The notes beneath the pieces are model-generated. The model saw only the letters and a list, made by a program, of their open reading frames with translations. It had not been told where the DNA came from and searched no databases. 64,000 nucleotides of DNA from assembly GCA_004297825.1 (NCBI GenBank), contig SCSX01000036.1:1-64000 (forward strand), written 5' to 3'. The translations under genes and the position numbers were made by a program. Each line of letters opens with the position of its first letter. Positions within the stretch are counted from its first letter, which is position 1. This document shows positions 1 through 64,000 of this stretch, piece by piece. Origin of the DNA: Spirochaetota bacterium. Lineage in GTDB: Bacteria > Spirochaetota > UBA4802 > UBA5368.

Positions 1-66
1 AAATATATTGAGGATCAAGGCAAGGAGCCCACAGATACCGACTTTAAAACTGATGATGATCTTTAG
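1..66 (+). CDS. C-terminal tail of a probable IS200/IS605-type transposase (partial)
   Basis: An open frame enters from the left edge and stops with TAG at 64-66. The 21 visible residues end in an acidic tail and begin with KYIEDQ. A short YI-x-x-Q segment near the C-terminus is typical of Y1 (TnpA) transposases of the IS200/IS605 family. The frame is followed immediately by two hairpins of the kind found at the right end of such elements. The start and the catalytic HUH and Tyr residues lie outside the window, so the identification rests on the tail and its context. Confidence 0.45.
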   Translation, partial: KYIEDQGKEPTDTDFKTDDDL

Positions 67-117
67 TCGGCTTTAGCCGAACACGAAGCCACCGCCTTCA
101 GGCGGTGTGTGGTTCAC
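67..117 (+). mobile_element. Probable right-end hairpins of an IS200/IS605-type element
   Basis: Right after the TAG come two small stem-loops. TCGGCTTTAGCCGA spans 67-80. ACCGCC-TTCA-GGCGGT spans 91-106 and is followed by GGTTCAC up to 117. Subterminal imperfect palindromes next to a short cleavage sequence are the recognition structures of single-strand Y1 transposons. The exact cleavage point cannot be fixed from one end. The first hairpin could also act as the terminator of the transposase gene. Confidence 0.45.
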
Positions 118-180
118 TTCATTACGGATTAGTTGAGGGAGACGGGAAAAACGGACAAAAAATTTACCGCGTGATCGCCG

Positions 181-1305
181 CTATTCGACCCCGGTATTCC
201 GCACCGATGCCTTTGGAATGGAACGGTATCCTCCCGGAACCATCAGCCGTATCGTCTCTCCGCGGCCGATGATGGCGCCGCGTACCGTCTCCCCTGAATA
301 GAGATATACTACATCGATGCGACCGTACTTCGCCCTGATCTCGTCCAGGGTGCCGGGAATCGATTCAGCCTTGGGCTTGTTCAGGGTCGCGTCGATCTCG
401 GCATCGTTTTTTTGCACCAGCGCAGCCAGGTCTTCAAATTCCTTTTGCGGCGCATCCATGGGATCCTTCATGAAGGGGATGCGGAGCACGCGCTCGATCT
501 CGAGTCGTTCGGTCCGGGTGATGGGGCGTTTCACCAGCTCGTCGCCCCCATCGGCGGCGGCATCCGCGTTTATGAGCTGCCCGGTTCCGTTCTTGTCGTG
601 CTTCACCGACACGGTCCCCTCGGCCACGGCGACGATATCAGGTGCGCCTGCGGTGACGCTGAATGCGGTGCCGCGCACGGAGGCGGTCACCGTCTGGGCT
701 TTGACCGTGAAGGAGCGGTCCTTCACGAGGCCCTGAAGCCTGGCCAGCACCGTTCCGGAACGAAGGGACAGCGCGAGGTCGGGGTCGCTCAGCAGGGATT
801 CTACGGACAACTCGCTTCGCGGCTGCAGGCGCACCATGATGGTATCGCCTATCTGAACTATCGCCGCTGCATCTTCACCGGTTTTGATTCGGTCTCCTTT
901 TTCCAGGAAGTCCCGCGTTTTCAGGGGCGCCGTCGTTCCATCCGCGCCGCTGCGCGTTACCTCGCCCAAGGCGAAGATGACCACGCCGCTATCCGGGTGC
1001 GAGGGAGCGATGAGCGGTCGCGATACGGTTAACAGCCCCGCGAAGAGGACGCAGAACACCATGGCCACCATGGCGGATGCGGCGATCCTTCCCTGCCGGA
1101 AGGTGGGGGCTAATCCCATGCCGCGTATCGCCCGGTACAGGGGCAGGGCCGCGCGGACACCCATAGAGAGCTCCCCGCTCTGCTGTAAAATGTGCCTGAG
1201 GGTTTTGCGTTTGTCGCGCACCATGCGGGCGCGTACATCTGCCGGCACCGGCCGGCGCAGGCGGTACTTTTCCAAAAGTTGGAGGAATAACCCGGAGCCG
1301 TTCAT
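181..1305 (-). CDS. FecR-domain membrane protein, probable anti-sigma partner
   Basis: This 374-aa protein has a cytoplasmic N-terminal part of about 70 residues, one transmembrane helix at roughly residues 73-97, and a periplasmic FecR domain at about 105-240 (KTRDFLEKGDRIKTG, then TASVRGTAFSV). The C-terminus carries KYGRIDVVYLYSG and RGAIIGRGE, also found in the lipoprotein at 2059-2937. Its start overlaps the stop of the sigma factor gene by 4 bp, so the two are translationally coupled. In FecR systems the membrane protein holds or activates an ECF sigma factor in response to an envelope signal. That role is inferred here; no FecA-type receptor lies nearby. Confidence 0.8.
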   Translation of the reverse strand: MNGSGLFLQLLEKYRLRRPVPADVRARMVRDKRKTLRHILQQSGELSMGVRAALPLYRAIRGMGLAPTFRQGRIAASAMVAMVFCVLFAGLLTVSRPLIAPSHPDSGVVIFALGEVTRSGADGTTAPLKTRDFLEKGDRIKTGEDAAAIVQIGDTIMVRLQPRSELSVESLLSDPDLALSLRSGTVLARLQGLVKDRSFTVKAQTVTASVRGTAFSVTAGAPDIVAVAEGTVSVKHDKNGTGQLINADAAADGGDELVKRPITRTERLEIERVLRIPFMKDPMDAPQKEFEDLAALVQKNDAEIDATLNKPKAESIPGTLDEIRAKYGRIDVVYLYSGETVRGAIIGRGETIRLMVPGGYRSIPKASVRNTGVE

Positions 1306-1823
1306 AGCAGGTCCTCCAGGTTGGTGATTCCCCGCGCGCGGAAATGTTCCGTAAGGCGACGTACTGCCAGTCCAAAGCGGTACTTGGCCTGTCGCTCGGA
1401 CATGCCCAGTTGCGCGCCCGCCTCGCGGTAGGTGAAGTCATAGCTCGCCACGAGTTCGAAGAGGACGCGATCGTTTTCGTCAATGAAGTTGGCTTCGCTT
1501 TCCAGGGCTTCCTTTATCATGAGCCTGGTGTCCCGGAAACCGTTTACAAAGACCACTCCCAGGTCGTCCATTTCCCCCTCGGTGAGGTCCGGCTTTTTTT
1601 TCTTCATCATGTCGAATACCACGTTTCTCAACGTGCCATAAAGCCAGGTGCGCGGCTCCCGGACCTCACTTGACTTGCCGTGAAACCGGATGAATACCTC
1701 CTGGGCGGCGTCCATGGCGTCATCCGCGTTGCCCAGCTTGGCATAGGCGGTGCTGTAAATGAGCCCATAGTACCGCTCGTAGACGTCGACGAAGAGGTCT
1801 CTCCCTTCAGCGATGCCGGGCAT
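1302..1823 (-). CDS. ECF-type RNA polymerase sigma factor
   Basis: This 173-aa protein has the two-domain layout of extracytoplasmic-function sigma factors. Region 2 is near residues 10-80 (AMDAAQEVFIRFH followed by TWLYGTLRNVV). Region 4 is near 110-165, with a helix-turn-helix in YREAGAQLGMSERQAKYRF. Start ATG 1823 has GGAGAAGG just upstream. It is the first gene of a two-gene unit with the FecR-domain protein that follows. The length and the lack of region 3 fit the ECF group. Its regulon is unknown; the motif pair at 1859-1978 is a candidate autoregulatory target. Confidence 0.88.
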   Translation of the reverse strand: MPGIAEGRDLFVDVYERYYGLIYSTAYAKLGNADDAMDAAQEVFIRFHGKSSEVREPRTWLYGTLRNVVFDMMKKKKPDLTEGEMDDLGVVFVNGFRDTRLMIKEALESEANFIDENDRVLFELVASYDFTYREAGAQLGMSERQAKYRFGLAVRRLTEHFRARGITNLEDLL

Positions 1824-1858
1824 GGCCTTCTCCAGATAAGTAGATTGAGGGGGTTTTT

Positions 1859-1978
1859 AGGGACAATATTTTTTTCCTGATTGCGCTTTTTGGCGGCGCA
1901 TTGTTACAACATACAACGTTCTCGATTTATCAGGGCGTAAGAAAAAATCAATCATTAAAATATTCTTTGTCCCTTTAA
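1859..1978. promoter_or_regulatory. Facing copies of an AATATT..GTCCCT motif between divergent genes
   Basis: The region between the sigma/FecR unit (minus) and the FecR lipoprotein (plus) holds a similar block on each strand, each pointing toward its own gene. On the minus strand, 1877-1859 reads AAAAATATTGTCCCT. On the plus strand, 1957-1974 reads AAAATATTCTTTGTCCCT. The blocks differ by a 4-nt spacer. The minus copy ends about 35 nt before the sigma start and the plus copy about 85 nt before the lipoprotein start. Such a pair could be ECF-dependent promoter elements or a regulator site; this is inference from sequence symmetry. Confidence 0.4.
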
Positions 1979-2058
1979 TTATTCTTGTTCAACTTATGGT
2001 AGTCGGGTTCACTATTTCACAGGGCCCTGATTATTTCATGCATTGAAGAGGTGTTGCC

Positions 2059-2937
2059 ATGAAGAGAAGTATATGCGCACTGTCGGGAATTCTTGCCCTT
2101 ACACTTGCGATATCGTGCGCGAGGGAAGGAGCGGTTACCCCTGTAGTAGTGCTCGCCGTGGGAGACGTCCAGGTGAAAGCCTTGGAGGGAGAGTATACTC
2201 CGGCTAAAGTATCGCGAGTAATTGTGAAAGGGGACGTAATAAAAACGGGGCCGCTGTCGCACGTTACCATCCAGATGGGCGAACGCGGGATCGTGCAGGT
2301 CCTGCCGAACAGCAGCATTGAGGCGGTCACACTTTTTGAATCCGGGGAAAGCGAGCTGAACCTTTTCCACGGCACGGTGCTTTCAAGGATCGACAAGCTT
2401 GGCAAATCGGAGGATTTCCGGGTGAAGACCCCCACCGCCATCGCCGCGGTGCGCGGAACGATCTTCAGCGTCTCGTATGATCGCGGGACGGGAACCGTAG
2501 GCGTGTCCAGGGGTAGGGTAGAGGTGACCGAAACCGTCTCCGGGAAGGCCGGGGAGGTGACACAGGGGAAAGCCGTTGATGTAAAAGCCGGAATCACGGC
2601 GCGCGGCCTCACAAAAACGGAATCACTCGTGTTGAGCAAGGCCGAGGCGGTAAACTATATCGAGGGGATTCGGACAATGGCGCCGGGAGCGCTGGAGGAG
2701 AAGGGCAAATCATTCCTGCCTGCGCTCGAGAAGATAGACGAGGAAATCAAGGATCCTCCCCCCGCGACCATGGAGGAGATAAAGGCAAAATACGGTCGCA
2801 TAGACGTGGTGACCCTTTACTCCGGGAAGGTATACCGGGGCGCCATCATAAGCCGCGGCGCCATTCTTAGAATACGCACGACCGAGGGGACGGTGGAGGT
2901 GCCGAACGAGAAGGTGAAGAGCACGGTAACGCAGTGA
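2059..2937 (+). CDS. FecR-domain lipoprotein
   Basis: This 292-aa protein begins with a lipoprotein signal peptide (hydrophobic residues 5-19, lipobox LAISC, Cys at about 20). A FecR-type domain follows at about 35-175 (VIVKGDVIKTG, then AAVRGTIFSVSYD). The last 60 residues contain KYGRIDVVTLYSG and RGAIISRGA, matching the C-terminus of the FecR protein at 181-1305. It is therefore a paralogue of that anti-sigma partner, but exported and lipid-anchored rather than membrane-spanning. It is divergent from the sigma/FecR operon. A role as a second sensor or periplasmic partner is an inference. Confidence 0.8.
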   Translation: MKRSICALSGILALTLAISCAREGAVTPVVVLAVGDVQVKALEGEYTPAKVSRVIVKGDVIKTGPLSHVTIQMGERGIVQVLPNSSIEAVTLFESGESELNLFHGTVLSRIDKLGKSEDFRVKTPTAIAAVRGTIFSVSYDRGTGTVGVSRGRVEVTETVSGKAGEVTQGKAVDVKAGITARGLTKTESLVLSKAEAVNYIEGIRTMAPGALEEKGKSFLPALEKIDEEIKDPPPATMEEIKAKYGRIDVVTLYSGKVYRGAIISRGAILRIRTTEGTVEVPNEKVKSTVTQ

Positions 2938-3021
2938 CGGGTTGATTGAGACGATAGCCAAGATCAATTACAGAATTTTTAAATATACGGGGATCCTGTA
3001 CTTGAGACGACGCGGAGGATT

Positions 3022-3276
3022 CTAGGTGTACGCGTCCTTTCGGTGGCGCACATGCATCACCGTGACGACACGGGCATCATCGTCGATCTGATATATGACG
3101 CGATAGTCCCCGATACGAATTCGGTACGAAGATATGGTGTCCACCAGCTTACGGGAACCCTGTGGACGCGGATCGCCGCCTAGCAGTTCAATTTATTCGA
3201 GAATACGGCGGTAGTGTTGACGGTCGATGTGCTTGAAGTCCTTCTCGACCGCAGAAGAGACTATAATCTCGTACAT
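3022..3276 (-). pseudogene. RelE/ParE-family toxin gene with an internal stop
   Basis: Reading leftward from ATG 3276, the frame encodes a RelE-like toxin of 84 codons (MYEIIVSSAVEKDFKHID at the start; SYRIRIGDYRVIYQID in the core). It ends with TAG at 3022-3024. Codon 28 (3193-3195) is TAA, where a sense codon would link ILE to IELLGGDP. Everything after the stop remains in frame and well conserved in pattern, so the damage looks like one recent substitution. The antitoxin gene ends 4 nt upstream. The product should be a 27-aa stub unless the stop is suppressed or is a sequencing error. Confidence 0.8.
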
Positions 3277-3280
3277 GTAA

Positions 3281-3457
3281 CTATTTAATACGCTTTTTCA
3301 ATTCTGCAAGCGAAATGGTGCCGGCGTCCCGACGCTCCGCGATCACTGCGAGGTCGTGGATGTCTTCCAGAAGCTCATGGTATTCATCGATGGGTAGAAT
3401 CACTGCGCTCTTTTCGCCATTCTTGTCGATGATATATTGTTCATGGCGTGTCTGCAT
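3281..3457 (-). CDS. Phd/YefM-like antitoxin
   Basis: This 58-aa protein starts MQTRHEQYIIDKNGEK and continues SAVILPIDEYHELLEDI. That is the N-terminal DNA-binding pattern of Phd/YefM/RelB-type antitoxins, followed by a helical toxin-binding tail ending AELKKRIK. ATG 3457 is chosen because AGGAAAGGAA lies at proper distance; an upstream in-frame start at 3493 lacks such a site. The gene sits 4 nt before the broken RelE-like toxin, the usual antitoxin-first order. With the toxin truncated, the antitoxin would now act only as a DNA-binding protein. Confidence 0.75.
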   Translation of the reverse strand: MQTRHEQYIIDKNGEKSAVILPIDEYHELLEDIHDLAVIAERRDAGTISLAELKKRIK

Positions 3458-3628
3458 ATAGTTTCCTTTCCTGTATTGTAATAATATACTCACTGATCCT
3501 CTTCCGCATCAACTCTTTTTCTACTTCAGCCCTCCTACCTCCAGGGATGACAGCGATGCGCCTCTACAAGGAAATCCACGACGAGGAACTGAGCCGCCTT
3601 AAAGGGATGGTAGATTGACACTCGTCGA

Positions 3629-5116
3629 TCACTTGGTCCACCACGACTCAACCTGTTCCCTTAACGACCTGAAAAGCGCTTTCGCTTTTTCCAACAGGTA
3701 AAACCCTTCATCCTGTTTCCCGTCCACCGATCGAGGCTCGATAACGGGAATTTCCCGCACGGTGTTTTTCGACGGGCACGCCGGGCAGTCTTCGGTAAAT
3801 TGAATTTCCTTCCCATGATACTCGACCGGGTAGCGCAGGTCTCCCGTGTACCTGCCAATCATTCCCTGGTATTCACTCTGCGGGTAGAAATACGCGATTT
3901 TCGAAAAATAATACCGTGAGGTCTCCTGCGCGCCGATAAGGCCGAATCCCTGCGCGATCCGCCAGAGGAGCATGTCTGCATCGGGCGCGGTGACGGTCAT
4001 GGACAGGGCGGCCTGGAGCATCTTGAGCCCCTCACGGGCCGTGTAGTAATAGGAGGCGAGCCGCGTCCCCTCACGCACCAGCGCATCGTGCTCTCCCGGC
4101 TGGACGGCGACGTGGAACGGCAGCGAGACGATCATGGCGCGCCGGCCCCATGTGTTTGCGAACTCCAGGCGGATGCGGTGCGCGCCGGGATAAAGCCTTC
4201 TCCCGTAGTCCAGGGAATACCTTCCCGGCTTCATGCGCGAGGCCGTGACGGGGATGTTGTCCAGGGTGACACGGATCGTCGAGTCGTCGATATCGACGCC
4301 CGGGGCGCCGGGGTCCAGGAGGAGCATTATCGCGGGCTCGCGGTCTTTGAGCAGATTTTTCAGATAGCCGGTATTCTCCACGCGGCAGTTTATCTGCGCC
4401 CGGGCGGACGGTACGCCGCGCCGGAAGTATTCGGACACGGCATTGAAGTACGCCCCCGCCTCGTGCTCCCGGTACTGCGCGTCGCGCAGGTGGATCGCGT
4501 GGCGCTCGTCGGAGAAAAATCCCGCTTCGCCGATAATACCCGGACACAGGTCGTGCGTCTCCCTGAGCATCATGGACCCCGTTTCGGGAAAGACCGAAAA
4601 GTCGCTGAGCACGCTTCCCCGCGCGTCCATGATGCGATGAAACTCACCCAGGAGCAGGTTTGCAAAATCGAATGACGCGGGGCTCACCCCCGGGCTTCCC
4701 CAGACGAGCACGCACGGGTAATTGACGCCGTCCATGCGTCGCATGGTCCCGTTGTGATGAACGCTAAGGAAAAGGTCCGGGGAAAATTCCCGCGCCATCC
4801 GGACGCGCTCGATGAGCGGAACGTCGAGGTCCTTTTCCCTCGCGAGCGCGACGACCGCGCCGGCGCCTCTGAGCATGGACGCGAGGTGGAGCGAGACCGC
4901 GAGGTTGACCTCTTCCTCGGTGAGGCCGCCCGGCCCGCTGCGGAAGCTGTCCGCCGCGGCCGTTCCCCCGTGCCCGGGATCGATGAATATTTTCTTGCCC
5001 TTGAGCCAGGTGTGGGAGCCCACGGTTATGTTCCCCTGGTATTTTTTTTCGCACGCGGCGAAGACGAGCACACACGCGCACGCGATCAGTAGTTTACGCG
5101 ACCTTAATGGGACCAT
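3629..5116 (-). CDS. N-acetylmuramoyl-L-alanine amidase lipoprotein (Amidase_3)
   Basis: The chosen start (ATG 5116, preceded by GGGAGG) gives a 495-aa lipoprotein: MVPLRSRKLLIACACVLVF, then lipobox FAAC. The amidase_3 fold is visible at about residues 40-240. IFIDPGHGG gives the first zinc His, EEEVNLAVS the Glu, SVHHN the second His, and GEAGFFSD the catalytic Glu. This class cuts the amide between N-acetylmuramic acid and the stem peptide. The remaining C-terminal half has no recognised domain; part looks like helical repeats (TAREGLKMLQAAL). The gene overlaps the end of the MlaF-like ATPase gene by 23 bp, so they are co-transcribed. Confidence 0.85.
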   Translation of the reverse strand: MVPLRSRKLLIACACVLVFAACEKKYQGNITVGSHTWLKGKKIFIDPGHGGTAAADSFRSGPGGLTEEEVNLAVSLHLASMLRGAGAVVALAREKDLDVPLIERVRMAREFSPDLFLSVHHNGTMRRMDGVNYPCVLVWGSPGVSPASFDFANLLLGEFHRIMDARGSVLSDFSVFPETGSMMLRETHDLCPGIIGEAGFFSDERHAIHLRDAQYREHEAGAYFNAVSEYFRRGVPSARAQINCRVENTGYLKNLLKDREPAIMLLLDPGAPGVDIDDSTIRVTLDNIPVTASRMKPGRYSLDYGRRLYPGAHRIRLEFANTWGRRAMIVSLPFHVAVQPGEHDALVREGTRLASYYYTAREGLKMLQAALSMTVTAPDADMLLWRIAQGFGLIGAQETSRYYFSKIAYFYPQSEYQGMIGRYTGDLRYPVEYHGKEIQFTEDCPACPSKNTVREIPVIEPRSVDGKQDEGFYLLEKAKALFRSLREQVESWWTK

Positions 5117-5846
5117 GGGCCCTCCCTTCCACGAATTGCCTGAGGCGTTCGTCGCCGCTCGCCATGAGCTCCGCCGGCGCGCCGTCGAACACGATGACCC
5201 CGTCCAGGAGCATCGCGACACGGTCCGCCACGCGCGATACAGATTTCATGTCGTGGGTCACGACGACCGAGGTGATACCCAGGTCGTCGCGCATCTTCCG
5301 GATGAGCCGGTCCACCGAGCCCGCGGTGATGGGGTCCACGCCGGTGGTGGGCTCGTCGTAGAGCATGATCTCCGGCTTCATCGCGATCGAGCGGGCGAGT
5401 CCCACGCGCTTTTGAGTCCCCCCGGAGATTTCCGAAGGCATTTTGTCCTCGATGCCGCGCAGTCCCACCATGCCCAGGAGCTCCGGCACGCGGCGCGCGA
5501 TCTCTTCCTCGGGCACGTGTTTCCTGCGAAGCCCGAAGGCGATGTTGTCATAAATGGACAGGGAATCAAAGAGGGCCGCGCCCTGGAAGAGTATGCCGTA
5601 GCGCGACTGGAGGGCGATGCGCGTCATCTCGTCGGAACCGGTGAACGGGACTCCCTCGACGAAAATATCCCCGGAGTCGGGCCGAATGATGCCGACAAGG
5701 TGCTTCAGGATGACCGATTTCCCCGAGCCGCTCTTCCCGATTACACAGAGGATCTCCCCCTCGTACACCGAAAGGTTCACGCCCGCGAGCACGGTCTTCC
5801 CCGCGAATCCCTTGTGCAGATCGACGATCCTGATTTTTTCCTTCAT
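5094..5846 (-). CDS. mlaF: MlaF-like ABC transporter ATP-binding protein
   Basis: This is an ABC ATPase with Walker A GKSGSGKS, signature motif SGGTQKRVGLARS and Walker B IMLYDEPTTG followed by VDP. The sequence around GVDPITAGSVDRLIRKM is typical of the MlaF/Ttg2A subfamily, which powers phospholipid transfer between the membranes with MlaE permease and MlaD. ATG 5846 is chosen because it precedes the conserved IRIVDLHKGF; in-frame starts at 5858 and 5879 (GTG) are possible and none has a clear ribosome site. The matching permease lies about 4 kb away at 9678-10457. No MlaD substrate-binding protein is visible in the window. Confidence 0.85.
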   Translation of the reverse strand: MKEKIRIVDLHKGFAGKTVLAGVNLSVYEGEILCVIGKSGSGKSVILKHLVGIIRPDSGDIFVEGVPFTGSDEMTRIALQSRYGILFQGAALFDSLSIYDNIAFGLRRKHVPEEEIARRVPELLGMVGLRGIEDKMPSEISGGTQKRVGLARSIAMKPEIMLYDEPTTGVDPITAGSVDRLIRKMRDDLGITSVVVTHDMKSVSRVADRVAMLLDGVIVFDGAPAELMASGDERLRQFVEGRAHGPIKVA

Positions 5847-5924
5847 GATTGGGCGCATGCCCCGAATCCGGGCAGGCACAATGATACCGCGGAAGAGATT
5901 GAAATCAACCCAAAAACAGGCCGG

Positions 5925-6779
5925 CTATTCGGTGTCCCGGAAAAAGTCGAACACCGCGGGGAGCTCCGAGTCCCAGTACGCGAAATCGTGCGCCGCGCCT
6001 GCATCAAGATGCAGTACCGTGCGCAAGAGGGGATAGTGCGCGCGCAGCGCGTTGTAGAAAATTTCGGTCTGCGCGTACGGGCACACCGCGTCCTTTTTCC
6101 CGTGGCCAAGATAGAGCGGCATGCGCCACTCCGCGATCGAGGTGAGCGGGTTATCAACAGCCTTCCAGCGCGCGCCGTTCTGCGCGAACGCGCCGTACTG
6201 CTCGGTGTAGAGCGGTTCGCTGGGGAGGAGGGTCTGGTCGCAGTCGCCCGAGAGCGACGCCCCGGCGCGGAAGAGCCCGAGATTCTGGAGGCTCACGAGC
6301 AGCACGCCCCTGCCGCCTGTCGAATAGCCCAGGAGAAAATTTTTCCCGCCGGGCTTCAGGATGCCTCGTTCCTGGAGCGCCGGGATGAGCGCGTCGCGCA
6401 CCCATGCGCCGCCGGGAACGGGCGCCCATTTCAGCACGGTCTCGGGGAAGTAGCGCGACTCATAGTTGGTCTTGCCCATTTCCGGGAATACGAGCCGGAA
6501 ACCGCGTTCCCGGGCGAGCGCGAGTATCCGCGTTTCGTGCTGCCATCGCGCGCGCGGGTGGTTCCACCCCGGCAGAACGAGCACGTCCCCCAAAAGCGCG
6601 CCTGCATGTTCGGGCGTGTACACGTCCACGGAAACGCCCGTGCCCGAGTCCACCGCTACCGTGAACGAGATCATGGCGCCTGTCTCCGGCGGGGCGCATC
6701 GGACCGCGCCGCAGGGCAGCGCGGGGAGCAGGATGCACAGCATGAATATTTGACGCGCCAGGCGCGGGCGTGGATACAT
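5925..6779 (-). CDS. Secreted alpha/beta hydrolase (esterase D-like)
   Basis: This 284-aa protein has a Sec signal peptide (hydrophobic residues 11-25, cleavage after GAVRCA likely). An alpha/beta-hydrolase fold follows: GYSTGG nucleophile elbow (Ser), a late Asp in GKKDAVCP, and His in AGAAHDFAYW. DVLVLPGWNHPRARW supplies the oxyanion-hole strand. The layout resembles esterase D/PHB-depolymerase-like enzymes of the periplasm. ATG 6779 has AGGAGG 9 nt upstream. It lies 78 nt before the MlaF-like gene on the same strand and may share its transcript. The substrate cannot be read from the sequence. Confidence 0.75.
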   Translation of the reverse strand: MYPRPRLARQIFMLCILLPALPCGAVRCAPPETGAMISFTVAVDSGTGVSVDVYTPEHAGALLGDVLVLPGWNHPRARWQHETRILALARERGFRLVFPEMGKTNYESRYFPETVLKWAPVPGGAWVRDALIPALQERGILKPGGKNFLLGYSTGGRGVLLVSLQNLGLFRAGASLSGDCDQTLLPSEPLYTEQYGAFAQNGARWKAVDNPLTSIAEWRMPLYLGHGKKDAVCPYAQTEIFYNALRAHYPLLRTVLHLDAGAAHDFAYWDSELPAVFDFFRDTE

Positions 6780-6852
6780 CGTTGATTTCCTCCTGTCGAT
6801 TCCCGGTGTGATGGCATGGCATTCGGCATGGCATTATTTTCAGAAGAGGCGC

Positions 6853-6881
6853 GGGGGGCCGATACGCGTTATCGGCCCCCC
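6853..6881 (-). terminator. Strong hairpin downstream of mnmA
   Basis: An 11-bp perfect stem, GGGGGGCCGAT / ATCGGCCCCCC with a 7-nt loop, lies about 140 nt after the mnmA stop. The minus-strand sequence after the stem (GCGCCTCTTCTG) is only moderately U-rich. It could be a terminator for mnmA or a transcript-stabilising hairpin. No gene is visible in the 245 nt between 6780 and 7024. Confidence 0.45.
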
Positions 6882-7024
6882 ATGAATCCCTGCAAAATGA
6901 TACAAGCGGCATTGTGGAATTCAATCGTTTTATGCAGTACGATGCGTAAGATCGTGAGAACGATCAAGGGCATGCCGGTTTCAGCCGCCGACAAAAACGC
7001 GTTGGGAGGGGGCGCCCGCCGTCG

Positions 7025-8101
7025 CTAAAACGCGCTCAGGATCCAGCCCCCGCCCAGCACGTCGCCCTCCGCCGAATAAAATACCGCGGCCTGCCCGGGC
7101 GAGATGCCCGTATGCGGTTCGATGAACACTGCCCTTATTCCCTCGGGCGTCTCCGTAAGGCGTGCGGGAAAGGGCTTCTGGGTGGAGCGCGTCTTGACGA
7201 AGGCATCGATTCCGTCCAGGGATTCTAGCTTCATATGCGAGACGTCCCCGGCGACCAGGCCGATCCGGTTCAGTTCCTCCCGGGGACCCGCGATGACGAT
7301 GTTGCGCGCGCTGTCGATGCCGGTCACGTAGAGGGGCTCGGGTGAGGATATTCCCAGCCCGCGCCGCTGCCCGATCGTATAGCGATGGATGCCGCGGTGA
7401 GTTCCGATTTTCTTTCCGGCGGAATCGACGATGTCGCCGGGAGGGGGGACGATTCCGGTGCGCCGTTCTATGTAGCGCGGGTAATCGTTGTCCAGCACGA
7501 AGCATATCTCCTGGCTCTCCGGCTTGTCGGCGACGCAGAGATTGTGTCGGAGCGCGATCGCGCGGATGTCGGCCTTGCGAAGCTCCCCCAGGGGGAACAG
7601 CACGTCCTTGAGTATTTCCTGGGACAGTGAAAACAGGAAGTAGGACTGGTCCTTTGCAGGGTCCGCGCCGGCCGAGACGAAGGCGCGGCCTTCCGGGCTC
7701 ATCCCGGTGCGCGCGTAATGGCCGGTCGCGAGCTTCTCGCAGCCTATTGAGCGCGCAAACTCCAGGAGGCTCTTGAACTTGATGCGCGCGTTGCAGTGGA
7801 TGCAGGGGCTCGGGGTCCGGCCGCGAAGGTACTCGGTGCAGAAGGGATCGATCACCTCGCGCGAGAAATCCTCCTCGACGTCGAGCACCGTGTGGGGGAA
7901 GCCCAGGCGGTGCGCGACCTCCTTCGCGTCCCGGATGCTTTCCGGCGAACAGCACACGTCGAAGCGGGGCTCGCACCCGTCCATGTCGGCGCAGAGCAAT
8001 ATCTTGGCGGTGATGCCGTAGACATCGTGACCCGCTTCCCTGAGCAATGCCGCCGCTGCCGAGGAATCCACGCCGCCGCTCATGGCAACCGCGATACGCA
8101 T
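7025..8101 (-). CDS. mnmA: tRNA-uridine 2-sulfurtransferase MnmA
   Basis: This 358-aa protein has the full MnmA layout. The PP-loop SGGVDSS is at residues 8-14. Catalytic Cys pairs are in TPSPCIHCN and SQEICFV. The THRGIHRYTIGQRRGLG tRNA-contact segment and a C-terminal beta-barrel follow. The enzyme adenylates U34 of Lys, Glu and Gln tRNAs and inserts sulfur delivered by a relay from IscS-type desulfurase. The length is normal. It is divergent from nadA and appears to be transcribed alone. Confidence 0.95.
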   Translation of the reverse strand: MRIAVAMSGGVDSSAAAALLREAGHDVYGITAKILLCADMDGCEPRFDVCCSPESIRDAKEVAHRLGFPHTVLDVEEDFSREVIDPFCTEYLRGRTPSPCIHCNARIKFKSLLEFARSIGCEKLATGHYARTGMSPEGRAFVSAGADPAKDQSYFLFSLSQEILKDVLFPLGELRKADIRAIALRHNLCVADKPESQEICFVLDNDYPRYIERRTGIVPPPGDIVDSAGKKIGTHRGIHRYTIGQRRGLGISSPEPLYVTGIDSARNIVIAGPREELNRIGLVAGDVSHMKLESLDGIDAFVKTRSTQKPFPARLTETPEGIRAVFIEPHTGISPGQAAVFYSAEGDVLGGGWILSAF

Positions 8102-8238
8102 ATCCTGGTTAATCCCCCCTGTACTGCCTGTAGGAATTATCGCACGCCGGATTTAGGCAATCAAAATTAATGACGGGGCTTTATATTGTTGCCAAAATTC
8201 TGCATTCTTGTTATCAATCGAAAGACCGGTAACGCGCC

Positions 8239-8334
8239 ATGGAACAACGGGTCGAAACGCTGCGCTCGGAAAGGCTCCGGCTGGAAATGATGACCGTGGA
8301 CGACGCGCTCGTGAAGGGGGATTTTTTAACGTGA
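8239..8334 (+). CDS. Possible 31-codon leader frame in front of nadA
   Basis: ATG 8239 opens a frame of 31 codons (starting MEQRVETLRSERLRLEMMT) whose TGA stop overlaps the GTG start of nadA in a GTGA arrangement. TLRSERLRLEMMTVDDA resembles the start of a GNAT acetyltransferase of the RimJ type, so it may be the remnant of such a gene left upstream of nadA. No good ribosome site is seen. It could be a coupled leader peptide or a chance fragment. Confidence 0.3.
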   Translation: MEQRVETLRSERLRLEMMTVDDALVKGDFLT

Positions 8335-9260
8335 TCGAAACCAGGGAAGTGACGGACGAACAGCTCGCGGCGCAGATAAAGGAGCTCGCGCGCGAAAAAA
8401 ACGCGATCATACTCGCGCACAATTACCAGCGCGACGAGGTGCAGGCGATCGCCCATCACACCGGCGATTCGCTGGAGCTCGCGCGGATCGCCGCCTCCAA
8501 CAACGCAAATATCATCGTCTTCTGCGGGGTGCACTTCATGGCGGAATCGGCGTCAATGCTCGCGCCCATGAAGAAGGTGCTCCTCCCCGACCCGGACGCC
8601 GGCTGCCCCATGGCGGACATGGCCGAACCGGCCGACCTCGCGGCGATGCGCGCGGAGCGCCCGGACGCGACGGTCGTCACCTACATCAATTCGAGCGCCG
8701 CGGTGAAGGCCCTGTCGGACGTGTGCTGCACCTCGGCGAACGCGCAGCTGATCGTGGACCGCGTCGAGGGGGATAAAATCATCTTCGTGCCGGACAAGAA
8801 CCTGGGGAGCTGGGTGCAGCGCTTCACGAAAAAGGAGATCATCCCGTGGAAGGGCTTCTGTCCCACGCACGAGAAATTTTCGGCCGAAGACCTCGCCGCG
8901 GTGAAACGGGAGCATCCCGGGGCTCTCGTGATGGTGCATCCCGAGTGCAGGCCGGAGGTGGCGGATATGGCCGACCAGGTGCTTTCCACCGGCGGCATGG
9001 TGAAATTCGTACAGACGGTGCACGGGAAAAAGATAATCGTGGGGACCGAGACAGGAATGCTCTATAAGCTCAAATCCGTCGCGCCCGACAACGAGTACAT
9101 CCTGGCGGGGAAATCGTTTATCTGCCCCAATATGAAAAAGATCACGCTTCCCAAGATTTTACGCGCCCTGGAGACCGAGACGCCGGTAATCACCGTGCCG
9201 GCGTATATAGCCGAAAAAGCGGTGCGCTGCCTGGAGCGGATGCTGGAACTGTCGCGCTAG
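8331..9260 (+). CDS. nadA: Quinolinate synthase NadA
   Basis: NadA condenses iminoaspartate and dihydroxyacetone phosphate to quinolinate using a 4Fe-4S cluster. The product from GTG 8331 is 309 aa. Cluster cysteines are in VCCTSANA (about 133), HPEC (206) and ICPNM (265). AHNYQRDEVQ near the N-terminus and TGGMVKF are family motifs. An upstream in-frame start at 8208 would add 41 non-conserved residues, so GTG 8331, preceded by AAGGGGG, is preferred. nadB and nadC are not in the window, so partner enzymes must be encoded elsewhere. Confidence 0.93.
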   Translation: MIETREVTDEQLAAQIKELAREKNAIILAHNYQRDEVQAIAHHTGDSLELARIAASNNANIIVFCGVHFMAESASMLAPMKKVLLPDPDAGCPMADMAEPADLAAMRAERPDATVVTYINSSAAVKALSDVCCTSANAQLIVDRVEGDKIIFVPDKNLGSWVQRFTKKEIIPWKGFCPTHEKFSAEDLAAVKREHPGALVMVHPECRPEVADMADQVLSTGGMVKFVQTVHGKKIIVGTETGMLYKLKSVAPDNEYILAGKSFICPNMKKITLPKILRALETETPVITVPAYIAEKAVRCLERMLELSR

Positions 9261-9266
9261 GGGCGG

Positions 9267-9578
9267 CTATAGATCGCCCAGGATGGGGAACACCTCGTGA
9301 AGCTTGGTCATTTTTAATAGCGCCACTATGCTGGGCGCGGCGTTGGTGATGGATATGGTGGTATTCTTTTTTTCCAGTTCCTTGTGTATACTCATTAAAA
9401 CGCTCAGCGCGAAGCTGTTCACGTAGGTGACGTTCTTGAAATTCAGGACGACCTTTTTGTATTTCGGGTCATGCCCGGAGATCACCATGTCCTTGAGCTG
9501 CATGACGTTTTCACTCGTAATGTCATCGAGTATTTCGAAAACCTGGTAATCCTTAACAACCCTTGATTTTATTTCCAT
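9267..9578 (-). CDS. STAS-domain protein next to mlaE (MlaB or anti-sigma antagonist type)
   Basis: This 103-aa single STAS domain has the pattern of anti-sigma factor antagonists (VVLNFKNVTYVNSFALSVLM). The usual phosphorylatable Ser in D-S-S-G-L-G is replaced by a VNSFALS segment. It lies 99 nt downstream of the MlaE permease gene on the same strand. In Mla systems a small STAS protein (MlaB) stabilises the ATPase MlaF, so this is a candidate MlaB. A regulator of a partner-switching cascade is the alternative. A second STAS protein is encoded at 22654-23004. Confidence 0.7.
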   Translation of the reverse strand: MEIKSRVVKDYQVFEILDDITSENVMQLKDMVISGHDPKYKKVVLNFKNVTYVNSFALSVLMSIHKELEKKNTTISITNAAPSIVALLKMTKLHEVFPILGDL

Positions 9579-9677
9579 TGGCCGGTTCCTTTTTCGACGG
9601 GAATATCCTTAGTTTTCAAATGTGTACGTAATCGCGGATAAATGCAAGAAATTTCCTCCGCGGAACGGCGCGCGCGT

Positions 9678-10457
9678 CTACTCGATGAACTGCAGCAGGT
9701 AGGTGAGGAAGTAGTCGGAGATGAGCACCGCCATCGATGATTTGACTACTGCCTGTATGGTGGATTTCCCCACGCCCTCGGCGCCGCCGGACGTGTTGAA
9801 TCCCTGGTAACAGGCGATAATGGCTATCTCGACGCCGAAAAATACGCTTTTGAATATGCCGGTGAGAAAATCCAGCGCGCTCAGGTTCTGCAAAATGTTT
9901 TCGATGTACTTGTCGAGCGTGATCCCCAGGCCGAAATAGGCGACAACCCCTCCCCCGAGGACCCCCACGATATCCGTGAGCACGGTGAGCATGGGCGTCA
10001 TCACCAGGCACGCCAGGAACCGCGGAACCGAGAGGTACTGCACCGGATTGGCCGAAAGGGTGACCAGGGCGTCGATCTGTTCGGTCACCTTCATCGTGCC
10101 GATTTCCGCCGCGATGGCCGAACCCACCCGGCCGGCAAGCAGGAGCGCGGTGATCACGGGGCACAGCTCCCTGAACATGGAAATGGCGACCGCGCTTCCG
10201 ATGAATATCGAAGAGCCGGTGAGGATTTTGTCCATGGCTTTTCCGATCTGGAGCGCCATCACCATCCCGGTGAAAAAAAGCGTTACCGTGGTGACCGATA
10301 TCGAATTGTAGCCGATCTCCACCATCTGGGTGATCGCGTTTTTCGCGTCGAATGGGGGGCGAAAGGTCCACTTCACGGTGTCCGTGAAAAAAAGAAGGTA
10401 CCCTCCCAGGCCTTCCAGGAACCGGATGACCCTGCCATGTTCGGATCGCGCCGTCAT
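9678..10457 (-). CDS. mlaE: MlaE-family lipid ABC transporter permease
   Basis: This 259-aa membrane protein has five or six hydrophobic segments. The MlaE signature is present: FRELCPVITALLLAGRVGSA, then AEIGTMKVTEQIDAL. MlaE is the inner-membrane channel of the Mla phospholipid transporter, working with MlaF, MlaB and MlaD. Its ATG overlaps the dnaB stop by 4 bp (ATGA), which places it at the end of the long rpsF-dnaB operon. The ATPase gene is separate at 5094-5846, and no MlaD gene is visible. Confidence 0.92.
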   Translation of the reverse strand: MTARSEHGRVIRFLEGLGGYLLFFTDTVKWTFRPPFDAKNAITQMVEIGYNSISVTTVTLFFTGMVMALQIGKAMDKILTGSSIFIGSAVAISMFRELCPVITALLLAGRVGSAIAAEIGTMKVTEQIDALVTLSANPVQYLSVPRFLACLVMTPMLTVLTDIVGVLGGGVVAYFGLGITLDKYIENILQNLSALDFLTGIFKSVFFGVEIAIIACYQGFNTSGGAEGVGKSTIQAVVKSSMAVLISDYFLTYLLQFIE

Positions 10458-11803
10458 GCGCCCGCGGTCGCCTCTTCGAATGCGTGCACCCTGTCCAGGT
10501 TCCCGAAACGCGTGTACTGTTCCCAGAACTTGAGCTCGACGGTGCCCGTGGGGCCGTTGCGCTGCTTGGAAATGATTACCTCGGCGATGCCTTTTTTCTC
10601 GCTGTCTTTCTTCACCTTTTCTTCGCGATAGATGAACATGACCACGTCGGCGTCCTGCTCGATCGCGCCCGATTCGCGCAGATCCGAAAGCTGGGGGCGC
10701 TGGTCGGTGCGCGACTCGACCTGCCGCGAGAGCTGGGAGAGCGCCACGACCGGGACATCCAGCTCGCGCGCGATCTGCTTCAGGGAACGCGAGATCTCGG
10801 CGATCTGGAGGTGCCGGTCGACCCTCGATGTGCTCGAAATGAGCTGAAGGTAGTCAACGAATATCGCCCCAAGCTTCTCCTTTTGCGCCATTCTTCTCGC
10901 CTTCGCGCGAAGCTCGAATATGTTGATGGCCGGGGTGTCGTCGATAAACAGGGGCGTCTTCTCGAGACGGTTCGCGCTCGCGTAAAGCCGCTTGAGCTCG
11001 TCGTGGGTGATGCCGCCGGTGCGGACCTTCTGGGAATCGATCATCGCGTCCACGCACAGGAGCCGGAGACCCAGCTGGGACGCGGGCATTTCGATCGAGA
11101 AAAAGAGCACCGGCTGCTTCTCCTTCGAGACGATGTTGAGCGCCATGTTGAGCGCGAGCGCCGTCTTTCCCATGGAGGGGCGCGCGGCGATGATTAAGAG
11201 CTCGGAGCCGTGGAAGCCGGTGAGCATTTCGTCGATGCCCGTGAGACCAGTAGCCATCCCGGTCACGGTCTTCTTGGTCTCGTACATCCTCCCGATAGTT
11301 TGGATGCTCTCCGCGAGTATGTCCGATATGAACTTGAAGTCGGACGTGATGCGTTTCTCGGTAACATGAAAGATGTCCCGTTCGACCTCGTCCATAAGCT
11401 CGTACGTATCACGCGCGGGATCGTAGCATTTCTGAACCACGTCCTGCGAGACCTCGATGAGCCTTCGCCTGAGGCTCATCTCCTTGATGCGCTTGGCATA
11501 GTACTCGGCATTCGCGGACGTGGCCGAGGTGCGGTAGAGATCCACCAGCGCGCCGTCGCCCCCCACCTTTTCAAGCTGGCCCTGGTCCTGGAGCCGCTGC
11601 TTGACGGTGATCAGGTCGATGGGCAGGTTTTTGCGCTCGAGGTCGTGAATCGCCTTGAATATGATGCGGTGCGCATCAAGATAAAAATCCTCCGGCTGGA
11701 GGATTTCTATTACCTTGATGAGCGCGTCCTTGCTGAGGAGCACCGAGGAAAGGCACGATGCCTCGGCCTCCGCGTCCTGCGGGGGCAGGTATTCGACGGG
11801 CAT
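10454..11803 (-). CDS. dnaB: Replicative DNA helicase DnaB
   Basis: This 449-aa protein has the DnaB N-terminal helical domain (PPQDAEAEASCLSSVLL) and a RecA-like helicase domain. Walker A is AARPSMGKTALALN, Walker B is IFVDYLQLI, and the C-terminal motif is SDLRESGAIEQDADVV. DnaB is the hexameric 5'-3' helicase that opens the fork. The start ATG 11803 lies 3 nt after the rplI stop, with AAGGAG inside the last rplI codons, so the genes are tightly coupled. The rplI-dnaB order is common in bacteria. No intein is present. Confidence 0.97.
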   Translation of the reverse strand: MPVEYLPPQDAEAEASCLSSVLLSKDALIKVIEILQPEDFYLDAHRIIFKAIHDLERKNLPIDLITVKQRLQDQGQLEKVGGDGALVDLYRTSATSANAEYYAKRIKEMSLRRRLIEVSQDVVQKCYDPARDTYELMDEVERDIFHVTEKRITSDFKFISDILAESIQTIGRMYETKKTVTGMATGLTGIDEMLTGFHGSELLIIAARPSMGKTALALNMALNIVSKEKQPVLFFSIEMPASQLGLRLLCVDAMIDSQKVRTGGITHDELKRLYASANRLEKTPLFIDDTPAINIFELRAKARRMAQKEKLGAIFVDYLQLISSTSRVDRHLQIAEISRSLKQIARELDVPVVALSQLSRQVESRTDQRPQLSDLRESGAIEQDADVVMFIYREEKVKKDSEKKGIAEVIISKQRNGPTGTVELKFWEQYTRFGNLDRVHAFEEATAGA

Positions 11804-11806
11804 CGC

Positions 11807-12250
11807 CTACTCCTTCATGACCGAAACCTTGATCTTGGCGATCATGCCCTCTTCAAGCTTGATGGACACTTCGTAATCGCCGGTCTTCCTGATCGGCTCC
11901 TCGAGAAGGATCTTTCTCTTGTCGACGACATGCCCCAGCTCCTTGAGCTTCCTGGCGATGTCCATGGTGGTGACGGATCCGAAAAGCTTTTCCTCTTCGC
12001 CCACCTGCGCGCCGATCTTGATCTCGAGGGCGGTAAGCGCCTCGACGAGCTTCTCGCTCTGCTTCTTGCGCTTGTCCTTCTTTATCTTGATGAGCTTTTT
12101 CTGGTGCTCGATCGCTTTCTGGCTGGAATCGTTGGCGAGGATCACCATTTTCTTGGGAAGCAGGAAGTTGCGGGCGTAACCCTCGGACACGTCCTTGATG
12201 TCGCCGGCTTCGCCCAGGCTGGGAATATCTTTCTGAAGAATGACTTTCAT
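11807..12250 (-). CDS. rplI: 50S ribosomal protein L9
   Basis: This 147-aa protein starts MKVILQKDIPSLGEAGDI and continues with GYARNFLLPKKMVILA, the bL9 N-terminal rRNA-binding signature. A long lysine-rich connecting helix (about residues 40-75) and the C-terminal domain follow. Length and layout are normal. ATG 12250 has AGGGG upstream. It is the fifth gene of the rpsF-ssb-rpsR-DUF2232-rplI-dnaB operon. Confidence 0.96.
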   Translation of the reverse strand: MKVILQKDIPSLGEAGDIKDVSEGYARNFLLPKKMVILANDSSQKAIEHQKKLIKIKKDKRKKQSEKLVEALTALEIKIGAQVGEEEKLFGSVTTMDIARKLKELGHVVDKRKILLEEPIRKTGDYEVSIKLEEGMIAKIKVSVMKE

Positions 12251-12264
12251 GGCTGGTACCCCTG

Positions 12265-13158
12265 TTAATTTTTGCTCTTTGCTTCAAGCTTTCTAAAATC
12301 GGCCCAGAAATCCAGGGCCCCGATACTCAGTAATACGATGGAAAAGAACATTATGAACTCCGCGCCCAGGATCACCACCACGATCAGCGCAAGCGGCAAT
12401 ACGAAAGGCGGAACGTTCCTGGCGCCCATGACGAACTTGGCGATACCCACGGCCTGCAGCAGGTACAGCGACGACAGGCAAAGCGCCAGATTGAGCCCGG
12501 CGATATGTGGTACCTGGTACGACTCCCTATTGAGAAGGAGCACCGCAAGCCAGCTTCCGATAAGTCCGAATATGAGATAGTCATGCAGGCGGAAAAGCTC
12601 CAACCCCGGGGACTCTTCGAGAGCAGCTGCCCCCGTGCGCCGCAGGAGCGCCCGCGCGAGAAAGTATCCTATTAAGGCCGTGGAAAGCGCATTCAGAAAA
12701 TACGCGAACGGCATCACGTCCTTTAACAGATCGAGCGAGGCGTCAAGCTTCGCGAGCGATTCTTCACGCTCGCGTTCATCCATCTGGGCCTGGGAGAAAA
12801 ACTCCACGGCCCGCTGCCTGGTATCCTGAAGGAGGTCAACGCCCCCGTTCACCTTCTGGTAATAATAATTCCCTGTAAGCGCGCACCCTATGACCACGGA
12901 GGTCAGGATGGCGAAAAACTGCAGGGACTTCATGTTCCTGAAACTGTATCCCGCGACCACCCCGGTGAAGGAGGGCGCGAAAACCATTATCGCGTACTCC
13001 GCGCTCCCGCCGCCGTTCGAGGCATATGCCGCGAAAGCGATACCCACGGTCACCGGGACAATTGCCGACAGGGATTTCCAGCCAAATCGGAAAAAAACGG
13101 AAGCCGTGCCGGCGATGAACGCGAGACCGATGAGCGAGGAGAAGAGAAGTACCGCCAC
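12265..13158 (-). CDS. DUF2232/YybS-like membrane protein
   Basis: This protein is strongly hydrophobic with about seven or eight predicted membrane segments and a soluble loop around the first half (about residues 105-155, charged, DEREREESLAKLD). The position between rpsR and rplI is typical of the YybS/DUF2232 family. I chose GTG 13158 (VAVLLFSSLIGLAF), just 5 nt after the rpsR stop. A longer frame from ATG 13245 would overlap rpsR by 82 nt with an unlikely hydrophilic start. The function of the family is unknown. Confidence 0.7.
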   Translation of the reverse strand: MAVLLFSSLIGLAFIAGTASVFFRFGWKSLSAIVPVTVGIAFAAYASNGGGSAEYAIMVFAPSFTGVVAGYSFRNMKSLQFFAILTSVVIGCALTGNYYYQKVNGGVDLLQDTRQRAVEFFSQAQMDEREREESLAKLDASLDLLKDVMPFAYFLNALSTALIGYFLARALLRRTGAAALEESPGLELFRLHDYLIFGLIGSWLAVLLLNRESYQVPHIAGLNLALCLSSLYLLQAVGIAKFVMGARNVPPFVLPLALIVVVILGAEFIMFFSIVLLSIGALDFWADFRKLEAKSKN

Positions 13159-13163
13159 CGCCG

Positions 13164-13580
13164 TTATTGAACTATGAAGGGCAGAAGCGCCACGATTCGC
13201 GCCCTCTTGATCGCCTCCGAAAGCGCGCGCTGATGCTTGGCACACGTACCGGTAATGCGCCGGGGAAGAATCTTCCCGCGGTCGGTAATAAACCTTTCGA
13301 GGGTTTCAACAACCTTGTAGTCGATGACCAGGCTCTTGTTCTGGCAGAAACGGCATCCCTTTTTCTTAAACCTGGGGACCCGGGGGGCCTGGTAATCGCT
13401 CCCGCCTTCCGCCGGGGCTGCCGACGTAGAGCCTTCACGATGTTCACGGCCGTGGTGCCTTTCCGGTGCCGGTGCAGCCGCCGGTGCGGCAGCAGGCGCC
13501 GTGGGTGTCTCGGTCGCGGGCGCTGCCACGTCGGTACTGTCGGTACTGGTTGAAGCTTCCTGTTTTATTTCATCAGACAT
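13164..13580 (-). CDS. rpsR: 30S ribosomal protein S18 with a long Ala/Pro-rich N-terminal extension
   Basis: The last 70 residues are a standard bS18 ([17 protein letters not shown], then [17 protein letters not shown]). They are preceded by about 65 residues rich in Ala, Pro, Thr, Glu and Gly, low in complexity and probably disordered. Typical bS18 proteins are 70-90 aa; this one is 138. ATG 13580 has AGGAG 7 nt upstream and no good internal start was found in the extension, so the extension is likely real. bS18 binds uS11 and bS6 on the platform of the small subunit. Confidence 0.93.
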
Positions 13581-13606
13581 GTGCGTGCTCCTGTAATCTC
13601 AAAATT

Positions 13607-14041
13607 TCAAAATGGTATATCGTCGTCGGAGAATGAGCCTCCGCCGCCGCCCTGCATCGCGCCGAAGTCCTGCGGCGGTTCGTGGTGATCGGCGCTTTCG
13701 CCCTGTCCCGGTTTTGCGGACAGGAACTGAAAGTTCTCGATGACGACCTCTACCGCGGACCTTTTATTGCCGTCCTTGTCGTCCCACGAGCGCTGCTGAA
13801 GCCTTCCTTCCACCGCGATGCGCTGCCCTTTCTTGCAGTACTGCGCGATGAGCTCGCCGGGTTTGGCCCAGGCGACGCAATTGAAATAGGAGACCATCTC
13901 CTTTTTCTCGCCGCCCTGGGTATAGCTCCGGTTGTTCGCAATGCTGAAATTGGTCACGGAGGAGCCTCCCTGCGTGTATTTCAGCTCCGGATCCTTCACG
14001 AACCGGCCTATGAGTATGACTTTATTGATGTCGCTGGCCAT
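13607..14041 (-). CDS. ssb: Single-stranded DNA-binding protein
   Basis: This 144-aa protein begins MASDINKVILIGRFVKDPEL, followed by the OB fold (VSYFNCVAWAKPGELIAQYCKKG). A Gly/Pro-rich linker leads to the acidic tip FSDDDIPF, used for docking partner proteins. It is located between rpsF and rpsR as in many bacteria. GGGGG lies ahead of ATG 14041. SSB coats single-stranded DNA at forks and repair sites. Confidence 0.96.
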   Translation of the reverse strand: MASDINKVILIGRFVKDPELKYTQGGSSVTNFSIANNRSYTQGGEKKEMVSYFNCVAWAKPGELIAQYCKKGQRIAVEGRLQQRSWDDKDGNKRSAVEVVIENFQFLSAKPGQGESADHHEPPQDFGAMQGGGGGSFSDDDIPF

Positions 14042-14061
14042 AGATTTCCCCCGTACGCGGG

Positions 14062-14352
14062 TTAGGCGACCTTTTTCTTCTTAACCTTGACGAAGAGGTA
14101 GCGCAGGATGTCCCCGTTGAGGCGGTATTCCGTGATGACCTTCTGCACCGCGTCCGGCGGGGCCTGGATGTTCCAATTCAGGTAACAGCCGTCCTTTTCC
14201 CCGTCGATCATGTAGGCGAGCCTCCTGGTTCCCCAGTGATCCTCGGAGTTAAACGTCACCCCGTACTTCTGGAGAATTGATCTCGCTTTTTCCTTGTTCG
14301 ATTCGAGTGAGTCGTTGATGCGCAGGATAACAATTAATTCATAATTCGTCAC
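14062..14352 (-). CDS. rpsF: 30S ribosomal protein S6
   Basis: From GTG 14352 the product is 96 aa. It starts TNYELIVILRINDSLESNKE and ends VKVKKKKVA, normal for bS6. This start has GGGAGG 7 nt upstream. An upstream in-frame ATG at 14430 would add 26 residues not typical of the family. It is the first gene of the ribosomal/ssb/dnaB/mlaE operon. The roughly 150 nt upstream are AT-rich and should carry the operon promoter; no strong consensus pair stood out. Confidence 0.93.
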   Translation of the reverse strand: MTNYELIVILRINDSLESNKEKARSILQKYGVTFNSEDHWGTRRLAYMIDGEKDGCYLNWNIQAPPDAVQKVITEYRLNGDILRYLFVKVKKKKVA

Positions 14353-14582
14353 GTCTACTTCCTCCCTTTGGAATTTTTGCCGCACTGCTGAGGGGCGTGC
14401 GGCAGAAAGGATTTTCACTATCACCGACATGGGTTCAAATTATCAACAAATATTTATATAATTAATAAAAATTAGCGAATGTTCAGGTTTCAGGGTTAAA
14501 TTACGCTCGTCTTCATATTAGTTATTTGACAAAAACACGGAGTTATTTAAAGTCTGCGACTGTTCGCCGGGATCCCGATACA

Positions 14583-15224
14583 ATGAAAACGATAACAAGC
14601 ACACGAAATCTCAAGATCGAATCGGCACTTCGCGTTTATAAGCGCGGGTTCGGCTATGCCAAGGTAACCGTAATCGACGTTAACGAGTACTTCCTGGCGA
14701 TGCAGGTTCCGGAGGATCTCTATGAGCACGCGGCCGACGGTGATACCCTGGACGGGTATCTCTGGCGGGAGGATATCGCGTCGTACGAGTTTAAACTGCA
14801 GGTGAAGGGAAAAATTCTCGTCAAGGCGCCCATACTCCTGTGCGCCCATGCGGACACCGTATCGGCGACCAAAGAGCGAAAGTGCCTGACCGCGAAGGTC
14901 TCACTGCCCGTCAAGTACTACCCGATAAGCGTCAACCACGCGGAAAAGAGCTTTTACACCGAAGAGATCGTGATGCACGACGGAACGATCACCGAAATAT
15001 CGGACAGGGATGCCGTCCTCTCATGTTCCGGCGAGCTTCCCGTGGGGCATCTCCTGAACGCCCACCTGCCTATCGGCACCCCATCGGGCCTGGAAATCAC
15101 CGCGCGCGTGATTTCGCGGAACGGGGAAGGCCGGGAGGCCGAATGCAGGATTGAATACATGGGGATTCACGAAAAGGTCCGGGGGGCGATTCTCGATTAT
15201 GTATTCACCGTGTACCGGGAGTAG
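14583..15224 (+). CDS. Degenerate PilZ-like domain protein
   Basis: From ATG 14583 the product is 213 aa. It has an N-terminal beta-rich domain and a C-terminal half that resembles a PilZ domain (GTITEISDRDAVLSCSG in the place of the usual D/N-x-S-x-x-G motif). The canonical R-x-x-x-R c-di-GMP binding motif is not evident; ERKCLTAKVSLPVKYY occupies that region. It may be a PilZ-fold protein that no longer binds the nucleotide, like YcgR N-domain relatives. A TTG start at 14526 is possible but less likely. It is divergent from rpsF. Confidence 0.45.
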   Translation: MKTITSTRNLKIESALRVYKRGFGYAKVTVIDVNEYFLAMQVPEDLYEHAADGDTLDGYLWREDIASYEFKLQVKGKILVKAPILLCAHADTVSATKERKCLTAKVSLPVKYYPISVNHAEKSFYTEEIVMHDGTITEISDRDAVLSCSGELPVGHLLNAHLPIGTPSGLEITARVISRNGEGREAECRIEYMGIHEKVRGAILDYVFTVYRE

Positions 15225-15235
15225 AGGCTGCGGCG

Positions 15236-15694
15236 TCACTCCACGACGATTGCCCCGTCTTCAAGCACCACGTCAAAGATGTACGAATCCCGAAGCGAAT
15301 TGAGCGGCGTATAGATGATGAACTGTCCCTTGAATTCGAAAATGTCGTTCTTGTGGAGCATCTTGAGGTATTCATCCCGGTCGGTGAATACAAGATACGT
15401 GATTGAAACGGGGCCGGAGCCCTGGCCCGCCAGGGTAAGCCGGTATTTTCTTTTGTAGCGGCTCACGGTTTCGACCGCAACGACGCTTCCCTTTCCCGAA
15501 ATAATGCGGTTCAGGCGCGCGTCCAGGAAATAATCACGCTTGATCGGCTGGGTTTCCTGGAGGCCGGCATAGAATTCTTTTCCGAGTATGGGCGCGGCGA
15601 TCTCGCCCGAGGAAGGGTGCAGGGAAGCGGCGCCCGACAGCGCACACCAGAGTGCGAACGCGGATGCAAACCTCCCAGGCATGGCGCGGCTCAC
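15236..15694 (-). CDS. Secreted protein of unknown function coupled to htrA
   Basis: This 152-aa protein has an N-terminal signal-like segment (ASAFALWCALSGAAS). No known domain is recognised in the mature part, which is rich in beta-type stretches (GSVVAVETVSRYKRKYRLTL). The start is GTG 15694, whose last two bases form the TGA stop of the HtrA-type protease gene (GTGA), so the two are translationally coupled. The pairing suggests a periplasmic partner or substrate of the protease, which is inference. It converges with the PilZ-like gene. Confidence 0.6.
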   Translation of the reverse strand: MSRAMPGRFASAFALWCALSGAASLHPSSGEIAAPILGKEFYAGLQETQPIKRDYFLDARLNRIISGKGSVVAVETVSRYKRKYRLTLAGQGSGPVSITYLVFTDRDEYLKMLHKNDIFEFKGQFIIYTPLNSLRDSYIFDVVLEDGAIVVE

Positions 15695-17001
15695 TCCGCC
15701 TCGGACGCGAAGCCGATGGTATAGGTGCGGGAGTCGCGGGAAATTTCGAGGCGCGCGATGCGTGATTTGTTTTTCCTGAACACGTCGAGGAATTCCCCGC
15801 GGGATCGCACGGGCTCGCCGTTAAGGGAAATGATGATATCCCCGCGGACAAGGCCGTACTGGTATCCTGCGCCCATGGGGGACAGGTACGATATTACTAC
15901 GGAGCCCGGACGCGCGTCCTCGTCGATCTCGATCCCATACAGGGAAAAAAGGCTCCGGGAATCCAGGGGAGACGCCGCGGGCTCCGATTTTTCGCGCATA
16001 AGGAGCTGATACTCAAACAGGCGGCCGTCGCGGGATATGGCAACCCTGAGCTTCGTTCCCACGGGATAATTCCCTACGACGGAAACGAGCTCGCCCAGCG
16101 TGGAAATCCGCTTGCCGTCGATCTCCTTGATTATGTCACCCCTCTGAATCCCCGCGGTCTGCGCGGGCGAGTCCTTGATGACCGAAATCACTTCGATCAG
16201 GGTCTTCTCCCCTTTCGCGAGGATCTTTTTTTCCCGGATTAGAAATCCCAGCCAGCCCCTGCGGATCTTTCCGAAGCGCATGAGCTCGTAGGAAATCATT
16301 TTCACGGTATTGGAGGGGATGGCGAAGCTGATCCCCTGGTAGCCGCCGGTCACGGTCCGGATTGCCGTATTGATGCCGACGAGCTCCCCGGAAAGATTGA
16401 CGAGGGGACCGCCCGAGTTCCCGGGGTTTATCGGGACGTCCGTCTGGATGAAATCCTCGATATCGGCGAATCCGATATCGGTGCGTCCCTTGGACGATAC
16501 TATGCCGCTTGATATCGACTGGGACAGGCCGTACGGGTTGCCAATGGCCAGGACCCATTCCCCCTCTTCAAGTCGGGACGAATCGCCGAAGCTGACGGGC
16601 TGGAACTTCGCATGCGGCAACGGCCCGATTTTCATGAGGGCGATGTCGGTCTTCTGGTCGGCGATATAGTACGCACCGTCGGAAAAGGGTTCGGCCTCGC
16701 ATTCGGTGCCGTCGTGCATGATCACCTGGTAAAAATCGCCCTTCCGGGCCACGTGGCAGTTCGTCACCATGAAGCCGTCCTCGGTGATTATCGTACCCGA
16801 GCCGTACCCGGTTTTCGCGTAGACGCGCTCCCCGTCTTTCGTGCTCGTCTGGTAAATAACGATATTCACCACGGAGGGCTTCACGCGCTTGGCGGTATCG
16901 ATGAATGCACGGTTCAGCTCCGGCGTTCCGCCCGCGGCGGCGAACGGAAAAACGGCCGCCGCAAGGCACATGCACATTGTCAGGTAGCGATAGTGTTTCA
17001 T
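15691..17001 (-). CDS. HtrA/DegP-type periplasmic serine protease with two PDZ domains
   Basis: This 436-aa protein has a signal peptide (YLTMCMCLAAAVFPFAAAG) and a trypsin-like domain with the triad His (VTNCHVARKG), Asp (KTDIALMKI) and Ser (INPGNSGGPL). Two PDZ domains follow, at about residues 250-330 (DSPAQTAGIQRGDIIKEIDG) and 345-430 (YQYGLVRGDIIISLNG). HtrA proteases degrade or refold misfolded envelope proteins. The upstream ribosome site is weak. Downstream, the coupled secreted protein at 15236-15694 overlaps by 4 bp. Confidence 0.92.
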   Translation of the reverse strand: MKHYRYLTMCMCLAAAVFPFAAAGGTPELNRAFIDTAKRVKPSVVNIVIYQTSTKDGERVYAKTGYGSGTIITEDGFMVTNCHVARKGDFYQVIMHDGTECEAEPFSDGAYYIADQKTDIALMKIGPLPHAKFQPVSFGDSSRLEEGEWVLAIGNPYGLSQSISSGIVSSKGRTDIGFADIEDFIQTDVPINPGNSGGPLVNLSGELVGINTAIRTVTGGYQGISFAIPSNTVKMISYELMRFGKIRRGWLGFLIREKKILAKGEKTLIEVISVIKDSPAQTAGIQRGDIIKEIDGKRISTLGELVSVVGNYPVGTKLRVAISRDGRLFEYQLLMREKSEPAASPLDSRSLFSLYGIEIDEDARPGSVVISYLSPMGAGYQYGLVRGDIIISLNGEPVRSRGEFLDVFRKNKSRIARLEISRDSRTYTIGFASEAE

Positions 17002-17020
17002 TAATTGGATGCGCGCCGAT

Positions 17021-18373
17021 TTACGGCGCGACGATGTCGAAATAGCTTGAGTATTTAGAGATTGAATATTTTTTCAGGTCAATACTTTTTCCTCTGGGCA
17101 TCACGCCCTCCTGCGGCCGGGGCGTTAACCCGGCGAACAGCGAGTATATTCCCACGGCGATGCCTTCGGCCAGTACATCGACCTTTTCGGTGAAGAGCAT
17201 GCGGTAGTGCGGGCTCAGCAGGTAGCCCAGCTCGATGTAGGCGCTTATGGCGTTCACCGAGAGGGGAAGCTGCCAGACAGAATAGAAGGGCCTTCCCGGT
17301 TTTTGATCGGGATGTTCGATCTTTCCCGCACGGAGGGCATACATCATGTACCGGATGATTTCAGCCGAGGCGAAATGGTTGTCGCCGCCGTGTCCCTCCT
17401 CCCCGTCGTCCCGGCGATAATCCTCGAAGCGGGACTGCTCCCGTTCCCAGAATTTTCCCTCGGGAACGAACTTCTCCAGGGTGTCCGCATAGCGCGTATT
17501 TGCGGGGTGTTTCTTTGCCGTCTCGACCCAGCCCTCATCGTCCGCATAGGCCCAGGTTACCATGTTGTAACGGTATCCCCGGAAAGCCTCCTTATTGACC
17601 GATTTATCGGCCTTGAGAGGAAAGCATGTGTAGTAAAGCGAGGTGTCGCTCAGGAACCATTCGTATCCAGTACGGCCCGCGCTTTCGACGAGCCAGTCCT
17701 TGTATTTGCTGTTCACGAAAAACTTGTTCGATTTCTGCTCCCCCTTGAGCACGGCAAGCCCCTGGCGAAGGAATGAAGGGGGAGGAACTATAACCGGATT
17801 CATTCCCATATAGAATTGGCCGCCGTACCTGTCCGTGTGCAGCGAAACCACGAGGTGGGGCTTGAATTGGTTAATCCGTGAGATGCGACCGGGCCTGGTG
17901 GAGCCGTCGGGTGCCGGGTAGTCGAACTCCCGGAAGGCGGCGTTCGGGTCGGGCAGTTTTCTAAGTTCATCCCGGTTGCGCGAATCGGGCCGGCTCATGC
18001 CCGTTTCTATTATAATACGGGGAGTTTCGGCGTCGGTGTAGCGAGCCAGGATTGCGCGGAACGATGAAAAGTCTCCATGCGGGCCGCACAGGGCGAGCAG
18101 GTCTCGGACCTTTTCCGCCACCGCATATACTATTGCGTGCTCTTCCAGGTTTCCCTCGGCGGCGCCTTCCCGGTAGTGCTCCAGGTACTCCCCGCTCAGG
18201 CGGTCGTATCGGTCACCGTGGGTGTCGGTTTCGCTCAGGCGGAAGCCTCCATGTCCCGGATCGAGCATGACCCGGTAAACGGGAATCCCGAAGTTGCCAA
18301 GCCGGGACAGGGCGATACCGATTACGATTGCCGTGTACGCGACGGCTGCGACGACGAAAATTCTCTTTTTCAT
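17021..18373 (-). CDS. Membrane-anchored amidase_3-like protein with a large insertion
   Basis: The protein from ATG 18373 (450 aa) has an N-terminal anchor (IFVVAAVAYTAIVIGIAL) and then MLDPGHGG, a distant SLHTD with the second zinc-ligand His, and AYIELGYLLSPHYRMLF near the C-terminus with a candidate catalytic Glu. These are the elements of N-acetylmuramoyl-L-alanine amidases. More than 200 residues lie between SLHTD and the last motif, far more than in standard amidases. The start could also be 18385 or 18448. It lies 19 nt upstream of htrA on the same strand. Peptidoglycan hydrolysis is likely, but substrate and role of the insertion are unknown. Confidence 0.7.
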   Translation of the reverse strand: MKKRIFVVAAVAYTAIVIGIALSRLGNFGIPVYRVMLDPGHGGFRLSETDTHGDRYDRLSGEYLEHYREGAAEGNLEEHAIVYAVAEKVRDLLALCGPHGDFSSFRAILARYTDAETPRIIIETGMSRPDSRNRDELRKLPDPNAAFREFDYPAPDGSTRPGRISRINQFKPHLVVSLHTDRYGGQFYMGMNPVIVPPPSFLRQGLAVLKGEQKSNKFFVNSKYKDWLVESAGRTGYEWFLSDTSLYYTCFPLKADKSVNKEAFRGYRYNMVTWAYADDEGWVETAKKHPANTRYADTLEKFVPEGKFWEREQSRFEDYRRDDGEEGHGGDNHFASAEIIRYMMYALRAGKIEHPDQKPGRPFYSVWQLPLSVNAISAYIELGYLLSPHYRMLFTEKVDVLAEGIAVGIYSLFAGLTPRPQEGVMPRGKSIDLKKYSISKYSSYFDIVAP

Positions 18374-18474
18374 GGCGGCATGCATTCCTGGGCGGGCCTT
18401 TGTGCGTCTGCGTGATAGAAAAAGGGGGAATTTCTTCCCCCTTTTCATGCGTTACAATTTCCTTTGAGCGGCGA

Positions 18475-19242
18475 TTATTTGGGTGTTTCTTTCTTAACGG
18501 TTTCCTTGCTTTCGGGATTCAGGATACGGTTAAGGTTATCGGCCTTGTCGGTGTCGAACTTGTTCTTCGATGCTTCGGGATCAAGCTCTTCCATTATGCG
18601 TATAGCGTACGATTTCGCCACGCGGTAATGGTATACCGAGCTCGCGAAATTGCCCTCGATGAGATTGGCCTCGGCCTCGTCCAACTGTCCGTACCCGATG
18701 CGCAGGCGCATCATGTTTTGGAAGACGACCTTGTTCTTGTTGGGATCGGATTTAGTCTTCTCGTCGAGCGAAAGGTTCAGGATGGCGTCGGCGCAATCGC
18801 TCAGGAGCTTTTCGGTCTGGCCCTTGTAGTACCCGGATATTTTCTTGTAGAGCGCCTGGATGCCTTTACGGTTGTCCTCGAGTTCCACGCGGGCATTGAT
18901 CGCGTCGCGCTTGTAGAAGAGACCCACGCCCTTCTTGTAACCATCGTACAGGCCCTGGTAATCCTTGTCCCAACCCTGATCCTTGTAGTTGGACGAGATA
19001 ACTTTAAGAATGTAAATTTCCTCGAGGTTTTCCCTCACCAGCCTTTCACATACGTCGATGGCGTTGAACTTGGCGAGATAGCTGTCATCCGGCTTGGTCG
19101 CGGGCGTGTATTCCCTGGCTGCCGATTCCGACTTTTCATCTTTCTTCGCATCCTTTGCGTCCTGGGCCATTACTCCCGTGGTAGCAGCTACACATACCGC
19201 CATACAAAGAATGAGTGCTTTCATCCACACATTGAGTTTCAT
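18475..19242 (-). CDS. Periplasmic helical protein, possibly FcpA-like
   Basis: This 255-aa protein has a signal peptide (ILCMAVCVAATTGVMAQ). The rest is highly charged and helical, with KVISSNYKDQGWDKDYQGLY and NKVVFQNMMRLRIGYGQLD. From memory the pattern resembles FcpA, the periplasmic flagellar coiling protein of Leptospira; this could not be checked. If correct, the host would be a spirochaete with sheathed periplasmic flagella. A strong minus-strand promoter lies at 19321-19349. The gene stands alone ahead of the amidase/htrA group on the same strand. Confidence 0.45.
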   Translation of the reverse strand: MKLNVWMKALILCMAVCVAATTGVMAQDAKDAKKDEKSESAAREYTPATKPDDSYLAKFNAIDVCERLVRENLEEIYILKVISSNYKDQGWDKDYQGLYDGYKKGVGLFYKRDAINARVELEDNRKGIQALYKKISGYYKGQTEKLLSDCADAILNLSLDEKTKSDPNKNKVVFQNMMRLRIGYGQLDEAEANLIEGNFASSVYHYRVAKSYAIRIMEELDPEASKNKFDTDKADNLNRILNPESKETVKKETPK

Positions 19243-19320
19243 ACGGGGACTCCTTTGTTATGCAACTTTCTTAATAATAGGGCATCCTTGCCCGATGCTG
19301 CATGATGCCGACTTAAAATG

Positions 19321-19349
19321 ATTTTAATGTATAATTTTATTATAAGCAA
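19321..19349 (-). promoter_or_regulatory. Probable sigma-70-type promoter of the periplasmic helical protein
   Basis: On the minus strand, TTGCTT (19349-19344) is followed after a 17-nt spacer by TAAAAT (19326-19321). The whole block is AT-rich compared with the surroundings. Transcription would start near 19314, giving a leader of about 70 nt before ATG 19242. Confidence 0.6.
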
Positions 19350-19443
19350 CATTTTTTTTGTAAAATAAAAAAATTTTAACCGGAATTTTTATCTTAATAT
19401 TTACATATACAATATCGCTAAACGGGGCATTAGTATTGGCCCT

Positions 19444-20781
19444 TCACCGGACCAGCATAATGCGCATGTCCATAACGTTGGTATTGGTGGGACCGGTGAC
19501 GATCAGGTCGCCGATCTCCTTGAAAAACCTGTACGAGTCGTTGTTGGCGACATAATCGTTAACCGAAACACCCCTCGCGCGCGCCCGTGCGCAGGTCGTG
19601 CCGTCCGCCCAGGCGCCGGCGGCATCCGTGGGTCCGTCGCTTCCGTCCGTACCTATGCTCGCGGCGAGAATGCCCTCCCTTCCCTCCAGGAGGAGCGCAC
19701 ATTGGAGCGCGAACTCCATGTTCCTTCCGCCCAGCCCGCTGCCGGTTACGGTTACCGTGGCTTCCCCCCCGCTGATAATACAGGCCGGCAGGCGGACCGG
19801 GTTTCCGGAAAGCAGCGCTTCCCGCGCGATCGCGGTATGCATGCGCGCCACCTCCCTTGTTTCGCCTTCTATCACCGAGGAGAGTATCACCGTGTTGTAG
19901 CCAAGCTTTCTCGCGACGGCGGCCCCCGCCTTGAGCGCGATTATATTCGAGGCAATGATGAGATTGGTCACGCGCCCGAATACCGGGCTTCCGGGCTTGG
20001 GGGTCTCCTCCATTTCTCCCGCCGCGCCCCGGTCCAGGTGCGCGCGTACCGATGCGGGTACCTGCCCGCCGAGCGTATATTTCTCCAGCACCCCAAGGGC
20101 GTCCCCGTACGTCGATTTGTCGGGGACGAAGGGTCCCGAGGCGATAACGTCCATATCGTCCCCGGACACGTCCGATATCATGAGATTGATCACGGTCGCC
20201 GGGTAGGCGGCCTTTGCAAGGTTCCCCCCTTTTACGAGCGAGAGGTGCTTGCGTACCGCGTTCATCTCGTGGATGTTCGCCCCGCTGCGCAGCAAAAGGT
20301 TGGTCGCGGCAATCTTGTCATCGAGGGGGATCGATGCGGCGGGAAGCGGCAGGAGCGCCGATCCGCCGCCGCTGATGAGCGAGATAACCAGGTCCCGCTC
20401 ACCGGCCTTCGATATAAGGTCGAGGATCGTGCCTGCGGCTTTCAAGCCCTGGGCGTCGGGCAGGGGATGAGAGGCCTCGATAACCTCAATCTTACGAAGC
20501 GGCTCAACGTACCCGTATTTCAGGGAGACGCATCCCGCGGAAATCCTGTCGCCAAGGAGGTCCTCGACCGCCCGTGCCATGGGCGCTGTCCCTTTTCCGC
20601 CTCCCACGACGATTATATTCTTATATTGGGAGAGATTGAATTCAGCCGCCGTCCCGCCGTCATGTGGTACGATCAGCATATTTCCCTTCAATTTGAGTCC
20701 ATTGAGTACCGCGGTATGCGGACTCACGGCATCGATCCCCGCCCGGTAAATAGCGGCAAGGTCGTCGCATGTGCTTTTCAT
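19444..20781 (-). CDS. Glycerate 2-kinase (MOFRL/GckA family)
   Basis: The protein from ATG 20781 is 445 aa (start MKSTCDDLAAIYRAGIDAVS). GGAGG lies 7 nt upstream, which decides against a longer frame starting at 21003. DUF4147/MOFRL-type motifs are visible: VVGGGKGTAPMARAVEDLL, SLISGGGSALLPLP, LMISDVSGDDMDVIASGPF and the C-terminal MOFRL segment with GGRNMEFALQCALL and ASIGTDGSDGPTDAAGA. This family phosphorylates D-glycerate to 2-phosphoglycerate using ATP. No glyoxylate or serine-pathway genes are adjacent, so the pathway is not decided by context. Confidence 0.88.
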   Translation of the reverse strand: MKSTCDDLAAIYRAGIDAVSPHTAVLNGLKLKGNMLIVPHDGGTAAEFNLSQYKNIIVVGGGKGTAPMARAVEDLLGDRISAGCVSLKYGYVEPLRKIEVIEASHPLPDAQGLKAAGTILDLISKAGERDLVISLISGGGSALLPLPAASIPLDDKIAATNLLLRSGANIHEMNAVRKHLSLVKGGNLAKAAYPATVINLMISDVSGDDMDVIASGPFVPDKSTYGDALGVLEKYTLGGQVPASVRAHLDRGAAGEMEETPKPGSPVFGRVTNLIIASNIIALKAGAAVARKLGYNTVILSSVIEGETREVARMHTAIAREALLSGNPVRLPACIISGGEATVTVTGSGLGGRNMEFALQCALLLEGREGILAASIGTDGSDGPTDAAGAWADGTTCARARARGVSVNDYVANNDSYRFFKEIGDLIVTGPTNTNVMDMRIMLVR

Positions 20782-21118
20782 AGAGGTACCTCCGCAATAC
20801 CTGATGTTGATGCGCGTATCGGCGCCGTTTCCGGGCATCGGCCGCGGGGAAGCGGGTTTGATACCGGACCACCCTGGACGTGCGGGAAGAGAACTCACCG
20901 GCCGGCCCGATTTATCGGACCCCCCCGGATTTTCCGGCACACGTGCAGGTGAACGCACCATTATTCGGCCGGCCGGAATCCGACAGGCCTTATGTAATAA
21001 CAATACATGGTGTGCACGATATACTCAAACATTTTTAGACACGCCCGCGCCCGGAAAAGGCTTGTCAAGGGCGTGGGATGGAGATAGGCAGGGGATACCG
21101 CATTTTCAAGGGGGGGCG

Positions 21119-22501
21119 ATGATTACTTTCAAGGGTTATGACGAGGTGATTCGCAGGGCCTATGATAACGGCCAGGGACACCTCTTCGATTTCTGGGACC
21201 GGCTGGACGAAGGCGCCAGACATGGCTTGCTGAAAGAAATTGAATCCCTTGATTTCGAATTGTTGAAAAAGCTGCACGCGCTGGCGTCGGGGGAATCGCT
21301 CGCGCCGATGCGCTATGACCCCGCCGAATATATCCCCCTGCCGGCGGATGACGGGGCAAAGGCCGAATGGGAGCGCGCCAGGGTGCGCGGCGAGGAGGCG
21401 ATACGATCCGGCAGGGTGGCCGCGTTCCTGGTAGCCGGGGGACAGGGCAGCAGGCTCGGTTTTGAAGGCCCCAAGGGCATGTTCGGTGTCGGGCCGGTCT
21501 CGGGCAAGTCGCTCTTCCAGATCCACGCGGAGAAGATTTTAAAATATTCGCGCAAGTACGGGGCCCGGGTGCCCTGGCTCATCATGACCTCCGAGGCGAA
21601 CCACGAGGACACGGCCGCCTATCTGCGCGATCACGGGTATTTCGGGCTCGACGAACGCGACGTCATCATTTTCCCGCAGAGCATGATCCCTTCCATGGAT
21701 ACGGAGGGACGTCTTATCCTCGAGGGGCCCGGAAGGATTTTCAGGAACCCGGACGGTCACGGGGGCAGCCTTACGGCGCTCGCGCGATCGGGCGCCCTGG
21801 CCGAGATGGAGCGCAGGGGCGTAGAAACTATCTCGTATTTCCAGGTGGATAACCCCCTGGTGCGGATACTTGATCCCGTGTTTATCGGGTTTCACGAATT
21901 GCGGGGGGCCGATATTTCCAGCAAAGGCCTCATGAAGGCGTATCCCGGCGAAAAGATAGGGGTGTTCGTAAAATTCGAGGACGGGACTACCGGGGTGGTT
22001 GAATACTCGGACCTTCCCGCGGAACTGCAAGAAGCGCGGGACGGGAAGGGCGCACTGCGGTACTGCATGGGGAGTATCGCGATACATCTCTTTGGAACCC
22101 GGTTTATCGGATCGATCACGGGCGGGTCGTCCCTGTCCCTGCCGTTTCATGTGGCCAGGAAAAAAATCCGGTCGTACACCGGGAAAGGCGCCGCCGACAT
22201 CGATGGGTTCAAGTTCGAGAAGTTCGTTTTCGACGCCCTCCCGCTGACCCCGCGCAATCTTGTCCTTGAAACCCTGCGGGAGGATGAGTTCGCGCCGGTC
22301 AAAAATCCGTCGGGGGTGGATTCGGCGGAGTCCGCCCGCGCGCTCATGACGGGGCAATGCATGCGGTGGCTGGCCCATCGCGGCATAGCCCTGCCGCCGG
22401 CGGTCAAGCTGGTCGAAATTTCACCGCTCCTTGCGGTCGAACCTGATGATATCCCTGAAAATCTTTCGGTTCCGAACGAGGAGAGGGTGTACCTCGAATG
22501 A
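21119..22501 (+). CDS. UDPGP-family UTP-sugar-1-phosphate uridylyltransferase
   Basis: This 460-aa protein has the eukaryote-type UDPGP/UAP fold. The nucleotide motif LVAGGQGSRLGF-x-GPKG is at about residues 102-118. FQVDNPLVRI marks the metal/UDP site and PFHVARKKI the sugar-binding segment. These match UDP-N-acetylglucosamine pyrophosphorylase (UAP1) and related UDP-sugar pyrophosphorylases more than bacterial GalU or GlmU. ATG 21119 follows AAGGGGGGG. The likely product is UDP-GlcNAc, UDP-GalNAc or UDP-Glc; the sequence alone does not decide. Confidence 0.85.
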   Translation: MITFKGYDEVIRRAYDNGQGHLFDFWDRLDEGARHGLLKEIESLDFELLKKLHALASGESLAPMRYDPAEYIPLPADDGAKAEWERARVRGEEAIRSGRVAAFLVAGGQGSRLGFEGPKGMFGVGPVSGKSLFQIHAEKILKYSRKYGARVPWLIMTSEANHEDTAAYLRDHGYFGLDERDVIIFPQSMIPSMDTEGRLILEGPGRIFRNPDGHGGSLTALARSGALAEMERRGVETISYFQVDNPLVRILDPVFIGFHELRGADISSKGLMKAYPGEKIGVFVKFEDGTTGVVEYSDLPAELQEARDGKGALRYCMGSIAIHLFGTRFIGSITGGSSLSLPFHVARKKIRSYTGKGAADIDGFKFEKFVFDALPLTPRNLVLETLREDEFAPVKNPSGVDSAESARALMTGQCMRWLAHRGIALPPAVKLVEISPLLAVEPDDIPENLSVPNEERVYLE

Positions 22502-22653
22502 GTGCCCCTGAAGGGGATCATCCGGCACTGAAATCGACTTCGAGCGTGGGCGGGGGAAGGGGCGGACCAGACGCGCGCGAAATAAAAATGAAAAATAATT
22601 TGACGAGGCCTGAAAAACAATGAATTATACGAGTATACACAGAGAGAAAAGGA

Positions 22654-23004
22654 ATGGAAATTAAATTTAAATCGTCCCGGCGCGGGGATGTGAGCATTCT
22701 CAGACTCGATGGCGACCTTGACCTGGAAACCGCGCCCCAGCTCAGGGAGATACTCATGCAGGAGATGCAGGCGGGATTCGTCAAGATTATCTGCAACATG
22801 AGCTCCGTGGACTATATCGCCAGCGCGGGACTGGGAGCGCTCATCAACGTGCGCAAGCTGCTGGAGGGGAGCAAGGGCGAATTGAAGCTTTCCGAGCTGA
22901 GCATCGAGGCCGAGAAGATCATAACGCTGTGCAGCCTGCAGAATTTTTTTGGTATCTACGACACCGATTCGCTTGCCCTGGCTGCGTTCTCTGAAAAGCG
23001 ATAA
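22654..23004 (+). CDS. STAS-domain anti-sigma factor antagonist
   Basis: This 116-aa protein has a complete STAS domain including VDYIASAGLGALINVRK, with the Ser/Ala-Gly-Leu-Gly loop of SpoIIAA/RsbV-type proteins. Ser in IASAG is the probable phosphorylation site. Such proteins bind anti-sigma kinases when unphosphorylated. No cognate kinase or phosphatase lies in the window. An AAGGA sequence abuts the start codon. About 120 nt separate it from argB. Confidence 0.85.
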   Translation: MEIKFKSSRRGDVSILRLDGDLDLETAPQLREILMQEMQAGFVKIICNMSSVDYIASAGLGALINVRKLLEGSKGELKLSELSIEAEKIITLCSLQNFFGIYDTDSLALAAFSEKR

Positions 23005-23124
23005 ACCGGTCCCCCATAATTTCGCACGGTATCTCCGCGCGATGGGAACGCTTAATAGTATTGACAGAATCCGGCGGCGCGTTTTCTTTAATCGGCGAAT
23101 TATCAAAATCCGGCAGGGTTGCGC

Positions 23125-23985
23125 ATGCAGAAATACATCGAAAAAGTGAAGACCCTCACCGAGTCATTCCCGTATATCCGGCAGTTCTACGGGAAAACCA
23201 TTGTCATCAAGTACGGGGGGCACGCCATGGAGGACGAGGCGCTCAGGCGCTCGTTTGCCGGCGACATGGTGCTGCTGAAATACGTAGGCATAAACCCGGT
23301 TATCGTACATGGGGGCGGGCCGCAGATAGGCACCCTCCTCAAGCAGATCGGGAAAAAAAGCGAATTCGTCGCGGGACTCAGGGTTACGGACGGCGAGACC
23401 ATGGACGTGGTCGAAATGGTGCTCGTGGGCAAGGTCAATAAGGAAATCGTCCACAATATCAATATGGCGGGCGGAAAAGCGGTGGGTCTGTCCGGAAAAG
23501 ACGGGGGTCTCCTCGTGGCGGAAAAAATGTATCACGAGGAGGGCGGCGCCAGGCACGATATAGGACAGGTAGGCACCGTGCAGACCGTCAACCCTGCGAT
23601 TATCGAGACGCTCGACAGGGATCGCTTCATTCCCGTCATCGCGCCCATAGGCTTCGGTGCTGACGGGGCGACCTATAATATCAACGCCGACATCGCGGCG
23701 GGGAAAATAGCGGAGGCGCTGAGCGCCGAGAAATTCATCCTGCTCACGGACGTCGAAGGGGTGAAGATAGGCGGCCGGCTGGCATCGACGCTCAGGATGG
23801 GGGAAATTCAGGGGCTGATTAGCCGGGGCGACATCACCGGGGGGATGATCCCCAAGGTGAACTGCTGCCTGGACGCGCTGGCGGGGGGTGTCCACAAGAC
23901 GCATATCGTGGACGGCAGGGTCGAGCACGCGGTGCTCCTCGAGATTTTCACGGACGCCGGCGTGGGCACCGAGATCGTCAAATAG
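23125..23985 (+). CDS. argB: Acetylglutamate kinase ArgB
   Basis: This 286-aa protein has the amino-acid kinase fold: [22 protein letters not shown], and C-terminal [11 protein letters not shown] and [14 protein letters not shown]. It phosphorylates N-acetylglutamate, the second step of arginine synthesis. The N-terminal helix ([20 protein letters not shown]) is the extension of arginine-sensitive hexameric forms, so feedback inhibition is likely. ATG 23125 follows GGCAGGG; a TTG at 23119 is less likely. Other arg genes are absent from the window. Confidence 0.95.
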
Positions 23986-24002
23986 GGTCCTATAAATTCT
24001 AT

Positions 24003-24030
24003 TTGACAGAATATCGCCCCCTCATAAATT
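24003..24030 (+). promoter_or_regulatory. Probable promoter of the tRNA-Ser pair
   Basis: TTGACA (24003-24008) and TAAATT (24025-24030) are separated by 16 nt and end 7 nt before the first base of tRNA-Ser(UGA). The position is right for a tRNA transcription unit. The -10 element is only a four-of-six match to TATAAT. Confidence 0.55.
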
Positions 24031-24037
24031 ACCCTGC

Positions 24038-24121
24038 GGAGGGTTGTCTGAGTGGTCTATAGAGGCGGTCTTGAAAACCGTTGAGTGATGAGCTCCGGGG
24101 GTTCGAATCCCTCACCCTCCG
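24038..24121 (+). tRNA. tRNA-Ser (anticodon UGA)
   Basis: The cloverleaf has acceptor GGAGGGT / ACCCTCC with discriminator G. The anticodon stem GCGGT/ACCGT encloses loop CTTGAAA with TGA at 24072-24074. A long variable arm is present, as expected for serine, and the T arm is GGGGGTTCGAATCCCTC. CCA is not encoded. It reads UCA and related codons and is co-oriented with the next tRNA-Ser. Confidence 0.95.
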
Positions 24122-24158
24122 ATTCATCAGGGATTGCACAGAATACCAGTACTACCGA

Positions 24159-24245
24159 GGAGAGATGCCCGAGTGGCCGAAGGGGACGGTTTGCTAAACC
24201 GTTGTACCAATTACGGTACCGAGGGTTCGAATCCCTCTCTCTCCG
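24159..24245 (+). tRNA. tRNA-Ser (anticodon GCU)
   Basis: The acceptor is GGAGAGA / TCTCTCC with discriminator G. The anticodon loop TTGCTAA gives GCT. The variable arm is long, as in serine tRNAs, and the T arm is GAGGGTTCGAATCCCTC. It lies 37 nt after tRNA-Ser(UGA), presumably in the same primary transcript. It decodes AGC and AGU. Confidence 0.95.
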
Positions 24246-24260
24246 AATAAGGATGATGCG

Positions 24261-24746
24261 GTGACACTTACAGAAAAAGTCAGGATTTACGCCGCGCTGG
24301 CGCGCACATGGGCTTTAAAGGCAAAGGATTTTATCCTTAACCTGAGGAGCTACGAGCCGGTAGTCCGGGAAAAAATCGAGCTGGTCAGGCGCTCGCCCGG
24401 AATAGAGGAATATGCCCGATATTACGCGGCCGCGGCATACATACCCTACGTGGGATGGCTGCTGCCCCTGTACCTTAAGCGCGGGCATCGTTTCTGCGAG
24501 GCGCACGGCAGGAACGGCTTCACCGCGGCGGTCGCGTTCGCTGGCGTCGAGCTCGCGGTCTTTTTCCTGAACCTGCTCTTCGTTCCGCGCGATTGGAGGC
24601 CGGTAAGCTTTTTTCTTGTACTCGTGATCTATCTGCTCCACCTTGCCTATTTCACGATGTGTGCCTGGGGCATGCGGGAGGCATACCGTGAAAAAAACCT
24701 TGAAATCCCCGTGCTGGGAAAATATACCGGTATCATAGAATTCTAA
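24261..24746 (+). CDS. Small multi-span membrane protein between tRNA genes
   Basis: This 161-aa protein starts with GTG 24261, 15 nt after tRNA-Ser(GCU), with AAGGAT in front. It has an amphipathic N-terminal region and about three hydrophobic segments (YAAAAYIPYVGWLLPLYL, VAFAGVELAVFFLNLLF, FFLVLVIYLLHLAYF). The arrangement resembles small DUF4870-like membrane proteins, which is a weak match. It is embedded between tRNA-Ser and tRNA-Arg genes and probably belongs to one transcript with them. Confidence 0.6.
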   Translation: MTLTEKVRIYAALARTWALKAKDFILNLRSYEPVVREKIELVRRSPGIEEYARYYAAAAYIPYVGWLLPLYLKRGHRFCEAHGRNGFTAAVAFAGVELAVFFLNLLFVPRDWRPVSFFLVLVIYLLHLAYFTMCAWGMREAYREKNLEIPVLGKYTGIIEF

Positions 24747-24750
24747 CCAC

Positions 24751-24824
24751 GCGTCTATAGCTCAGCTGGATAGAGCGCCGGACTACGAATCCGTAGGTCA
24801 GAGGTTCGAATCCTCTTAGACGCG
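24751..24824 (+). tRNA. tRNA-Arg (anticodon ACG)
   Basis: The acceptor is GCGTCTA / TAGACGC with discriminator G. The D arm is GCTCAGCTGGATAGAGC, the anticodon loop CTACGAA has ACG, and the T arm is AGAGGTTCGAATCCTCT. The base pair closing the anticodon stem is a C-U mismatch. A34 of this tRNA is the normal substrate of TadA, which converts it to inosine to read CGU, CGC and CGA. The gene for TadA is the next gene downstream. Confidence 0.95.
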
Positions 24825-24834
24825 CATCACCCAT

Positions 24835-24870
24835 AAAGGCGTGGACCAGTTTCCGCGCCTTTTACTTTTT
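24835..24870 (+). terminator. Rho-independent terminator between tRNA-Arg(ACG) and tadA
   Basis: A 10-bp stem AAAGGCGTGG / CCGCGCCTTT (one T-G pair, 8-nt loop) is followed by TTTACTTTTT. It starts 10 nt after the tRNA and ends 3 nt before the tadA ATG. It should end the tRNA transcript, so tadA expression would depend on read-through. Confidence 0.8.
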
Positions 24871-24873
24871 CCC

Positions 24874-25332
24874 ATGGATAAGGACGATACATATTTCATG
24901 CGGATGGCGCTCGAAGAGGCCATGGCCGCCGCGGATGCGGGGGAAATCCCCGTAGGGGCCGTCGTCGTACGGGGAGGCGAGCCGATCGCCCGGGGGCGCA
25001 ATGACAACAGGGCGCGCAACAATCCCGCGGGACACGCCGAACTGAACGCGATTCAATCGGCGGCCAGGGTGTTGGGGAATGAGCGCCTGGTGGACTGCGT
25101 ACTCTACGTGACCAAGGAGCCGTGTTCCATGTGCGCGGGGGCTATGGTGCATGCCCGTATCGCGAGGGTGGTGATCGCGGCTGAGGATGCGAAATACGGC
25201 GCGTGCGGCACGGTGCTTTCGGTGTGCGGAAACGAGCGTCTCAACCATGTCCCGGAAATCGAGTTCGGGCTGCTGCGGGACGAGTCCATAAGAATGCTCT
25301 CGGATTTTTTCCGAAATCTCCGTAAAAAGTAG
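24874..25332 (+). CDS. tadA: tRNA adenosine(34) deaminase TadA
   Basis: This 152-aa zinc deaminase has HAE in NPAGHAELNAIQSA (zinc His and catalytic Glu) and PCSMCAGAM with the two zinc Cys. The C-terminal helix (DESIRMLSDFFRNLRKK) is typical of TadA, which deaminates A34 of tRNA-Arg(ACG). ATG 24874 has no ribosome site and directly follows the terminator hairpin. ATG 24898 has AAGGA 13 nt upstream but would cut the N-terminal helix. An upstream GTG at 24841 lies inside the terminator stem. Confidence 0.93.
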   Translation: MDKDDTYFMRMALEEAMAAADAGEIPVGAVVVRGGEPIARGRNDNRARNNPAGHAELNAIQSAARVLGNERLVDCVLYVTKEPCSMCAGAMVHARIARVVIAAEDAKYGACGTVLSVCGNERLNHVPEIEFGLLRDESIRMLSDFFRNLRKK

Positions 25333-25481
25333 ACAAATTCCATGAATTCATTTAATATTCTTCAGATAAAGTATCATTGTCAAATTCATACATTTTGTCG
25401 TCGATATATGCTTGACATCGAATTAATACAATGCGTAGTAGGGGCGAAACAGCTGTTTGAATATTACAATCGGGTCACGCC

Positions 25482-26456
25482 ATGAAAAAAAGTAAAATCC
25501 TGAGAATCGTTACCTTAGTAATTCTTATCATGATTGCAAATTCGGCGTTCGCTCAGGAGAAAACCGAGCCGGCCAGGGAAGAGCCCGTATCGCGCTGGGA
25601 GCCGACCGTGCTGACTCCCATTAACCTTTATGACACCTTTACCTTCGACGAGAAAAACCAGACAACCGTAAGGACATCCATGTATATTTTCGGCCCCGCC
25701 TTCGTGACCGTGTGGGGCCTTGTTGAATGGGGATGGTTTTCCGGGCACTCATTTAAAGTCCATCCCACCGACGTATGGGGGGCCGATGCGCTGGATGGCG
25801 GTTCCGACAAGCTCGGGCACATGTTTGGCGCGTATACGGCGAAGCGCGCAGCCACGTTTCTTTTCCGGGCATCGGGTGATTCCAGGCTGAAAGCGAACCT
25901 TATGGGCGCGGCGTATGCCGAAGTCGTCACTCTGATACTCGAATTCGGTGACGGATTGTCGACCGCGTATGGATTTGATCCCTGGGATGTGGTGGGTAAC
26001 AATGTCGGTATCCTCGCAGGTTTCCTGCTCGACCAGTTTCCGGTACTGGACCGCATGTTCGCCCTGCAGTGCGAATGGATCCCCTCAAAGAAGTTCAGGA
26101 AAAATTTCGAGCCGTTCACCCAGAATTCAGATGTTTTCACGGACTACAGCGGGCAAAAAATCCTGCTGGCCACCAAGCTGGGGGGTATTCCTTACCTGTC
26201 GCGCACCCCGCTGCGCTACCTCAATGTCGACCTGGGATACTATGCGCGCGGCTATTATAACAATTATTACAAGAGCAATACTCAGAACCTCTACCTGGGA
26301 CTCTCGGTGAATTATTCCATCGCATTCGGGGATTTGCTACCGACAGGATACACTTCTTCCACCTTCCAGTCTATATTCAATTATTATCATGTTCCGCTTA
26401 CCCTGGAGGCGAAAAAATGGGAGCTGGTACGTGTTCCCAATAACGACGAATTTTAG
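25482..26456 (+). CDS. Exported DUF2279/YfiM-like protein
   Basis: This 324-aa protein has a Sec signal peptide (IVTLVILIMIANSAFAQ). The segment GGSDKLGHMFGAYTAKRAA, followed by a region with DPWDVVGNNVGILAGFLL, is characteristic of DUF2279/YfiM-type envelope proteins. The C-terminal third has alternating aromatic residues (YLNVDLGYYARGYYNNYY), which may form membrane-facing strands. Function is unknown. Its last 26 nt overlap the start of the metallophosphoesterase gene, so they form an operon. Confidence 0.65.
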   Translation: MKKSKILRIVTLVILIMIANSAFAQEKTEPAREEPVSRWEPTVLTPINLYDTFTFDEKNQTTVRTSMYIFGPAFVTVWGLVEWGWFSGHSFKVHPTDVWGADALDGGSDKLGHMFGAYTAKRAATFLFRASGDSRLKANLMGAAYAEVVTLILEFGDGLSTAYGFDPWDVVGNNVGILAGFLLDQFPVLDRMFALQCEWIPSKKFRKNFEPFTQNSDVFTDYSGQKILLATKLGGIPYLSRTPLRYLNVDLGYYARGYYNNYYKSNTQNLYLGLSVNYSIAFGDLLPTGYTSSTFQSIFNYYHVPLTLEAKKWELVRVPNNDEF

Positions 26457-27369
26457 GCGCGCGCTCCTCGTCCTGCTGGCCGTCGCCTGCGTTTTCACGG
26501 CATGCGATAAATCACGGTTACTCCCCGGGAAGAATTTTTCCGGCACCGAAAGCACCCTTGTCATGTGGGTGCATTCGGATATCCAACCGCACACCCCCTC
26601 CCAGTACTGGCACTACGAGACCGCGGTGAAGGACATGGCACGCCACCTTACCGGCGTGACCATGGCGATCGTCGCGGGCGATATCGTACAGTTTTCGAAG
26701 AGCCCGCAGGATTATGAATGGTTCCTGAAAACGCGCGAGGGGGCCCGAGTCCCCTACTGGTTCGAGATCGCGGGCAACCATGACGCCAAGGATTTCCCCA
26801 CCTTCCAGAAATACTTCACGCGCCCCCTGCATTACGCGGTCACGGTGGGCAATATCCTGATCGTGCTCATGTCGGACGAACAGAACAGCCCCGATACGGA
26901 TATTTCCCCTCTCACCTTTGAATGGTGGAAAAACCTGGTGGTGAACAACCAGGACCGCATACTCATAACCGTAACGCACGCCCACTTGAAAGAAAGCAAC
27001 CTTGCGGCGTCATCCATCTACACGATGATAATCAAGGACGGCGAGCGGTTCGCGGAGGTATTGAAGAAGTACCGGGTGGACGTCTGGATATCCGGGCATA
27101 CGCACATGCCCTACTACGTGCCGGGGAGGACGAACGCGGTACCGGAATTGAACGGCACGCTGTTCATGGACGTCGCCTCGATAAAGAAGGACTTTTTCCT
27201 GGACACGATCGATTCGCGCATCCTCATTTTCGAGCGGGGCTCGAACGTGATGAAGATGCGCGTGCGCGATCATGAAAAGCACCAGTTCGTGCAGGGCCTG
27301 GACGTGAACCACCCGCTGGGCCGCGCGTTCGACTGGGACGGAAGCCCGCCGGTGGTCCTGGAACAGTAA
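26431..27369 (+). CDS. Metallophosphoesterase lipoprotein (calcineurin-like)
   Basis: From GTG 26431, with GGAG 7 nt upstream, the product is a 312-aa lipoprotein: hydrophobic RALLVLLAVACVFTA then Cys and DK. Metal-site motifs occur in order: WVHSDIQ, VAGDIV, AGNHD, VTHAH and SGHTHM. This set defines the two-metal phosphoesterase superfamily. An ATG at 26389 would place 14 extra residues ahead of the signal and lacks a ribosome site. The substrate is unknown; it is coupled to the preceding DUF2279-like gene. Confidence 0.85.
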   Translation: MFPITTNFRRALLVLLAVACVFTACDKSRLLPGKNFSGTESTLVMWVHSDIQPHTPSQYWHYETAVKDMARHLTGVTMAIVAGDIVQFSKSPQDYEWFLKTREGARVPYWFEIAGNHDAKDFPTFQKYFTRPLHYAVTVGNILIVLMSDEQNSPDTDISPLTFEWWKNLVVNNQDRILITVTHAHLKESNLAASSIYTMIIKDGERFAEVLKKYRVDVWISGHTHMPYYVPGRTNAVPELNGTLFMDVASIKKDFFLDTIDSRILIFERGSNVMKMRVRDHEKHQFVQGLDVNHPLGRAFDWDGSPPVVLEQ

Positions 27370-28821
27370 TTACCAGCGTTTTCCCAGGAGCGAACCCAGC
27401 ACCCCGCGCACGAGCTGGCGGCCGATCTGGCTTCCCGCGGCGCGCGCGAGGCTTTTGACCACCGTCTCGCCCACCGAGTCGCCGCGCCTTCCCGCCGGCT
27501 TCTTCCCGCCGGATTTTTTCGTCTCTTCTTTTTCGGCATCCTCCGACGCCTTGTCGGCGCGGCCCTTGAGCTTTTCGAAGGCGGACTCGCGGTCTACGGG
27601 CTCGTCATATTTTCCCGCAACGGAGGACGATTTCATGGCGGCCTTGCGCTCGTCGGCGGTGAGGGGACCTATCTGGCTCGAGGGCGGGCATATGAACGCG
27701 CGCTCGACGACCGAGGGCGTGCCTTTCTCGTCCAGGAAGGAGACAAGCGCCTCGCCCACGCCCAGTTCCGTGATCGCGGTCTCGATCTTGATCTTGGGGT
27801 TCGCCCGGAACGTCTGGGCGGCGGACTTCACGGCCTTCTGGTCCTTGGGGGTAAACGCGCGCAGCGCGTGCTGCACGCGGTTGCCGAGCTGTCCCAGGAT
27901 CATCTCCGGGATGTCGAGCGGGTTCTGGCTCACGAAGTAGACGCCCACGCCCTTGGAGCGGATGAGCCGCACCACCTGTTCCACCTTTTCCATGAGCGCC
28001 TTGGGCGCGTCGTTGAACAGGAGATGGGCCTCGTCGAAGAAGAAGACGAGCTTGGGCTTGTCCAGGTCCCCGGCCTCGGGAAGGGTTTCGAAGAGCTCGC
28101 TGAGAAGCCACAGCAGGAAGGTCGCGTATACCTTGGGCGACTGGATGAGCTTGTCCGAGGCGAGTATGTTGATGACGCCCTTGCCCTTCACCGTGAGCAT
28201 GAGGTCCTCGATGGACAGCGCCGGTTCGCCGAAAAACTGGTCCGCACCCTGCTCCTCGAGCGCGAGGAGCCCCCGCTGGATGGTGCCGATGCTCGCGGAG
28301 CTCACCTTGCCGTACTCGGTGGTGAACTGCTCGGCGTTGTCGCCCACGTGCTTGAGCATGGCGCGCAGGTCCTTCATATCAAGGAGCAGGAGGCCGTTGT
28401 CGTCGGCAACCTTGAAGACGAGCGAGAGGACGCCGCTCTGGGTTTCGTTCAGGTCGAGGAGGCGCGAAAGCAGCACGGGCCCCATCTCGGAGATCGTGGT
28501 GCGCACGGGATGCCCGTCCTTTCCGAAGACGTCTCAGAAGGCGACAGGGCAGCCCTCGCCCTTGAACGCCGGGAGTTTCATTTCTTTTATACGCGCCTTG
28601 ATCCTGTCGTTTTCCTTCCCGGGGTTGGCGATGCCGGAGAGGTCTCCCTTGACGTCGGCCATGAAGACGGGGACGCCTATCGCGCTGAAGCTTTCGGCGA
28701 TCTTCTGCAGCGTCACCGTTTTGCCGGTGCCGGTCGCGCCCGCGATGAGCCCGTGGCGGTTCGCCATTTTCGCGAGCAGCTCGATTTCCTTGTCGCCCTT
28801 GGCTACGAACAGGTTTTCCAT
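27370..28821 (-). pseudogene. YjgR/DUF853-family HerA-like ATPase interrupted by an in-frame UGA
   Basis: The full frame from ATG 28821 (GGAGGAG upstream) to 27370 has 483 codons and matches YjgR/DUF853. The N-terminal part has Walker A GATGTGKT (about residues 28-35) and VFMADVKGDLSG. The C-terminal part has [25 protein letters not shown] and the Walker [13 protein letters not shown]. Codon 96 (28534-28536) is TGA between GCPVAF and [10 protein letters not shown]. From memory, family members have Trp there (FWDVFG), so one TGG-to-TGA change explains it. Neighbouring genes use UGA as stop. The gene is either newly inactivated, read through, split into two polypeptides, or a base-call error. 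Confidence 0.85.
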
Positions 28822-29073
28822 GACTCCTCCAGGTGATATCGGTCGGGGACTTTTCGCGGCGTACGGACGGGGATGCGTCCCGTCGCGCGGCTTCCCGCGT
28901 CCCCACGCGGCGTGGCAGTATCGGACCCGAAAAATAGTGGGGGGCCGATTCGCCTTCATGATTTAATCAGGAACCGGAAGCACAGTCAACACCAAAAACG
29001 CGGCAAATTTGTATTGAAAAATGCGGCACGCGCGGGAAGATTGCCGGTAAATCACGGATCACGGGAGGAACCT

Positions 29074-29895
29074 ATGTCCGGCTACCAGTTCTACATCGTC
29101 GAGAAAAAACCGCCCATCGCCTGGGTATACCTGAACCGCCCCGACAAGTTCAACGCGATGCACGAACCCGCCTGGACGGAAACCCCGCCCATTTTCGCCG
29201 ACCTGGACGCGGACGATGAGATCAAGGTGGTGATCGTCGCGGGGAAGGGGAAGCATTTTTCCGCCGGGATCGACATGATGGGCATGGCGGGCGTGATCCC
29301 CGAGGTGGGGAGCCGGGACCAACTGGGCGCGACCAAGTGGAAATTCATCCCCAAGATATACATGCTGCAGGAGACCATGACCTGCATCGAGAAATGCCGC
29401 AAGCCCGTGATCGCGGCGATACATGGCTACTGCATAGGCGCGGGGCTGGATATGGCGACCGCGTGCGATATCCGGCTGTGCACGGCGGACGCGAGCTTCT
29501 CGCTGCGCGAGGCGGCCGTGGGCTTCGTCGCGGACGTGGGCGTGCTGCAGCGCATCCCGCACATCGTGGGACAGGGCGTCGCGCGCGAGCTCGCCTACAC
29601 GGCGAAGAATATCGACGCGAAGCGCGCGAAGGAGGTGCTCCTCGTGAACGAGGTGTTCGACACGCAGGAGGCGCTCATGGCCGGCGCGGAGGCGATGGCG
29701 ATGGAGATCGCCGCGAACTCGCCGCTCGCGGTGCAGGCCTCCAAGGACGTGCTGAACTACGGGATAGGCAAGAGCGTGGACGAGGCCCTCAAGTACGTGG
29801 CATCGATAAGCGCGAACATCATTCCCTCGAACGACCTCTTCGAGGCGATGACCGCGAAGATGGAGAAGCGGAAGCCCAATTTCACGGGGAAATAA
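29074..29895 (+). CDS. Enoyl-CoA hydratase/isomerase family, dienoyl-CoA isomerase-like
   Basis: This 273-aa crotonase-fold protein has the CoA/oxyanion motif GKGKHFSAGIDMMGM and IAAIHGYCIGAGLDMATACD. FVADVGVLQRIPHIVGQG is close to the segment holding the active-site Asp of delta3,5-delta2,4-dienoyl-CoA isomerases (ECH1), so isomerisation of conjugated dienoyl-CoA is more likely than plain hydration. ATG 29074 follows GGGAGG. A role in fatty-acid breakdown is probable, but no other beta-oxidation genes flank it. Confidence 0.82.
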   Translation: MSGYQFYIVEKKPPIAWVYLNRPDKFNAMHEPAWTETPPIFADLDADDEIKVVIVAGKGKHFSAGIDMMGMAGVIPEVGSRDQLGATKWKFIPKIYMLQETMTCIEKCRKPVIAAIHGYCIGAGLDMATACDIRLCTADASFSLREAAVGFVADVGVLQRIPHIVGQGVARELAYTAKNIDAKRAKEVLLVNEVFDTQEALMAGAEAMAMEIAANSPLAVQASKDVLNYGIGKSVDEALKYVASISANIIPSNDLFEAMTAKMEKRKPNFTGK

Positions 29896-29912
29896 GCCCG
29901 AACACACGGGCT

Positions 29913-30332
29913 TTATGCCCGGTGAAGTTTCACACCCGCCTGTCCCGCGGCCGCGGCGAGGTCGTCGTCAAGAGTTGCCAGGGCAGCCCTGTTTCTGAGC
30001 GCGCATTCCAGGTATGCCGCGTCGTACGCCGAAAGCCCGTACAACTGCGCAAGGTCGAACAGGCCTGTGAGGTAATCCGGCCCGCAGATATTTTCATCTC
30101 CCATTCCAAGCTCGCCCAGCAATGAGATCACGCCCGCCGCGTCCGCGTGGCTGATGCGTTTTCTGCGCACGGCGGTCGCGATCACATTGGCGGTTTCGTA
30201 CCACCAGAGCGCGGGTACGACTACGCGGTCACGCGGTCCCAGCGACTTGAAAAATTCCGATACCAGCACGGACTTTTCGTCGGGAAGGAAAAGCGCGGAG
30301 GTGAACGAGCAATCCGTCACCCAGGCGGTCAC
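29913..30332 (-). CDS. vapC: VapC-type PIN-domain toxin
   Basis: This 139-aa PIN domain has four acidic residues typical of VapC ribonucleases: Asp in WVTDCSF, Glu in WWYETANV, Asp in SAYDAAYLE and Asp in LATLDDDL. The start is GTG 30332, overlapping the antitoxin stop by 4 bp (GTGA). Such toxins cut tRNA or rRNA and are neutralised by the upstream antitoxin. Confidence 0.88.
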   Translation of the reverse strand: MTAWVTDCSFTSALFLPDEKSVLVSEFFKSLGPRDRVVVPALWWYETANVIATAVRRKRISHADAAGVISLLGELGMGDENICGPDYLTGLFDLAQLYGLSAYDAAYLECALRNRAALATLDDDLAAAAGQAGVKLHRA

Positions 30333-30580
30333 CGCTTTCTCCCCTCGCCGATAAGCTCACGGATGGAACCGTCGCCGCGCACCGTGGCGCGGATTTCCGC
30401 GAGCCTTTGGACGGCGTCGCGGCGCGCCGATTCGCCCTTCTCCGCGAAGGGAACGATGCGCGCCACGGGCGTCCCGCGCCTGGTAATGGTCACCGAGGCG
30501 CCCCCCGCCGCCTCCTCGAGAAGCGCGGCGAGGCAGGTCTTGGCCTCGAAGGAGCCGACGGATTTTTCTTTCACTTTCAT
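30329..30580 (-). CDS. vapB: VapB/Phd-type antitoxin
   Basis: This 83-aa protein starts MKVKEKSVGSFEAKTCLAAL, the Phd/YefM-like fold, followed by VTITRRGTPVARIVPF and a charged tail. It is the first gene of the module, overlapping vapC by 4 bp. Repeated ACCAGT sites just upstream are its likely operator. Confidence 0.85.
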   Translation of the reverse strand: MKVKEKSVGSFEAKTCLAALLEEAAGGASVTITRRGTPVARIVPFAEKGESARRDAVQRLAEIRATVRGDGSIRELIGEGRKR

Positions 30581-30582
30581 GT

Positions 30583-30610
30583 AAACCAGTATAATATACC
30601 AGTTGGTTAA
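30583..30610 (-). promoter_or_regulatory. Operator/promoter of vapBC
   Basis: ACCAGT occurs at 30585-30590 and again at 30598-30603, separated by the AT-rich ATAATAT. AACCA ahead and TGGTT behind give partial dyad symmetry. The block lies 3 nt upstream of vapB and overlaps where a -10 element would be. This is the usual position for autoregulation by an antitoxin. Confidence 0.45.
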
Positions 30611-30634
30611 TGTCGAGCGGGAAAAATAAAGGCG

Positions 30635-30684
30635 CGTCCGGCGATGAAGGCACGGATACGTATCCGCGCCTTCATCGCCGGACG
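30635..30684. repeat. Long near-perfect palindrome
   Basis: The arms CGTCCGGCGATGAAGG (30635-30650) and CCTTCATCGCCGGACG (30669-30684) pair perfectly. The inner part continues through CGGATA / TATCCG with one mismatch. The total stem is about 24 bp with almost no loop. It has no T-run on either side, so it is not a classic terminator. It lies between the vapBC module and the low-GC outer-membrane gene. Confidence 0.85.
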
Positions 30685-30795
30685 TATCGGCGTTTCGGTT
30701 TTCGGTGAAATCTGTGAATCGGCGAAGGGGGATGGGGTTTGATGCGCGAACATGCCTGTAAAGTATGGTTTGCCGGGAGTATGCGGAAATGAGAA

Positions 30796-30816
30796 GGGCC
30801 GCCTTGAGGGCGGCCC
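30796..30816 (-). terminator. Terminator hairpin of the outer-membrane protein gene
   Basis: GGGCCGCC-TTGAG-GGCGGCCC forms an 8-bp GC stem about 27 nt after the stop of the gene at 30843-31958. In minus orientation it is followed by TTCTCATTT, a short U-rich stretch. Confidence 0.6.
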
Positions 30817-30842
30817 AGCGTGAGTATAATTTATTGGAGAGT

Positions 30843-31958
30843 TTACCAGACTATGCCAGCGGTGAGGCCAACGGCGGCTCCGGACATCGTGTAATAAATT
30901 ACCTGTAGATCGATTTTTACAACGGAAATATTAAGTCCTAATCCGGCCATGATTTTTGGTCGAATAAAATAAGGTCTTTCGCCTAGTGTTGATCCATCGA
31001 TGGATACCTTCCCCGGTAAAAAGGTGTAAGCACCTGGGATGTTCGTGTCCGTATTTTCAACCGCGACATCACCCGCCGATTTTAAAACGATATCCGCTTT
31101 GCCATAGCTGAAGTCAACGCCTGCACCCAAGGTCAGGTTTAGGAGCCATAATAATTGAACAGATGTTACCACGTCGACGGGAATCGTATAAGAATAGGTA
31201 GTAACACCGATGGCGACTGTGGGGTCCACCACGACATCACCTTGGAAATATAAACCTCCGCCCATATCTCCTGTGTTAAAGTGTTGTGTTTGGGTATCGA
31301 TTTTCGCATCATACACTATTTCGCTCTTATGATATATTAGACCCGTCCCCAGGGAGAGCCCTCTCCATTTGAGAAATCCCCAGCCCATACCATGCTCGCG
31401 AATAAGCGCGTAGTTGGCACCAATTCCTATCAGGGTATTATTAACATCCAATTCTTCAACGGGTTTCCAGGAAACCTTACCAAATTTGAAGTTCAGATAA
31501 AGATCGTCCATGATGAATTTTGCATTGATACCAACGTTGACAAAGGAGATACCCGCGCTCAGTCCCGCATACAAGTCTCCTTTCTTTTCCAGTTCTTGTC
31601 CGATTTTATCATAGTAGGAGGGATCTACGCTTGGGGCTTGGGCGCCAAGCATTACACCAGTTGAGATTGCGAACAAGTCGTAGTTCTGATATCCCTGCAA
31701 AGTGCCCGCATGCGCAGAGTAGATATTCGCGTTCGCAAATCCGGTCGCGAGGTCGTTTTGCTTATCGTATTTTGCAAGGGTCGTGTTCGCACTGGCAATC
31801 GCACTAGTAAACGCGGAGTTTATAAAACCATTTATGGTGGCATCAAAGGCCGTCCCTGAAATTTTTGGTTCTGTTCCGGAAATCACCGCAGCATTCAGTG
31901 TGGGTGCAATTCCCACAATCATTCCTAATACTAAAGCAAATAAACAAATCTTTCTCAT
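30843..31958 (-). CDS. Probable outer-membrane beta-barrel protein, low GC
   Basis: From ATG 31958, with AAGGAGGAG in front, the product is 371 aa. It has a Sec signal (ICLFALVLGMIVGIAPTLNAA). The rest alternates Gly and aromatic residues in strand-like blocks (GLSAGISFVNVGINAKFIMDD, LSLGTGLIYHKSEIVYDAK) and ends in a hydrophobic strand with terminal Trp (GLTAGIVW), as in outer-membrane barrels. No named family was recognised with confidence. Its base composition is clearly more AT-rich than the genes on both sides, which may reflect transfer. Its own promoter and terminator are visible. Confidence 0.7.
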   Translation of the reverse strand: MRKICLFALVLGMIVGIAPTLNAAVISGTEPKISGTAFDATINGFINSAFTSAIASANTTLAKYDKQNDLATGFANANIYSAHAGTLQGYQNYDLFAISTGVMLGAQAPSVDPSYYDKIGQELEKKGDLYAGLSAGISFVNVGINAKFIMDDLYLNFKFGKVSWKPVEELDVNNTLIGIGANYALIREHGMGWGFLKWRGLSLGTGLIYHKSEIVYDAKIDTQTQHFNTGDMGGGLYFQGDVVVDPTVAIGVTTYSYTIPVDVVTSVQLLWLLNLTLGAGVDFSYGKADIVLKSAGDVAVENTDTNIPGAYTFLPGKVSIDGSTLGERPYFIRPKIMAGLGLNISVVKIDLQVIYYTMSGAAVGLTAGIVW

Positions 31959-32008
31959 ATCTCCTCCTTCAATCATCGCCCGAAGGCAATGTTCCTGACT
32001 ATTATCTT

Positions 32009-32037
32009 AGTATATTCCCCTGTTGCAAAAAAGGCAA
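32009..32037 (-). promoter_or_regulatory. Promoter of the low-GC outer-membrane gene
   Basis: On the minus strand TTGCCT (32037-32032) and TATACT (32014-32009) are separated by 17 nt. The predicted start lies near 32002, giving a leader of about 45 nt with AAGGAGGAG before ATG 31958. Confidence 0.65.
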
Positions 32038-32085
32038 TAAATTTTAGACCGGGCGGGCGTTCAGGGCGGTGTCGTGGGTGGTGCA

Positions 32086-32127
32086 AACCCGGTTAAAGCA
32101 AGACAACCGGGGAGAATTTACCGGGTT
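32086..32127. repeat. Inverted repeat in a 240-nt gene-free stretch
   Basis: AACCCGGTTAAA (32086-32097) and TTTACCGGGTT (32117-32127) are nearly perfect inverted copies with one bulged T. The stretch 32041-32278 between the outer-membrane gene promoter and the YbaK-like gene holds nothing else I recognise. The repeat could terminate the YbaK-like transcript or bind a regulator. Confidence 0.5.
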
Positions 32128-32278
32128 CGGCAAGGGAGCCTGAATAAGTATTCATGCTCATGGTGATTTTAGTGCGCGAGCATGCTCATATTGGCGCATG
32201 GTTGAACAACGTAAATTGTATCAGCCCCCTGATTTTAATAATTCCGGGTAGGAAATGCGCATTACCGAGGGCTATCGG

Positions 32279-32749
32279 TCATGAATTCAGCACAGTAATG
32301 TCCAAAACTGTGGGCTTCGTCAGGCGCTCGAAATCGGTGTAGTCCATCCTGATAAGCTCGCTGTGGGACCCCGCGTTGAACGCGATCTCCTTGTCCTTTG
32401 CAAGCTCGCGGGAGGCGTACACCTCCAGCCCGTAGAGGTTGCCGAACGGGGGCATCGCGCCGAGCTCGCAGTCCGGGAAGACCTCTTTGAATTCCTCCTC
32501 ACGGCAAAGCTCGACATTTTTCGTAGAAACAGCCTGGCGGAGGCTCTCGAGGCTCAGTTTATGGCTTGCGGGCACGACCGCCATGGCGAGCTTCCCGTTG
32601 ATCTTCACGATCACGGATTTGGCGAGCTCCTTCCCGGGGATGTGCGCTGAATGCGCTATCCCCTGGGCGGTGTAGGCCGGCGAATGCATGATGCTCACGT
32701 ACTTGATGCTGTTCTGGTCCAGGAATGCGCGCAATTTCTGTCCCGGCAT
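32279..32749 (-). CDS. YbaK/ProX-type aminoacyl-tRNA deacylase
   Basis: This 156-aa protein has the YbaK/EbsC fold: YTAQGIAHSAHIPGKELAKSV with the conserved Lys of the active site, VVPASHKLSLESL, and GAMPPFGNLYGLEVY containing the G-x-x-x-P-x-G loop. Family members hydrolyse mischarged aminoacyl-tRNA such as Cys-tRNA(Pro) or Ala-tRNA(Pro). It stands alone on the minus strand. Confidence 0.85.
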   Translation of the reverse strand: MPGQKLRAFLDQNSIKYVSIMHSPAYTAQGIAHSAHIPGKELAKSVIVKINGKLAMAVVPASHKLSLESLRQAVSTKNVELCREEEFKEVFPDCELGAMPPFGNLYGLEVYASRELAKDKEIAFNAGSHSELIRMDYTDFERLTKPTVLDITVLNS

Positions 32750-32813
32750 AGCGTCCTCCTTGTACGTTTGAGATTACCTCTAACGTACTAAGGGGGACGG
32801 ATGAAAACAAGCG

Positions 32814-33281
32814 TCAGGGTGGTGAGAGAAGCGAGGAGTCGATTGGTTTTCCCCAGAATATTTTCCAGCAAAGGGCTCCGTCCAAGGGCTGGAGAATGAT
32901 GAAATAGTTATTGAATGAATAATTATCTGTGTACGCGTCAAATTTTCTCGCCAAAATCCGGCGCACCAGCCCCTCAAGCAATTCTCCGACAGCCATCGCC
33001 ACCAGCAGGGAGACGGTGCGTTTGAAAAATTTTTTCATATCCATAAAGAGGTCATGGTCCCTGGGGCACACGCAGATATGCAGCGCCTTCCAATCCTCAT
33101 TTTCATCGACTTCCTGGCGCTCTACGCCCCGATTAGCCCTTCCCAGCTTCTGGTGGTTTTTCATCATCTGCTTCATTAGAAAAATAATGATCCAACACTG
33201 GGATTTGCCGGTTTGTATGGATGCATCGAGCAGGGTCTCGCGAGTGGCACGCGTGGTGTTGATACTGGTATCGATTCCCAT
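32814..33281 (-). CDS. Unknown protein with ribbon-helix-helix-like segments
   Basis: This 155-aa protein has GGAGG 8 nt before ATG 33281. The middle part (WKALHICVCPRDHDLFMDMK, then KFFKRTVSLLVAMAVGELL) reads like the strand-helix-helix of CopG/MetJ-type DNA-binding proteins. The N-terminal part (TRETLLDASIQTGKSQCWII) may be a second copy. Leptospira DUF1564 proteins are said to be CopG-like and a relation is possible, but I cannot confirm it. Its base composition is more AT-rich than the neighbours. Function is unknown. Confidence 0.5.
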   Translation of the reverse strand: MGIDTSINTTRATRETLLDASIQTGKSQCWIIIFLMKQMMKNHQKLGRANRGVERQEVDENEDWKALHICVCPRDHDLFMDMKKFFKRTVSLLVAMAVGELLEGLVRRILARKFDAYTDNYSFNNYFIILQPLDGALCWKIFWGKPIDSSLLSPP

Positions 33282-33408
33282 ATTTTGCCTCCGTTGACAG
33301 ATATGCCCTTATTACGGAGGTGAGTGATGAAACAGAAAATATTTTTGTCTTTATCCGGAAGGCATATGCGGTTAAAGCAGAATAGTTATTCATGCATTCA
33401 ACACAGAC

Positions 33409-33434
33409 CGGCCCCCGGAATACCCCGGGGGCCG
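33409..33434 (-). terminator. Terminator hairpin of clpB
   Basis: CGGCCCCCGG / CCGGGGGCCG with a 6-nt loop lies 12 nt beyond the clpB stop. The minus-strand sequence after the stem (GTCTGTGTTG) is weakly U-rich. Confidence 0.6.
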
Positions 33435-33445
33435 TATCAGCACCA

Positions 33446-36025
33446 TCACTTCAAAATAATCGATTTCCCGTCGCTGTCGATCTTCACCACCTGCTCGGTT
33501 GCAACCTCTCCCCCCAGGAGTTTCACCGAAAGCGGGTTCAGGATATGTCTTTGAACCGCGCGCTTGAGCGGCCGCGCCCCGAACTGCGGGTCAAACCCTT
33601 CCTGCACCAGGAATTCGAGCGCCTTCTTCGAAAGCTCCAGGTGGATGCCGCGCTCCTTTAGGCGCCGGGCGAGGTCGCTCAGTTGGATCTTCACGATGTC
33701 CCGGATATTATCGCGCGAGAGCGGGTTGAAGATGATGATCTCGTCCAGCCGGTTCAGAAACTCGGGCTTGAAGTTCATCTTGAGTTCCTGTTCCACGCCC
33801 CTGCGCCGCTCCTCCATAGGGATGGACGCATCAGCGATATAGGCCGTGCCGATATTCGAGGTCATGATGATGAGCGTGTTCCTGAAATCCACGGTGCGCC
33901 CCTTGGCGTCCGTGAGCCTTCCTTCGTCAAGGATTTGCAGGAATATATTGAACACGTCGTGGTGCGCCTTTTCGATCTCGTCGATAAGCACGACGGCGTA
34001 GGGACGCCTGCGCACCGCCTCGGTAAGCTGTCCCCCTTCTTCGTAGCCCACGTAGCCGGGGGGCGCGCCTATGAGCCGGGCGACCGCGTGTTTCTCCATG
34101 TATTCCGACATGTCGATGCGTACGATCGCTTTCTCGTCGTTGAATAAGAATGCGGCCACGGCCTTCGCGGTCTCGGTTTTTCCCACGCCCGTGGGCCCCA
34201 GGAACACGAACGTCCCCACGGGACGGTTGGGATCCTGTATGCCGGACCGTGAGCGGCGCACCGCGTCCGATATCGCGACGATCGCCTCGTTCTGTCCCAC
34301 GATTCGGTCTTCGATGATGCGTTCCATGGAAAGGAGCTTTTCCTTCTCGCCCTCGAGCATTTTGGAAACCGGGATTCCCGTCCACCGGGCCACGACCTCC
34401 GCGATTTCCTGTTCGGTTACTTCCTCTTTTAGAAGGCTTTTGTCCTTCTGGATGGTCCCCAGCTTCGCGTTCATTTCCGCGAGCTTCTTTTCGAGCTCGG
34501 TGATCTTGCCGTAGCGGATCTCGGCGACGCGGTTGAGGTCCCCCTCGCGCTCGGCGCGGGCCTCCTCGCTGCGCATGAGCTCGATGTTTTCCTTGATGGC
34601 GCGTATGGAGGTGATGATCTCCTTCTCGCGTTTCCACTGGCCCACGAGTACGTTCTTCTTCTCGTTCAGGTTCGCGAGCTCCTCCTCGATCTTCGCGAGC
34701 CTTTCCTTGGACGCCTTATCTTTTTCCTTCTTCACCGCCTCGCGCTCGATCGTGAGCTGGCGCGTTTTGCGTTCGTACTCGTCGATCTCCGTGGGCATGG
34801 AATCGATCTCCATCTTGATCCTGGAGGCGGACTCGTCTATAAGATCCACGGCCTTGTCCGGCAGGAAGCGGTTCGTGATGTAGCGGTCCGATAATACCGC
34901 CGCCGCGACGACCGCCGAATCCGATATCCTCACGCCGTGGTGCACCTCGTACTTTTCCTTGAGCCCGCGCAGGATCGCGATCGTGTCCTCGACGCTCGGC
35001 TCGCTGGTGAAGACGGGCTGGAAGCGCCGCTCCAGGGCCTTATCCTTTTCGATATACTTCTGGTACTCGTTCAGCGTGGTCGCGCCGATGCAGCGTAGCT
35101 CTCCCCGCGCGAGTGCGGGCTTGAGCATGTTGGACGCGTCCATTGATCCCTCGGCGGCGCCCGCGCCCACCAGGGTGTGCAATTCGTCTATGAAGAGAAT
35201 CACCTCTCCCTCGGACTCCTCGATCTCCTGGATGACCGCTTTTAATCGTTCCTCGAACTCGCCGCGATACTTGGCCCCCGCGATGAGCGCGCCCATGTCG
35301 AGCGCGACCAGTCGCTTGTTCTTCAAGTTTTCGGGCACGTCCCCCTCGATGATACGGCGCGCGAGCCCCTCGACGATCGCGGTCTTGCCCACGCCGGGCT
35401 CGCCTATGAGGACGGGATTGTTCTTCGTGCGGCGGGTGAGGACCTGCATGACGCGGCGTATCTCCTCGTCGCGCCCTATCACGGGATCGAGCTTGTTCTG
35501 CCGCGCGAGCCGCGTGAGGTCCCGGCTGAAGCGCTCCAGGGCGTTGTACTTCTCCTCGGCGTTTTCATCGGTGACGCGCTTCGAGCCGCGGATGTCCATG
35601 AGCGTTTTCAGGATGTTGTCGCGGATGAACCCGTGCGCGTTTAGGATGCGCCGCGCCTTGCTTTCGCCCGTGGAGGAGAGGGCGAGTACCAGGTGTTCGG
35701 TGCTCATGTACTGGTCCTTGAGCTTTACGGCTTCGTTCCACGCCTCGTTCAGCACATCGCGGAGCGCCGGCGACATGGCGCCACCGCCGGGACCGCCGCC
35801 CACCTGCCGGGGAAGCGCCGCGATCGCCTGGTCCGTCTCGTTCACGATTTCGTGAGGGGACACGCCTATCCTCTGGGCGATCGTCGTAAAGATGCCCCCG
35901 TCCTGAATGGCGAGTCCCTTCAGCAGATGCTCGGGCTGGATCTCAACCTGGTTGTTCGCCGTGGCCTCGTTCTGCGCCGTGTTGAGCGCGTCCTGTGCCT
36001 TGAGCGTGAGTTTGTCCATACGCAT
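33446..36025 (-). CDS. clpB: ATP-dependent disaggregase ClpB
   Basis: This 859-aa Hsp100 protein has an N-domain ([16 protein letters not shown]), AAA domain 1 with Walker A GEPGVGKT (about 206), a coiled-coil M-domain at about 405-525, and AAA domain 2 with [14 protein letters not shown] near 605. The M-domain distinguishes ClpB from ClpA and ClpC. With DnaK it dissolves protein aggregates. ATG 36025 has GGAGG upstream. A separate promoter at 36128-36156 suggests its own transcription. No CIRCE-type repeat was seen. Confidence 0.97.
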
Positions 36026-36127
36026 AATGATGCCTCCGAAAAAAATGCCCCTGCGGCGCGATACAAAAACCTGGTTTTCTTTTAATCAGAATGGGGATAC
36101 AGGCAATGAAAATTCTTTTTGAGTATC

Positions 36128-36156
36128 AAAATACATGAAAAAACGCACTGCGTCAA
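36128..36156 (-). promoter_or_regulatory. Probable promoter of clpB
   Basis: On the minus strand TTGACG (36156-36151) and TATTTT (36133-36128) are separated by 17 nt. The pair lies just after the stop of the HAD gene and gives a leader of about 95 nt before clpB. Confidence 0.5.
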
Positions 36157-36171
36157 GCGTGTCCACGCGTG

Positions 36172-36876
36172 TCACACGAGCAGGTCCGATACGCGCTCGA
36201 CGACGTGGTCGGCATGGATTCGTCGCGCGGGAATGAGCTCCGGCCATAGCCTGCCGATCATGCCGTGCACCAGCACCGTGGTAATGCCGGCCTCGCGGGC
36301 CCCGCGCAGCTCCTCCGACCCGCCGTCCCCGGAAAAAACGCAGCGCTCCGGGTGCTCGTCGAGCGCCCGGAGCGAAATCTCGTAGATCCCGGGCTCGGGC
36401 TTCATGAAACCCACGTCGCAGGAAAAGACAACGCTGTCGAAAAAGGGCGCCGCGGGGCATTCTTCCCAGCCCGCGCGCTCAAGCGTATCAGCGTTGCTCA
36501 CGAGCCCGATCTTCATGCCGAGCCGCTTTAACGAGGAAAGCGTTCGCAGCGAGTCCTTCGGCATGTACAGGAGCGAGCGCCTGAATATGCGCTTCCGGTT
36601 CTCGGTCGCCTGGCGGATGAGCGTGTCGGGGATATCGGGCCGTATCGCGCGGGCCATGCGGGCTATCGTCGCGAACGGGTCGATATCGGACCCCTTAAGC
36701 CGTTCGGGGGATTTTACCATGAGTTGCTCGATCCAGAGATCCCTGGGCACCCCCAGGATTTCCCAGGACATGCGCGCGTCCGGGGTCGTGTCCTCAATCG
36801 AGGTGAGGGTGTGGAAAAGGTCGAACATGCACGCCCTTTTCCCAGCGAGTATCGGCGACAGGCGATCGTATGCCAT
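36172..36876 (-). CDS. HAD-superfamily hydrolase
   Basis: From ATG 36876 the product is 234 aa. HAD motifs are complete: I, MFDLFHTLT (with the second Asp replaced by His); II, LVSNADT; III, Lys in GFMKPEPGIYE; IV, FSGDGGSEELRGAREAG. Motif I reads D-L-F-H, lacking the D-x-D acid/base Asp, which is unusual for a phosphatase. An alternative catalytic preference such as haloacid dehalogenase-like chemistry is possible. AGGAG lies 11 nt upstream; a TTG at 36906 is less likely. Confidence 0.8.
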   Translation of the reverse strand: MAYDRLSPILAGKRACMFDLFHTLTSIEDTTPDARMSWEILGVPRDLWIEQLMVKSPERLKGSDIDPFATIARMARAIRPDIPDTLIRQATENRKRIFRRSLLYMPKDSLRTLSSLKRLGMKIGLVSNADTLERAGWEECPAAPFFDSVVFSCDVGFMKPEPGIYEISLRALDEHPERCVFSGDGGSEELRGAREAGITTVLVHGMIGRLWPELIPARRIHADHVVERVSDLLV

Positions 36877-37074
36877 GGCGGTGAAATCTCCTGAATAACT
36901 ATACAATCACGGTAATTCCCGGGCGCCGTCGTGTCAATCGATTGGTAAAAATCAGATGCGGTGGCGCGGGCGCCGATATTTTCTTTTTCCGGTTGCGAAA
37001 ATTTCACCCGGCAGGCGATGCTTCCGGCAGGGGAAGCGCTCGCGAAACGAACCCCCAACCCGGAGGACAACGCC

Positions 37075-37758
37075 ATGTCAGGGAAGGACAGGCCCCACGT
37101 AGTACTGCACAACGCGATAAGCGCCGACGGGCGCATAACGGGGTTCGAAGCGGACCAGGCCCTGTATTACCGCCTGGCGGGAACCTGGAACGAGGACGCC
37201 ACCCTCGTGGGCGCCGATACATTCCTTGCCGTTCCGGGCCCCTTTCCCGACGAGGACCACCACACTTTTGAGCCGCCTTTCGAGATAGGCACCGACAACC
37301 GGCCGCTCCTCGTGGTTCCCGACAGCCGGGGGAGGCTCAGGATATGGCATTACTTGAAGAGTCTCCCCTTCTGGCGGGAGGGCATTTCTCTTTGCTCGGC
37401 CGCGACCCCGCCGGAACATCGCGCGTATCTACGGGAAAGGCACATCCATGCGATAGAGGCGGGTGCGGATCACGTGGACCTCGCACACGCGCTCGCAATT
37501 CTAAAGAGCGAATTCCTGGTCAACACGGTGCGCGTGGACAGCGGGGGGACGCTCAACGGTGCGCTGCTGCGCGCCGGGCTCGTGGATGAAATGAGCCTCC
37601 TCGTGAGCCCCTGCCTCGCGGGCGGGATTCCGAACGGAATCTTCAGGGAACCGGCACTTCCGGCGGGCGCGGGGCCGATACGCCTGGAGCTCATGGAGGC
37701 GCAAAAGCTCGAACAGGGTCATCTCTGGGTACGGTACAGGATAGCGTCAGTACAATGA
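37075..37758 (+). CDS. RibD C-terminal (dihydrofolate reductase-fold) reductase
   Basis: This 227-aa protein starts after GGAGG at ATG 37075. HNAISADGRITGF at the N-terminus, the ATLVGADTFLA segment, and VDSGGTLNGALLRAGLVDEMSLLV match the RibD C-terminal reductase family, which reduces riboflavin-type pyrimidine intermediates or other substrates with NADPH. It lacks a deaminase domain, and riboflavin genes are not adjacent. The substrate is therefore open. Confidence 0.82.
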   Translation: MSGKDRPHVVLHNAISADGRITGFEADQALYYRLAGTWNEDATLVGADTFLAVPGPFPDEDHHTFEPPFEIGTDNRPLLVVPDSRGRLRIWHYLKSLPFWREGISLCSAATPPEHRAYLRERHIHAIEAGADHVDLAHALAILKSEFLVNTVRVDSGGTLNGALLRAGLVDEMSLLVSPCLAGGIPNGIFREPALPAGAGPIRLELMEAQKLEQGHLWVRYRIASVQ

Positions 37759-37833
37759 TCGCTATGAGCACCCGGTTATCACTTGACGTTTTCAGGAAAC
37801 GATTTATCTCTCAGAAAAACGGGGGTGCGTGAT

Positions 37834-39297
37834 ATGAACGCCGCTCATGCGCAATTGGAAAGGATTTTCAATCCCCGGTCGCTCGCCGTGGTGGGCGTGA
37901 GCGCCCAGGGCTTCGGCTTCGGGCGGGGCATCCTGCACGCCCTGCACGCGATCGGGTTCGAAGGCGCGCTCCACGCGGTGAATCCGAAGGGCGGCGAGAT
38001 GCTGGGGTTTCCCATTCATAAGAGCATCGCGGATATTCCCGGCCCGCTCGACTTCGCCATCATCGCGCTCCCCGCGAACCTCGTACCGGAGGCTCTGGGG
38101 CAATGCCTTGAAAAAGGCGCCGCGGGGGCCGAGATACTCTCGGCCGGTTTCCGCGAGCTTGGTACCGATGAGGGCGCGGCGCTCGAAGAGGCGGTGCGCG
38201 CGGTTGCGGCAAGGGGGCTTCGCGTTATCGGGCCCAACTGCTTCGGGGTTTACGCGCCAAAAAGCGGGCTCACGATGCTTCCGGGCCCCGATCTCTCCCG
38301 CGAGCCGGGTCCCGTCGCCTTCATCTCCCAGAGCGGAGGGATGGCGATTGACCTGTGCCACGCGGGCCGATGGAAGGGAATTCGCTTCAGCAAGGTGGTG
38401 AGCTTCGGCAATGGCGCCGATCTGCGCGAAACGGAGCTCCTCGACTACCTGCGCACGGACGACGAAACAGGCGTTATCGGCGTGTACGCCGAGGGCGTGG
38501 GGGACGGCAGGAAATTTATCGAAACGCTCAGGCGCACCGCCGCCGTGAAACCGGTCGTGCTCTACAAGGGCGGGCTCTCGGAGGCGGGGGGCCGGGCGGT
38601 CGCGAGCCACACGGCGTCCATGGGCGGGAGCGGCGTCATCTGGGAATCGGCGCTTCGGCAGTGCAACGCGTGCCAGGTGCAATCGCTCGAGGAGCTCGCC
38701 GACACCTGTCTCGCGTTCTCCCTTCTCCCCGCGCGCCCCTTGCGGGGCCTCGCGATCGTCGGGGGCGGGGGAGCCCTGGGCGTCGCCGCCGCCGATGCGG
38801 CGGAATCCTACGGGCTCGTGATGCCGCCCTTTGATGCGGCGCTCCAGGAAAAAATCCTCCCGCTTCTCCCCAGGCCGGGGTCATCGGCGGGAAACCCGGT
38901 GGACGTGGCGAACCCCTTCGTCCCGCCGGACGCGATCCAGGGCATACTCTCCCACGCGGGATCGGACCCGCGGGTCGACATACTGATCCTCGTACAGCTC
39001 CTCTACCATTTCAAATCGCTCGTGCCCATGATGGGGGCACAATCGCTCATGGACATCGTGCCGGTGGAACAGTTTGCGAACGCGGCCGCCGCCGCGGCCG
39101 CTTGCACGGGGAAGCCCGTGGTCGCGGTGCTCCCCAACCACAAGCGCGAACCGGAATCGATGGACATCGAGAACGTCATGCGCGCGGCGCGCGCGGCCTA
39201 TCTCGCGCGCGGCATCCCCGTCTATGACGATCTCATATCGGCCATGAAGGCTATCGGTCACGTCACCAGGTATTATTCCAGGAAAGAGGCCAGGTAG
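37834..39297 (+). CDS. NDP-forming acyl-CoA synthetase, alpha-type subunit
   Basis: From ATG 37834 the product is 487 aa. It has a CoA-binding Rossmann domain (FNPRSLAVVGVSAQGFGFG), a succinyl-CoA synthetase-like domain (VIGPNCFGVY, AFISQSGGMAID), and the phosphorylated His in ASHTASMGGSG. This matches the alpha half of ADP-forming acetate-CoA ligase. The ATP-grasp beta part is absent from the gene and from its neighbours, so a partner must be encoded elsewhere. It would make ATP from acyl-CoA or activate acids. Confidence 0.85.
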   Translation: MNAAHAQLERIFNPRSLAVVGVSAQGFGFGRGILHALHAIGFEGALHAVNPKGGEMLGFPIHKSIADIPGPLDFAIIALPANLVPEALGQCLEKGAAGAEILSAGFRELGTDEGAALEEAVRAVAARGLRVIGPNCFGVYAPKSGLTMLPGPDLSREPGPVAFISQSGGMAIDLCHAGRWKGIRFSKVVSFGNGADLRETELLDYLRTDDETGVIGVYAEGVGDGRKFIETLRRTAAVKPVVLYKGGLSEAGGRAVASHTASMGGSGVIWESALRQCNACQVQSLEELADTCLAFSLLPARPLRGLAIVGGGGALGVAAADAAESYGLVMPPFDAALQEKILPLLPRPGSSAGNPVDVANPFVPPDAIQGILSHAGSDPRVDILILVQLLYHFKSLVPMMGAQSLMDIVPVEQFANAAAAAAACTGKPVVAVLPNHKREPESMDIENVMRAARAAYLARGIPVYDDLISAMKAIGHVTRYYSRKEAR

Positions 39298-39309
39298 CGG
39301 TGAAAAGAA

Positions 39310-39339
39310 CACGGCCCCGTCGCAAGCGACGGGGCCGTG
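39310..39339. terminator. Bidirectional terminator between convergent genes
   Basis: A perfect 14-bp stem (CACGGCCCCGTCGC / GCGACGGGGCCGTG, 2-nt loop) sits between the CoA ligase gene (plus) and the barrel protein gene (minus). In minus orientation it is followed by TTCTTTTC, so it works best for the minus gene. Confidence 0.7.
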
Positions 39340-39379
39340 CCGTGATACGTTCAGCAAATTTACTAGGAGGGCGAATCTA

Positions 39380-40225
39380 TTACTGGAGCGTTCTCGATAC
39401 GCCGAACTCCGCCCAGAAATGGTTTTTTAGCTTGCCCGAAATCCCGTCGCCGTTGATGTCCACCTCAGGCTGAAAATCCTTTGAAAGGGAGCGTGCGTAA
39501 TTTACACTCGCGGTGAAGGTAGTACCCTTGTAATCCTTCGCCGTCGTGAGCGTTAGGCCGGCGTCGCTCCACCCCTTCCTGTCCAGGTACGCGTTGTTGT
39601 AATACGAAACCCAGGGATTCGCCGTGAGCTTGAAGCCGTCATCGGTCGCGATGAAATCATGGGTGAGGCTGAAGCTCACATAGTAATCCTCGTCCACGGG
39701 CGTCTTCGCGGCGCTCTCCTTCACATAATAGTCATAGTAGAAGTCGATCTTTGGATTGAGAGGCACCTTGAGGCCCAGGGAGAGGGCGCCCTCGATGAAA
39801 CTCGGATCGTCCGCCGTATGGGTAACCGCGTCATGATAAAAATACTTTACGTAGGTAGCGCCCAAGCCGAGCGTGAGGGTGCCCGCGATCTCGGTGGTGT
39901 ACGCAAGACCCCCGTCGAATTCATGCAAAGTTTTAGAATACTTCCGGTCCTCTGAATCCGAGGCCGCAAAATAATCCGTGTTCACGCCGCCGGCGGCGAA
40001 TACGGAGAGACCAGTTTCACCCAGGTTAATCCCGGCTTGTGGCCAAATGAGCCCCGCGCCCTTTCCGTTCAGCTCGACACCCCGCCACCAGTAAATACTG
40101 TAGTAGGTGACCGATACGGGAAAGGTGAGGAAGGATTTTTCCGCGGCCGGGGCCGCTTCCTGCGCGACCGCCGGTATCGCCGAGAGGATCGCGACGAGTG
40201 CGAGAGAGACCAATGTTTTCTTCAT
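39380..40225 (-). CDS. Outer-membrane beta-barrel protein
   Basis: From ATG 40225, with AAGGAG in front, the product is 281 aa. It has a Sec signal (LVSLALVAILSAIPAVAQ). The mature part shows alternating polar and aromatic strands (FPVSVTYYSIYWWRGVELN, FYYDYYVKESAAK, FTASVNYARSL) and ends FWAEFGVSRTLQ. This is typical of porin-like or channel barrels. No substrate or named family can be assigned. Confidence 0.7.
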   Translation of the reverse strand: MKKTLVSLALVAILSAIPAVAQEAAPAAEKSFLTFPVSVTYYSIYWWRGVELNGKGAGLIWPQAGINLGETGLSVFAAGGVNTDYFAASDSEDRKYSKTLHEFDGGLAYTTEIAGTLTLGLGATYVKYFYHDAVTHTADDPSFIEGALSLGLKVPLNPKIDFYYDYYVKESAAKTPVDEDYYVSFSLTHDFIATDDGFKLTANPWVSYYNNAYLDRKGWSDAGLTLTTAKDYKGTTFTASVNYARSLSKDFQPEVDINGDGISGKLKNHFWAEFGVSRTLQ

Positions 40226-40495
40226 GATGTTCACTCCTTCTTGTAGTTTCATGAAAACAGGGTAGCGCCGGGGCAGGAACACGGCAACCAATAACTGGTG
40301 ATTCATGTTAATGGCGAGTTAAATACGCGGAGCGCTCGTTGGAAATATATTTCCGCTAATTAATGCGCCGGTACGCCGTGCGCAAAGCGAATCCGGCGGC
40401 GCGACCGGGGCGATCGCGCAAATCCACGGGTATTTAGGACAAAATACGACCGTGGTCCCGTTTATTAAATCCGTGTTAAATCGGGTGCGCGAGGC

Positions 40496-41440
40496 TTAAT
40501 GTACGCGCGCGGTTCCGGACTCGTCTTCCCTGCGGCCGAAATGGAGCTTGATCCAGCTTCCGCGCTTCAGCTTGTGACGGAAGTTGGTGGTATCGTCCGC
40601 GACGATTTTGCGGAGATAATCCATGTGCCGCTCGATGGCCTCGAGGTACAGGGGTGCGTCCGCGGCGAACCGCGTCTTGAAATGGTACTGCGCGTATACA
40701 TGCACTCCGCGGAAGGCCTCGTTCATGCGGGCCTTGGCGATCTCGTAGAAGTCGAGCGTTTTGCGGATGAGGTCGAACTCGGTGTTGAAGCCGGGCACGT
40801 TCGCTTCCTTGAACTCGTAGTAGAGGAAGAGCAGTTTTTCCAGGTAGGTCCTGTCGGACATCTGGCCCAGGAGGTCGGCGGTTCCCAGTATGCAACCGGC
40901 CTCGCGTTCCTGTTCGTTGTCGAATCGCAGCGAATCCACTTTAATGCTGAGTCCCGTGCACCGGATTATCTTCGCGACGAGCGCGGCGTCCTGGGCGCTC
41001 GCACCGAAATCGGAGGCGTGTGAATCCAGGAAGCCAACGCTTCTTTCAACATGGTTGCTCGTGTACTTGGCCCCGGTGCCCTCGGTGTCCCAGGATTCCT
41101 GGATGTAGCCGGTGTCGTGCAGGAGCCCGGCCAGGAGCAGGCACTCGGCCAGGTGCGCGCTAAAGGGCGGATGGTGAAGGTTGTATCCGTCTAAAAGGCG
41201 GGCGCACGCGAGGGTCGCGTCCAGGGTATGCGTGAGGTTGTGATACTCGGTATTGCACGACCTGAAGCCGGGGAAGCGCCCCTCGAAGAGTTTTTTTATC
41301 AGACCATACGATGACTTTATCTTCTTGAACCGGGTTTTGGGATAATGGTAGCAGAATATCCTCCGGATTTCTTCTATGACCGCCCGGGGATCGCGCGTAT
41401 CGAGGAGGCCGGCTAGCTGAACGTTGGATGTGTGTGCCAT
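40496..41440 (-). CDS. HD-domain (metal-dependent phosphohydrolase-type) protein
   Basis: From ATG 41440, with GGAAGGAG in front, the product is 314 aa. HD-superfamily metal ligands appear in order: EYHNLTHTLDATLA, AGLLHDTGY, NHVERSVGFL, TADLLGQMSD. The arrangement resembles cyclic-nucleotide phosphodiesterase and HD-type proteins without an added sensor. A long upstream frame to 41611 has no ribosome site. A palindrome at 41668-41688 could control this gene. Confidence 0.78.
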   Translation of the reverse strand: MAHTSNVQLAGLLDTRDPRAVIEEIRRIFCYHYPKTRFKKIKSSYGLIKKLFEGRFPGFRSCNTEYHNLTHTLDATLACARLLDGYNLHHPPFSAHLAECLLLAGLLHDTGYIQESWDTEGTGAKYTSNHVERSVGFLDSHASDFGASAQDAALVAKIIRCTGLSIKVDSLRFDNEQEREAGCILGTADLLGQMSDRTYLEKLLFLYYEFKEANVPGFNTEFDLIRKTLDFYEIAKARMNEAFRGVHVYAQYHFKTRFAADAPLYLEAIERHMDYLRKIVADDTTNFRHKLKRGSWIKLHFGRREDESGTARVH

Positions 41441-41667
41441 GTGTCTCTCCTTCCCTGGATTGGCTCCGGGCGGTGAGGAGCCCGGGAAACGGCGGCTCGT
41501 ACTGAAAACCCGATCGGGACTATCATCTGGAATGAGGTATTCGAGTCGCGGCGCGTCCCACCGGTGCGAAATGTCATTAATACTACGCGTTGAAACACAG
41601 GAGTGCAACAAAAAATGAAAATAAACGGGATTTCCGGAAATTATTGTACTGACACCCGGGTCTATTT

Positions 41668-41688
41668 ATACTGAACATCGTTCAGTAT
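41668..41688. promoter_or_regulatory. Perfect TetR-type palindrome
   Basis: ATACTGAAC-ATC-GTTCAGTAT has 9-bp perfect arms and a 3-nt centre, the shape of many TetR-family operators. It lies 4 nt past the stop of the YfiH-like gene and 228 nt before the HD-domain gene. No regulator gene is adjacent. It may also work as a weak terminator. Confidence 0.5.
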
Positions 41689-41692
41689 TGAT

Positions 41693-42424
41693 TTACGCCG
41701 GAAAAAGCGCGCCAAAATTGAGATTGCGGCCCGCGTCGCCGCCCCGATGGGTAAAAAAACTTTTCCAATTTTCGAGCGTGCAGATTCCGGTCATGAATAT
41801 GGAATCGGGGTGAACGCCCTCGGCGGCGAGGGAGCGGGCGATATGCCGCCACAGGTCGAGGTAAATCCTGCCTTCACGCGTCTCGGTATCGTTGGGGAAG
41901 AGGCACGCGACATCCTCGTTCACGGCATAGGAACGCGGTCCGATCCCCGGCAGGACGAAGGCGCGCAGATTCGCCGGGTCGCTGCCGTAACGCTCCTTCA
42001 TGAAACGCGTGGTGAGGCGCGCGATTTCCAGTTTCGTGCCCTTCCAGCCGGAATGCGCCGCTCCCAGGACCCTGCGTACGGGATCCAGGATGAATACGGG
42101 GATGCAGTCGGCGGTACGGATCACGAGGCAGAGGCCCCCCAGGGCGGTTACCAGCGCATCGGCCTCCGCGATCCACGGAAGGTCTTCACCGGGGGGCTCG
42201 CGCATGTCGACGATCGTGTCGCCGTGGACTTGCTGCAGCATGACGATGCGCGCGCCCGGAAGCCCCGTGACGGGCGCGAGCAGGGCTTTTTCCTCATGGC
42301 GGATCGCTGCCGGATCGAGGGTGTAATCGACGCGGTTGATTTCCCTGCCCACGGTACCGACCAGGGCGCGCTCCATTCCCGAAATCACGTATGCGCCGTC
42401 GGCGCGTTTCTCGAATTTCGTCAT
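41693..42424 (-). CDS. YfiH/LACC1-family purine nucleoside phosphorylase-like protein
   Basis: This 243-aa protein has the family metal-site residues: QQVHGD, RTADCIPVFILDP (Cys) and GAAHSGWKGTKLEI (His). Members of this family cleave purine nucleosides with phosphate and were once called polyphenol oxidases. ATG 42424 overlaps the stop of the PHP-domain gene (ATGA), so three genes (43880 to 41693) form one operon. Confidence 0.88.
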   Translation of the reverse strand: MTKFEKRADGAYVISGMERALVGTVGREINRVDYTLDPAAIRHEEKALLAPVTGLPGARIVMLQQVHGDTIVDMREPPGEDLPWIAEADALVTALGGLCLVIRTADCIPVFILDPVRRVLGAAHSGWKGTKLEIARLTTRFMKERYGSDPANLRAFVLPGIGPRSYAVNEDVACLFPNDTETREGRIYLDLWRHIARSLAAEGVHPDSIFMTGICTLENWKSFFTHRGGDAGRNLNFGALFPA

Positions 42425-43209
42425 AGGGGAATGTCGTACCTGCGCCGTGCGGAAAACCCGGAGATCGACCGGTAACCCGTGCGCCTGAGCAGCTCCACGG
42501 CGCGTGCGAATTCCCAGGCGACCTCTTCGGGGGCGTGCGCATCGGACCCCAGGGTCACGGGGGTATTCTCCCTGAAGAGTATGCCGAGAATTTTTTGGGA
42601 CGGATAGATTTCCCCCACGGGTTTGCGGAGTCCCGCGGTATTGAGCTCCACGGCGATGTCCCTCGATGCGCAGGCGCGCGCGAGCACGGTAATGGTATCC
42701 TCGAATTCGGCGCGTGCGCGGTGTCCGAATTTTTTCACAAGGTCGAAGTGTCCGATAATCTGGAAGGCGCCCGACGCGATAAGCCTTTCGAGGATTGCGT
42801 AGTACTCGGTGTAAATTTCGTCGATATCCCGTTCCTTGAAGCGCTCAGTTGCCGCGGGGTGATCGAACGGCCAGTCGCCGATAAAATGGCAGGAGCCTAT
42901 AAGGTAATCGATCCCGGGATGGGTGAGGTACCTCCGGTCGAAGGTGTCGAAGAACGGGAAGTCGACCTCGAAGCCCGTTTTCACGGCGATGCGGCCGGCG
43001 TATTCCGCGCGTTTTCCCGCGATGAGGGAAAGGTACTTTTCGGTGTCACCGACCCGCATGGTGATCCCCTCGCGCAGGTTGTCGGGAAGCGGCGCGTGGT
43101 CGGCGAACCCGATCTCCTGAAGACCACCGTCAATCGCGGCGCGGATATAATCGTCCACGCTGCCCACGGCATGTTCGCACAACTCGGTGTGGGTGTGGTA
43201 ATCGACCAT
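42421..43209 (-). CDS. PHP-domain histidinol-phosphatase-like enzyme
   Basis: From ATG 43209 the product is 262 aa and begins MVDYHTHTELCEHA, the first PHP metal motif. Further metal residues are in GFADHAPLP, TGFEVDF, GSCHFIG, IIGHFD and LGSDAHAP. This is the HisJ type of histidinol-phosphate phosphatase, the ninth step of histidine synthesis. Without his genes nearby, another small phosphoester is possible. The start lies 5 nt after the preceding gene. Confidence 0.85.
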   Translation of the reverse strand: MVDYHTHTELCEHAVGSVDDYIRAAIDGGLQEIGFADHAPLPDNLREGITMRVGDTEKYLSLIAGKRAEYAGRIAVKTGFEVDFPFFDTFDRRYLTHPGIDYLIGSCHFIGDWPFDHPAATERFKERDIDEIYTEYYAILERLIASGAFQIIGHFDLVKKFGHRARAEFEDTITVLARACASRDIAVELNTAGLRKPVGEIYPSQKILGILFRENTPVTLGSDAHAPEEVAWEFARAVELLRRTGYRSISGFSARRRYDIPL

Positions 43210-43214
43210 GCGGC

Positions 43215-43880
43215 CTAGTAGCCGTGGCGCGAATAGTAGAACGAAACCTCGCGTATGAGACGGCCGGCCTCGCCGCGCTCGCGCGGGTTGCTGCGGACAA
43301 AAAACTTGTCTATGGTGGAATCGTCCGAATGGGAAACGATCGAGAGCAGGTACCACAGCGCGGGAAGGCCGCGCTCCGGCTTGTCGGGCCCCTTGTGCTC
43401 CGATTCGCGGTGAAGAAGCTCCGCCGCGGCCGCGGGAACCATCTCCGCGTACTGCAAAAAGCGCGAATCGCGCACCGGGTAGACATGGGGATGGTGCAGG
43501 TAGTATACGAGGATTCGCTTCCTGCGCAGGTAGAGCGCCATGAGCTCCATGTCGCCGAACTCTATGTGGCGCGGCCTGAGGACGATTTTGTCGATGTTGT
43601 CGAAATCGCTCTTGTACGGGTAGAGCGAAAGCAGGTAGCGCACGTGGTCCGGGCCCTTCATCACGCTCTTCGCATTGCCGTAGGCGATTCTGGGATAGAC
43701 GATATCGATCCCCGTGTTCCCGTGCCTGAACCTGTCCTTCAAGTAGGGAGAGTCGAAGCGGTTGCGGAGGATATTGTCTATATCGAGGGCGATATCGTCC
43801 TCAAGCTCGCCCGTCCCCTGCATGTCCTCCTCGTCGCCGAGGTTCCTGTGCTCACGGTAGTAATCTCGAATATCAAACAT
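43215..43880 (-). CDS. Unknown cytoplasmic protein in the PHP/YfiH operon
   Basis: This 221-aa protein has no signal peptide and no domain I recognise. It is rich in aromatic and basic residues (RRKRILVYYLHHPHVYPVRD) and has a conserved-looking acidic start (MFDIRDYYREHRNLG). It is the first gene of a compact three-gene operon with a PHP-type phosphatase and a YfiH-like enzyme, which suggests a metabolic or repair-type role. Confidence 0.6.
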   Translation of the reverse strand: MFDIRDYYREHRNLGDEEDMQGTGELEDDIALDIDNILRNRFDSPYLKDRFRHGNTGIDIVYPRIAYGNAKSVMKGPDHVRYLLSLYPYKSDFDNIDKIVLRPRHIEFGDMELMALYLRRKRILVYYLHHPHVYPVRDSRFLQYAEMVPAAAAELLHRESEHKGPDKPERGLPALWYLLSIVSHSDDSTIDKFFVRSNPRERGEAGRLIREVSFYYSRHGY

Positions 43881-44045
43881 ACCGTAAATCTATCGAGGGG
43901 CCCTTCCGGCGACAAGTTTTTTTCACCCGGGACGGGGAATTTAGGCGTGCGCGGTCCGCGTCACTAAAAAATGCTTGAGTTAATCCCGGCTAATAAGGCT
44001 GGATTAGGCAGACAGAATGAGCTATATTGTGCGGAAGGGTTTTCC

Positions 44046-44885
44046 ATGTTCGAACTGGCGTTCATCCTCACGCTCGCGGGTTTCGTGATCGCCTCCGTGC
44101 TCGCGGTCTACTCGCTGCATACCGACAACAGCGCCCACTACGCGCGCGCCCGCGGCGGCTTTTACGCATCCTCGGTCCTGTTCATGCTCACGGGCGTGGT
44201 GCGATTCTACGGGGACGCCCCCGCGGGACTCTTGCAGGGAACGTTCACCATCTGGGGATTTTTCTATATTTTCGTTGCACTTCTCATATTCACGCTTATT
44301 TACCTGAATTTTTCCCGCTGGAGCGCGCAATGGAAGACCTTCGCGGCGTTCGCGCTTCCCTTTATATCGGTGATCCTGGCGGCGTCCATCCCGTTCACCG
44401 GGTCAAGCCGGAAGATCATCCTTGACCTCTCGCATGGCCTGGTCCCGGTCCATATCCTCGTGTCCGTGCTCGGCGAGCTTTTTTACCTCATGGGCTTCGC
44501 CGGTTCCGTGCTGTACCTTGTCATGGAGGGACAGCTCCGCAAGAAACGCTCGATGAAATTCATCTACCGCTTTCCCACGCTCGAATCCATCGAAAACTTC
44601 AATCGCTGGGCGATATCCCGCGCGTTCCTGCTGCTCTCGGCGGGGATCGCGAGCGGCATGTTCATGACCTATACGGTGTTCGGCGCGCCGTTTCAGGGCA
44701 CGGCCAAAGAGGTGATCCTTTACCTTTCGTGGATGTGTATCCTTGCATTGTTCACGCTCAGCCGCGGGAACGCGGTGGGGCCTCACAGGCGCAGCCAGCT
44801 CGCCGCGCTCGCGTTCCTCGTGCTCCTGGGCTTCGTCCTTTTCTCGAATATCTTCATCCAGCAGGGGTTCCACAGCTTCCGATGA
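44046..44885 (+). CDS. HemX/CcsA-like membrane protein
   Basis: This 279-aa protein has about eight hydrophobic segments and resembles HemX/CcsA cytochrome-assembly proteins (IWGFFYIFVALLIFTLIYL, HILVSVLGELFYLMGFAGS). The tryptophan-rich WWD haem motif of CcsA is not evident. Its TGA stop overlaps the hemA ATG (ATGA). In Bacillus, HemX adjoins hemA and limits the amount of HemA, so a similar role is likely here. ATG 44046 is chosen with GGAAGGG upstream. Confidence 0.7.
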   Translation: MFELAFILTLAGFVIASVLAVYSLHTDNSAHYARARGGFYASSVLFMLTGVVRFYGDAPAGLLQGTFTIWGFFYIFVALLIFTLIYLNFSRWSAQWKTFAAFALPFISVILAASIPFTGSSRKIILDLSHGLVPVHILVSVLGELFYLMGFAGSVLYLVMEGQLRKKRSMKFIYRFPTLESIENFNRWAISRAFLLLSAGIASGMFMTYTVFGAPFQGTAKEVILYLSWMCILALFTLSRGNAVGPHRRSQLAALAFLVLLGFVLFSNIFIQQGFHSFR

Positions 44886-46189
44886 GCGCGCGCACGGACA
44901 GCCCCGATCTCGTGATGCTCGGGATCAGCCACAAGACGGCCCCGGTGGAGCTTCGGGAGAAGTTCGCCCTGGGCGAGGGTGAGCTCCCGGCCTTTTTCGA
45001 GCGCGCCTGTTCCCAGGGTGCGGACGAGATAGTCTACCTTTCGACCTGCAACCGCATGGAAATCTATGTCGCCTCCAGGGACGTGAACGCCGCGCTGGAG
45101 GGTCTCTTTGCGCACATGGAGGCGGTATCGGCGCTTCCCCGCGCGGTGATCGAGGCCCAGACATACCGCAAGTACTCCCGGGACGCCGTGGTGCACCTGT
45201 TTACCGTGGCATCCTCGCTCGATTCGATGGTCGTGGGCGAGAACGAGATATTTTTCCAGGTGAAAAACTGCTACAGCCGGTCGGTGCACGCCAAAAAGAC
45301 GGGACCATTGCTCAACCGCCTCTTTCATCAGGCGTTCAAGACGGCGAAGCGGGTAAAAACTGAAACCGAAATCTCGAAAAACCCGCTCTCGATCGCCTAC
45401 ATTGCGACCGAGCTCGCGGGCAAGATATTCGACAACCTCTCGCGGCACAACGCGCTCCTGATAGGCGCGGGCGAGATGGGCGAGCTGATATTGAAATACC
45501 TGACCAAGGCGCAGATCGGCGGAATCACGATCGCGAACCGGTCGCTCCACAACGCGGAACGCATCGCGCAGGAAATAAACCGCGAGGCGCGCATCGTGCC
45601 CCTGGACGAGATCGGCGCGGTCGCCCCGGAGGTCGACATCATCATTGCCTCGGTGACCGCGCCGGGGTACGTGATCGACGCCGCCGCAGCGCGCGCGATC
45701 CAGAAAAGGCGCGGCGGAAGGCCCATATTCGTCATCGATATCGCGGTGCCGCGCAACGTGGACCCGGAGGCGGGCAAGCTCGACGCGGTATTCCTGTATA
45801 ACGTCGACGACCTCCGCTCCATCGCGGATGAAAATTTGAAAAGCAGGCTGCGCGAGGTGGAGTTCGCGAAAAGACTCGTCGAGGCGGACGCGGACGAGTT
45901 CATCCGCTGGTACGACGGCCTCGCCCTCGTGCCGGCCATCCAGAAACTACAGTCGGCCTTCGACGAGATCCGGGTCGCCGAGCTCGAGCGGTACCGCCGG
46001 AGAAGACTCAAACACCTCGCGGACGAGGATTTCAGGATCATCGAGGACCTCACGCGCCAGATAATGACGAAGACGCTGCATAATCCCATCTCCACGTTAA
46101 AAAAACATTTGGACGCGTCCAGGGAAAACGGGGACGCTCATGACGTGCGCGATACGAAACGCATAATCGAGGAGCTTTTCGAAAAATGA
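44882..46189 (+). CDS. hemA: Glutamyl-tRNA reductase
   Basis: This 435-aa protein has the catalytic Cys in IVYLSTCNRMEIY, SMVVGENEIFFQVK, the NADPH-binding ALLIGAGEMGELIL, and the C-terminal dimerisation helices. It reduces Glu-tRNA to glutamate-1-semialdehyde, the first committed step of tetrapyrrole synthesis. It overlaps hemX by 4 bp and the next radical SAM gene by 4 bp, so three genes are translationally coupled. hemL, the next enzyme, is not in the window. Confidence 0.95.
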   Translation: MSARTDSPDLVMLGISHKTAPVELREKFALGEGELPAFFERACSQGADEIVYLSTCNRMEIYVASRDVNAALEGLFAHMEAVSALPRAVIEAQTYRKYSRDAVVHLFTVASSLDSMVVGENEIFFQVKNCYSRSVHAKKTGPLLNRLFHQAFKTAKRVKTETEISKNPLSIAYIATELAGKIFDNLSRHNALLIGAGEMGELILKYLTKAQIGGITIANRSLHNAERIAQEINREARIVPLDEIGAVAPEVDIIIASVTAPGYVIDAAAARAIQKRRGGRPIFVIDIAVPRNVDPEAGKLDAVFLYNVDDLRSIADENLKSRLREVEFAKRLVEADADEFIRWYDGLALVPAIQKLQSAFDEIRVAELERYRRRRLKHLADEDFRIIEDLTRQIMTKTLHNPISTLKKHLDASRENGDAHDVRDTKRIIEELFEK

Positions 46190-47247
46190 TGAACACGAAC
46201 GCGCCCAGGCTGGTGTTCTGGGAGCTCACCAAGCGGTGCAACCTGCGCTGCGTCCATTGCCGCGCCCAGGCGGACGAATCCGTGTTCGAGGGTGAGCTTT
46301 CCACCGATCGCGTGAAGGGCGTGCTAGGCGATATCGCGTCATTTGCCAAGCCCATCATGGTGCTCACGGGCGGCGAGCCGCTCTACAGGGGCGACCTGTT
46401 CGAGATAGCCCGCCACGCGGCGGGCCTGTCGCTTCCCGTCGCGCTCGCGACGAACGGGACCATGATCGACGGGGAGATCGCGCGGGAAATAGGCGACGCG
46501 GGAATCAGGAGGGTGAGCATTTCCATAGACGGCGCGGGCGCGCCCTCGCACGACGGGTTCAGGGGGATACCGGGATCCTTCGACAAGGCGATCGCGGGAT
46601 CGCAGCACTTGCGCGCGGTGGGGGTCGAGTTCCAGTTCAACACCACCGTTACCAGGCGCAACGTCGGCGAGATCGAGGGCGTGCTCCGGCTCGCCCAGGA
46701 CCTGGGGGCCGCGGCGCTTCACCTGTTCATGCTGGTCCCCGTGGGCTGCGGCATCGAGATCGCCGAAACCGACATGATATCGAAAGAAAAATACGAAGAG
46801 GTGCTCCTCTGGTTCTACCGGAAATCGAAGGAAACCAGGCTCGAATTCAAAGCGACCTGCGCGCCGCATTACTACCGCATTATCCGCCAGGAGGCCAGAA
46901 AGGAGGGCCGCAGCGTGAGCGTCGAATCGCACGGCATGGCGGCGATGACGCGCGGCTGCCTGGCCGGGAGCGGGGTGTGCTTCATCTCGCATCGGGGCGA
47001 CGTCCAGCCCTGCGGCTACCTGCCGCGCATCGCGGGCAACGTGCTCGAGACGAATTTCCGCACGATCTGGGAGGAATCCGCGCTCTTCCGGGAACTCCGG
47101 AACCTTTCCAACCTTAAAGGCAAATGCGGGGCCTGCGAGTACAAGGCCTTCTGCGCCGGTTGCAGGGCGCGCGCCTACTACGCGACCGGGGACTGCTTCG
47201 ACGAGGAGCCGTATTGTGTGTATGTCCCCCGCCGCGCGCACCCCTGA
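46186..47247 (+). CDS. ahbD: AhbD-like radical SAM heme synthase
   Basis: This 353-aa radical SAM protein has CNLRCVHC at residues 18-25 (the SAM cluster C-x3-C-x2-C), a TGGEPLYRGDL motif, and a SPASM-like C-terminal Cys set (GCLAGSGVCF, CGACEYKAFCAGCRARAYY). LFMLVPVGCG fits AhbD, which oxidatively decarboxylates two propionates of Fe-coproporphyrin III to make heme b. Placement directly after hemA (ATGA overlap) and the other Ahb genes within 9 kb support it. A peptide-modifying SPASM enzyme is the alternative. Confidence 0.78.
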   Translation: MMNTNAPRLVFWELTKRCNLRCVHCRAQADESVFEGELSTDRVKGVLGDIASFAKPIMVLTGGEPLYRGDLFEIARHAAGLSLPVALATNGTMIDGEIAREIGDAGIRRVSISIDGAGAPSHDGFRGIPGSFDKAIAGSQHLRAVGVEFQFNTTVTRRNVGEIEGVLRLAQDLGAAALHLFMLVPVGCGIEIAETDMISKEKYEEVLLWFYRKSKETRLEFKATCAPHYYRIIRQEARKEGRSVSVESHGMAAMTRGCLAGSGVCFISHRGDVQPCGYLPRIAGNVLETNFRTIWEESALFRELRNLSNLKGKCGACEYKAFCAGCRARAYYATGDCFDEEPYCVYVPRRAHP

Positions 47248-47271
47248 TTCGAATCAAATGGGAGAATAAGG

Positions 47272-48165
47272 ATGACACACCAGGGTGAACTCGCGGCGCT
47301 CCTCACCGCCATGTGCTGGACGGTGACCGCGCTCGCGTTCGAATCCGCGGCGCGCCGGGTCGGATCCCTTCCCGTCAACATCATCCGCCTCGTGTTCGGG
47401 TTCCTCTTCCTCGGGGCGTTCACGCTCGTCACCAGGAACCTGCCGCTCCCGCTCGATGCGGGCGCGCATGAATGGCTCTGGCTGAGTGTGTCCGGCCTCG
47501 TGGGCTTCGTCCTGGGCGACCTGTGCCTGTTCCAGTCGTTCACGATGGTGGGGGCGCGGGTCTCGATGCTCGTGATGACGCTCGCCCCGCCGCTCGCGGC
47601 GCTGGGGGGCTGGCTGATCACCGGCGATCGGATGAGGGCACCCGAGCTCGCGGGGATGGGGCTCACCCTGGGCGGGATCGCGCTCGTGGTGACAAAAAAG
47701 AAGCCCGGCCTGGAAAAGTTCTCGTTCTCGTATTCCCCGCTGGGACTGCTTCTCGCGTTCGGCGGCGCGCTCGGGCAGGCGGGGGGGCTCGTGCTTTCCA
47801 AGTTCGGGATGGGCGGCTACGATGCGTTTGCGGCGACACATATCCGGATCATCGCCGGGCTCGCAGGGTTCGCGGTCATATTCCTGGTATCGGGGAAATG
47901 GCGCATCGTCCCCGCGGCGGCGGCGGACCGGACGGCCATGGCGCGCACGGCCCTGGGGGCGTTTTTCGGCCCCTTCCTGGGGGTTTCGCTTTCCCTCTAT
48001 GCGCTCCAACACGCCGCGACGGGGGTGGCCGCGACCATCATGGCGCTGGTGCCGGTCTTTCTTATCGTACCCTCGGTATTCCTGCTGGGGGAGCGCGTCG
48101 GCTTCAAGGAGATTATCGGCGCATTCCTTGCCGTCGCCGGCACGGCCGTCATGTTCATGGCCTGA
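47272..48165 (+). CDS. EamA/DMT-family transporter
   Basis: This 297-aa integral membrane protein has about ten hydrophobic segments in two EamA repeats (ELAALLTAMCWTVTALAFE; LLAFGGALGQAGGLVLSKFG). GGGAG precedes ATG 47272, 24 nt after the AhbD-like gene, so it may be in the same transcript. DMT transporters move small metabolites. A link to tetrapyrroles is possible only by position. Confidence 0.85.
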   Translation: MTHQGELAALLTAMCWTVTALAFESAARRVGSLPVNIIRLVFGFLFLGAFTLVTRNLPLPLDAGAHEWLWLSVSGLVGFVLGDLCLFQSFTMVGARVSMLVMTLAPPLAALGGWLITGDRMRAPELAGMGLTLGGIALVVTKKKPGLEKFSFSYSPLGLLLAFGGALGQAGGLVLSKFGMGGYDAFAATHIRIIAGLAGFAVIFLVSGKWRIVPAAAADRTAMARTALGAFFGPFLGVSLSLYALQHAATGVAATIMALVPVFLIVPSVFLLGERVGFKEIIGAFLAVAGTAVMFMA

Positions 48166-48186
48166 TTCCCGGGAACGCAAAAAGCG

Positions 48187-48215
48187 TTGACCTTTTAGAG
48201 TATTTACTTTAGAAG
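48187..48215 (+). promoter_or_regulatory. Promoter/operator of the TetR regulator gene
   Basis: TTGACC (48187-48192) and TAGAAG (48210-48215) are separated by 17 nt. Within the spacer lies TAGAGTATTTACTTTA (48196-48211), nearly palindromic and almost identical to the site at 48910-48925. Autorepression by the product of 48232-48852 is likely. Confidence 0.65.
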
Positions 48216-48231
48216 TGCCGTCGTACGCGCC

Positions 48232-48852
48232 ATGAAAACACGGGACAGGATCATCCAGGCGGCACTCGATCTTTTCAACGATCGAGGCGCCCATTCGGTT
48301 ACCACCAATCACATCGCGGCGTCCATGGGTATAAGTCCGGGGAACCTGTATTATCACTTCGCCAACAAGGAGGAGATAATCAGGGAGATTTTCGAGCGGA
48401 TCGTGCGCGAATTCGACGGCCTTTACGGGCGTCCCGCCGATACCGCATTTTCCGCGGCGGCGCTCCTGGACATGTTCTCGAAAAACTGCGACCTGTATTA
48501 CGCCTATCGCTTCTTTTACCTGGAGCTCGCCACCCTTTTGGCGCAGGACGCGCTGTTAAGGAAGCGCTACAACGCCAATTTGAAGAAGCGCCTGGAACAG
48601 CAGGAAGCGCTGTACCGCTCCATGCAGGACGCGGGCATCCTCGCCTCCATGCCGCCCGCCGAGCTCAGGGCGAGCCTGATAAGCGGGTGGATCGTGAGCG
48701 ACTTCTGGCTCACGTACCTGTATATCGGGGGCGGCAGGATCACCCCCGGGCGGATACGCGAAAGCGTCTTCCAGGTCTACTGCCTCCTGAAACCCCACCT
48801 CGCGCCCGCGGCCCTGGCCCAGATCGAGAAAATCCTGGCCTCCCCCCGCTGA
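48232..48852 (+). CDS. TetR-family regulator of the nitroreductase gene
   Basis: This 206-aa protein has the TetR N-terminal HTH (DRIIQAALDLFNDRGAHSVT, then HIAASMGISPGNLYYHF) and a helical ligand domain. Related palindromes lie in front of this gene and in front of the nitroreductase-like gene, so it probably represses both. No clear ribosome site is seen before ATG 48232. The ligand is unknown. Confidence 0.85.
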   Translation: MKTRDRIIQAALDLFNDRGAHSVTTNHIAASMGISPGNLYYHFANKEEIIREIFERIVREFDGLYGRPADTAFSAAALLDMFSKNCDLYYAYRFFYLELATLLAQDALLRKRYNANLKKRLEQQEALYRSMQDAGILASMPPAELRASLISGWIVSDFWLTYLYIGGGRITPGRIRESVFQVYCLLKPHLAPAALAQIEKILASPR

Positions 48853-48901
48853 TCCACTCGTATCCCGCGTGAATATTTTTTCCCGGGACGCGTCATTTTT
48901 G

Positions 48902-48929
48902 TTGACGATTAGAGTATTTGCTCTATATT
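48902..48929 (+). promoter_or_regulatory. Promoter with TetR operator for the nitroreductase-like gene
   Basis: TTGACG (48902-48907) and TATATT (48924-48929) are 16 nt apart. The spacer holds the perfect inverted repeat TAGAG-N6-CTCTA (48910-48925). The same TTGAC-N4-TAGAG layout occurs ahead of the TetR gene. Confidence 0.7.
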
Positions 48930-49002
48930 TGTATCAGTGGATATCGACGCGTAGGTGTCGCTGAAGATCGGCAATTTATTCGACATTTGAAGGAGGAATA
49001 CC

Positions 49003-50157
49003 ATGAATACATACGACCTGCACAATCTTATGGGAAGGGCGCAGCGAAACGGACGGCAGTGCCGACGGAATTTTTTACTTTCGGCCACCGCGGCGGGGCT
49101 TGCGCTCGCCGGACTATCGTGTGCCGGGGTGACGAGAACCGCCCTGCGCGAATCGGCGGGAGATGAGGGAAAAACGGGTTTGTCGCCGGATGAATACGAA
49201 ATTCTGCGGCTGGCGTCGCTTGCCCCCAGCGGGCACAACACGCAGCCGTGGACGGTCCGCGTCGCGGGAAAGGGAAACTGGATTATCGGCGCGGAAAAAT
49301 CGCGCATGCTCCCGGCGGTGGACCCGGAAAACAGGGAGCTCCTGCTCTCGCTGGGGGCGTTCATGGAAAACCTGGTCGAGGCCGCGGGCGCGCGGGGATT
49401 GAGCGCGGAGTACTCGGTCGTCGCGCGCGGATCGCACGACGCGGAGATACTCGATGTGCGTCTGTCGGGCGGCGCGCGCACCCGCGACACGGACGCGGCA
49501 ATCGTCTCCCGGCGCACGGTGCGCAAGGGGATGCTCCGCGATGAGCTGCGCGGCGCGGATGTCGCGCACCTGTCGGGCGGCGAGCCCGGTTTCATGTTCT
49601 TCACGCCGTCCTCCGCGCAGGGCGCCTGGCTCGCCCAGGCGACCGTAGAAGCGAACCGCGCGCAGGCATGGCGCGACGACGCCCAGACGGAGCTCGCCGA
49701 CTGGATCAGGTGGAGGGATGCGGACGCGAAAAAGCACCGCAACGGTCTCACCCCCGAGGGGATGGAAATAGGGGGACTCGCCGGCTGGTTCGTGCGGAAT
49801 TTCTACGATCGCGGCGACGTGCTCGGGAAGGATTTCCGCGACCGGACCGTCGACATGACGGCCGACCAGGTGAAGAACTGCGGCGGATGGATGCTCCTGG
49901 TTTCAAGCGGCGCATCGATCGCCGAACTTATCGAGACCGGGAGACGCTTTCAGCGTATGCTCCTGCGCGCGCGGGAGCGCATGGTCGCGGTGCACCCGAT
50001 GACGCAGATACTCGAGGAGTCCCCGTGGCGCGGGCAGGCGGTGCGCGCAGTGGGCGCGGAGGGTACGGTGCAGTTCATTCTTCGCACCGGCTATCTTGCG
50101 AAGTACCCGGACCCGGTAAGTTTGCGCAGGCCGGTGGAATGGTTTTTAAAGGCGTAG
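49003..50157 (+). CDS. Nitroreductase-fold (Acg-like) lipoprotein with Tat-type signal
   Basis: This 384-aa protein starts after AAGGAGG at ATG 49003. It has a twin-arginine-like signal (CRRNFLLSATAAGLALAG) ending in lipobox LSC, so export folded with its flavin is likely. The nitroreductase signature LASLAPSGHNTQPW and a C-terminal half with SPWRGQAVRAVG fit the Acg/nitroreductase family, which binds FMN. It is under the TetR operator upstream. The substrate is unknown. Confidence 0.78.
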   Translation: MNTYDLHNLMGRAQRNGRQCRRNFLLSATAAGLALAGLSCAGVTRTALRESAGDEGKTGLSPDEYEILRLASLAPSGHNTQPWTVRVAGKGNWIIGAEKSRMLPAVDPENRELLLSLGAFMENLVEAAGARGLSAEYSVVARGSHDAEILDVRLSGGARTRDTDAAIVSRRTVRKGMLRDELRGADVAHLSGGEPGFMFFTPSSAQGAWLAQATVEANRAQAWRDDAQTELADWIRWRDADAKKHRNGLTPEGMEIGGLAGWFVRNFYDRGDVLGKDFRDRTVDMTADQVKNCGGWMLLVSSGASIAELIETGRRFQRMLLRARERMVAVHPMTQILEESPWRGQAVRAVGAEGTVQFILRTGYLAKYPDPVSLRRPVEWFLKA

Positions 50158-50198
50158 CCGCGCTGCGCGCCGATACTACCTGTCCCGGTATTCGCCGT

Positions 50199-50224
50199 CA
50201 TGCACGGAATCGATTCCGTGCATG
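50199..50224. repeat. Perfect 26-bp palindrome upstream of the AhbAB gene
   Basis: CATGCACGGAATC is followed directly by its reverse complement GATTCCGTGCATG, with no loop. It lies 42 nt after the nitroreductase gene and 155 nt before the AhbAB start. It may be an operator or a transcript-end structure; no T-run follows. Confidence 0.85.
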
Positions 50225-50378
50225 GTGCACGACTTCACCGCGCATTACAGTACAGACGGTTCCGGTGTGAAAACGGGACCGGCAGGCCGATTTTTCGCCA
50301 AACTGTTGGTTGACTTTTACGGCATCCGGATAAATCATGCGCTACGCTTCACCGATACACGGCACAGGATATTCCGCA

Positions 50379-51413
50379 ATGTCACCGCATTTCACCAGGA
50401 CCCAGGAGCTCATTCTAAACCGTATCCAGCGCGATATGCCGCTTTCGGCGGACCCGTACGCGGGGCTGGCGGCGGAGCTTGGGCTGGATATAGATGAGCT
50501 TCTCGCGGAGATCCGCACTTTAAAAAGCGCGAACGTCATAAGGAGAATCTCGGCGATCTTCTCGGCGCAGGCGCTCGGCTACTCGTCGAGCCTTGTCGCC
50601 TTCTGCGTTCCCGGGGAAGAGGCGGACGAGGCGGCACGCATCATCAACGCGCACCCCGGGGTGAGCCATAATTACCTGCGGGGGCACCGCTATAACATCT
50701 GGTTCACGCTCGCGGTTCCTCCGGGACAGGCGATCGAGGACCATGCGGGGGTACTCGCGCGGCGGTGCGGCGCCCGGGATTTCCTGGTCCTGAAAAACGA
50801 GGAGATGTTCAAGATTGGCGTGATGCTTGCCGTGGGCGATGCGGAACCGGAAGATGCCCCCCTGGCGGCGAGGCCCGGCGGCGCGAAGAACACGGTCCAG
50901 GGCGAGGACGAGGTCCTCGCGGTCACGCTCCTCCAGACGGACCTTCCGGTCGTGAAAAACCCGTTCGCCAGGCTCGCCGCGGAGCGCGGCGTCGTCATGG
51001 ACCCGGGGCTTCTCGCGCAGACCGGCGAATCGTTCAAGGAGAGGGGCATCATGCGACGGTACGCGGCCGTCCTGCGCCACCAGAACGCGGGCTATCGCGC
51101 GAACGCGATGACGGCATGGAAACTCCCCGTGGCGCGGGAGGCCGAGCTCGTATCGGTCTTCGAAAAATGCCCGCACATCACGCACCTCTACCGGCGCACG
51201 GTATTCCCCGGTCGGTGGGAGCATCCGCTCTTCGCGATGATTCACGCAAAAAGCGACGGGGAGCTGGAAGGTATTATCGGCGCGCTCGCGCGCGAGTCGG
51301 GTCTCGATGATTACCTGGTGCTGAAAAGCCTTAAGGAATACCAAAAGCGGCGGGTCATGTATTTCACGCCGGACTTCGGGAAATGGGCGGAGAAGTATCT
51401 TTCAGGTGTTTAA
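50379..51413 (+). CDS. Fused siroheme decarboxylase AhbA-AhbB
   Basis: This 344-aa protein has two Lrp/AsnC-like halves. The first has YAGLAAELGLDIDELLAEIR, NVIRRISAIFS and GVSHNYLRGHRYNIWFTL, the AhbA pattern. The second has FKERGIMRRYAAVLRHQNAGY and HITHLYRRTVFPGRWEHPLF, the AhbB pattern. AhbA and AhbB jointly decarboxylate siroheme to 12,18-didecarboxysiroheme; they are usually separate subunits. The fusion resembles the NirDL type. ATG 50379 follows AGGA; an upstream start at 50337 is less likely. Confidence 0.85.
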   Translation: MSPHFTRTQELILNRIQRDMPLSADPYAGLAAELGLDIDELLAEIRTLKSANVIRRISAIFSAQALGYSSSLVAFCVPGEEADEAARIINAHPGVSHNYLRGHRYNIWFTLAVPPGQAIEDHAGVLARRCGARDFLVLKNEEMFKIGVMLAVGDAEPEDAPLAARPGGAKNTVQGEDEVLAVTLLQTDLPVVKNPFARLAAERGVVMDPGLLAQTGESFKERGIMRRYAAVLRHQNAGYRANAMTAWKLPVAREAELVSVFEKCPHITHLYRRTVFPGRWEHPLFAMIHAKSDGELEGIIGALARESGLDDYLVLKSLKEYQKRRVMYFTPDFGKWAEKYLSGV

Positions 51414-51436
51414 ACCCGGGTGGCTGCAGTAAATAT

Positions 51437-51464
51437 TTGACAATCGGCCGTTCCTGGGTATAAT
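51437..51464 (+). promoter_or_regulatory. Consensus sigma-70 promoter before the microprotein/ahbC unit
   Basis: TTGACA (51437-51442) and TATAAT (51459-51464), both exact consensus hexamers, are separated by 16 nt. Transcription should begin near 51471 and read two small membrane-protein genes and ahbC. It lies in an AT-rich stretch unlike the flanking genes. Confidence 0.85.
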
Positions 51465-51495
51465 TAGACATAGAATGGATTAGTACCGAGGTTTT

Positions 51496-51672
51496 ATGAA
51501 CAATGCACAATTGATTAATCTGAGCTTGATAATTATAGGCATCTCGGGAAGCATTTATGCCCTCTATTCGATATTTATCCGGGTTGTCAGGCGTGAAATA
51601 GCGAACACGGTTAAAAGCAATCTCCTCGAATTGAAGGGACAGATCAAGATTCAGAATGCAAATCATCGATAA
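51496..51672 (+). CDS. 58-aa membrane microprotein 1
   Basis: ATG 51496 has GAGG 4 nt upstream. The protein is 58 aa: an N-terminal hydrophobic helix at residues 6-29 (LINLSLIIIGISGSIYALYS) and a basic/amphipathic C-terminal tail (VVRREIANTVKSNLLELKGQ). The stop overlaps the next small gene by 17 nt. It is too short for most gene finders. Function is unknown; being first after a consensus promoter and upstream of ahbC makes real expression likely. Confidence 0.6.
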   Translation: MNNAQLINLSLIIIGISGSIYALYSIFIRVVRREIANTVKSNLLELKGQIKIQNANHR

Positions 51673-51826
51673 ACTGATCGTCCTGTCCGCGATTCTGACC
51701 ATCTCCCTCGCCGTTTATTATGTTCTGTATTTTTATACGAGCGACGTGGTAGTAAACTTGCTGGCAGTGATTATCGGGATAGCCGGTTTTTTGCTCGGGC
51801 TGCTTGAATTTATCAGGAAAAAATAG
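51656..51826 (+). CDS. 56-aa membrane microprotein 2
   Basis: The frame begins inside the last codons of microprotein 1 (ATG 51656) and ends with TAG at 51826, 7 nt before ahbC. It has two hydrophobic helices (KLIVLSAILTISLAVYYVLY; VVVNLLAVIIGIAGFLLGLL) with a short loop, ending FIRKK. Overlap with the preceding gene implies coupling. No homologous family is recognised. Together the pair resembles a small membrane-anchored complex. Confidence 0.55.
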   Translation: MQIIDKLIVLSAILTISLAVYYVLYFYTSDVVVNLLAVIIGIAGFLLGLLEFIRKK

Positions 51827-51833
51827 GAACGCC

Positions 51834-53105
51834 ATGATCGATATAGGAAAACTCTACTGCGGGGGATCATCAACGGGCGACGGACTGCGCTACGGCACCG
51901 AGGCGCACGGCGACGCGCACGGGAACGCCCCGCACCAACGGCAGGTGCTCGCGAGCGAGCGCAGGCCCATCATTGTCTGGAGCACGACGCGCAGCTGCAA
52001 CCTGAACTGCGTACACTGCTACACGGACTCCGATAACCGGAAGTACGACGGCGAGCTCACCACAAGCGAGGGGCTCGCGCTCGTGGACGGCCTGGCGGAG
52101 TTCGGCATCCCCTCGCTCCTGTTCTCGGGCGGGGAGCCCCTCATGCGCAAGGACCTCTTCACGCTCATCGAGCGCGCCACGGAAAGGCGGATCCGGCCGG
52201 TAATTTCCACCAACGGCACGCTCATCGACCGCGACGCCGCGCGCGCAATCAAGGACTCGGGCGTGGTGTACGTGGGCATAAGCCTGGACGGGATGGAGGG
52301 CGTGAACGACAAATTCCGCGGCGTCAAGGGCGCGTTCACCCGCGCGATGAAGGGGTTCGAGAACTGCATCGCCGTGGGCCAGCGCGTGGGGCTGCGCCTT
52401 ACCCTGACGAAACGCAACTACGAGGACCTTGACGGGATCTTCGATTTCATCGAGCGCGAAAAAATCAACAGGGCGTGCTTCTACCACCTGGTCTATTCGG
52501 GACGGGGGGGCAATCTTTACGCGGACGATCTCACGCACCGCGAGTCCCGCGCGGCCATGGACACCATACTGGAAAGGACCCAGGATTACTTCAACCGCGG
52601 GCTCGATATCAACATCCTCACCGTGGACAATCATGCCGACGGGGTGTACATCTACCTGAAGCTCAGGGAGAAGAATACCGCGCGTGCGGAAGAGGTTCGC
52701 GAACTGCTCACGTGGAACGGGGGCGGCGCGCATTCGACCGGGGTGGGAATCGGCAACATCGACTTCGTGGGAAACGTGCACCCGGACCAGTTCTGGCAGG
52801 ACTATACCCTTGGCAATATCCGCGCGCGCAGCTTCGCCGACATCTGGATGGACGAGGGCGAGCCCCTCATGAAGGGCCTCAAGCACAAGGCCGACTACAT
52901 CAAGGGGCGCTGCCGCGTGTGCGCCCACCGCGCGCTCTGCACGGGGGCCATGCGTGTCCGGGCGTATCGCACCTTTGGCGACCCGTGGGCGCCGGACCCG
53001 CAGTGCTTTATCAGCGACGAGGAGATCGGGCTCGACGAAAAGAAGAAAAACGAGCTTCGCGCGTGCGGGGAGGAGTTTTCCGTGCCCGAGGAGCTTAAGC
53101 GGTAG
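51834..53105 (+). CDS. ahbC: AhbC 12,18-didecarboxysiroheme deacetylase (radical SAM)
   Basis: This 423-aa protein has an N-terminal IGKLYCGG...GDGLRYG segment, CNLNCVHC (Cys 55, 59, 62), SGGEPLMRKDLF, STGVGIGNIDFVGNVHPDQF, and the C-terminal cluster site CRVCAHRALCTGAMRVRAY. These are characteristic of AhbC/NirJ-type enzymes, which remove acetate side chains from didecarboxysiroheme to give Fe-coproporphyrin III. It follows two microprotein genes on one transcript. GGA precedes ATG 51834. Confidence 0.87.
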   Translation: MIDIGKLYCGGSSTGDGLRYGTEAHGDAHGNAPHQRQVLASERRPIIVWSTTRSCNLNCVHCYTDSDNRKYDGELTTSEGLALVDGLAEFGIPSLLFSGGEPLMRKDLFTLIERATERRIRPVISTNGTLIDRDAARAIKDSGVVYVGISLDGMEGVNDKFRGVKGAFTRAMKGFENCIAVGQRVGLRLTLTKRNYEDLDGIFDFIEREKINRACFYHLVYSGRGGNLYADDLTHRESRAAMDTILERTQDYFNRGLDINILTVDNHADGVYIYLKLREKNTARAEEVRELLTWNGGGAHSTGVGIGNIDFVGNVHPDQFWQDYTLGNIRARSFADIWMDEGEPLMKGLKHKADYIKGRCRVCAHRALCTGAMRVRAYRTFGDPWAPDPQCFISDEEIGLDEKKKNELRACGEEFSVPEELKR

Positions 53106-53176
53106 ATGAAGCGTATTCTTATGGATTGTTAATTATTGTCCTTCACTCAATAATCCCACCAAGAAAAGCTTTTTTC

Positions 53177-53230
53177 TTGACAATTTAATTCGATAATATA
53201 ATTATATTAACCCTAAAGGTTAATATAATT
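53177..53230 (+). promoter_or_regulatory. Promoter and operator of the HigBA module
   Basis: TTGACA (53177-53182) is followed by an AT-rich block and by a perfect inverted repeat: 13-bp arms AATTATATTAACC (53200-53212) and GGTTAATATAATT (53218-53230), 5-nt centre. It ends 2 nt before the higB start and covers the likely -10 and start region. Autoregulation by HigA is expected. Confidence 0.7.
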
Positions 53231-53232
53231 AG

Positions 53233-53538
53233 ATGGACATTGTTTTCGGCAATACTGTGGTCAGAAAAATATGCCAGAATGCGGTTGGAAAACTGAAAAG
53301 GCGTCTTGATGACATCAGAGATGCGGATACCATGGAGGTTCTGCTCACCCTGCCGGGGCGCTGCCACGCCCTCGTTGGAAACAGGAAGGGCCAATGGGCA
53401 ATGGACGCGGAGCATCCCAGGCGTCTAATTTTCAGACCACTCGGAAATCCCTTGCCCGTGTCGAAAGACGGACGAATTGATTTAAAGCTGATAACCGCGA
53501 TAGAAGTTATCGACGTGGAGGATTATCATGGTAAATAG
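53233..53538 (+). CDS. higB: HigB/RelE-type toxin
   Basis: This 101-aa protein has a RelE-like layout: KLKRRLDDIRDADTMEVLL, the HALVGNRKGQWAMDAE segment, and RLIFRPLG. It would cleave mRNA on the ribosome. It is followed by the HTH-type antitoxin, the inverted (toxin-first) order typical of HigBA. The two genes overlap by 11 bp. The AT-rich composition differs from the heme genes on both sides. Confidence 0.8.
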   Translation: MDIVFGNTVVRKICQNAVGKLKRRLDDIRDADTMEVLLTLPGRCHALVGNRKGQWAMDAEHPRRLIFRPLGNPLPVSKDGRIDLKLITAIEVIDVEDYHGK

Positions 53539-54622
53539 AATGATTAACGAATATAATCCGGAAACAGTAACCCATCCGGGCGAGACCCTCAACGATGTGT
53601 TGGAAGAAAAGGGAATGTCCCAGGCGGAGCTTTCCGAAAGGACAGGCCGCCCTAAAAAAACGATAAATGAAATAATAAAGGGAAAGACGTCAATTACCGC
53701 TGAAACCGCGATTCAATTTGAGAGGGTTCTGGGAATTCCCGCGTCTTTCTGGAATAACCGGCAAAGAAGATTCGATGAATTCGTTGCGCAGAAAGCGGAG
53801 GGAGACAAGCTGCTGAAACACCGGCAATGGATAAAAACCTTGCCGATAAAAGAGATGATTTCAAATAACTGGCTTCCCGCCATAAAACAGGAAAAAGCGC
53901 TGTTAAACGAGGTTTTTAAGTTCTTTGGGATCAACTCGCCGGACGAATGGACTTCCGTATGGGACAAACCTTCCATTGTATATCGACAGTCAAAAGCATT
54001 CACTAAAAATCCAATAGCGACATCGGTATGGTTGAGGGCTGGTGAAATTGAGGCTCAGAAAATACAATGTAAACCCTTTGATAGAACTCGATTTAAGATT
54101 ATTTTGAATCAAATAAAGCCTTATACCAGGGAAGTGCCGGATCTCTTCGCAGAAAAAATGATCGAAATGTGCGCCGCAACCGGTATAGCTTTAGTTTTTG
54201 TACCTCCATTAAAAGGTGTTCCCGTGTATGGTGTGACAAGGTGGCTTAATCCCGAAAGGGCGCTTATTCAATTGAGCCTGCGTGGAAAATACGAGGATAT
54301 TTTCTGGTTCACGTTTTTTCATGAGGCAGGGCATATTCTTCTGCACGGCAAGCGGGATGTATTCATTGAATCAAATATCGAAAATAATTCGAAGGAAAAC
54401 GAAGCTGACAGTTTTGCCAGGGATATTCTGATACCACAAGAAGAATGGGAGAAGTTCATCCAGGCGAATATTTTCTCAGCAGAAAAAATTAAGACATTCG
54501 CGAAGGAGATGAATATATCACCTGCGATTGTAGTGGGACGACTGCAACATGAGCGCAAGATCGCATTTGCCCAGTTGAATGGCCTGAGAAGGAAATATGA
54601 ATTATCTTCCAACGATCAATAA
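53528..54622 (+). CDS. HigA antitoxin with HTH and ImmA/IrrE-type metalloprotease domain
   Basis: This 364-aa protein starts after GGAGG. An XRE-type HTH spans about residues 18-75 (GMSQAELSERTGRPKKTINE). A C-terminal zinc-metalloprotease-like domain follows with HEAGHILLH at 265-273 and a downstream Glu in NEADSFARDILIP. Many HigA proteins lack this domain; here it is a fused form. The stop is 4 nt before the dehydrogenase gene. Confidence 0.82.
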   Translation: MVNRMINEYNPETVTHPGETLNDVLEEKGMSQAELSERTGRPKKTINEIIKGKTSITAETAIQFERVLGIPASFWNNRQRRFDEFVAQKAEGDKLLKHRQWIKTLPIKEMISNNWLPAIKQEKALLNEVFKFFGINSPDEWTSVWDKPSIVYRQSKAFTKNPIATSVWLRAGEIEAQKIQCKPFDRTRFKIILNQIKPYTREVPDLFAEKMIEMCAATGIALVFVPPLKGVPVYGVTRWLNPERALIQLSLRGKYEDIFWFTFFHEAGHILLHGKRDVFIESNIENNSKENEADSFARDILIPQEEWEKFIQANIFSAEKIKTFAKEMNISPAIVVGRLQHERKIAFAQLNGLRRKYELSSNDQ

Positions 54623-54626
54623 ATAA

Positions 54627-55286
54627 ATGTTATACTACCCTGTATTACTCGACATTAAAGATAAACTTGTCGTTGTCATAGGCGGAGGCGAGGTTGCGCT
54701 GCGCAAGGTCGCGGACCTCTGCCGTGCGGGCGCGCGCGTGCGCGTGATCGCGCCGCGCGTTCACGAGGGAATCGCGTCGCGCGCCGCGGACGGAGCGGTG
54801 AGCATCAATACCCGGGAATACGCGGAGGGCGACCTGGAGGGCGCCGCGCTCGTGTTCTCGTGCACGAACGACGCCTTGGTGAACGCGCGCGTGTACCGGG
54901 AGGCGCATGAACGCGGCATCTTCATCAACGCCGTCGACGATCCGCCCCACTGCTCGTTCATCGTGCCCTCGTTCACGCAGAGGGGCGATTTCCTTCTTGC
55001 CGTTTCCACGAGCGGCGCTTCGCCCGCGATGGCGGCGCGTCTCCGCCGCATGATCGAAAAGGCGGTGCCGGAAAACGTGGAGGTCATCCTCGAGGCGCTC
55101 CGCGAGGCACGGAGGATTATCCAGGGGGACGCTTCATTCAAGAAGCTATCGGCGGACGAGCGTGGTGATATCATGAAACGCATTGTGAACGACGACGCGC
55201 TCCTGGACGAGCTCGCTGCCGCGTTTCGGGAACACACACTCTCCCATTACCTGCGCATCCGCGCGGGCCTTCCCCCCGTCAGCTGA
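54627..55286 (+). CDS. Precorrin-2 dehydrogenase / sirohydrochlorin ferrochelatase (Met8/CysG-N type)
   Basis: This 219-aa protein has an NAD-binding start MLYYPVLLDIKDKLVVVIG followed by GGEVALRKVADLC, then FINAVDDPPHCSFIVPSF and TSGASPAMAARLRRMIE. This is the Met8/SirC fold that oxidises precorrin-2 and may insert iron to make siroheme, the substrate of AhbAB. No ribosome site precedes ATG 54627; the HigA gene ends 4 nt upstream. The 3' end overlaps the convergent RACo-like gene by 8 bp. Confidence 0.9.
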   Translation: MLYYPVLLDIKDKLVVVIGGGEVALRKVADLCRAGARVRVIAPRVHEGIASRAADGAVSINTREYAEGDLEGAALVFSCTNDALVNARVYREAHERGIFINAVDDPPHCSFIVPSFTQRGDFLLAVSTSGASPAMAARLRRMIEKAVPENVEVILEALREARRIIQGDASFKKLSADERGDIMKRIVNDDALLDELAAAFREHTLSHYLRIRAGLPPVS

Positions 55287-56817
55287 AATCGAGACAACGC
55301 ACGAACTCGTCGTTGAATTCCGGGTGCGTGGAAAGTTCCACGACGCGCGCCGCGTCGCGCAGCTCCCGCGTGCGCGCCATGAAGGCCGGATCGACGCACG
55401 CGCGCGCGGCCGCGGCCAGGCTCGTGTTTCCCGAGAAGCTGTACACAGCGCGGGGGAACAATGGAATGAAGGAAAGCCGCTTGAAATGGTCGATCGAAAG
55501 GTTTTCCCCGAAGGCCCCGGCAATAAACACCTGCCCGATCTCCCCGACCGCGCATCCCGCTTCCTTTAAGAGAATATTTGCCCCGGCCAGGGACGCCCCC
55601 TTTGCGAGCTGAAGGCTTCGAATGTCCTTCTGGGTGATGATCACGTTTCCGCAAATCCGCACCGCGGAGATACCGTTATGCGAAACTATTCTGAACGTCT
55701 CTTTGCCGCCGGTCCTCGCGAACGCGCCGGACGCGCCGATCATCCCCGATCCGCGCATTATGGAAACCGCGTCGATAAGCCCGGTCCCCGAGATGCCCAC
55801 GGGCTCCCCCCCGCCCATCACCTCACAGGACGGCACGTTCGCATTCATGTGTACGTGGGTGAGCGCGCCCTCGTCGGCCGTCATCCCGTGGCTGATATTC
55901 ATCCCCTCGAGCGCGGGACCCATCGCGCACGACGCGGCGAAGATATCGCCGGAGGGCGTGCGCAGGAACATCTCGCCGTTGGTGCCCAGGTCGATGAAGA
56001 ACACGCCCCTGCGGTGACCCTGCCCGTCCAGGAGCGCGAGCCCGCCCACGAGGTCGCCGCCCAGGTACGCGGACGCGACCGGGAGGGCTTCGATGCGCGC
56101 GCCCGCCCCGAACGCGCGCGCGTCCGGGATTTCGATCGCGGCAAAGTCCCTGTGCGCGGCGGTATAGGGAAAGGCGCCCAGGGGCTTCACGTCGAGTCCC
56201 GCGAAGAAGTAGGTCATGGTCGTGTTTCCGGCGCACACCATGTGCTCGATGCGCGCGGGCGGGATGCCGGCCTGCACGAGCGTATCGGCGACGGCGGAAA
56301 AGATGGATCCGCGCAGGAGGGAAACGAGCGCCCGTCCGGCCTCCGGGTCCGTCGACGCGGCGATGCGCGAAACCACGTCATGGCCGTAGCGTCGCTGGGG
56401 ATTCATGAACGATGCGAGCGCCTGGGTCTCCCCCGACGCGAGGTCGGCGAGCGATATTTGAATGGAGGTGGTGCCGATATCGACGGCCAGTCCAAGCCCG
56501 TGTCCCGCCGGGGGGACCGATACGCGTCCCCGGCCCGCGGCGAAGACGGGCGCGCGCTTCACCGTCACGTCCCCGCGCATCTGCGCCCGGCACGCGAGCC
56601 GCATTCCGGGGACGCCGCCGGTGAGCCTGGGCTCGAGCTCAAGAGGCTCGCTCAAGTCCCCGCGCGCCTCGATCGCGCACTTCCCGCAGAATCCCTTTCC
56701 GCCGCAGGGCGTCCTGAGCACCATGCCCATATCGGCGCACGCGTCGAGAAGAAGCGTTCCCTCGTCGAACGCGCGCGATTCACCGCCGGGAAGAACCGTG
56801 AGCAGGGGTTTTTTCAT
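55279..56817 (-). CDS. RACo-type ASKHA corrinoid activation protein with 2Fe-2S domain
   Basis: This 512-aa protein has an N-terminal ferredoxin-like domain with TPCGGKGFCGKCAIEA and RLACRAQM (cluster Cys), and an ASKHA ATPase part (GLAVDIGTTSIQISLADLAS, then FFIDLGTNGEM). This matches reductive activators of corrinoid proteins (RACo/RamA, DUF4445), which reduce Co(II) to Co(I) in methyltransferases. The start ATG 56817 has GAGG 5 nt upstream; a GTG at 56823 is possible. No corrinoid protein or methyltransferase gene is adjacent. Confidence 0.85.
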   Translation of the reverse strand: MKKPLLTVLPGGESRAFDEGTLLLDACADMGMVLRTPCGGKGFCGKCAIEARGDLSEPLELEPRLTGGVPGMRLACRAQMRGDVTVKRAPVFAAGRGRVSVPPAGHGLGLAVDIGTTSIQISLADLASGETQALASFMNPQRRYGHDVVSRIAASTDPEAGRALVSLLRGSIFSAVADTLVQAGIPPARIEHMVCAGNTTMTYFFAGLDVKPLGAFPYTAAHRDFAAIEIPDARAFGAGARIEALPVASAYLGGDLVGGLALLDGQGHRRGVFFIDLGTNGEMFLRTPSGDIFAASCAMGPALEGMNISHGMTADEGALTHVHMNANVPSCEVMGGGEPVGISGTGLIDAVSIMRGSGMIGASGAFARTGGKETFRIVSHNGISAVRICGNVIITQKDIRSLQLAKGASLAGANILLKEAGCAVGEIGQVFIAGAFGENLSIDHFKRLSFIPLFPRAVYSFSGNTSLAAAARACVDPAFMARTRELRDAARVVELSTHPEFNDEFVRCLDFS

Positions 56818-57010
56818 GGGCACCTCATGCCGCCTATCCTCGACGGGGGAGGCGGCGAAATCAAACCCTTTTCCGGCCGGGGTCGGGACGGGGCCCGAGT
56901 TTTTTTAATTGATTTTTGATTTGCGATTGCTACAGTGGGCCGGTAACGAGTCGCATTATGACACATTAGGGACCGTGCGTTTTACGGCCGTCCCGGCGCC
57001 GATATCACCC

Positions 57011-58198
57011 ATGAAAGACTTTACGATCATATCATATCCCGGGGCGAACGAGGCCTCGCTCCTGTCGCTCGCCGAAAAGCGGTCGCGCTACATGCTTCCC
57101 TTCGGGGGACGCTACCGCGTGGTCGACTTCACCATCCGGAACTCCGTGGCGGCGGGCGCCCAGCGCACGATAATCTACAGCAGCGTGGAGGACAGCCTCG
57201 CCGATTACGTGGAGCACTACGGGCCCTTCAAGCACCAGAAATTCCCCGCCATTCGCGTCGTCTCGAGGCGCCACTCGGACATACAGTTCTGCTACAACCT
57301 CATTATGGACGCCAACACCGACTACTACGTGATCTACGCCGGCGACAATCCCTCCATCATCGATTTCTCGTCGGTGGTGGAGCGCTATAGGAAGAAGCGC
57401 GCGGGCGCCGCGCTCTTCACGCTCAAGCTCTCACAGCGCGAATCGATGGCGCACGGGATCCTGGTCACCAACCAGAAGACGCTGCTCGAGGTGGTGAACG
57501 GGGCTATGGAGGAGCGGCGTCATTCGCCCAACATCTTCGAGATGATCATCAACGTGATGATCAACCGGGGCATCCGCCGGGAGAGCCTCGAGGCGCGCTA
57601 CTGGCCGGTGAAGAACGTTCCCGAGTATTACCAGGTCAACATGGACATCATGAGGAGCAAGGTGCTGTTCGAAACGGTGTTCTCCGACCGGTCGCTCAAG
57701 AGCCAGCTTCGCTCGGAAAAGGTCGCGTTCCTGGGGCCCCACGCGAAGATCATCAACAGCTTCATCTCCGACGGCTGCCAGGTCCACGGTACCGTCCAGA
57801 ATTCCATCGTGTTCCCCGGCGTGGAGATAGGGGAGCGTGCGGTCGTCAGGGATTCCATACTGCTTCCCTTCTGCCGCATCGGCGCGGGGGCGCGCGTGTT
57901 CTCCTCGGTGATCGACGAGAAAACCCTTCCCGTCCCGGAGATCGCCCAGGACGGCACGAAAAAAACGCCGCCCGACTTTTTCACCGTGGGCGCGCACTGC
58001 TACGTGGGCAGCGAGACGGAGGGCCTCAAGAACAACGACTTCCCCCGGTCGCTCTTCAAGAGCATCACCCTTATCGGCAGGGATTGCGAGATCCCGGACG
58101 CCTCGCGTATCGGCGGGGCGTGCTATATCGCGCCCGGGCTGGGCAGGGAATACTTTCTGAAGTCCCGTTACCTCTACGACGGGCTCTCGGTGAAATAA
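57011..58198 (+). CDS. GlgD-like ADP-glucose pyrophosphorylase relative
   Basis: This 395-aa protein has an N-terminal nucleotidyltransferase fold and a C-terminal left-handed beta-helix (hexapeptide repeats, SIVFPGVEIGERAVVRDSIL). It resembles GlgD, the regulatory partner of GlgC. The Gly-rich GGGxGTRL loop is replaced by SYPGANEASLLSLAEKRSR, so catalysis is doubtful. No glgC lies nearby. ATG 57011 is chosen; a longer frame starts at 56909. Confidence 0.75.
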   Translation: MKDFTIISYPGANEASLLSLAEKRSRYMLPFGGRYRVVDFTIRNSVAAGAQRTIIYSSVEDSLADYVEHYGPFKHQKFPAIRVVSRRHSDIQFCYNLIMDANTDYYVIYAGDNPSIIDFSSVVERYRKKRAGAALFTLKLSQRESMAHGILVTNQKTLLEVVNGAMEERRHSPNIFEMIINVMINRGIRRESLEARYWPVKNVPEYYQVNMDIMRSKVLFETVFSDRSLKSQLRSEKVAFLGPHAKIINSFISDGCQVHGTVQNSIVFPGVEIGERAVVRDSILLPFCRIGAGARVFSSVIDEKTLPVPEIAQDGTKKTPPDFFTVGAHCYVGSETEGLKNNDFPRSLFKSITLIGRDCEIPDASRIGGACYIAPGLGREYFLKSRYLYDGLSVK

Positions 58199-58860
58199 TG
58201 CTCATCCCCTACCGCGACGAGAACCCGACCGAACGATTCGCCCTCGTCACCTTTATGCTCATCCTCGCGAACGTCGCGATGTTCGCCTACCAGGTGCTGG
58301 GACCCGCGGGCTTCGCGCGCATTACCGCCGAGTACGGATTCGTGCCGCTGGAGCTCTCCTCCGGAAAAAACCTTCCCGCGTCGCAGTTCGTGAACCCCTT
58401 CCTCACGCTTATAAGCTACATGTTCTGCCACGGGAGCATCCCGCACCTGGGATTCAACATGCTCTTCCTGTGGATATTCGGCAATAACGTCGAGGACCGG
58501 ATGACGCGCGGGGGCTTCCTTGTGTTCTACCTCCTCACGGGCGTGATCGCGGCGCTCGCGTTCGCCGGGATGGCGCCGCAGTCGAAGGTCCCGCTCGTGG
58601 GGGCCTCGGGGGCGATATCGGCGATACTGGGGGCGTACCTGTTCATGTTCCCCTTCGCGCGCGTCTACGTGTGGATGCTCTTCTTCACGATGCGCCTGCC
58701 CGCGATGCTGTACCTGCCCGTCTGGTTTCTCATGCAGATACTCGGCTTCATAGGCGGGTCCGCGGGCGGGAGCAACGTCGCGTGGGTGAGCCATATCGGC
58801 GGCTTCGCCGCGGGGGTGATCCTTTTCAAACTCTTCGTGAAACGGTACCGTATCCCATGA
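58198..58860 (+). CDS. Rhomboid-family intramembrane serine protease
   Basis: This 220-aa membrane protein has the rhomboid layout: FCHGSIPHLGFNMLFLWIFG with N and the first His, the serine motif VGASGAISAILGAYL, and the dyad His in WVSHIGGFAAG. It cleaves membrane-anchored substrates. The start overlaps the stop of the GlgD-like gene (TAATG), and its own stop overlaps the next gene by 4 bp. Confidence 0.92.
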   Translation: MLIPYRDENPTERFALVTFMLILANVAMFAYQVLGPAGFARITAEYGFVPLELSSGKNLPASQFVNPFLTLISYMFCHGSIPHLGFNMLFLWIFGNNVEDRMTRGGFLVFYLLTGVIAALAFAGMAPQSKVPLVGASGAISAILGAYLFMFPFARVYVWMLFFTMRLPAMLYLPVWFLMQILGFIGGSAGGSNVAWVSHIGGFAAGVILFKLFVKRYRIP

Positions 58861-60548
58861 AAGGATTCGTGACGGCAGTCGTAGTATCGGTCACCCTTGC
58901 CGCGTGCGCGCCGGCGTTCGCGGAGGTCGCGGTGATACCCTACCGCGTCGACAACCCCTCGACATATTTCCCCGAAAAATCGGGCGACGAATACGCGAAG
59001 CTGCTGGGCGTGGTCCTCGCGGTGCGCAAGGGCATGGAGGTGTACCCGCCGCGTGACCTTGACGCCGACATGAAAAGTTTCGGGATATCGTCGCAGGGGA
59101 CCATCACCGCGGAGGGCCTCAAGGCCCTGGGCGCCGGGCGCTACCTGGACCGCATCGTGCTCGGGAAGATTTCGAAGACGGGCGAAACCTATGTCGCCGA
59201 GAGCACCCTCTACGCACCCGGACGCGGGAAGGTCATCGCGCGCACGCAGGTGAAGGGTCAGAGCCTCGCGGCCTGCGCTGAGAAGGACGCGGCGGAGCTT
59301 TTCGTGACCGCGCCCGACGCGCCGCTCAAGCTCGACCCGGCCGCGGACCAGGGCCTCGCGACGGTGGACCTCGTCGTGGTGACCGATACCTCCTACGCCA
59401 TGAGCGCCGAATGGGAAACGGTGAAGGCCGGGATCACCGGCTTCGCGGGCGCGCTTTCGGAAAACTGGAGCGCGCCCATCCGGATATATGTGCTCGGGTT
59501 TTCGGACGCGCAGAAGCTTCCCTCGTACGCGCAGCCGGTGGGCTCGCCTGCGGCGCTGCGTGCGGGCCTGGACGCGACCCCGCCCCGCGGCGGCCCCAGT
59601 ACCGATGCGCTCGAGGCGGCCCTGCGCTTCGCGGTCACGAACGTGCCCTGGGAGCGGGGAAGCGTGAGGCATATGCTCGTGGTATCGAACTCCCCGGTGA
59701 GAAGAAATTCGCAGGTAGAGCTTTCCGGGATGACGGCGCAGAAGCGGGGAATCGTCGTGAGCGCCGCCGCGGGCGGACGGTGCCAGTGGGAGGATGCCGA
59801 AACGCTTCGCCAGCTCGCCGTCATGGGCAAGGGCAGGTTCGCGCAGTTCGCCTACCGGCAGCGCGTCTACGATGCGCGCGGAAAATCGATCGACCTCTTC
59901 ATGGAGGGCGGGCGCTTCTTCCAGGGGCAGGCCTACGGCGCCCAGTGGAAGGAAGGGCTCTTCTCCTTTTCGGGAAAGGCGTCCTCCTTCATGCAGCCCA
60001 AGCCGTTCCTCGCCGAGATCATGGCGGACCGGAAGAAATACGAGCTTTCCCCCTACGCCATGAGCGAGCTCTACCCCGAGATCGCGAACGTCGCGCTCGT
60101 GAACGCCGATCCCGTCGAGAATAACGCGGACGTTCTGCTCCCGGGGCTGGGGGCGGGCGCTTCTTCCAGGGGCAGGGCGGGCGGTCCCCATGCGCTCGCC
60201 AAGGCGCTCCTCTCTGATGGGAAGGTATCGATATGGGTGCGGATCGCCTCGCAGGCGGACCTGGATTTTTTCAAGAACCGTGAATCGATGCGCGCCTACT
60301 TCACGCTCGGGGTCACCGTGCAGCGCAAGCCCGACGAGGCGTACGGCTTCACCTTTCACCCCGCGCGCTTCATCACCCGCCTGGGGGACGACCAGGTTCC
60401 GGATGCGGCGCGCGCGGGGATCAACGAGATGGCCGCGAGGCCGGACTTCTACATCAACAACGGGTTGCTCAAGCCCCCGGTCTGGTTCGTGCGCGTGAAG
60501 GTGGAGGCGCTCGAGCCGGTGAAGGAAGCGGAGGATGTCAGGGACTAG
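58857..60548 (+). CDS. Secreted VWA-like domain protein
   Basis: This 563-aa protein has a signal peptide (VTAVVVSVTLAACAPAFAE). A VWA-type domain sits at about residues 175-350 with a MIDAS-like VVVTDTSYAMS, where the usual D-x-S-x-S is D-T-S-Y-A. The N-terminal third (IPYRVDNPSTYFPEKSGDEY) and the C-terminal third lack a recognised fold. It is the last gene of a three-gene coupled set with GlgD-like and rhomboid, possibly a substrate of the latter. Confidence 0.65.
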   Translation: MKGFVTAVVVSVTLAACAPAFAEVAVIPYRVDNPSTYFPEKSGDEYAKLLGVVLAVRKGMEVYPPRDLDADMKSFGISSQGTITAEGLKALGAGRYLDRIVLGKISKTGETYVAESTLYAPGRGKVIARTQVKGQSLAACAEKDAAELFVTAPDAPLKLDPAADQGLATVDLVVVTDTSYAMSAEWETVKAGITGFAGALSENWSAPIRIYVLGFSDAQKLPSYAQPVGSPAALRAGLDATPPRGGPSTDALEAALRFAVTNVPWERGSVRHMLVVSNSPVRRNSQVELSGMTAQKRGIVVSAAAGGRCQWEDAETLRQLAVMGKGRFAQFAYRQRVYDARGKSIDLFMEGGRFFQGQAYGAQWKEGLFSFSGKASSFMQPKPFLAEIMADRKKYELSPYAMSELYPEIANVALVNADPVENNADVLLPGLGAGASSRGRAGGPHALAKALLSDGKVSIWVRIASQADLDFFKNRESMRAYFTLGVTVQRKPDEAYGFTFHPARFITRLGDDQVPDAARAGINEMAARPDFYINNGLLKPPVWFVRVKVEALEPVKEAEDVRD

Positions 60549-60586
60549 GCTTTCCTGCCGCGACCGGTAATCGCAGGCTGCGAATA

Positions 60587-61180
60587 TCAGTCGAGCATTT
60601 CGATGATCCTTTCCTGGAAGGCGAGGAGGGTGGCCGCCGATTCTTCCTTGCTCTGCTCGAGTATTACGGAAAGCATGGACATGCCTTCCAGGAAGGCCAC
60701 CACCGCGGTGCTCATCCTGCGGGCAATGATCTCGTCTTTGACTGCGCCGGCGATCACGGCCTGCACACTCCGGATCCACTCGCGGTACACCGCTTTGAGC
60801 TTCACCCGGACCTTCTTTTCGTAAAGTCCGATCTCCCAGATCTCCACGAATATCCGCGAGAGCCTCCTGTCGAGTGTGATCCTCCGGTTCACGAAGCTGA
60901 ACATTTCCGAGATGACCTGCCGCGCGGGGGCGCCCTCGGGGGTATGGGCGCTCATGTATTCGTAGAACTCGCCCTTGTATTTCAGTAACATGTGGTCCAG
61001 GAACGTGAGGAGTATCTCCTCCTTCCCGGTGAAATAATAATGAAGCACGCCGTGGTTGACGCCCGCGGCCTTCGCGATGTCCTTTATGCTTGTTTCCTTA
61101 AAGGGCTTTTCCATCAGGCAGCTGAACAATGCCTCTATGATTTGCAGCCGGCGCTCTTCCTGGACGACTCTTCTTCCCAT
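60587..61180 (-). CDS. TetR-family regulator divergent from ald
   Basis: This 197-aa protein has a TetR HTH (KETSIKDIAKAAGVNHGVLH, then YYFTGKEE) and a helical effector domain. The 254-nt gap to the alanine dehydrogenase gene carries two matching palindromes, so it likely controls ald and itself. Ligand unknown. Confidence 0.87.
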   Translation of the reverse strand: MGRRVVQEERRLQIIEALFSCLMEKPFKETSIKDIAKAAGVNHGVLHYYFTGKEEILLTFLDHMLLKYKGEFYEYMSAHTPEGAPARQVISEMFSFVNRRITLDRRLSRIFVEIWEIGLYEKKVRVKLKAVYREWIRSVQAVIAGAVKDEIIARRMSTAVVAFLEGMSMLSVILEQSKEESAATLLAFQERIIEMLD

Positions 61181-61322
61181 ATCTTCCCACGCGTTTTGCG
61201 GTATTTAGAATTTGCAGTACCTGATAACAGTATTCGTCCGGCACCCGTAGCTGTCAACAAAATGAACGCGCGGGGATTGGCGTACGTACGTGCCGTTGCC
61301 GCGGGCGCGATTTTAGTATATA

Positions 61323-61393
61323 ATTAGTCTTATGACTAATATTTCCCTTGACAAGAATACCCCCTTGGAAGTTAAGTTTAGTCTTTCAACTAA
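61323..61393. promoter_or_regulatory. Two TetR-type operators flanking the ald promoter
   Basis: ATTAGTC-TTAT-GACTAAT (61323-61340, perfect) and TTAGTC-TTTC-AACTAA (61378-61393, one mismatch) have centres 54 bp apart. TTGACA at 61348-61353 lies between them, with a weak TAAGTT-type -10 near 61373. Binding at both would block RNA polymerase. Confidence 0.7.
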
Positions 61394-61434
61394 TTTATAT
61401 TATTTTTATATGATGGCCAGGGAGGATCTTTTCC

Positions 61435-62544
61435 ATGAAAATCGGGATTCCGAAAGAGATTAAAACACGGGAGCAGCGGGTCGCCCTCACCCCCGCGGGC
61501 GCGGGCATGCTCGTGAATCACGGGCATGCCGTCTTCGTCGAGCACGATGCCGGAACCGGCTCGGGTTTCAGCGACGGGGAATATGCCCTCGCAGGGGCGC
61601 AGGTTCTGGAAAGCGCGGGTGAGGTTTGGGGCGGGTCCGATATGATCATGAAGGTTAAAGAGCCCATTGGTCCTGAATTTGCACACATGCGCGAGGGCAT
61701 GGTCCTCTTCACCTATCTGCACCTTGCCGCCGACGAGCACTTGACCAGAACGCTACTTGAACGGAAGGTCGTGGGCATCGCCTACGAGACCATCCAGGCA
61801 AAGGACGGCTCCCTCCCGCTCCTGGCGCCCATGAGCGAGGTCGCGGGGCGGCTCGCGATCCAGATGGGATGCGCCTGCCTTGAGTCGAAAAACGGGGGCA
61901 AGGGGCTGCTCCTGTCGGGCGTACCGGGAGTGGCGCCGGCGAAGGTGGTCATACTGGGCGGGGGTATTTCGGGACTAAACGCCGCGCATCTCGCCGTCGG
62001 GATGGGCGCCCGCGTGACGGTGCTGGACGTGAATCTGAACCGGCTCCGCTACCTGGAAGACATTTTTCATTCGCGGATCGTCACACTGGCGTCGAATCCC
62101 GCGAGCATTCGCGAAAGCGTAACGGAGGCGGACCTCGTGATCGGCTCGGTGCTCATCCCGGGGGCGAAGGCGCCCAAGCTCCTTACATGGGAGCTTATCG
62201 AGGCCATGAAGCCCGGTTCCGCCTTCGTGGACATCGCGATAGACCAGGGCGGCTGCGCCGAGTCGAGCAAGCCCACCACCCACGACGATCCCATTTATAT
62301 AGCTAAGGGCGTGGTGCATTATTGCGTAGCGAACATGCCGGGGGCCGTTCCGCGTACCTCGACGTGGGCGCTCACGAACGCAACACTGCCGTTTGCGGTA
62401 CGGATCGCGGACATGGGCTGGGAGAAGGCCGCGGAAAAAGACGAGGCGATCGCGAAGGGACTCAACGTCCTGAAGGGAACGCTTACCTGCGCGCAGGTGG
62501 CGAGCGCCTTTAAGATGGAGTGCAGGGAATACAGGGTCGCATAA
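61435..62544 (+). CDS. ald: Alanine dehydrogenase
   Basis: This 369-aa protein starts MKIGIPKEIKTREQRVALTP. Substrate residues are in VKVKEPIGPEF-type context (MKVKEPIGPEF), and the Rossmann loop is VVILGGGISGLNAAHLA. It interconverts L-alanine and pyruvate plus ammonia with NAD, normal length. GGGAGG precedes ATG 61435. Control by the divergent TetR is indicated by paired operators. Confidence 0.95.
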   Translation: MKIGIPKEIKTREQRVALTPAGAGMLVNHGHAVFVEHDAGTGSGFSDGEYALAGAQVLESAGEVWGGSDMIMKVKEPIGPEFAHMREGMVLFTYLHLAADEHLTRTLLERKVVGIAYETIQAKDGSLPLLAPMSEVAGRLAIQMGCACLESKNGGKGLLLSGVPGVAPAKVVILGGGISGLNAAHLAVGMGARVTVLDVNLNRLRYLEDIFHSRIVTLASNPASIRESVTEADLVIGSVLIPGAKAPKLLTWELIEAMKPGSAFVDIAIDQGGCAESSKPTTHDDPIYIAKGVVHYCVANMPGAVPRTSTWALTNATLPFAVRIADMGWEKAAEKDEAIAKGLNVLKGTLTCAQVASAFKMECREYRVA

Positions 62545-62687
62545 AAATTAACTGTGCCCGGAAGCTCGCCTGGGGCCACGGGGCGCAACGAAAGGTTCAC
62601 ATGATGCAGAAAAATCAACACGAATCTTTTCCCTATTCGCTTTGCGGGAATACTTGGAATTAAAGCAATGAAGTGTTTCGCATACAT

Positions 62688-62722
62688 ACAAAAAGAGGTG
62701 ACCCGGGGTCACCTCTTTTTGT
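62688..62722. terminator. Bidirectional terminator between ald and nrdJ
   Basis: ACAAAAAGAGGTGACCC and its reverse complement GGGTCACCTCTTTTTGT are separated by one base. The A- and T-runs at the ends give a U-tract in both directions. It lies between the convergent ald and nrdJ genes. Confidence 0.85.
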
Positions 62723-62741
62723 CAAAGCCGTGCGACCGATA

Positions 62742-64000
62742 TTACCCGCACTTTGAAAATCCGCACAGCCTGCACACCGAGCAGCCGGATTCGAACTCCA
62801 ACGGGCCGTGGCAGTCGGGGCATACGCCCACTATAGTGACGTTGCCCTGGCCCTTGCCGTTCGTCTCGGCGAAATTTTTCGCCTCGTCGGTCGCGCTCCC
62901 GGTCTTCCGGGAATCCATTCCAAGGTGACGCTCGAGCGCCTTCGCGATCGCGTCGGCGCAGGAGTAGATGCGCCCGCCCTTCTCCCATGCCTGGTTGGGG
63001 CAGCGCACGCCCTTGATCTGCCGGATTATCTGCTCGGGCTCTATGCCGCAGCGAAGGGAGAGCGATATGAGGCGGCTCACCGCCTCGGTCTGGCTCGCGG
63101 CGCAGCCGCCGCCCTTGCCCATGGTCGCGAAGACCTCGAAGAGCCCGTCTTGGTCCGCGTTGATCGTCACGTAGAGCGAGCCGCAGCCCGTGGTCATCTT
63201 GCGCGTGGAACCGAAGGTGACCTCGCCGCGCGACTTGGGCGTCAGGTGGGAGCCGGGGGTACCCTCCTGCACCGCTTCCTTCTTGTCGCGCTGGACCTCG
63301 AGCACCTGGTTGTCGCGGGAGCCGTCGCGGTACACGGTCACGCCCTTGCAGTTGAGTGCGTAGGCGAGCCGGTACACCTTTTCGATGTCCTGCTCCGTCG
63401 CGGTGTTGGGGAAATTCACGGTCTTGGATACGGCGTTGTCCACGTATTTCTGGAAGGCCGCCTGTATCCGGATGTGGCTTTCCGGCGAGATGTCGTGCGC
63501 GGTCACGAAGACCCGGCGCACGTCCTCGGGGACGCCCTCGATGTGGGCGACCGATCCGGATTCCGCGACCTGCTTCATAAGCTCGTCGGTGAGGATCTTC
63601 CGTTCGCGCGCGGTCGCCTCGAAGAGCGGGTTCGCCTCGACGAGCGAATTGTTGTCCATGACGTTGCGGACGTAGGCGAGCGCGAATATGGGCTCGATCC
63701 CGCTCGTGGTATTGGCGATGATGCTGATCGTGCCGGTGGGCGCGATTGTGGTCGTGGTGGCGTTGCGGAGCTTCTCCTCGCCGCGCGCGGCGTACTCGGA
63801 CATGTCGAAAAGGGGGAAGGCGCCCCGCTCCTTCGCGAGGGCGCGCGACGCGGCCCTGGCCTCGTCTTGGATCGCGTGCATCACCTCTTCCGCGAGCCGG
63901 ATGGCCCCGTCCGAGTCATAGGGAACATTCAGGCGGATGAGCATATCGGCGAAGCCCATGATCCCCAGGCCTATCTTGCGGCTGGCGAGGGTTTGCTCCC
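62742..64000 (-). CDS. nrdJ: Class II (B12-dependent) ribonucleotide reductase, C-terminal part
   Basis: The frame continues past the right edge, so only about 420 C-terminal residues are seen. EQTLASRKIGLGIMGFADML and APTGTISIIANTTSGIEPIF match NrdJ. The C-terminus has GVCPDCHGPLEF and CSVCRLCGFSKCG, Cys pairs of the zinc-type tail that reduce the active site. It converts ribonucleoside di- or triphosphates to deoxy forms using adenosylcobalamin, and needs no oxygen. Confidence 0.93.
   Translation of the reverse strand, partial: EQTLASRKIGLGIMGFADMLIRLNVPYDSDGAIRLAEEVMHAIQDEARAASRALAKERGAFPLFDMSEYAARGEEKLRNATTTTIAPTGTISIIANTTSGIEPIFALAYVRNVMDNNSLVEANPLFEATARERKILTDELMKQVAESGSVAHIEGVPEDVRRVFVTAHDISPESHIRIQAAFQKYVDNAVSKTVNFPNTATEQDIEKVYRLAYALNCKGVTVYRDGSRDNQVLEVQRDKKEAVQEGTPGSHLTPKSRGEVTFGSTRKMTTGCGSLYVTINADQDGLFEVFATMGKGGGCAASQTEAVSRLISLSLRCGIEPEQIIRQIKGVRCPNQAWEKGGRIYSCADAIAKALERHLGMDSRKTGSATDEAKNFAETNGKGQGNVTIVGVCPDCHGPLEFESGCSVCRLCGFSKCG

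Follow-up and report, generated by a model that had tools for sequence, protein, structure and literature searches.

A candidate toxin-antitoxin-like module of two membrane microproteins inserted between ahbAB and ahbC in a spirochaete genus

Introduction

The toxins of type I and type V toxin-antitoxin (TA) systems such as Hok, TisB and GhoT are 30–60 amino acids long and span the membrane once or twice, and their antitoxin is an RNA or an RNase. To our knowledge, wherever a TA pair has a small membrane toxin, the antitoxin is an RNA or a soluble protein. The two genes described here, found in a member of the Spirochaetota, encode products of similar small size and number of spans, but there is no sequence match to these toxins and the antitoxin candidate is a second membrane microprotein encoded together with the first. 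In the type II system PanA-PanT, the PanT toxins are membrane proteins shown to cause depolarisation of the membrane, and the PanA antitoxin carries a Panacea domain (PMC8832971). Our pair is likewise a small two-gene unit in which one partner is, as we propose, a small transmembrane toxin; it differs from PanA-PanT in that both partners are membrane proteins of less than 65 amino acids and neither has a Panacea domain. A two-helix membrane hairpin also serves as an effector part in SLATT and Cap15_TM, which the second protein of the pair weakly resembles at the profile level, but SLATT and Cap15_TM belong as domains to defence systems that are larger or have several genes and that include sensor or enzyme components, and the pair has no such component.

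Results

In the 64-kb stretch of DNA that we analysed (the window), a unit of 420 nt (51,414–51,833, forward strand) lies between the heme genes ahbAB and ahbC. It carries a sigma70-type promoter (51,437–51,464, forward strand), in which TTGACA (51,437–51,442) and TATAAT (51,459–51,464) are separated by a 16-nt spacer; this 12/12 match is the sole promoter match of at least 11/12 in the window on both strands. ORF1 (51,496–51,672, 58 codons) and ORF2 (51,656–51,826, 56 codons) follow on the same strand with a 17-nt overlap, and the ATG of ahbC, at 51,834, comes 7 nt past the ORF2 stop. The GC content of the insert is 42.6%, vs 62.5% for ahbAB and 63.4% for ahbC. A preliminary description of the locus had pointed out the exact hexamers 16 nt apart, the two overlapping genes that end 7 nt before ahbC and the AT-richness relative to the heme genes, and all of these were confirmed. 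No direct repeat flanks the insert, no terminator-like site was found in the 7-nt gap between ORF2 and ahbC, and a search for structured RNAs across 46–57 kb of the window gave no Rfam match.

The upstream neighbour, which stands outside the module, is a fused ahbA-ahbB gene for siroheme decarboxylase (50,337–51,413, forward strand). This single gene of 358 amino acids scored above the NCBIfam cut-off for both parts (AhbA 218 bits, AhbB 197 bits), and fused genes also appear among the other ahb loci read in the order. Just before it in the heme cluster there is a gene for a nitroreductase-like protein with an RR-type signal stretch (49,003–50,157). The downstream neighbour is a radical SAM gene of the ahbC/nirJ1 type (51,834–53,105, forward strand; TIGR04054 526 bits, TIGR04546 489 bits, cut-off 650). 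Its product has a higher NirJ1 than AhbC score, with both below the cut-off, so its exact enzyme name is uncertain; we refer to it as ahbC.

One other species of the genus was compared, an uncultured spirochaete represented by a MAG (contig CALMJO010000550.1). It keeps both frames, with 72% identity for ORF1 and 77% for ORF2, the same overlap and the same position before ahbC, which itself is 84% identical in nucleotide sequence. The sister carries TTGACA-16-TATATT at the place equivalent to the promoter, and its insert is 426 nt long vs 420 nt in the window. The dN/dS values between window and sister were 0.19 for ORF1 and 0.07 for ORF2, and therefore both appear to be under purifying selection. 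Non-coding or chance ORFs were ruled out by these values together with the conservation in the sister, which indicates that ORF1 and ORF2 are real genes. The preliminary description would have been contradicted by missing conservation in relatives or by frame decay in the sister; both ORFs turned out to be conserved there and both frames to be intact.

ORF1 encodes a single-span membrane microprotein of 58 amino acids with a basic cytoplasmic tail, and ORF2 a two-span helical hairpin of 56 amino acids. The AlphaFold model of ORF1 is one long helix (residues 3–56, pLDDT 91), and that of ORF2 is a hairpin (H3–27/H31–54, pLDDT 81). Across the family described below, ORF1 members are 36–58 amino acids long, with one transmembrane segment in 45/45 and a tail of net charge +2.7; ORF2 members are 51–61 amino acids long, with two transmembrane segments in 43/45 and a basic C-terminus, the consensus end being F-F-R-K-K. 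The products had been described beforehand as hydrophobic and without a recognisable family, and this held: with one and two transmembrane segments, they had no fitting family in Pfam, PHROGs, NCBIfam, PADLOC or PDB, matches in the first three staying below cut-off. In particular, no Pfam or NCBIfam match above cut-off linked them to a described toxin or antitoxin family, and neither the PDB sequence search nor Foldseek of the ORF2 hairpin returned anything informative. ORF2 members gave weak matches to Cap15_TM (3 members), SLATT, DRT-associated SLATT and a 4TM effector (E 0.002–0.08 across many tests), the best for ORF2 being 0.0097 in Pfam (Cap15_TM) and 0.0021 in PADLOC (4TM effector). These 4TM effector and Cap15_TM values may reflect hydrophobicity alone, and for the ORF2 family no profile match to SLATT or Cap15_TM effectors was significant.

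Profiles made from the first members picked up distant pairs, first in other families and then in Spirochaetota at large. Profile matches at E ≤0.01 were obtained in 36 of the 393 genomes of the phylum, strong ones in fewer; beyond Spirochaetota the search covered plasmids, phages and viral contigs, and the family may also occur outside the phylum. At 47 of the 52 ORF2 loci examined, ORF1 immediately precedes ORF2, at a spacing of −17 to +13 nt save for one broken copy and most commonly with a 4-nt overlap, and the pairing appears obligatory. The copies occupy unrelated surroundings with varied neighbouring genes. There is one copy in the window genome, while other genomes have up to a dozen profile matches (12 in G221, 11 in G132, and 7 each in G193 and G095), and the seven copies of G095 are scattered all round its near-complete 4.38-Mb chromosome. 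The pair was not found on plasmids, in 50,697 phage records or in IMG/VR. Phage or plasmid cargo, having no match among plasmids, phages and viral contigs, was rejected, and because no plasmid or phage copy was found, mobility of the unit is deduced from its distribution only.

Promoter-like matches of at least 10/12 were present within 90 nt upstream of ORF1 in 18 of the 47 pairs (shuffled sequences: mean 1.6, maximum 5). In several copies of the G095 type the −35 element begins 34–35 nt before the ATG, and their mRNA would therefore be nearly leaderless. The distances among ORF1 and among ORF2 sequences correlate over all members (r = 0.58), and also among copies inside single genomes (r = 0.81, 0.75, 0.41 and 0.26; permutation p = 0.003, 0.006, 0.03 and 0.06). 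As judged from these distances, species history alone cannot explain the within-genome co-divergence.

At one place the pair is similar to integron cassettes, including TA cassettes, that have their own promoters: the copy at G221:C205 forms a unit of 434 bp that is bounded by palindromic repeats and belongs to an array of small genes. There are four of these repeats (positions 1,090–2,920 of the locus), 57 nt in length and spaced 434–771 nt apart; they separate small paralogous genes and give the locus the look of a cassette array. Palindromes resembling attC occurred at this place only and were absent around the window copy; a simple attC scan found none that were convincing, and no integrase reached its family cut-off. 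Unlike integron cassettes, the window copy has no flanking repeats, and the G221:C205 repeats are no more than attC-like. An integron-cassette origin is possible for the G221:C205 copy but is probably not a general one.

ORF2 was stopped, shifted or truncated beside an open ORF1 in six loci (L126, L142, L149, L155, L163 and L019, the last in G004), and in a seventh (L063, in G039) ORF2 was missing and ORF1 intact. No intact ORF2 beside a broken ORF1 was seen in the survey, which was made mainly with the ORF2 profile. This bias of 7 vs 0 (sign test p = 0.016; small numbers, draft genomes) suggests that cells do not tolerate, or have no use for, an ORF2 that lacks its ORF1. Part of the one-sided decay could come from translational coupling or from errors in sequencing.

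Small ORFs were found near pairs in 73/185 cases vs 38/175 in control stretches (p = 0.0004). Genes of TA families (PIN, MNT/HepT, BrnT/BrnA, HigB, ParE, Phd, CopG and others) numbered about 12–15 near pairs vs 2–3 in controls (p = 0.002–0.03), these counts being ranges because one protein can match two TA families, and the controls being a small set of stretches from largely the same genomes with a choice of contigs that was not strictly random. The window itself has a TA-type pair in the heme cluster: a second AT-rich insertion (53,233–54,622, forward strand; 44% GC), with its own promoter-like site, lies between ahbC and the precorrin-2 dehydrogenase gene (54,627) and encodes a HigB-like/HigA-M78 pair (the cut-offs were passed for HTH_3 and Peptidase_M78, and the HigB match was weak, E 0.02). 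In the sister, too, ahbC is followed by this pair; next to it is a gene for a Type ISP restriction-modification enzyme (positions 1,477–4,623 of the locus), in the place that the siroheme gene has in the window. The microprotein pair and the HigA-type TA pair, with the Type ISP enzyme in the sister, therefore mark the ahb cluster of this genus as an apparent insertion spot for such modules.

ahbC is present in 37 of the 45 genomes of the order, and the pair is found there in only 2. Thirty of the ahbC loci were inspected in detail, and in 18 of these the ahbAB and ahbC genes overlap by 4–17 nt; three genomes from the same family as the window (G002, G005 and G007) are among the 18. Some other relatives have gaps of 14–148 nt, in one (G012) the junction holds some 500 nt of repeats and no pair, and the sequence of another (G003) is masked there. 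Among the relatives compared, the 420-nt insert of 43% GC is limited to the genus of the window, for which the best explanation is that one copy inserted between ahbAB and ahbC in the ancestor of the genus. The preliminary description had considered three roles for the pair, and cargo of an insertion is the one that agrees with these comparisons, as ahbAB and ahbC, closely joined in relatives, are separated here by an AT-rich unit that carries a promoter and also occurs elsewhere in the phylum. The other two, anchoring of Ahb enzymes in the membrane and delivery of heme, would fit the cluster position conserved in both known species of the genus and the likely co-expression with ahbC, given that the ORF2 stop is 7 nt away. 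However, the other ahbC-bearing relatives that were read have no pair at the ahb locus, ahbAB simply overlapping ahbC in 18 of 30, and homologous pairs elsewhere sit at heme-unrelated places without heme neighbours. A heme-specific role was rejected on this position and distribution, and we regard it as very improbable. The ahbC gene is probably co-transcribed from the promoter of the module, which would drive it in part.

Discussion

It is highly probable that the pair is a self-contained module that is not related to heme, and the best explanation of its distribution is that the module spreads and is maintained among spirochaete genomes whatever genes lie next to it. Our main reading, with a probability of roughly 0.45, is a TA-like mobile two-gene module in which ORF2 is membrane-active and ORF1 is its membrane-bound restrainer. 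As in TA pairs, two small adjacent genes form one unit (47/52 loci, with co-transcription predicted from the promoter-like sites upstream of ORF1), the putative toxin gene is not kept without the putative antitoxin gene and decays first (7 vs 0 cases, small numbers), and the distribution is patchy, dispersed and multi-copy (36/393 genomes, up to 12 matches each). We file the pair as one that would work like a TA pair outside any described TA family. In the mechanism that we propose, a short, strongly promoted unit encodes ORF1 and then ORF2, and ORF1, whose one membrane-spanning helix carries a basic amphipathic tail, would be made first from the shared short mRNA. ORF1 would pair with ORF2 inside the membrane and hold it in check, whereas the ORF2 hairpin alone would harm the membrane, e.g., through an oligomeric pore. 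If the unit were lost or ORF1 failed, ORF2 would be freed, and in this way the unit would maintain itself or be of use against phages. For the toxicity of ORF2 itself we see a little less than an even chance. More tentative is the proposal that the pair represents an undescribed TA or defence module in which two membrane microproteins, a hairpin that forms pores and a single-span antitoxin, act on each other inside the membrane, present in many divergent copies in one phylum.

Obligatory pairing, co-divergence and strong constraint would fit any two-subunit complex, and the positive-inside charge pattern fits a stable hetero-oligomer. The pair could accordingly be a harmless and beneficial membrane complex, such as a small channel, a transporter regulator or a stress-response pair, that has been duplicated and shared horizontally; ORF2 would then never be kept alone because it needs ORF1 for stability or insertion. 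We consider this unlikely, though worth keeping in mind, as the patchiness, the up to 12 divergent matches per genome, the TA-rich neighbourhoods and the one-sided decay are more typical of selfish or conflict modules. The multiple copies and their fast divergence would also suit a small anti-phage membrane system (exclusion or abortive infection) whose ORF2 component would open the membrane once a phage infects, with ORF1 sensing or restraining it. The weak matches between ORF2 members and effector domains with two spans (Cap15_TM in three, SLATT, DRT-associated SLATT and the 4TM effector) and the Type ISP restriction enzyme and TA pair beside the module in the sister point in the same direction. 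Yet the effector E-values of 0.002–0.08 come from many tests, defence genes are a minority of the neighbours and no sensor or enzyme part accompanies the pair, and this function seems improbable to us. A pair of small membrane proteins of which the second spans the membrane twice and has a basic C-terminus also recalls a holin/antiholin-type remnant of a prophage lysis cassette. Here we looked for a linked endolysin, phage genes and phage homologues and found none: the copies stand among chromosomal genes, PHROGs matches were only weak, and the 50,697 phage records and IMG/VR contained no homologue. Such an origin has hardly any probability in our judgement.

If the TA-like reading is right, neutralisation would take place between transmembrane helices, unlike that by the RNA or soluble antitoxins of known small membrane toxins. 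A family of proteins of less than 65 residues, encoded at up to a dozen places per genome and unmatched in databases, is easily overlooked by gene callers. The locus described here indicates that modules of this kind can break up a closely coupled operon and may lend a heme gene a promoter.
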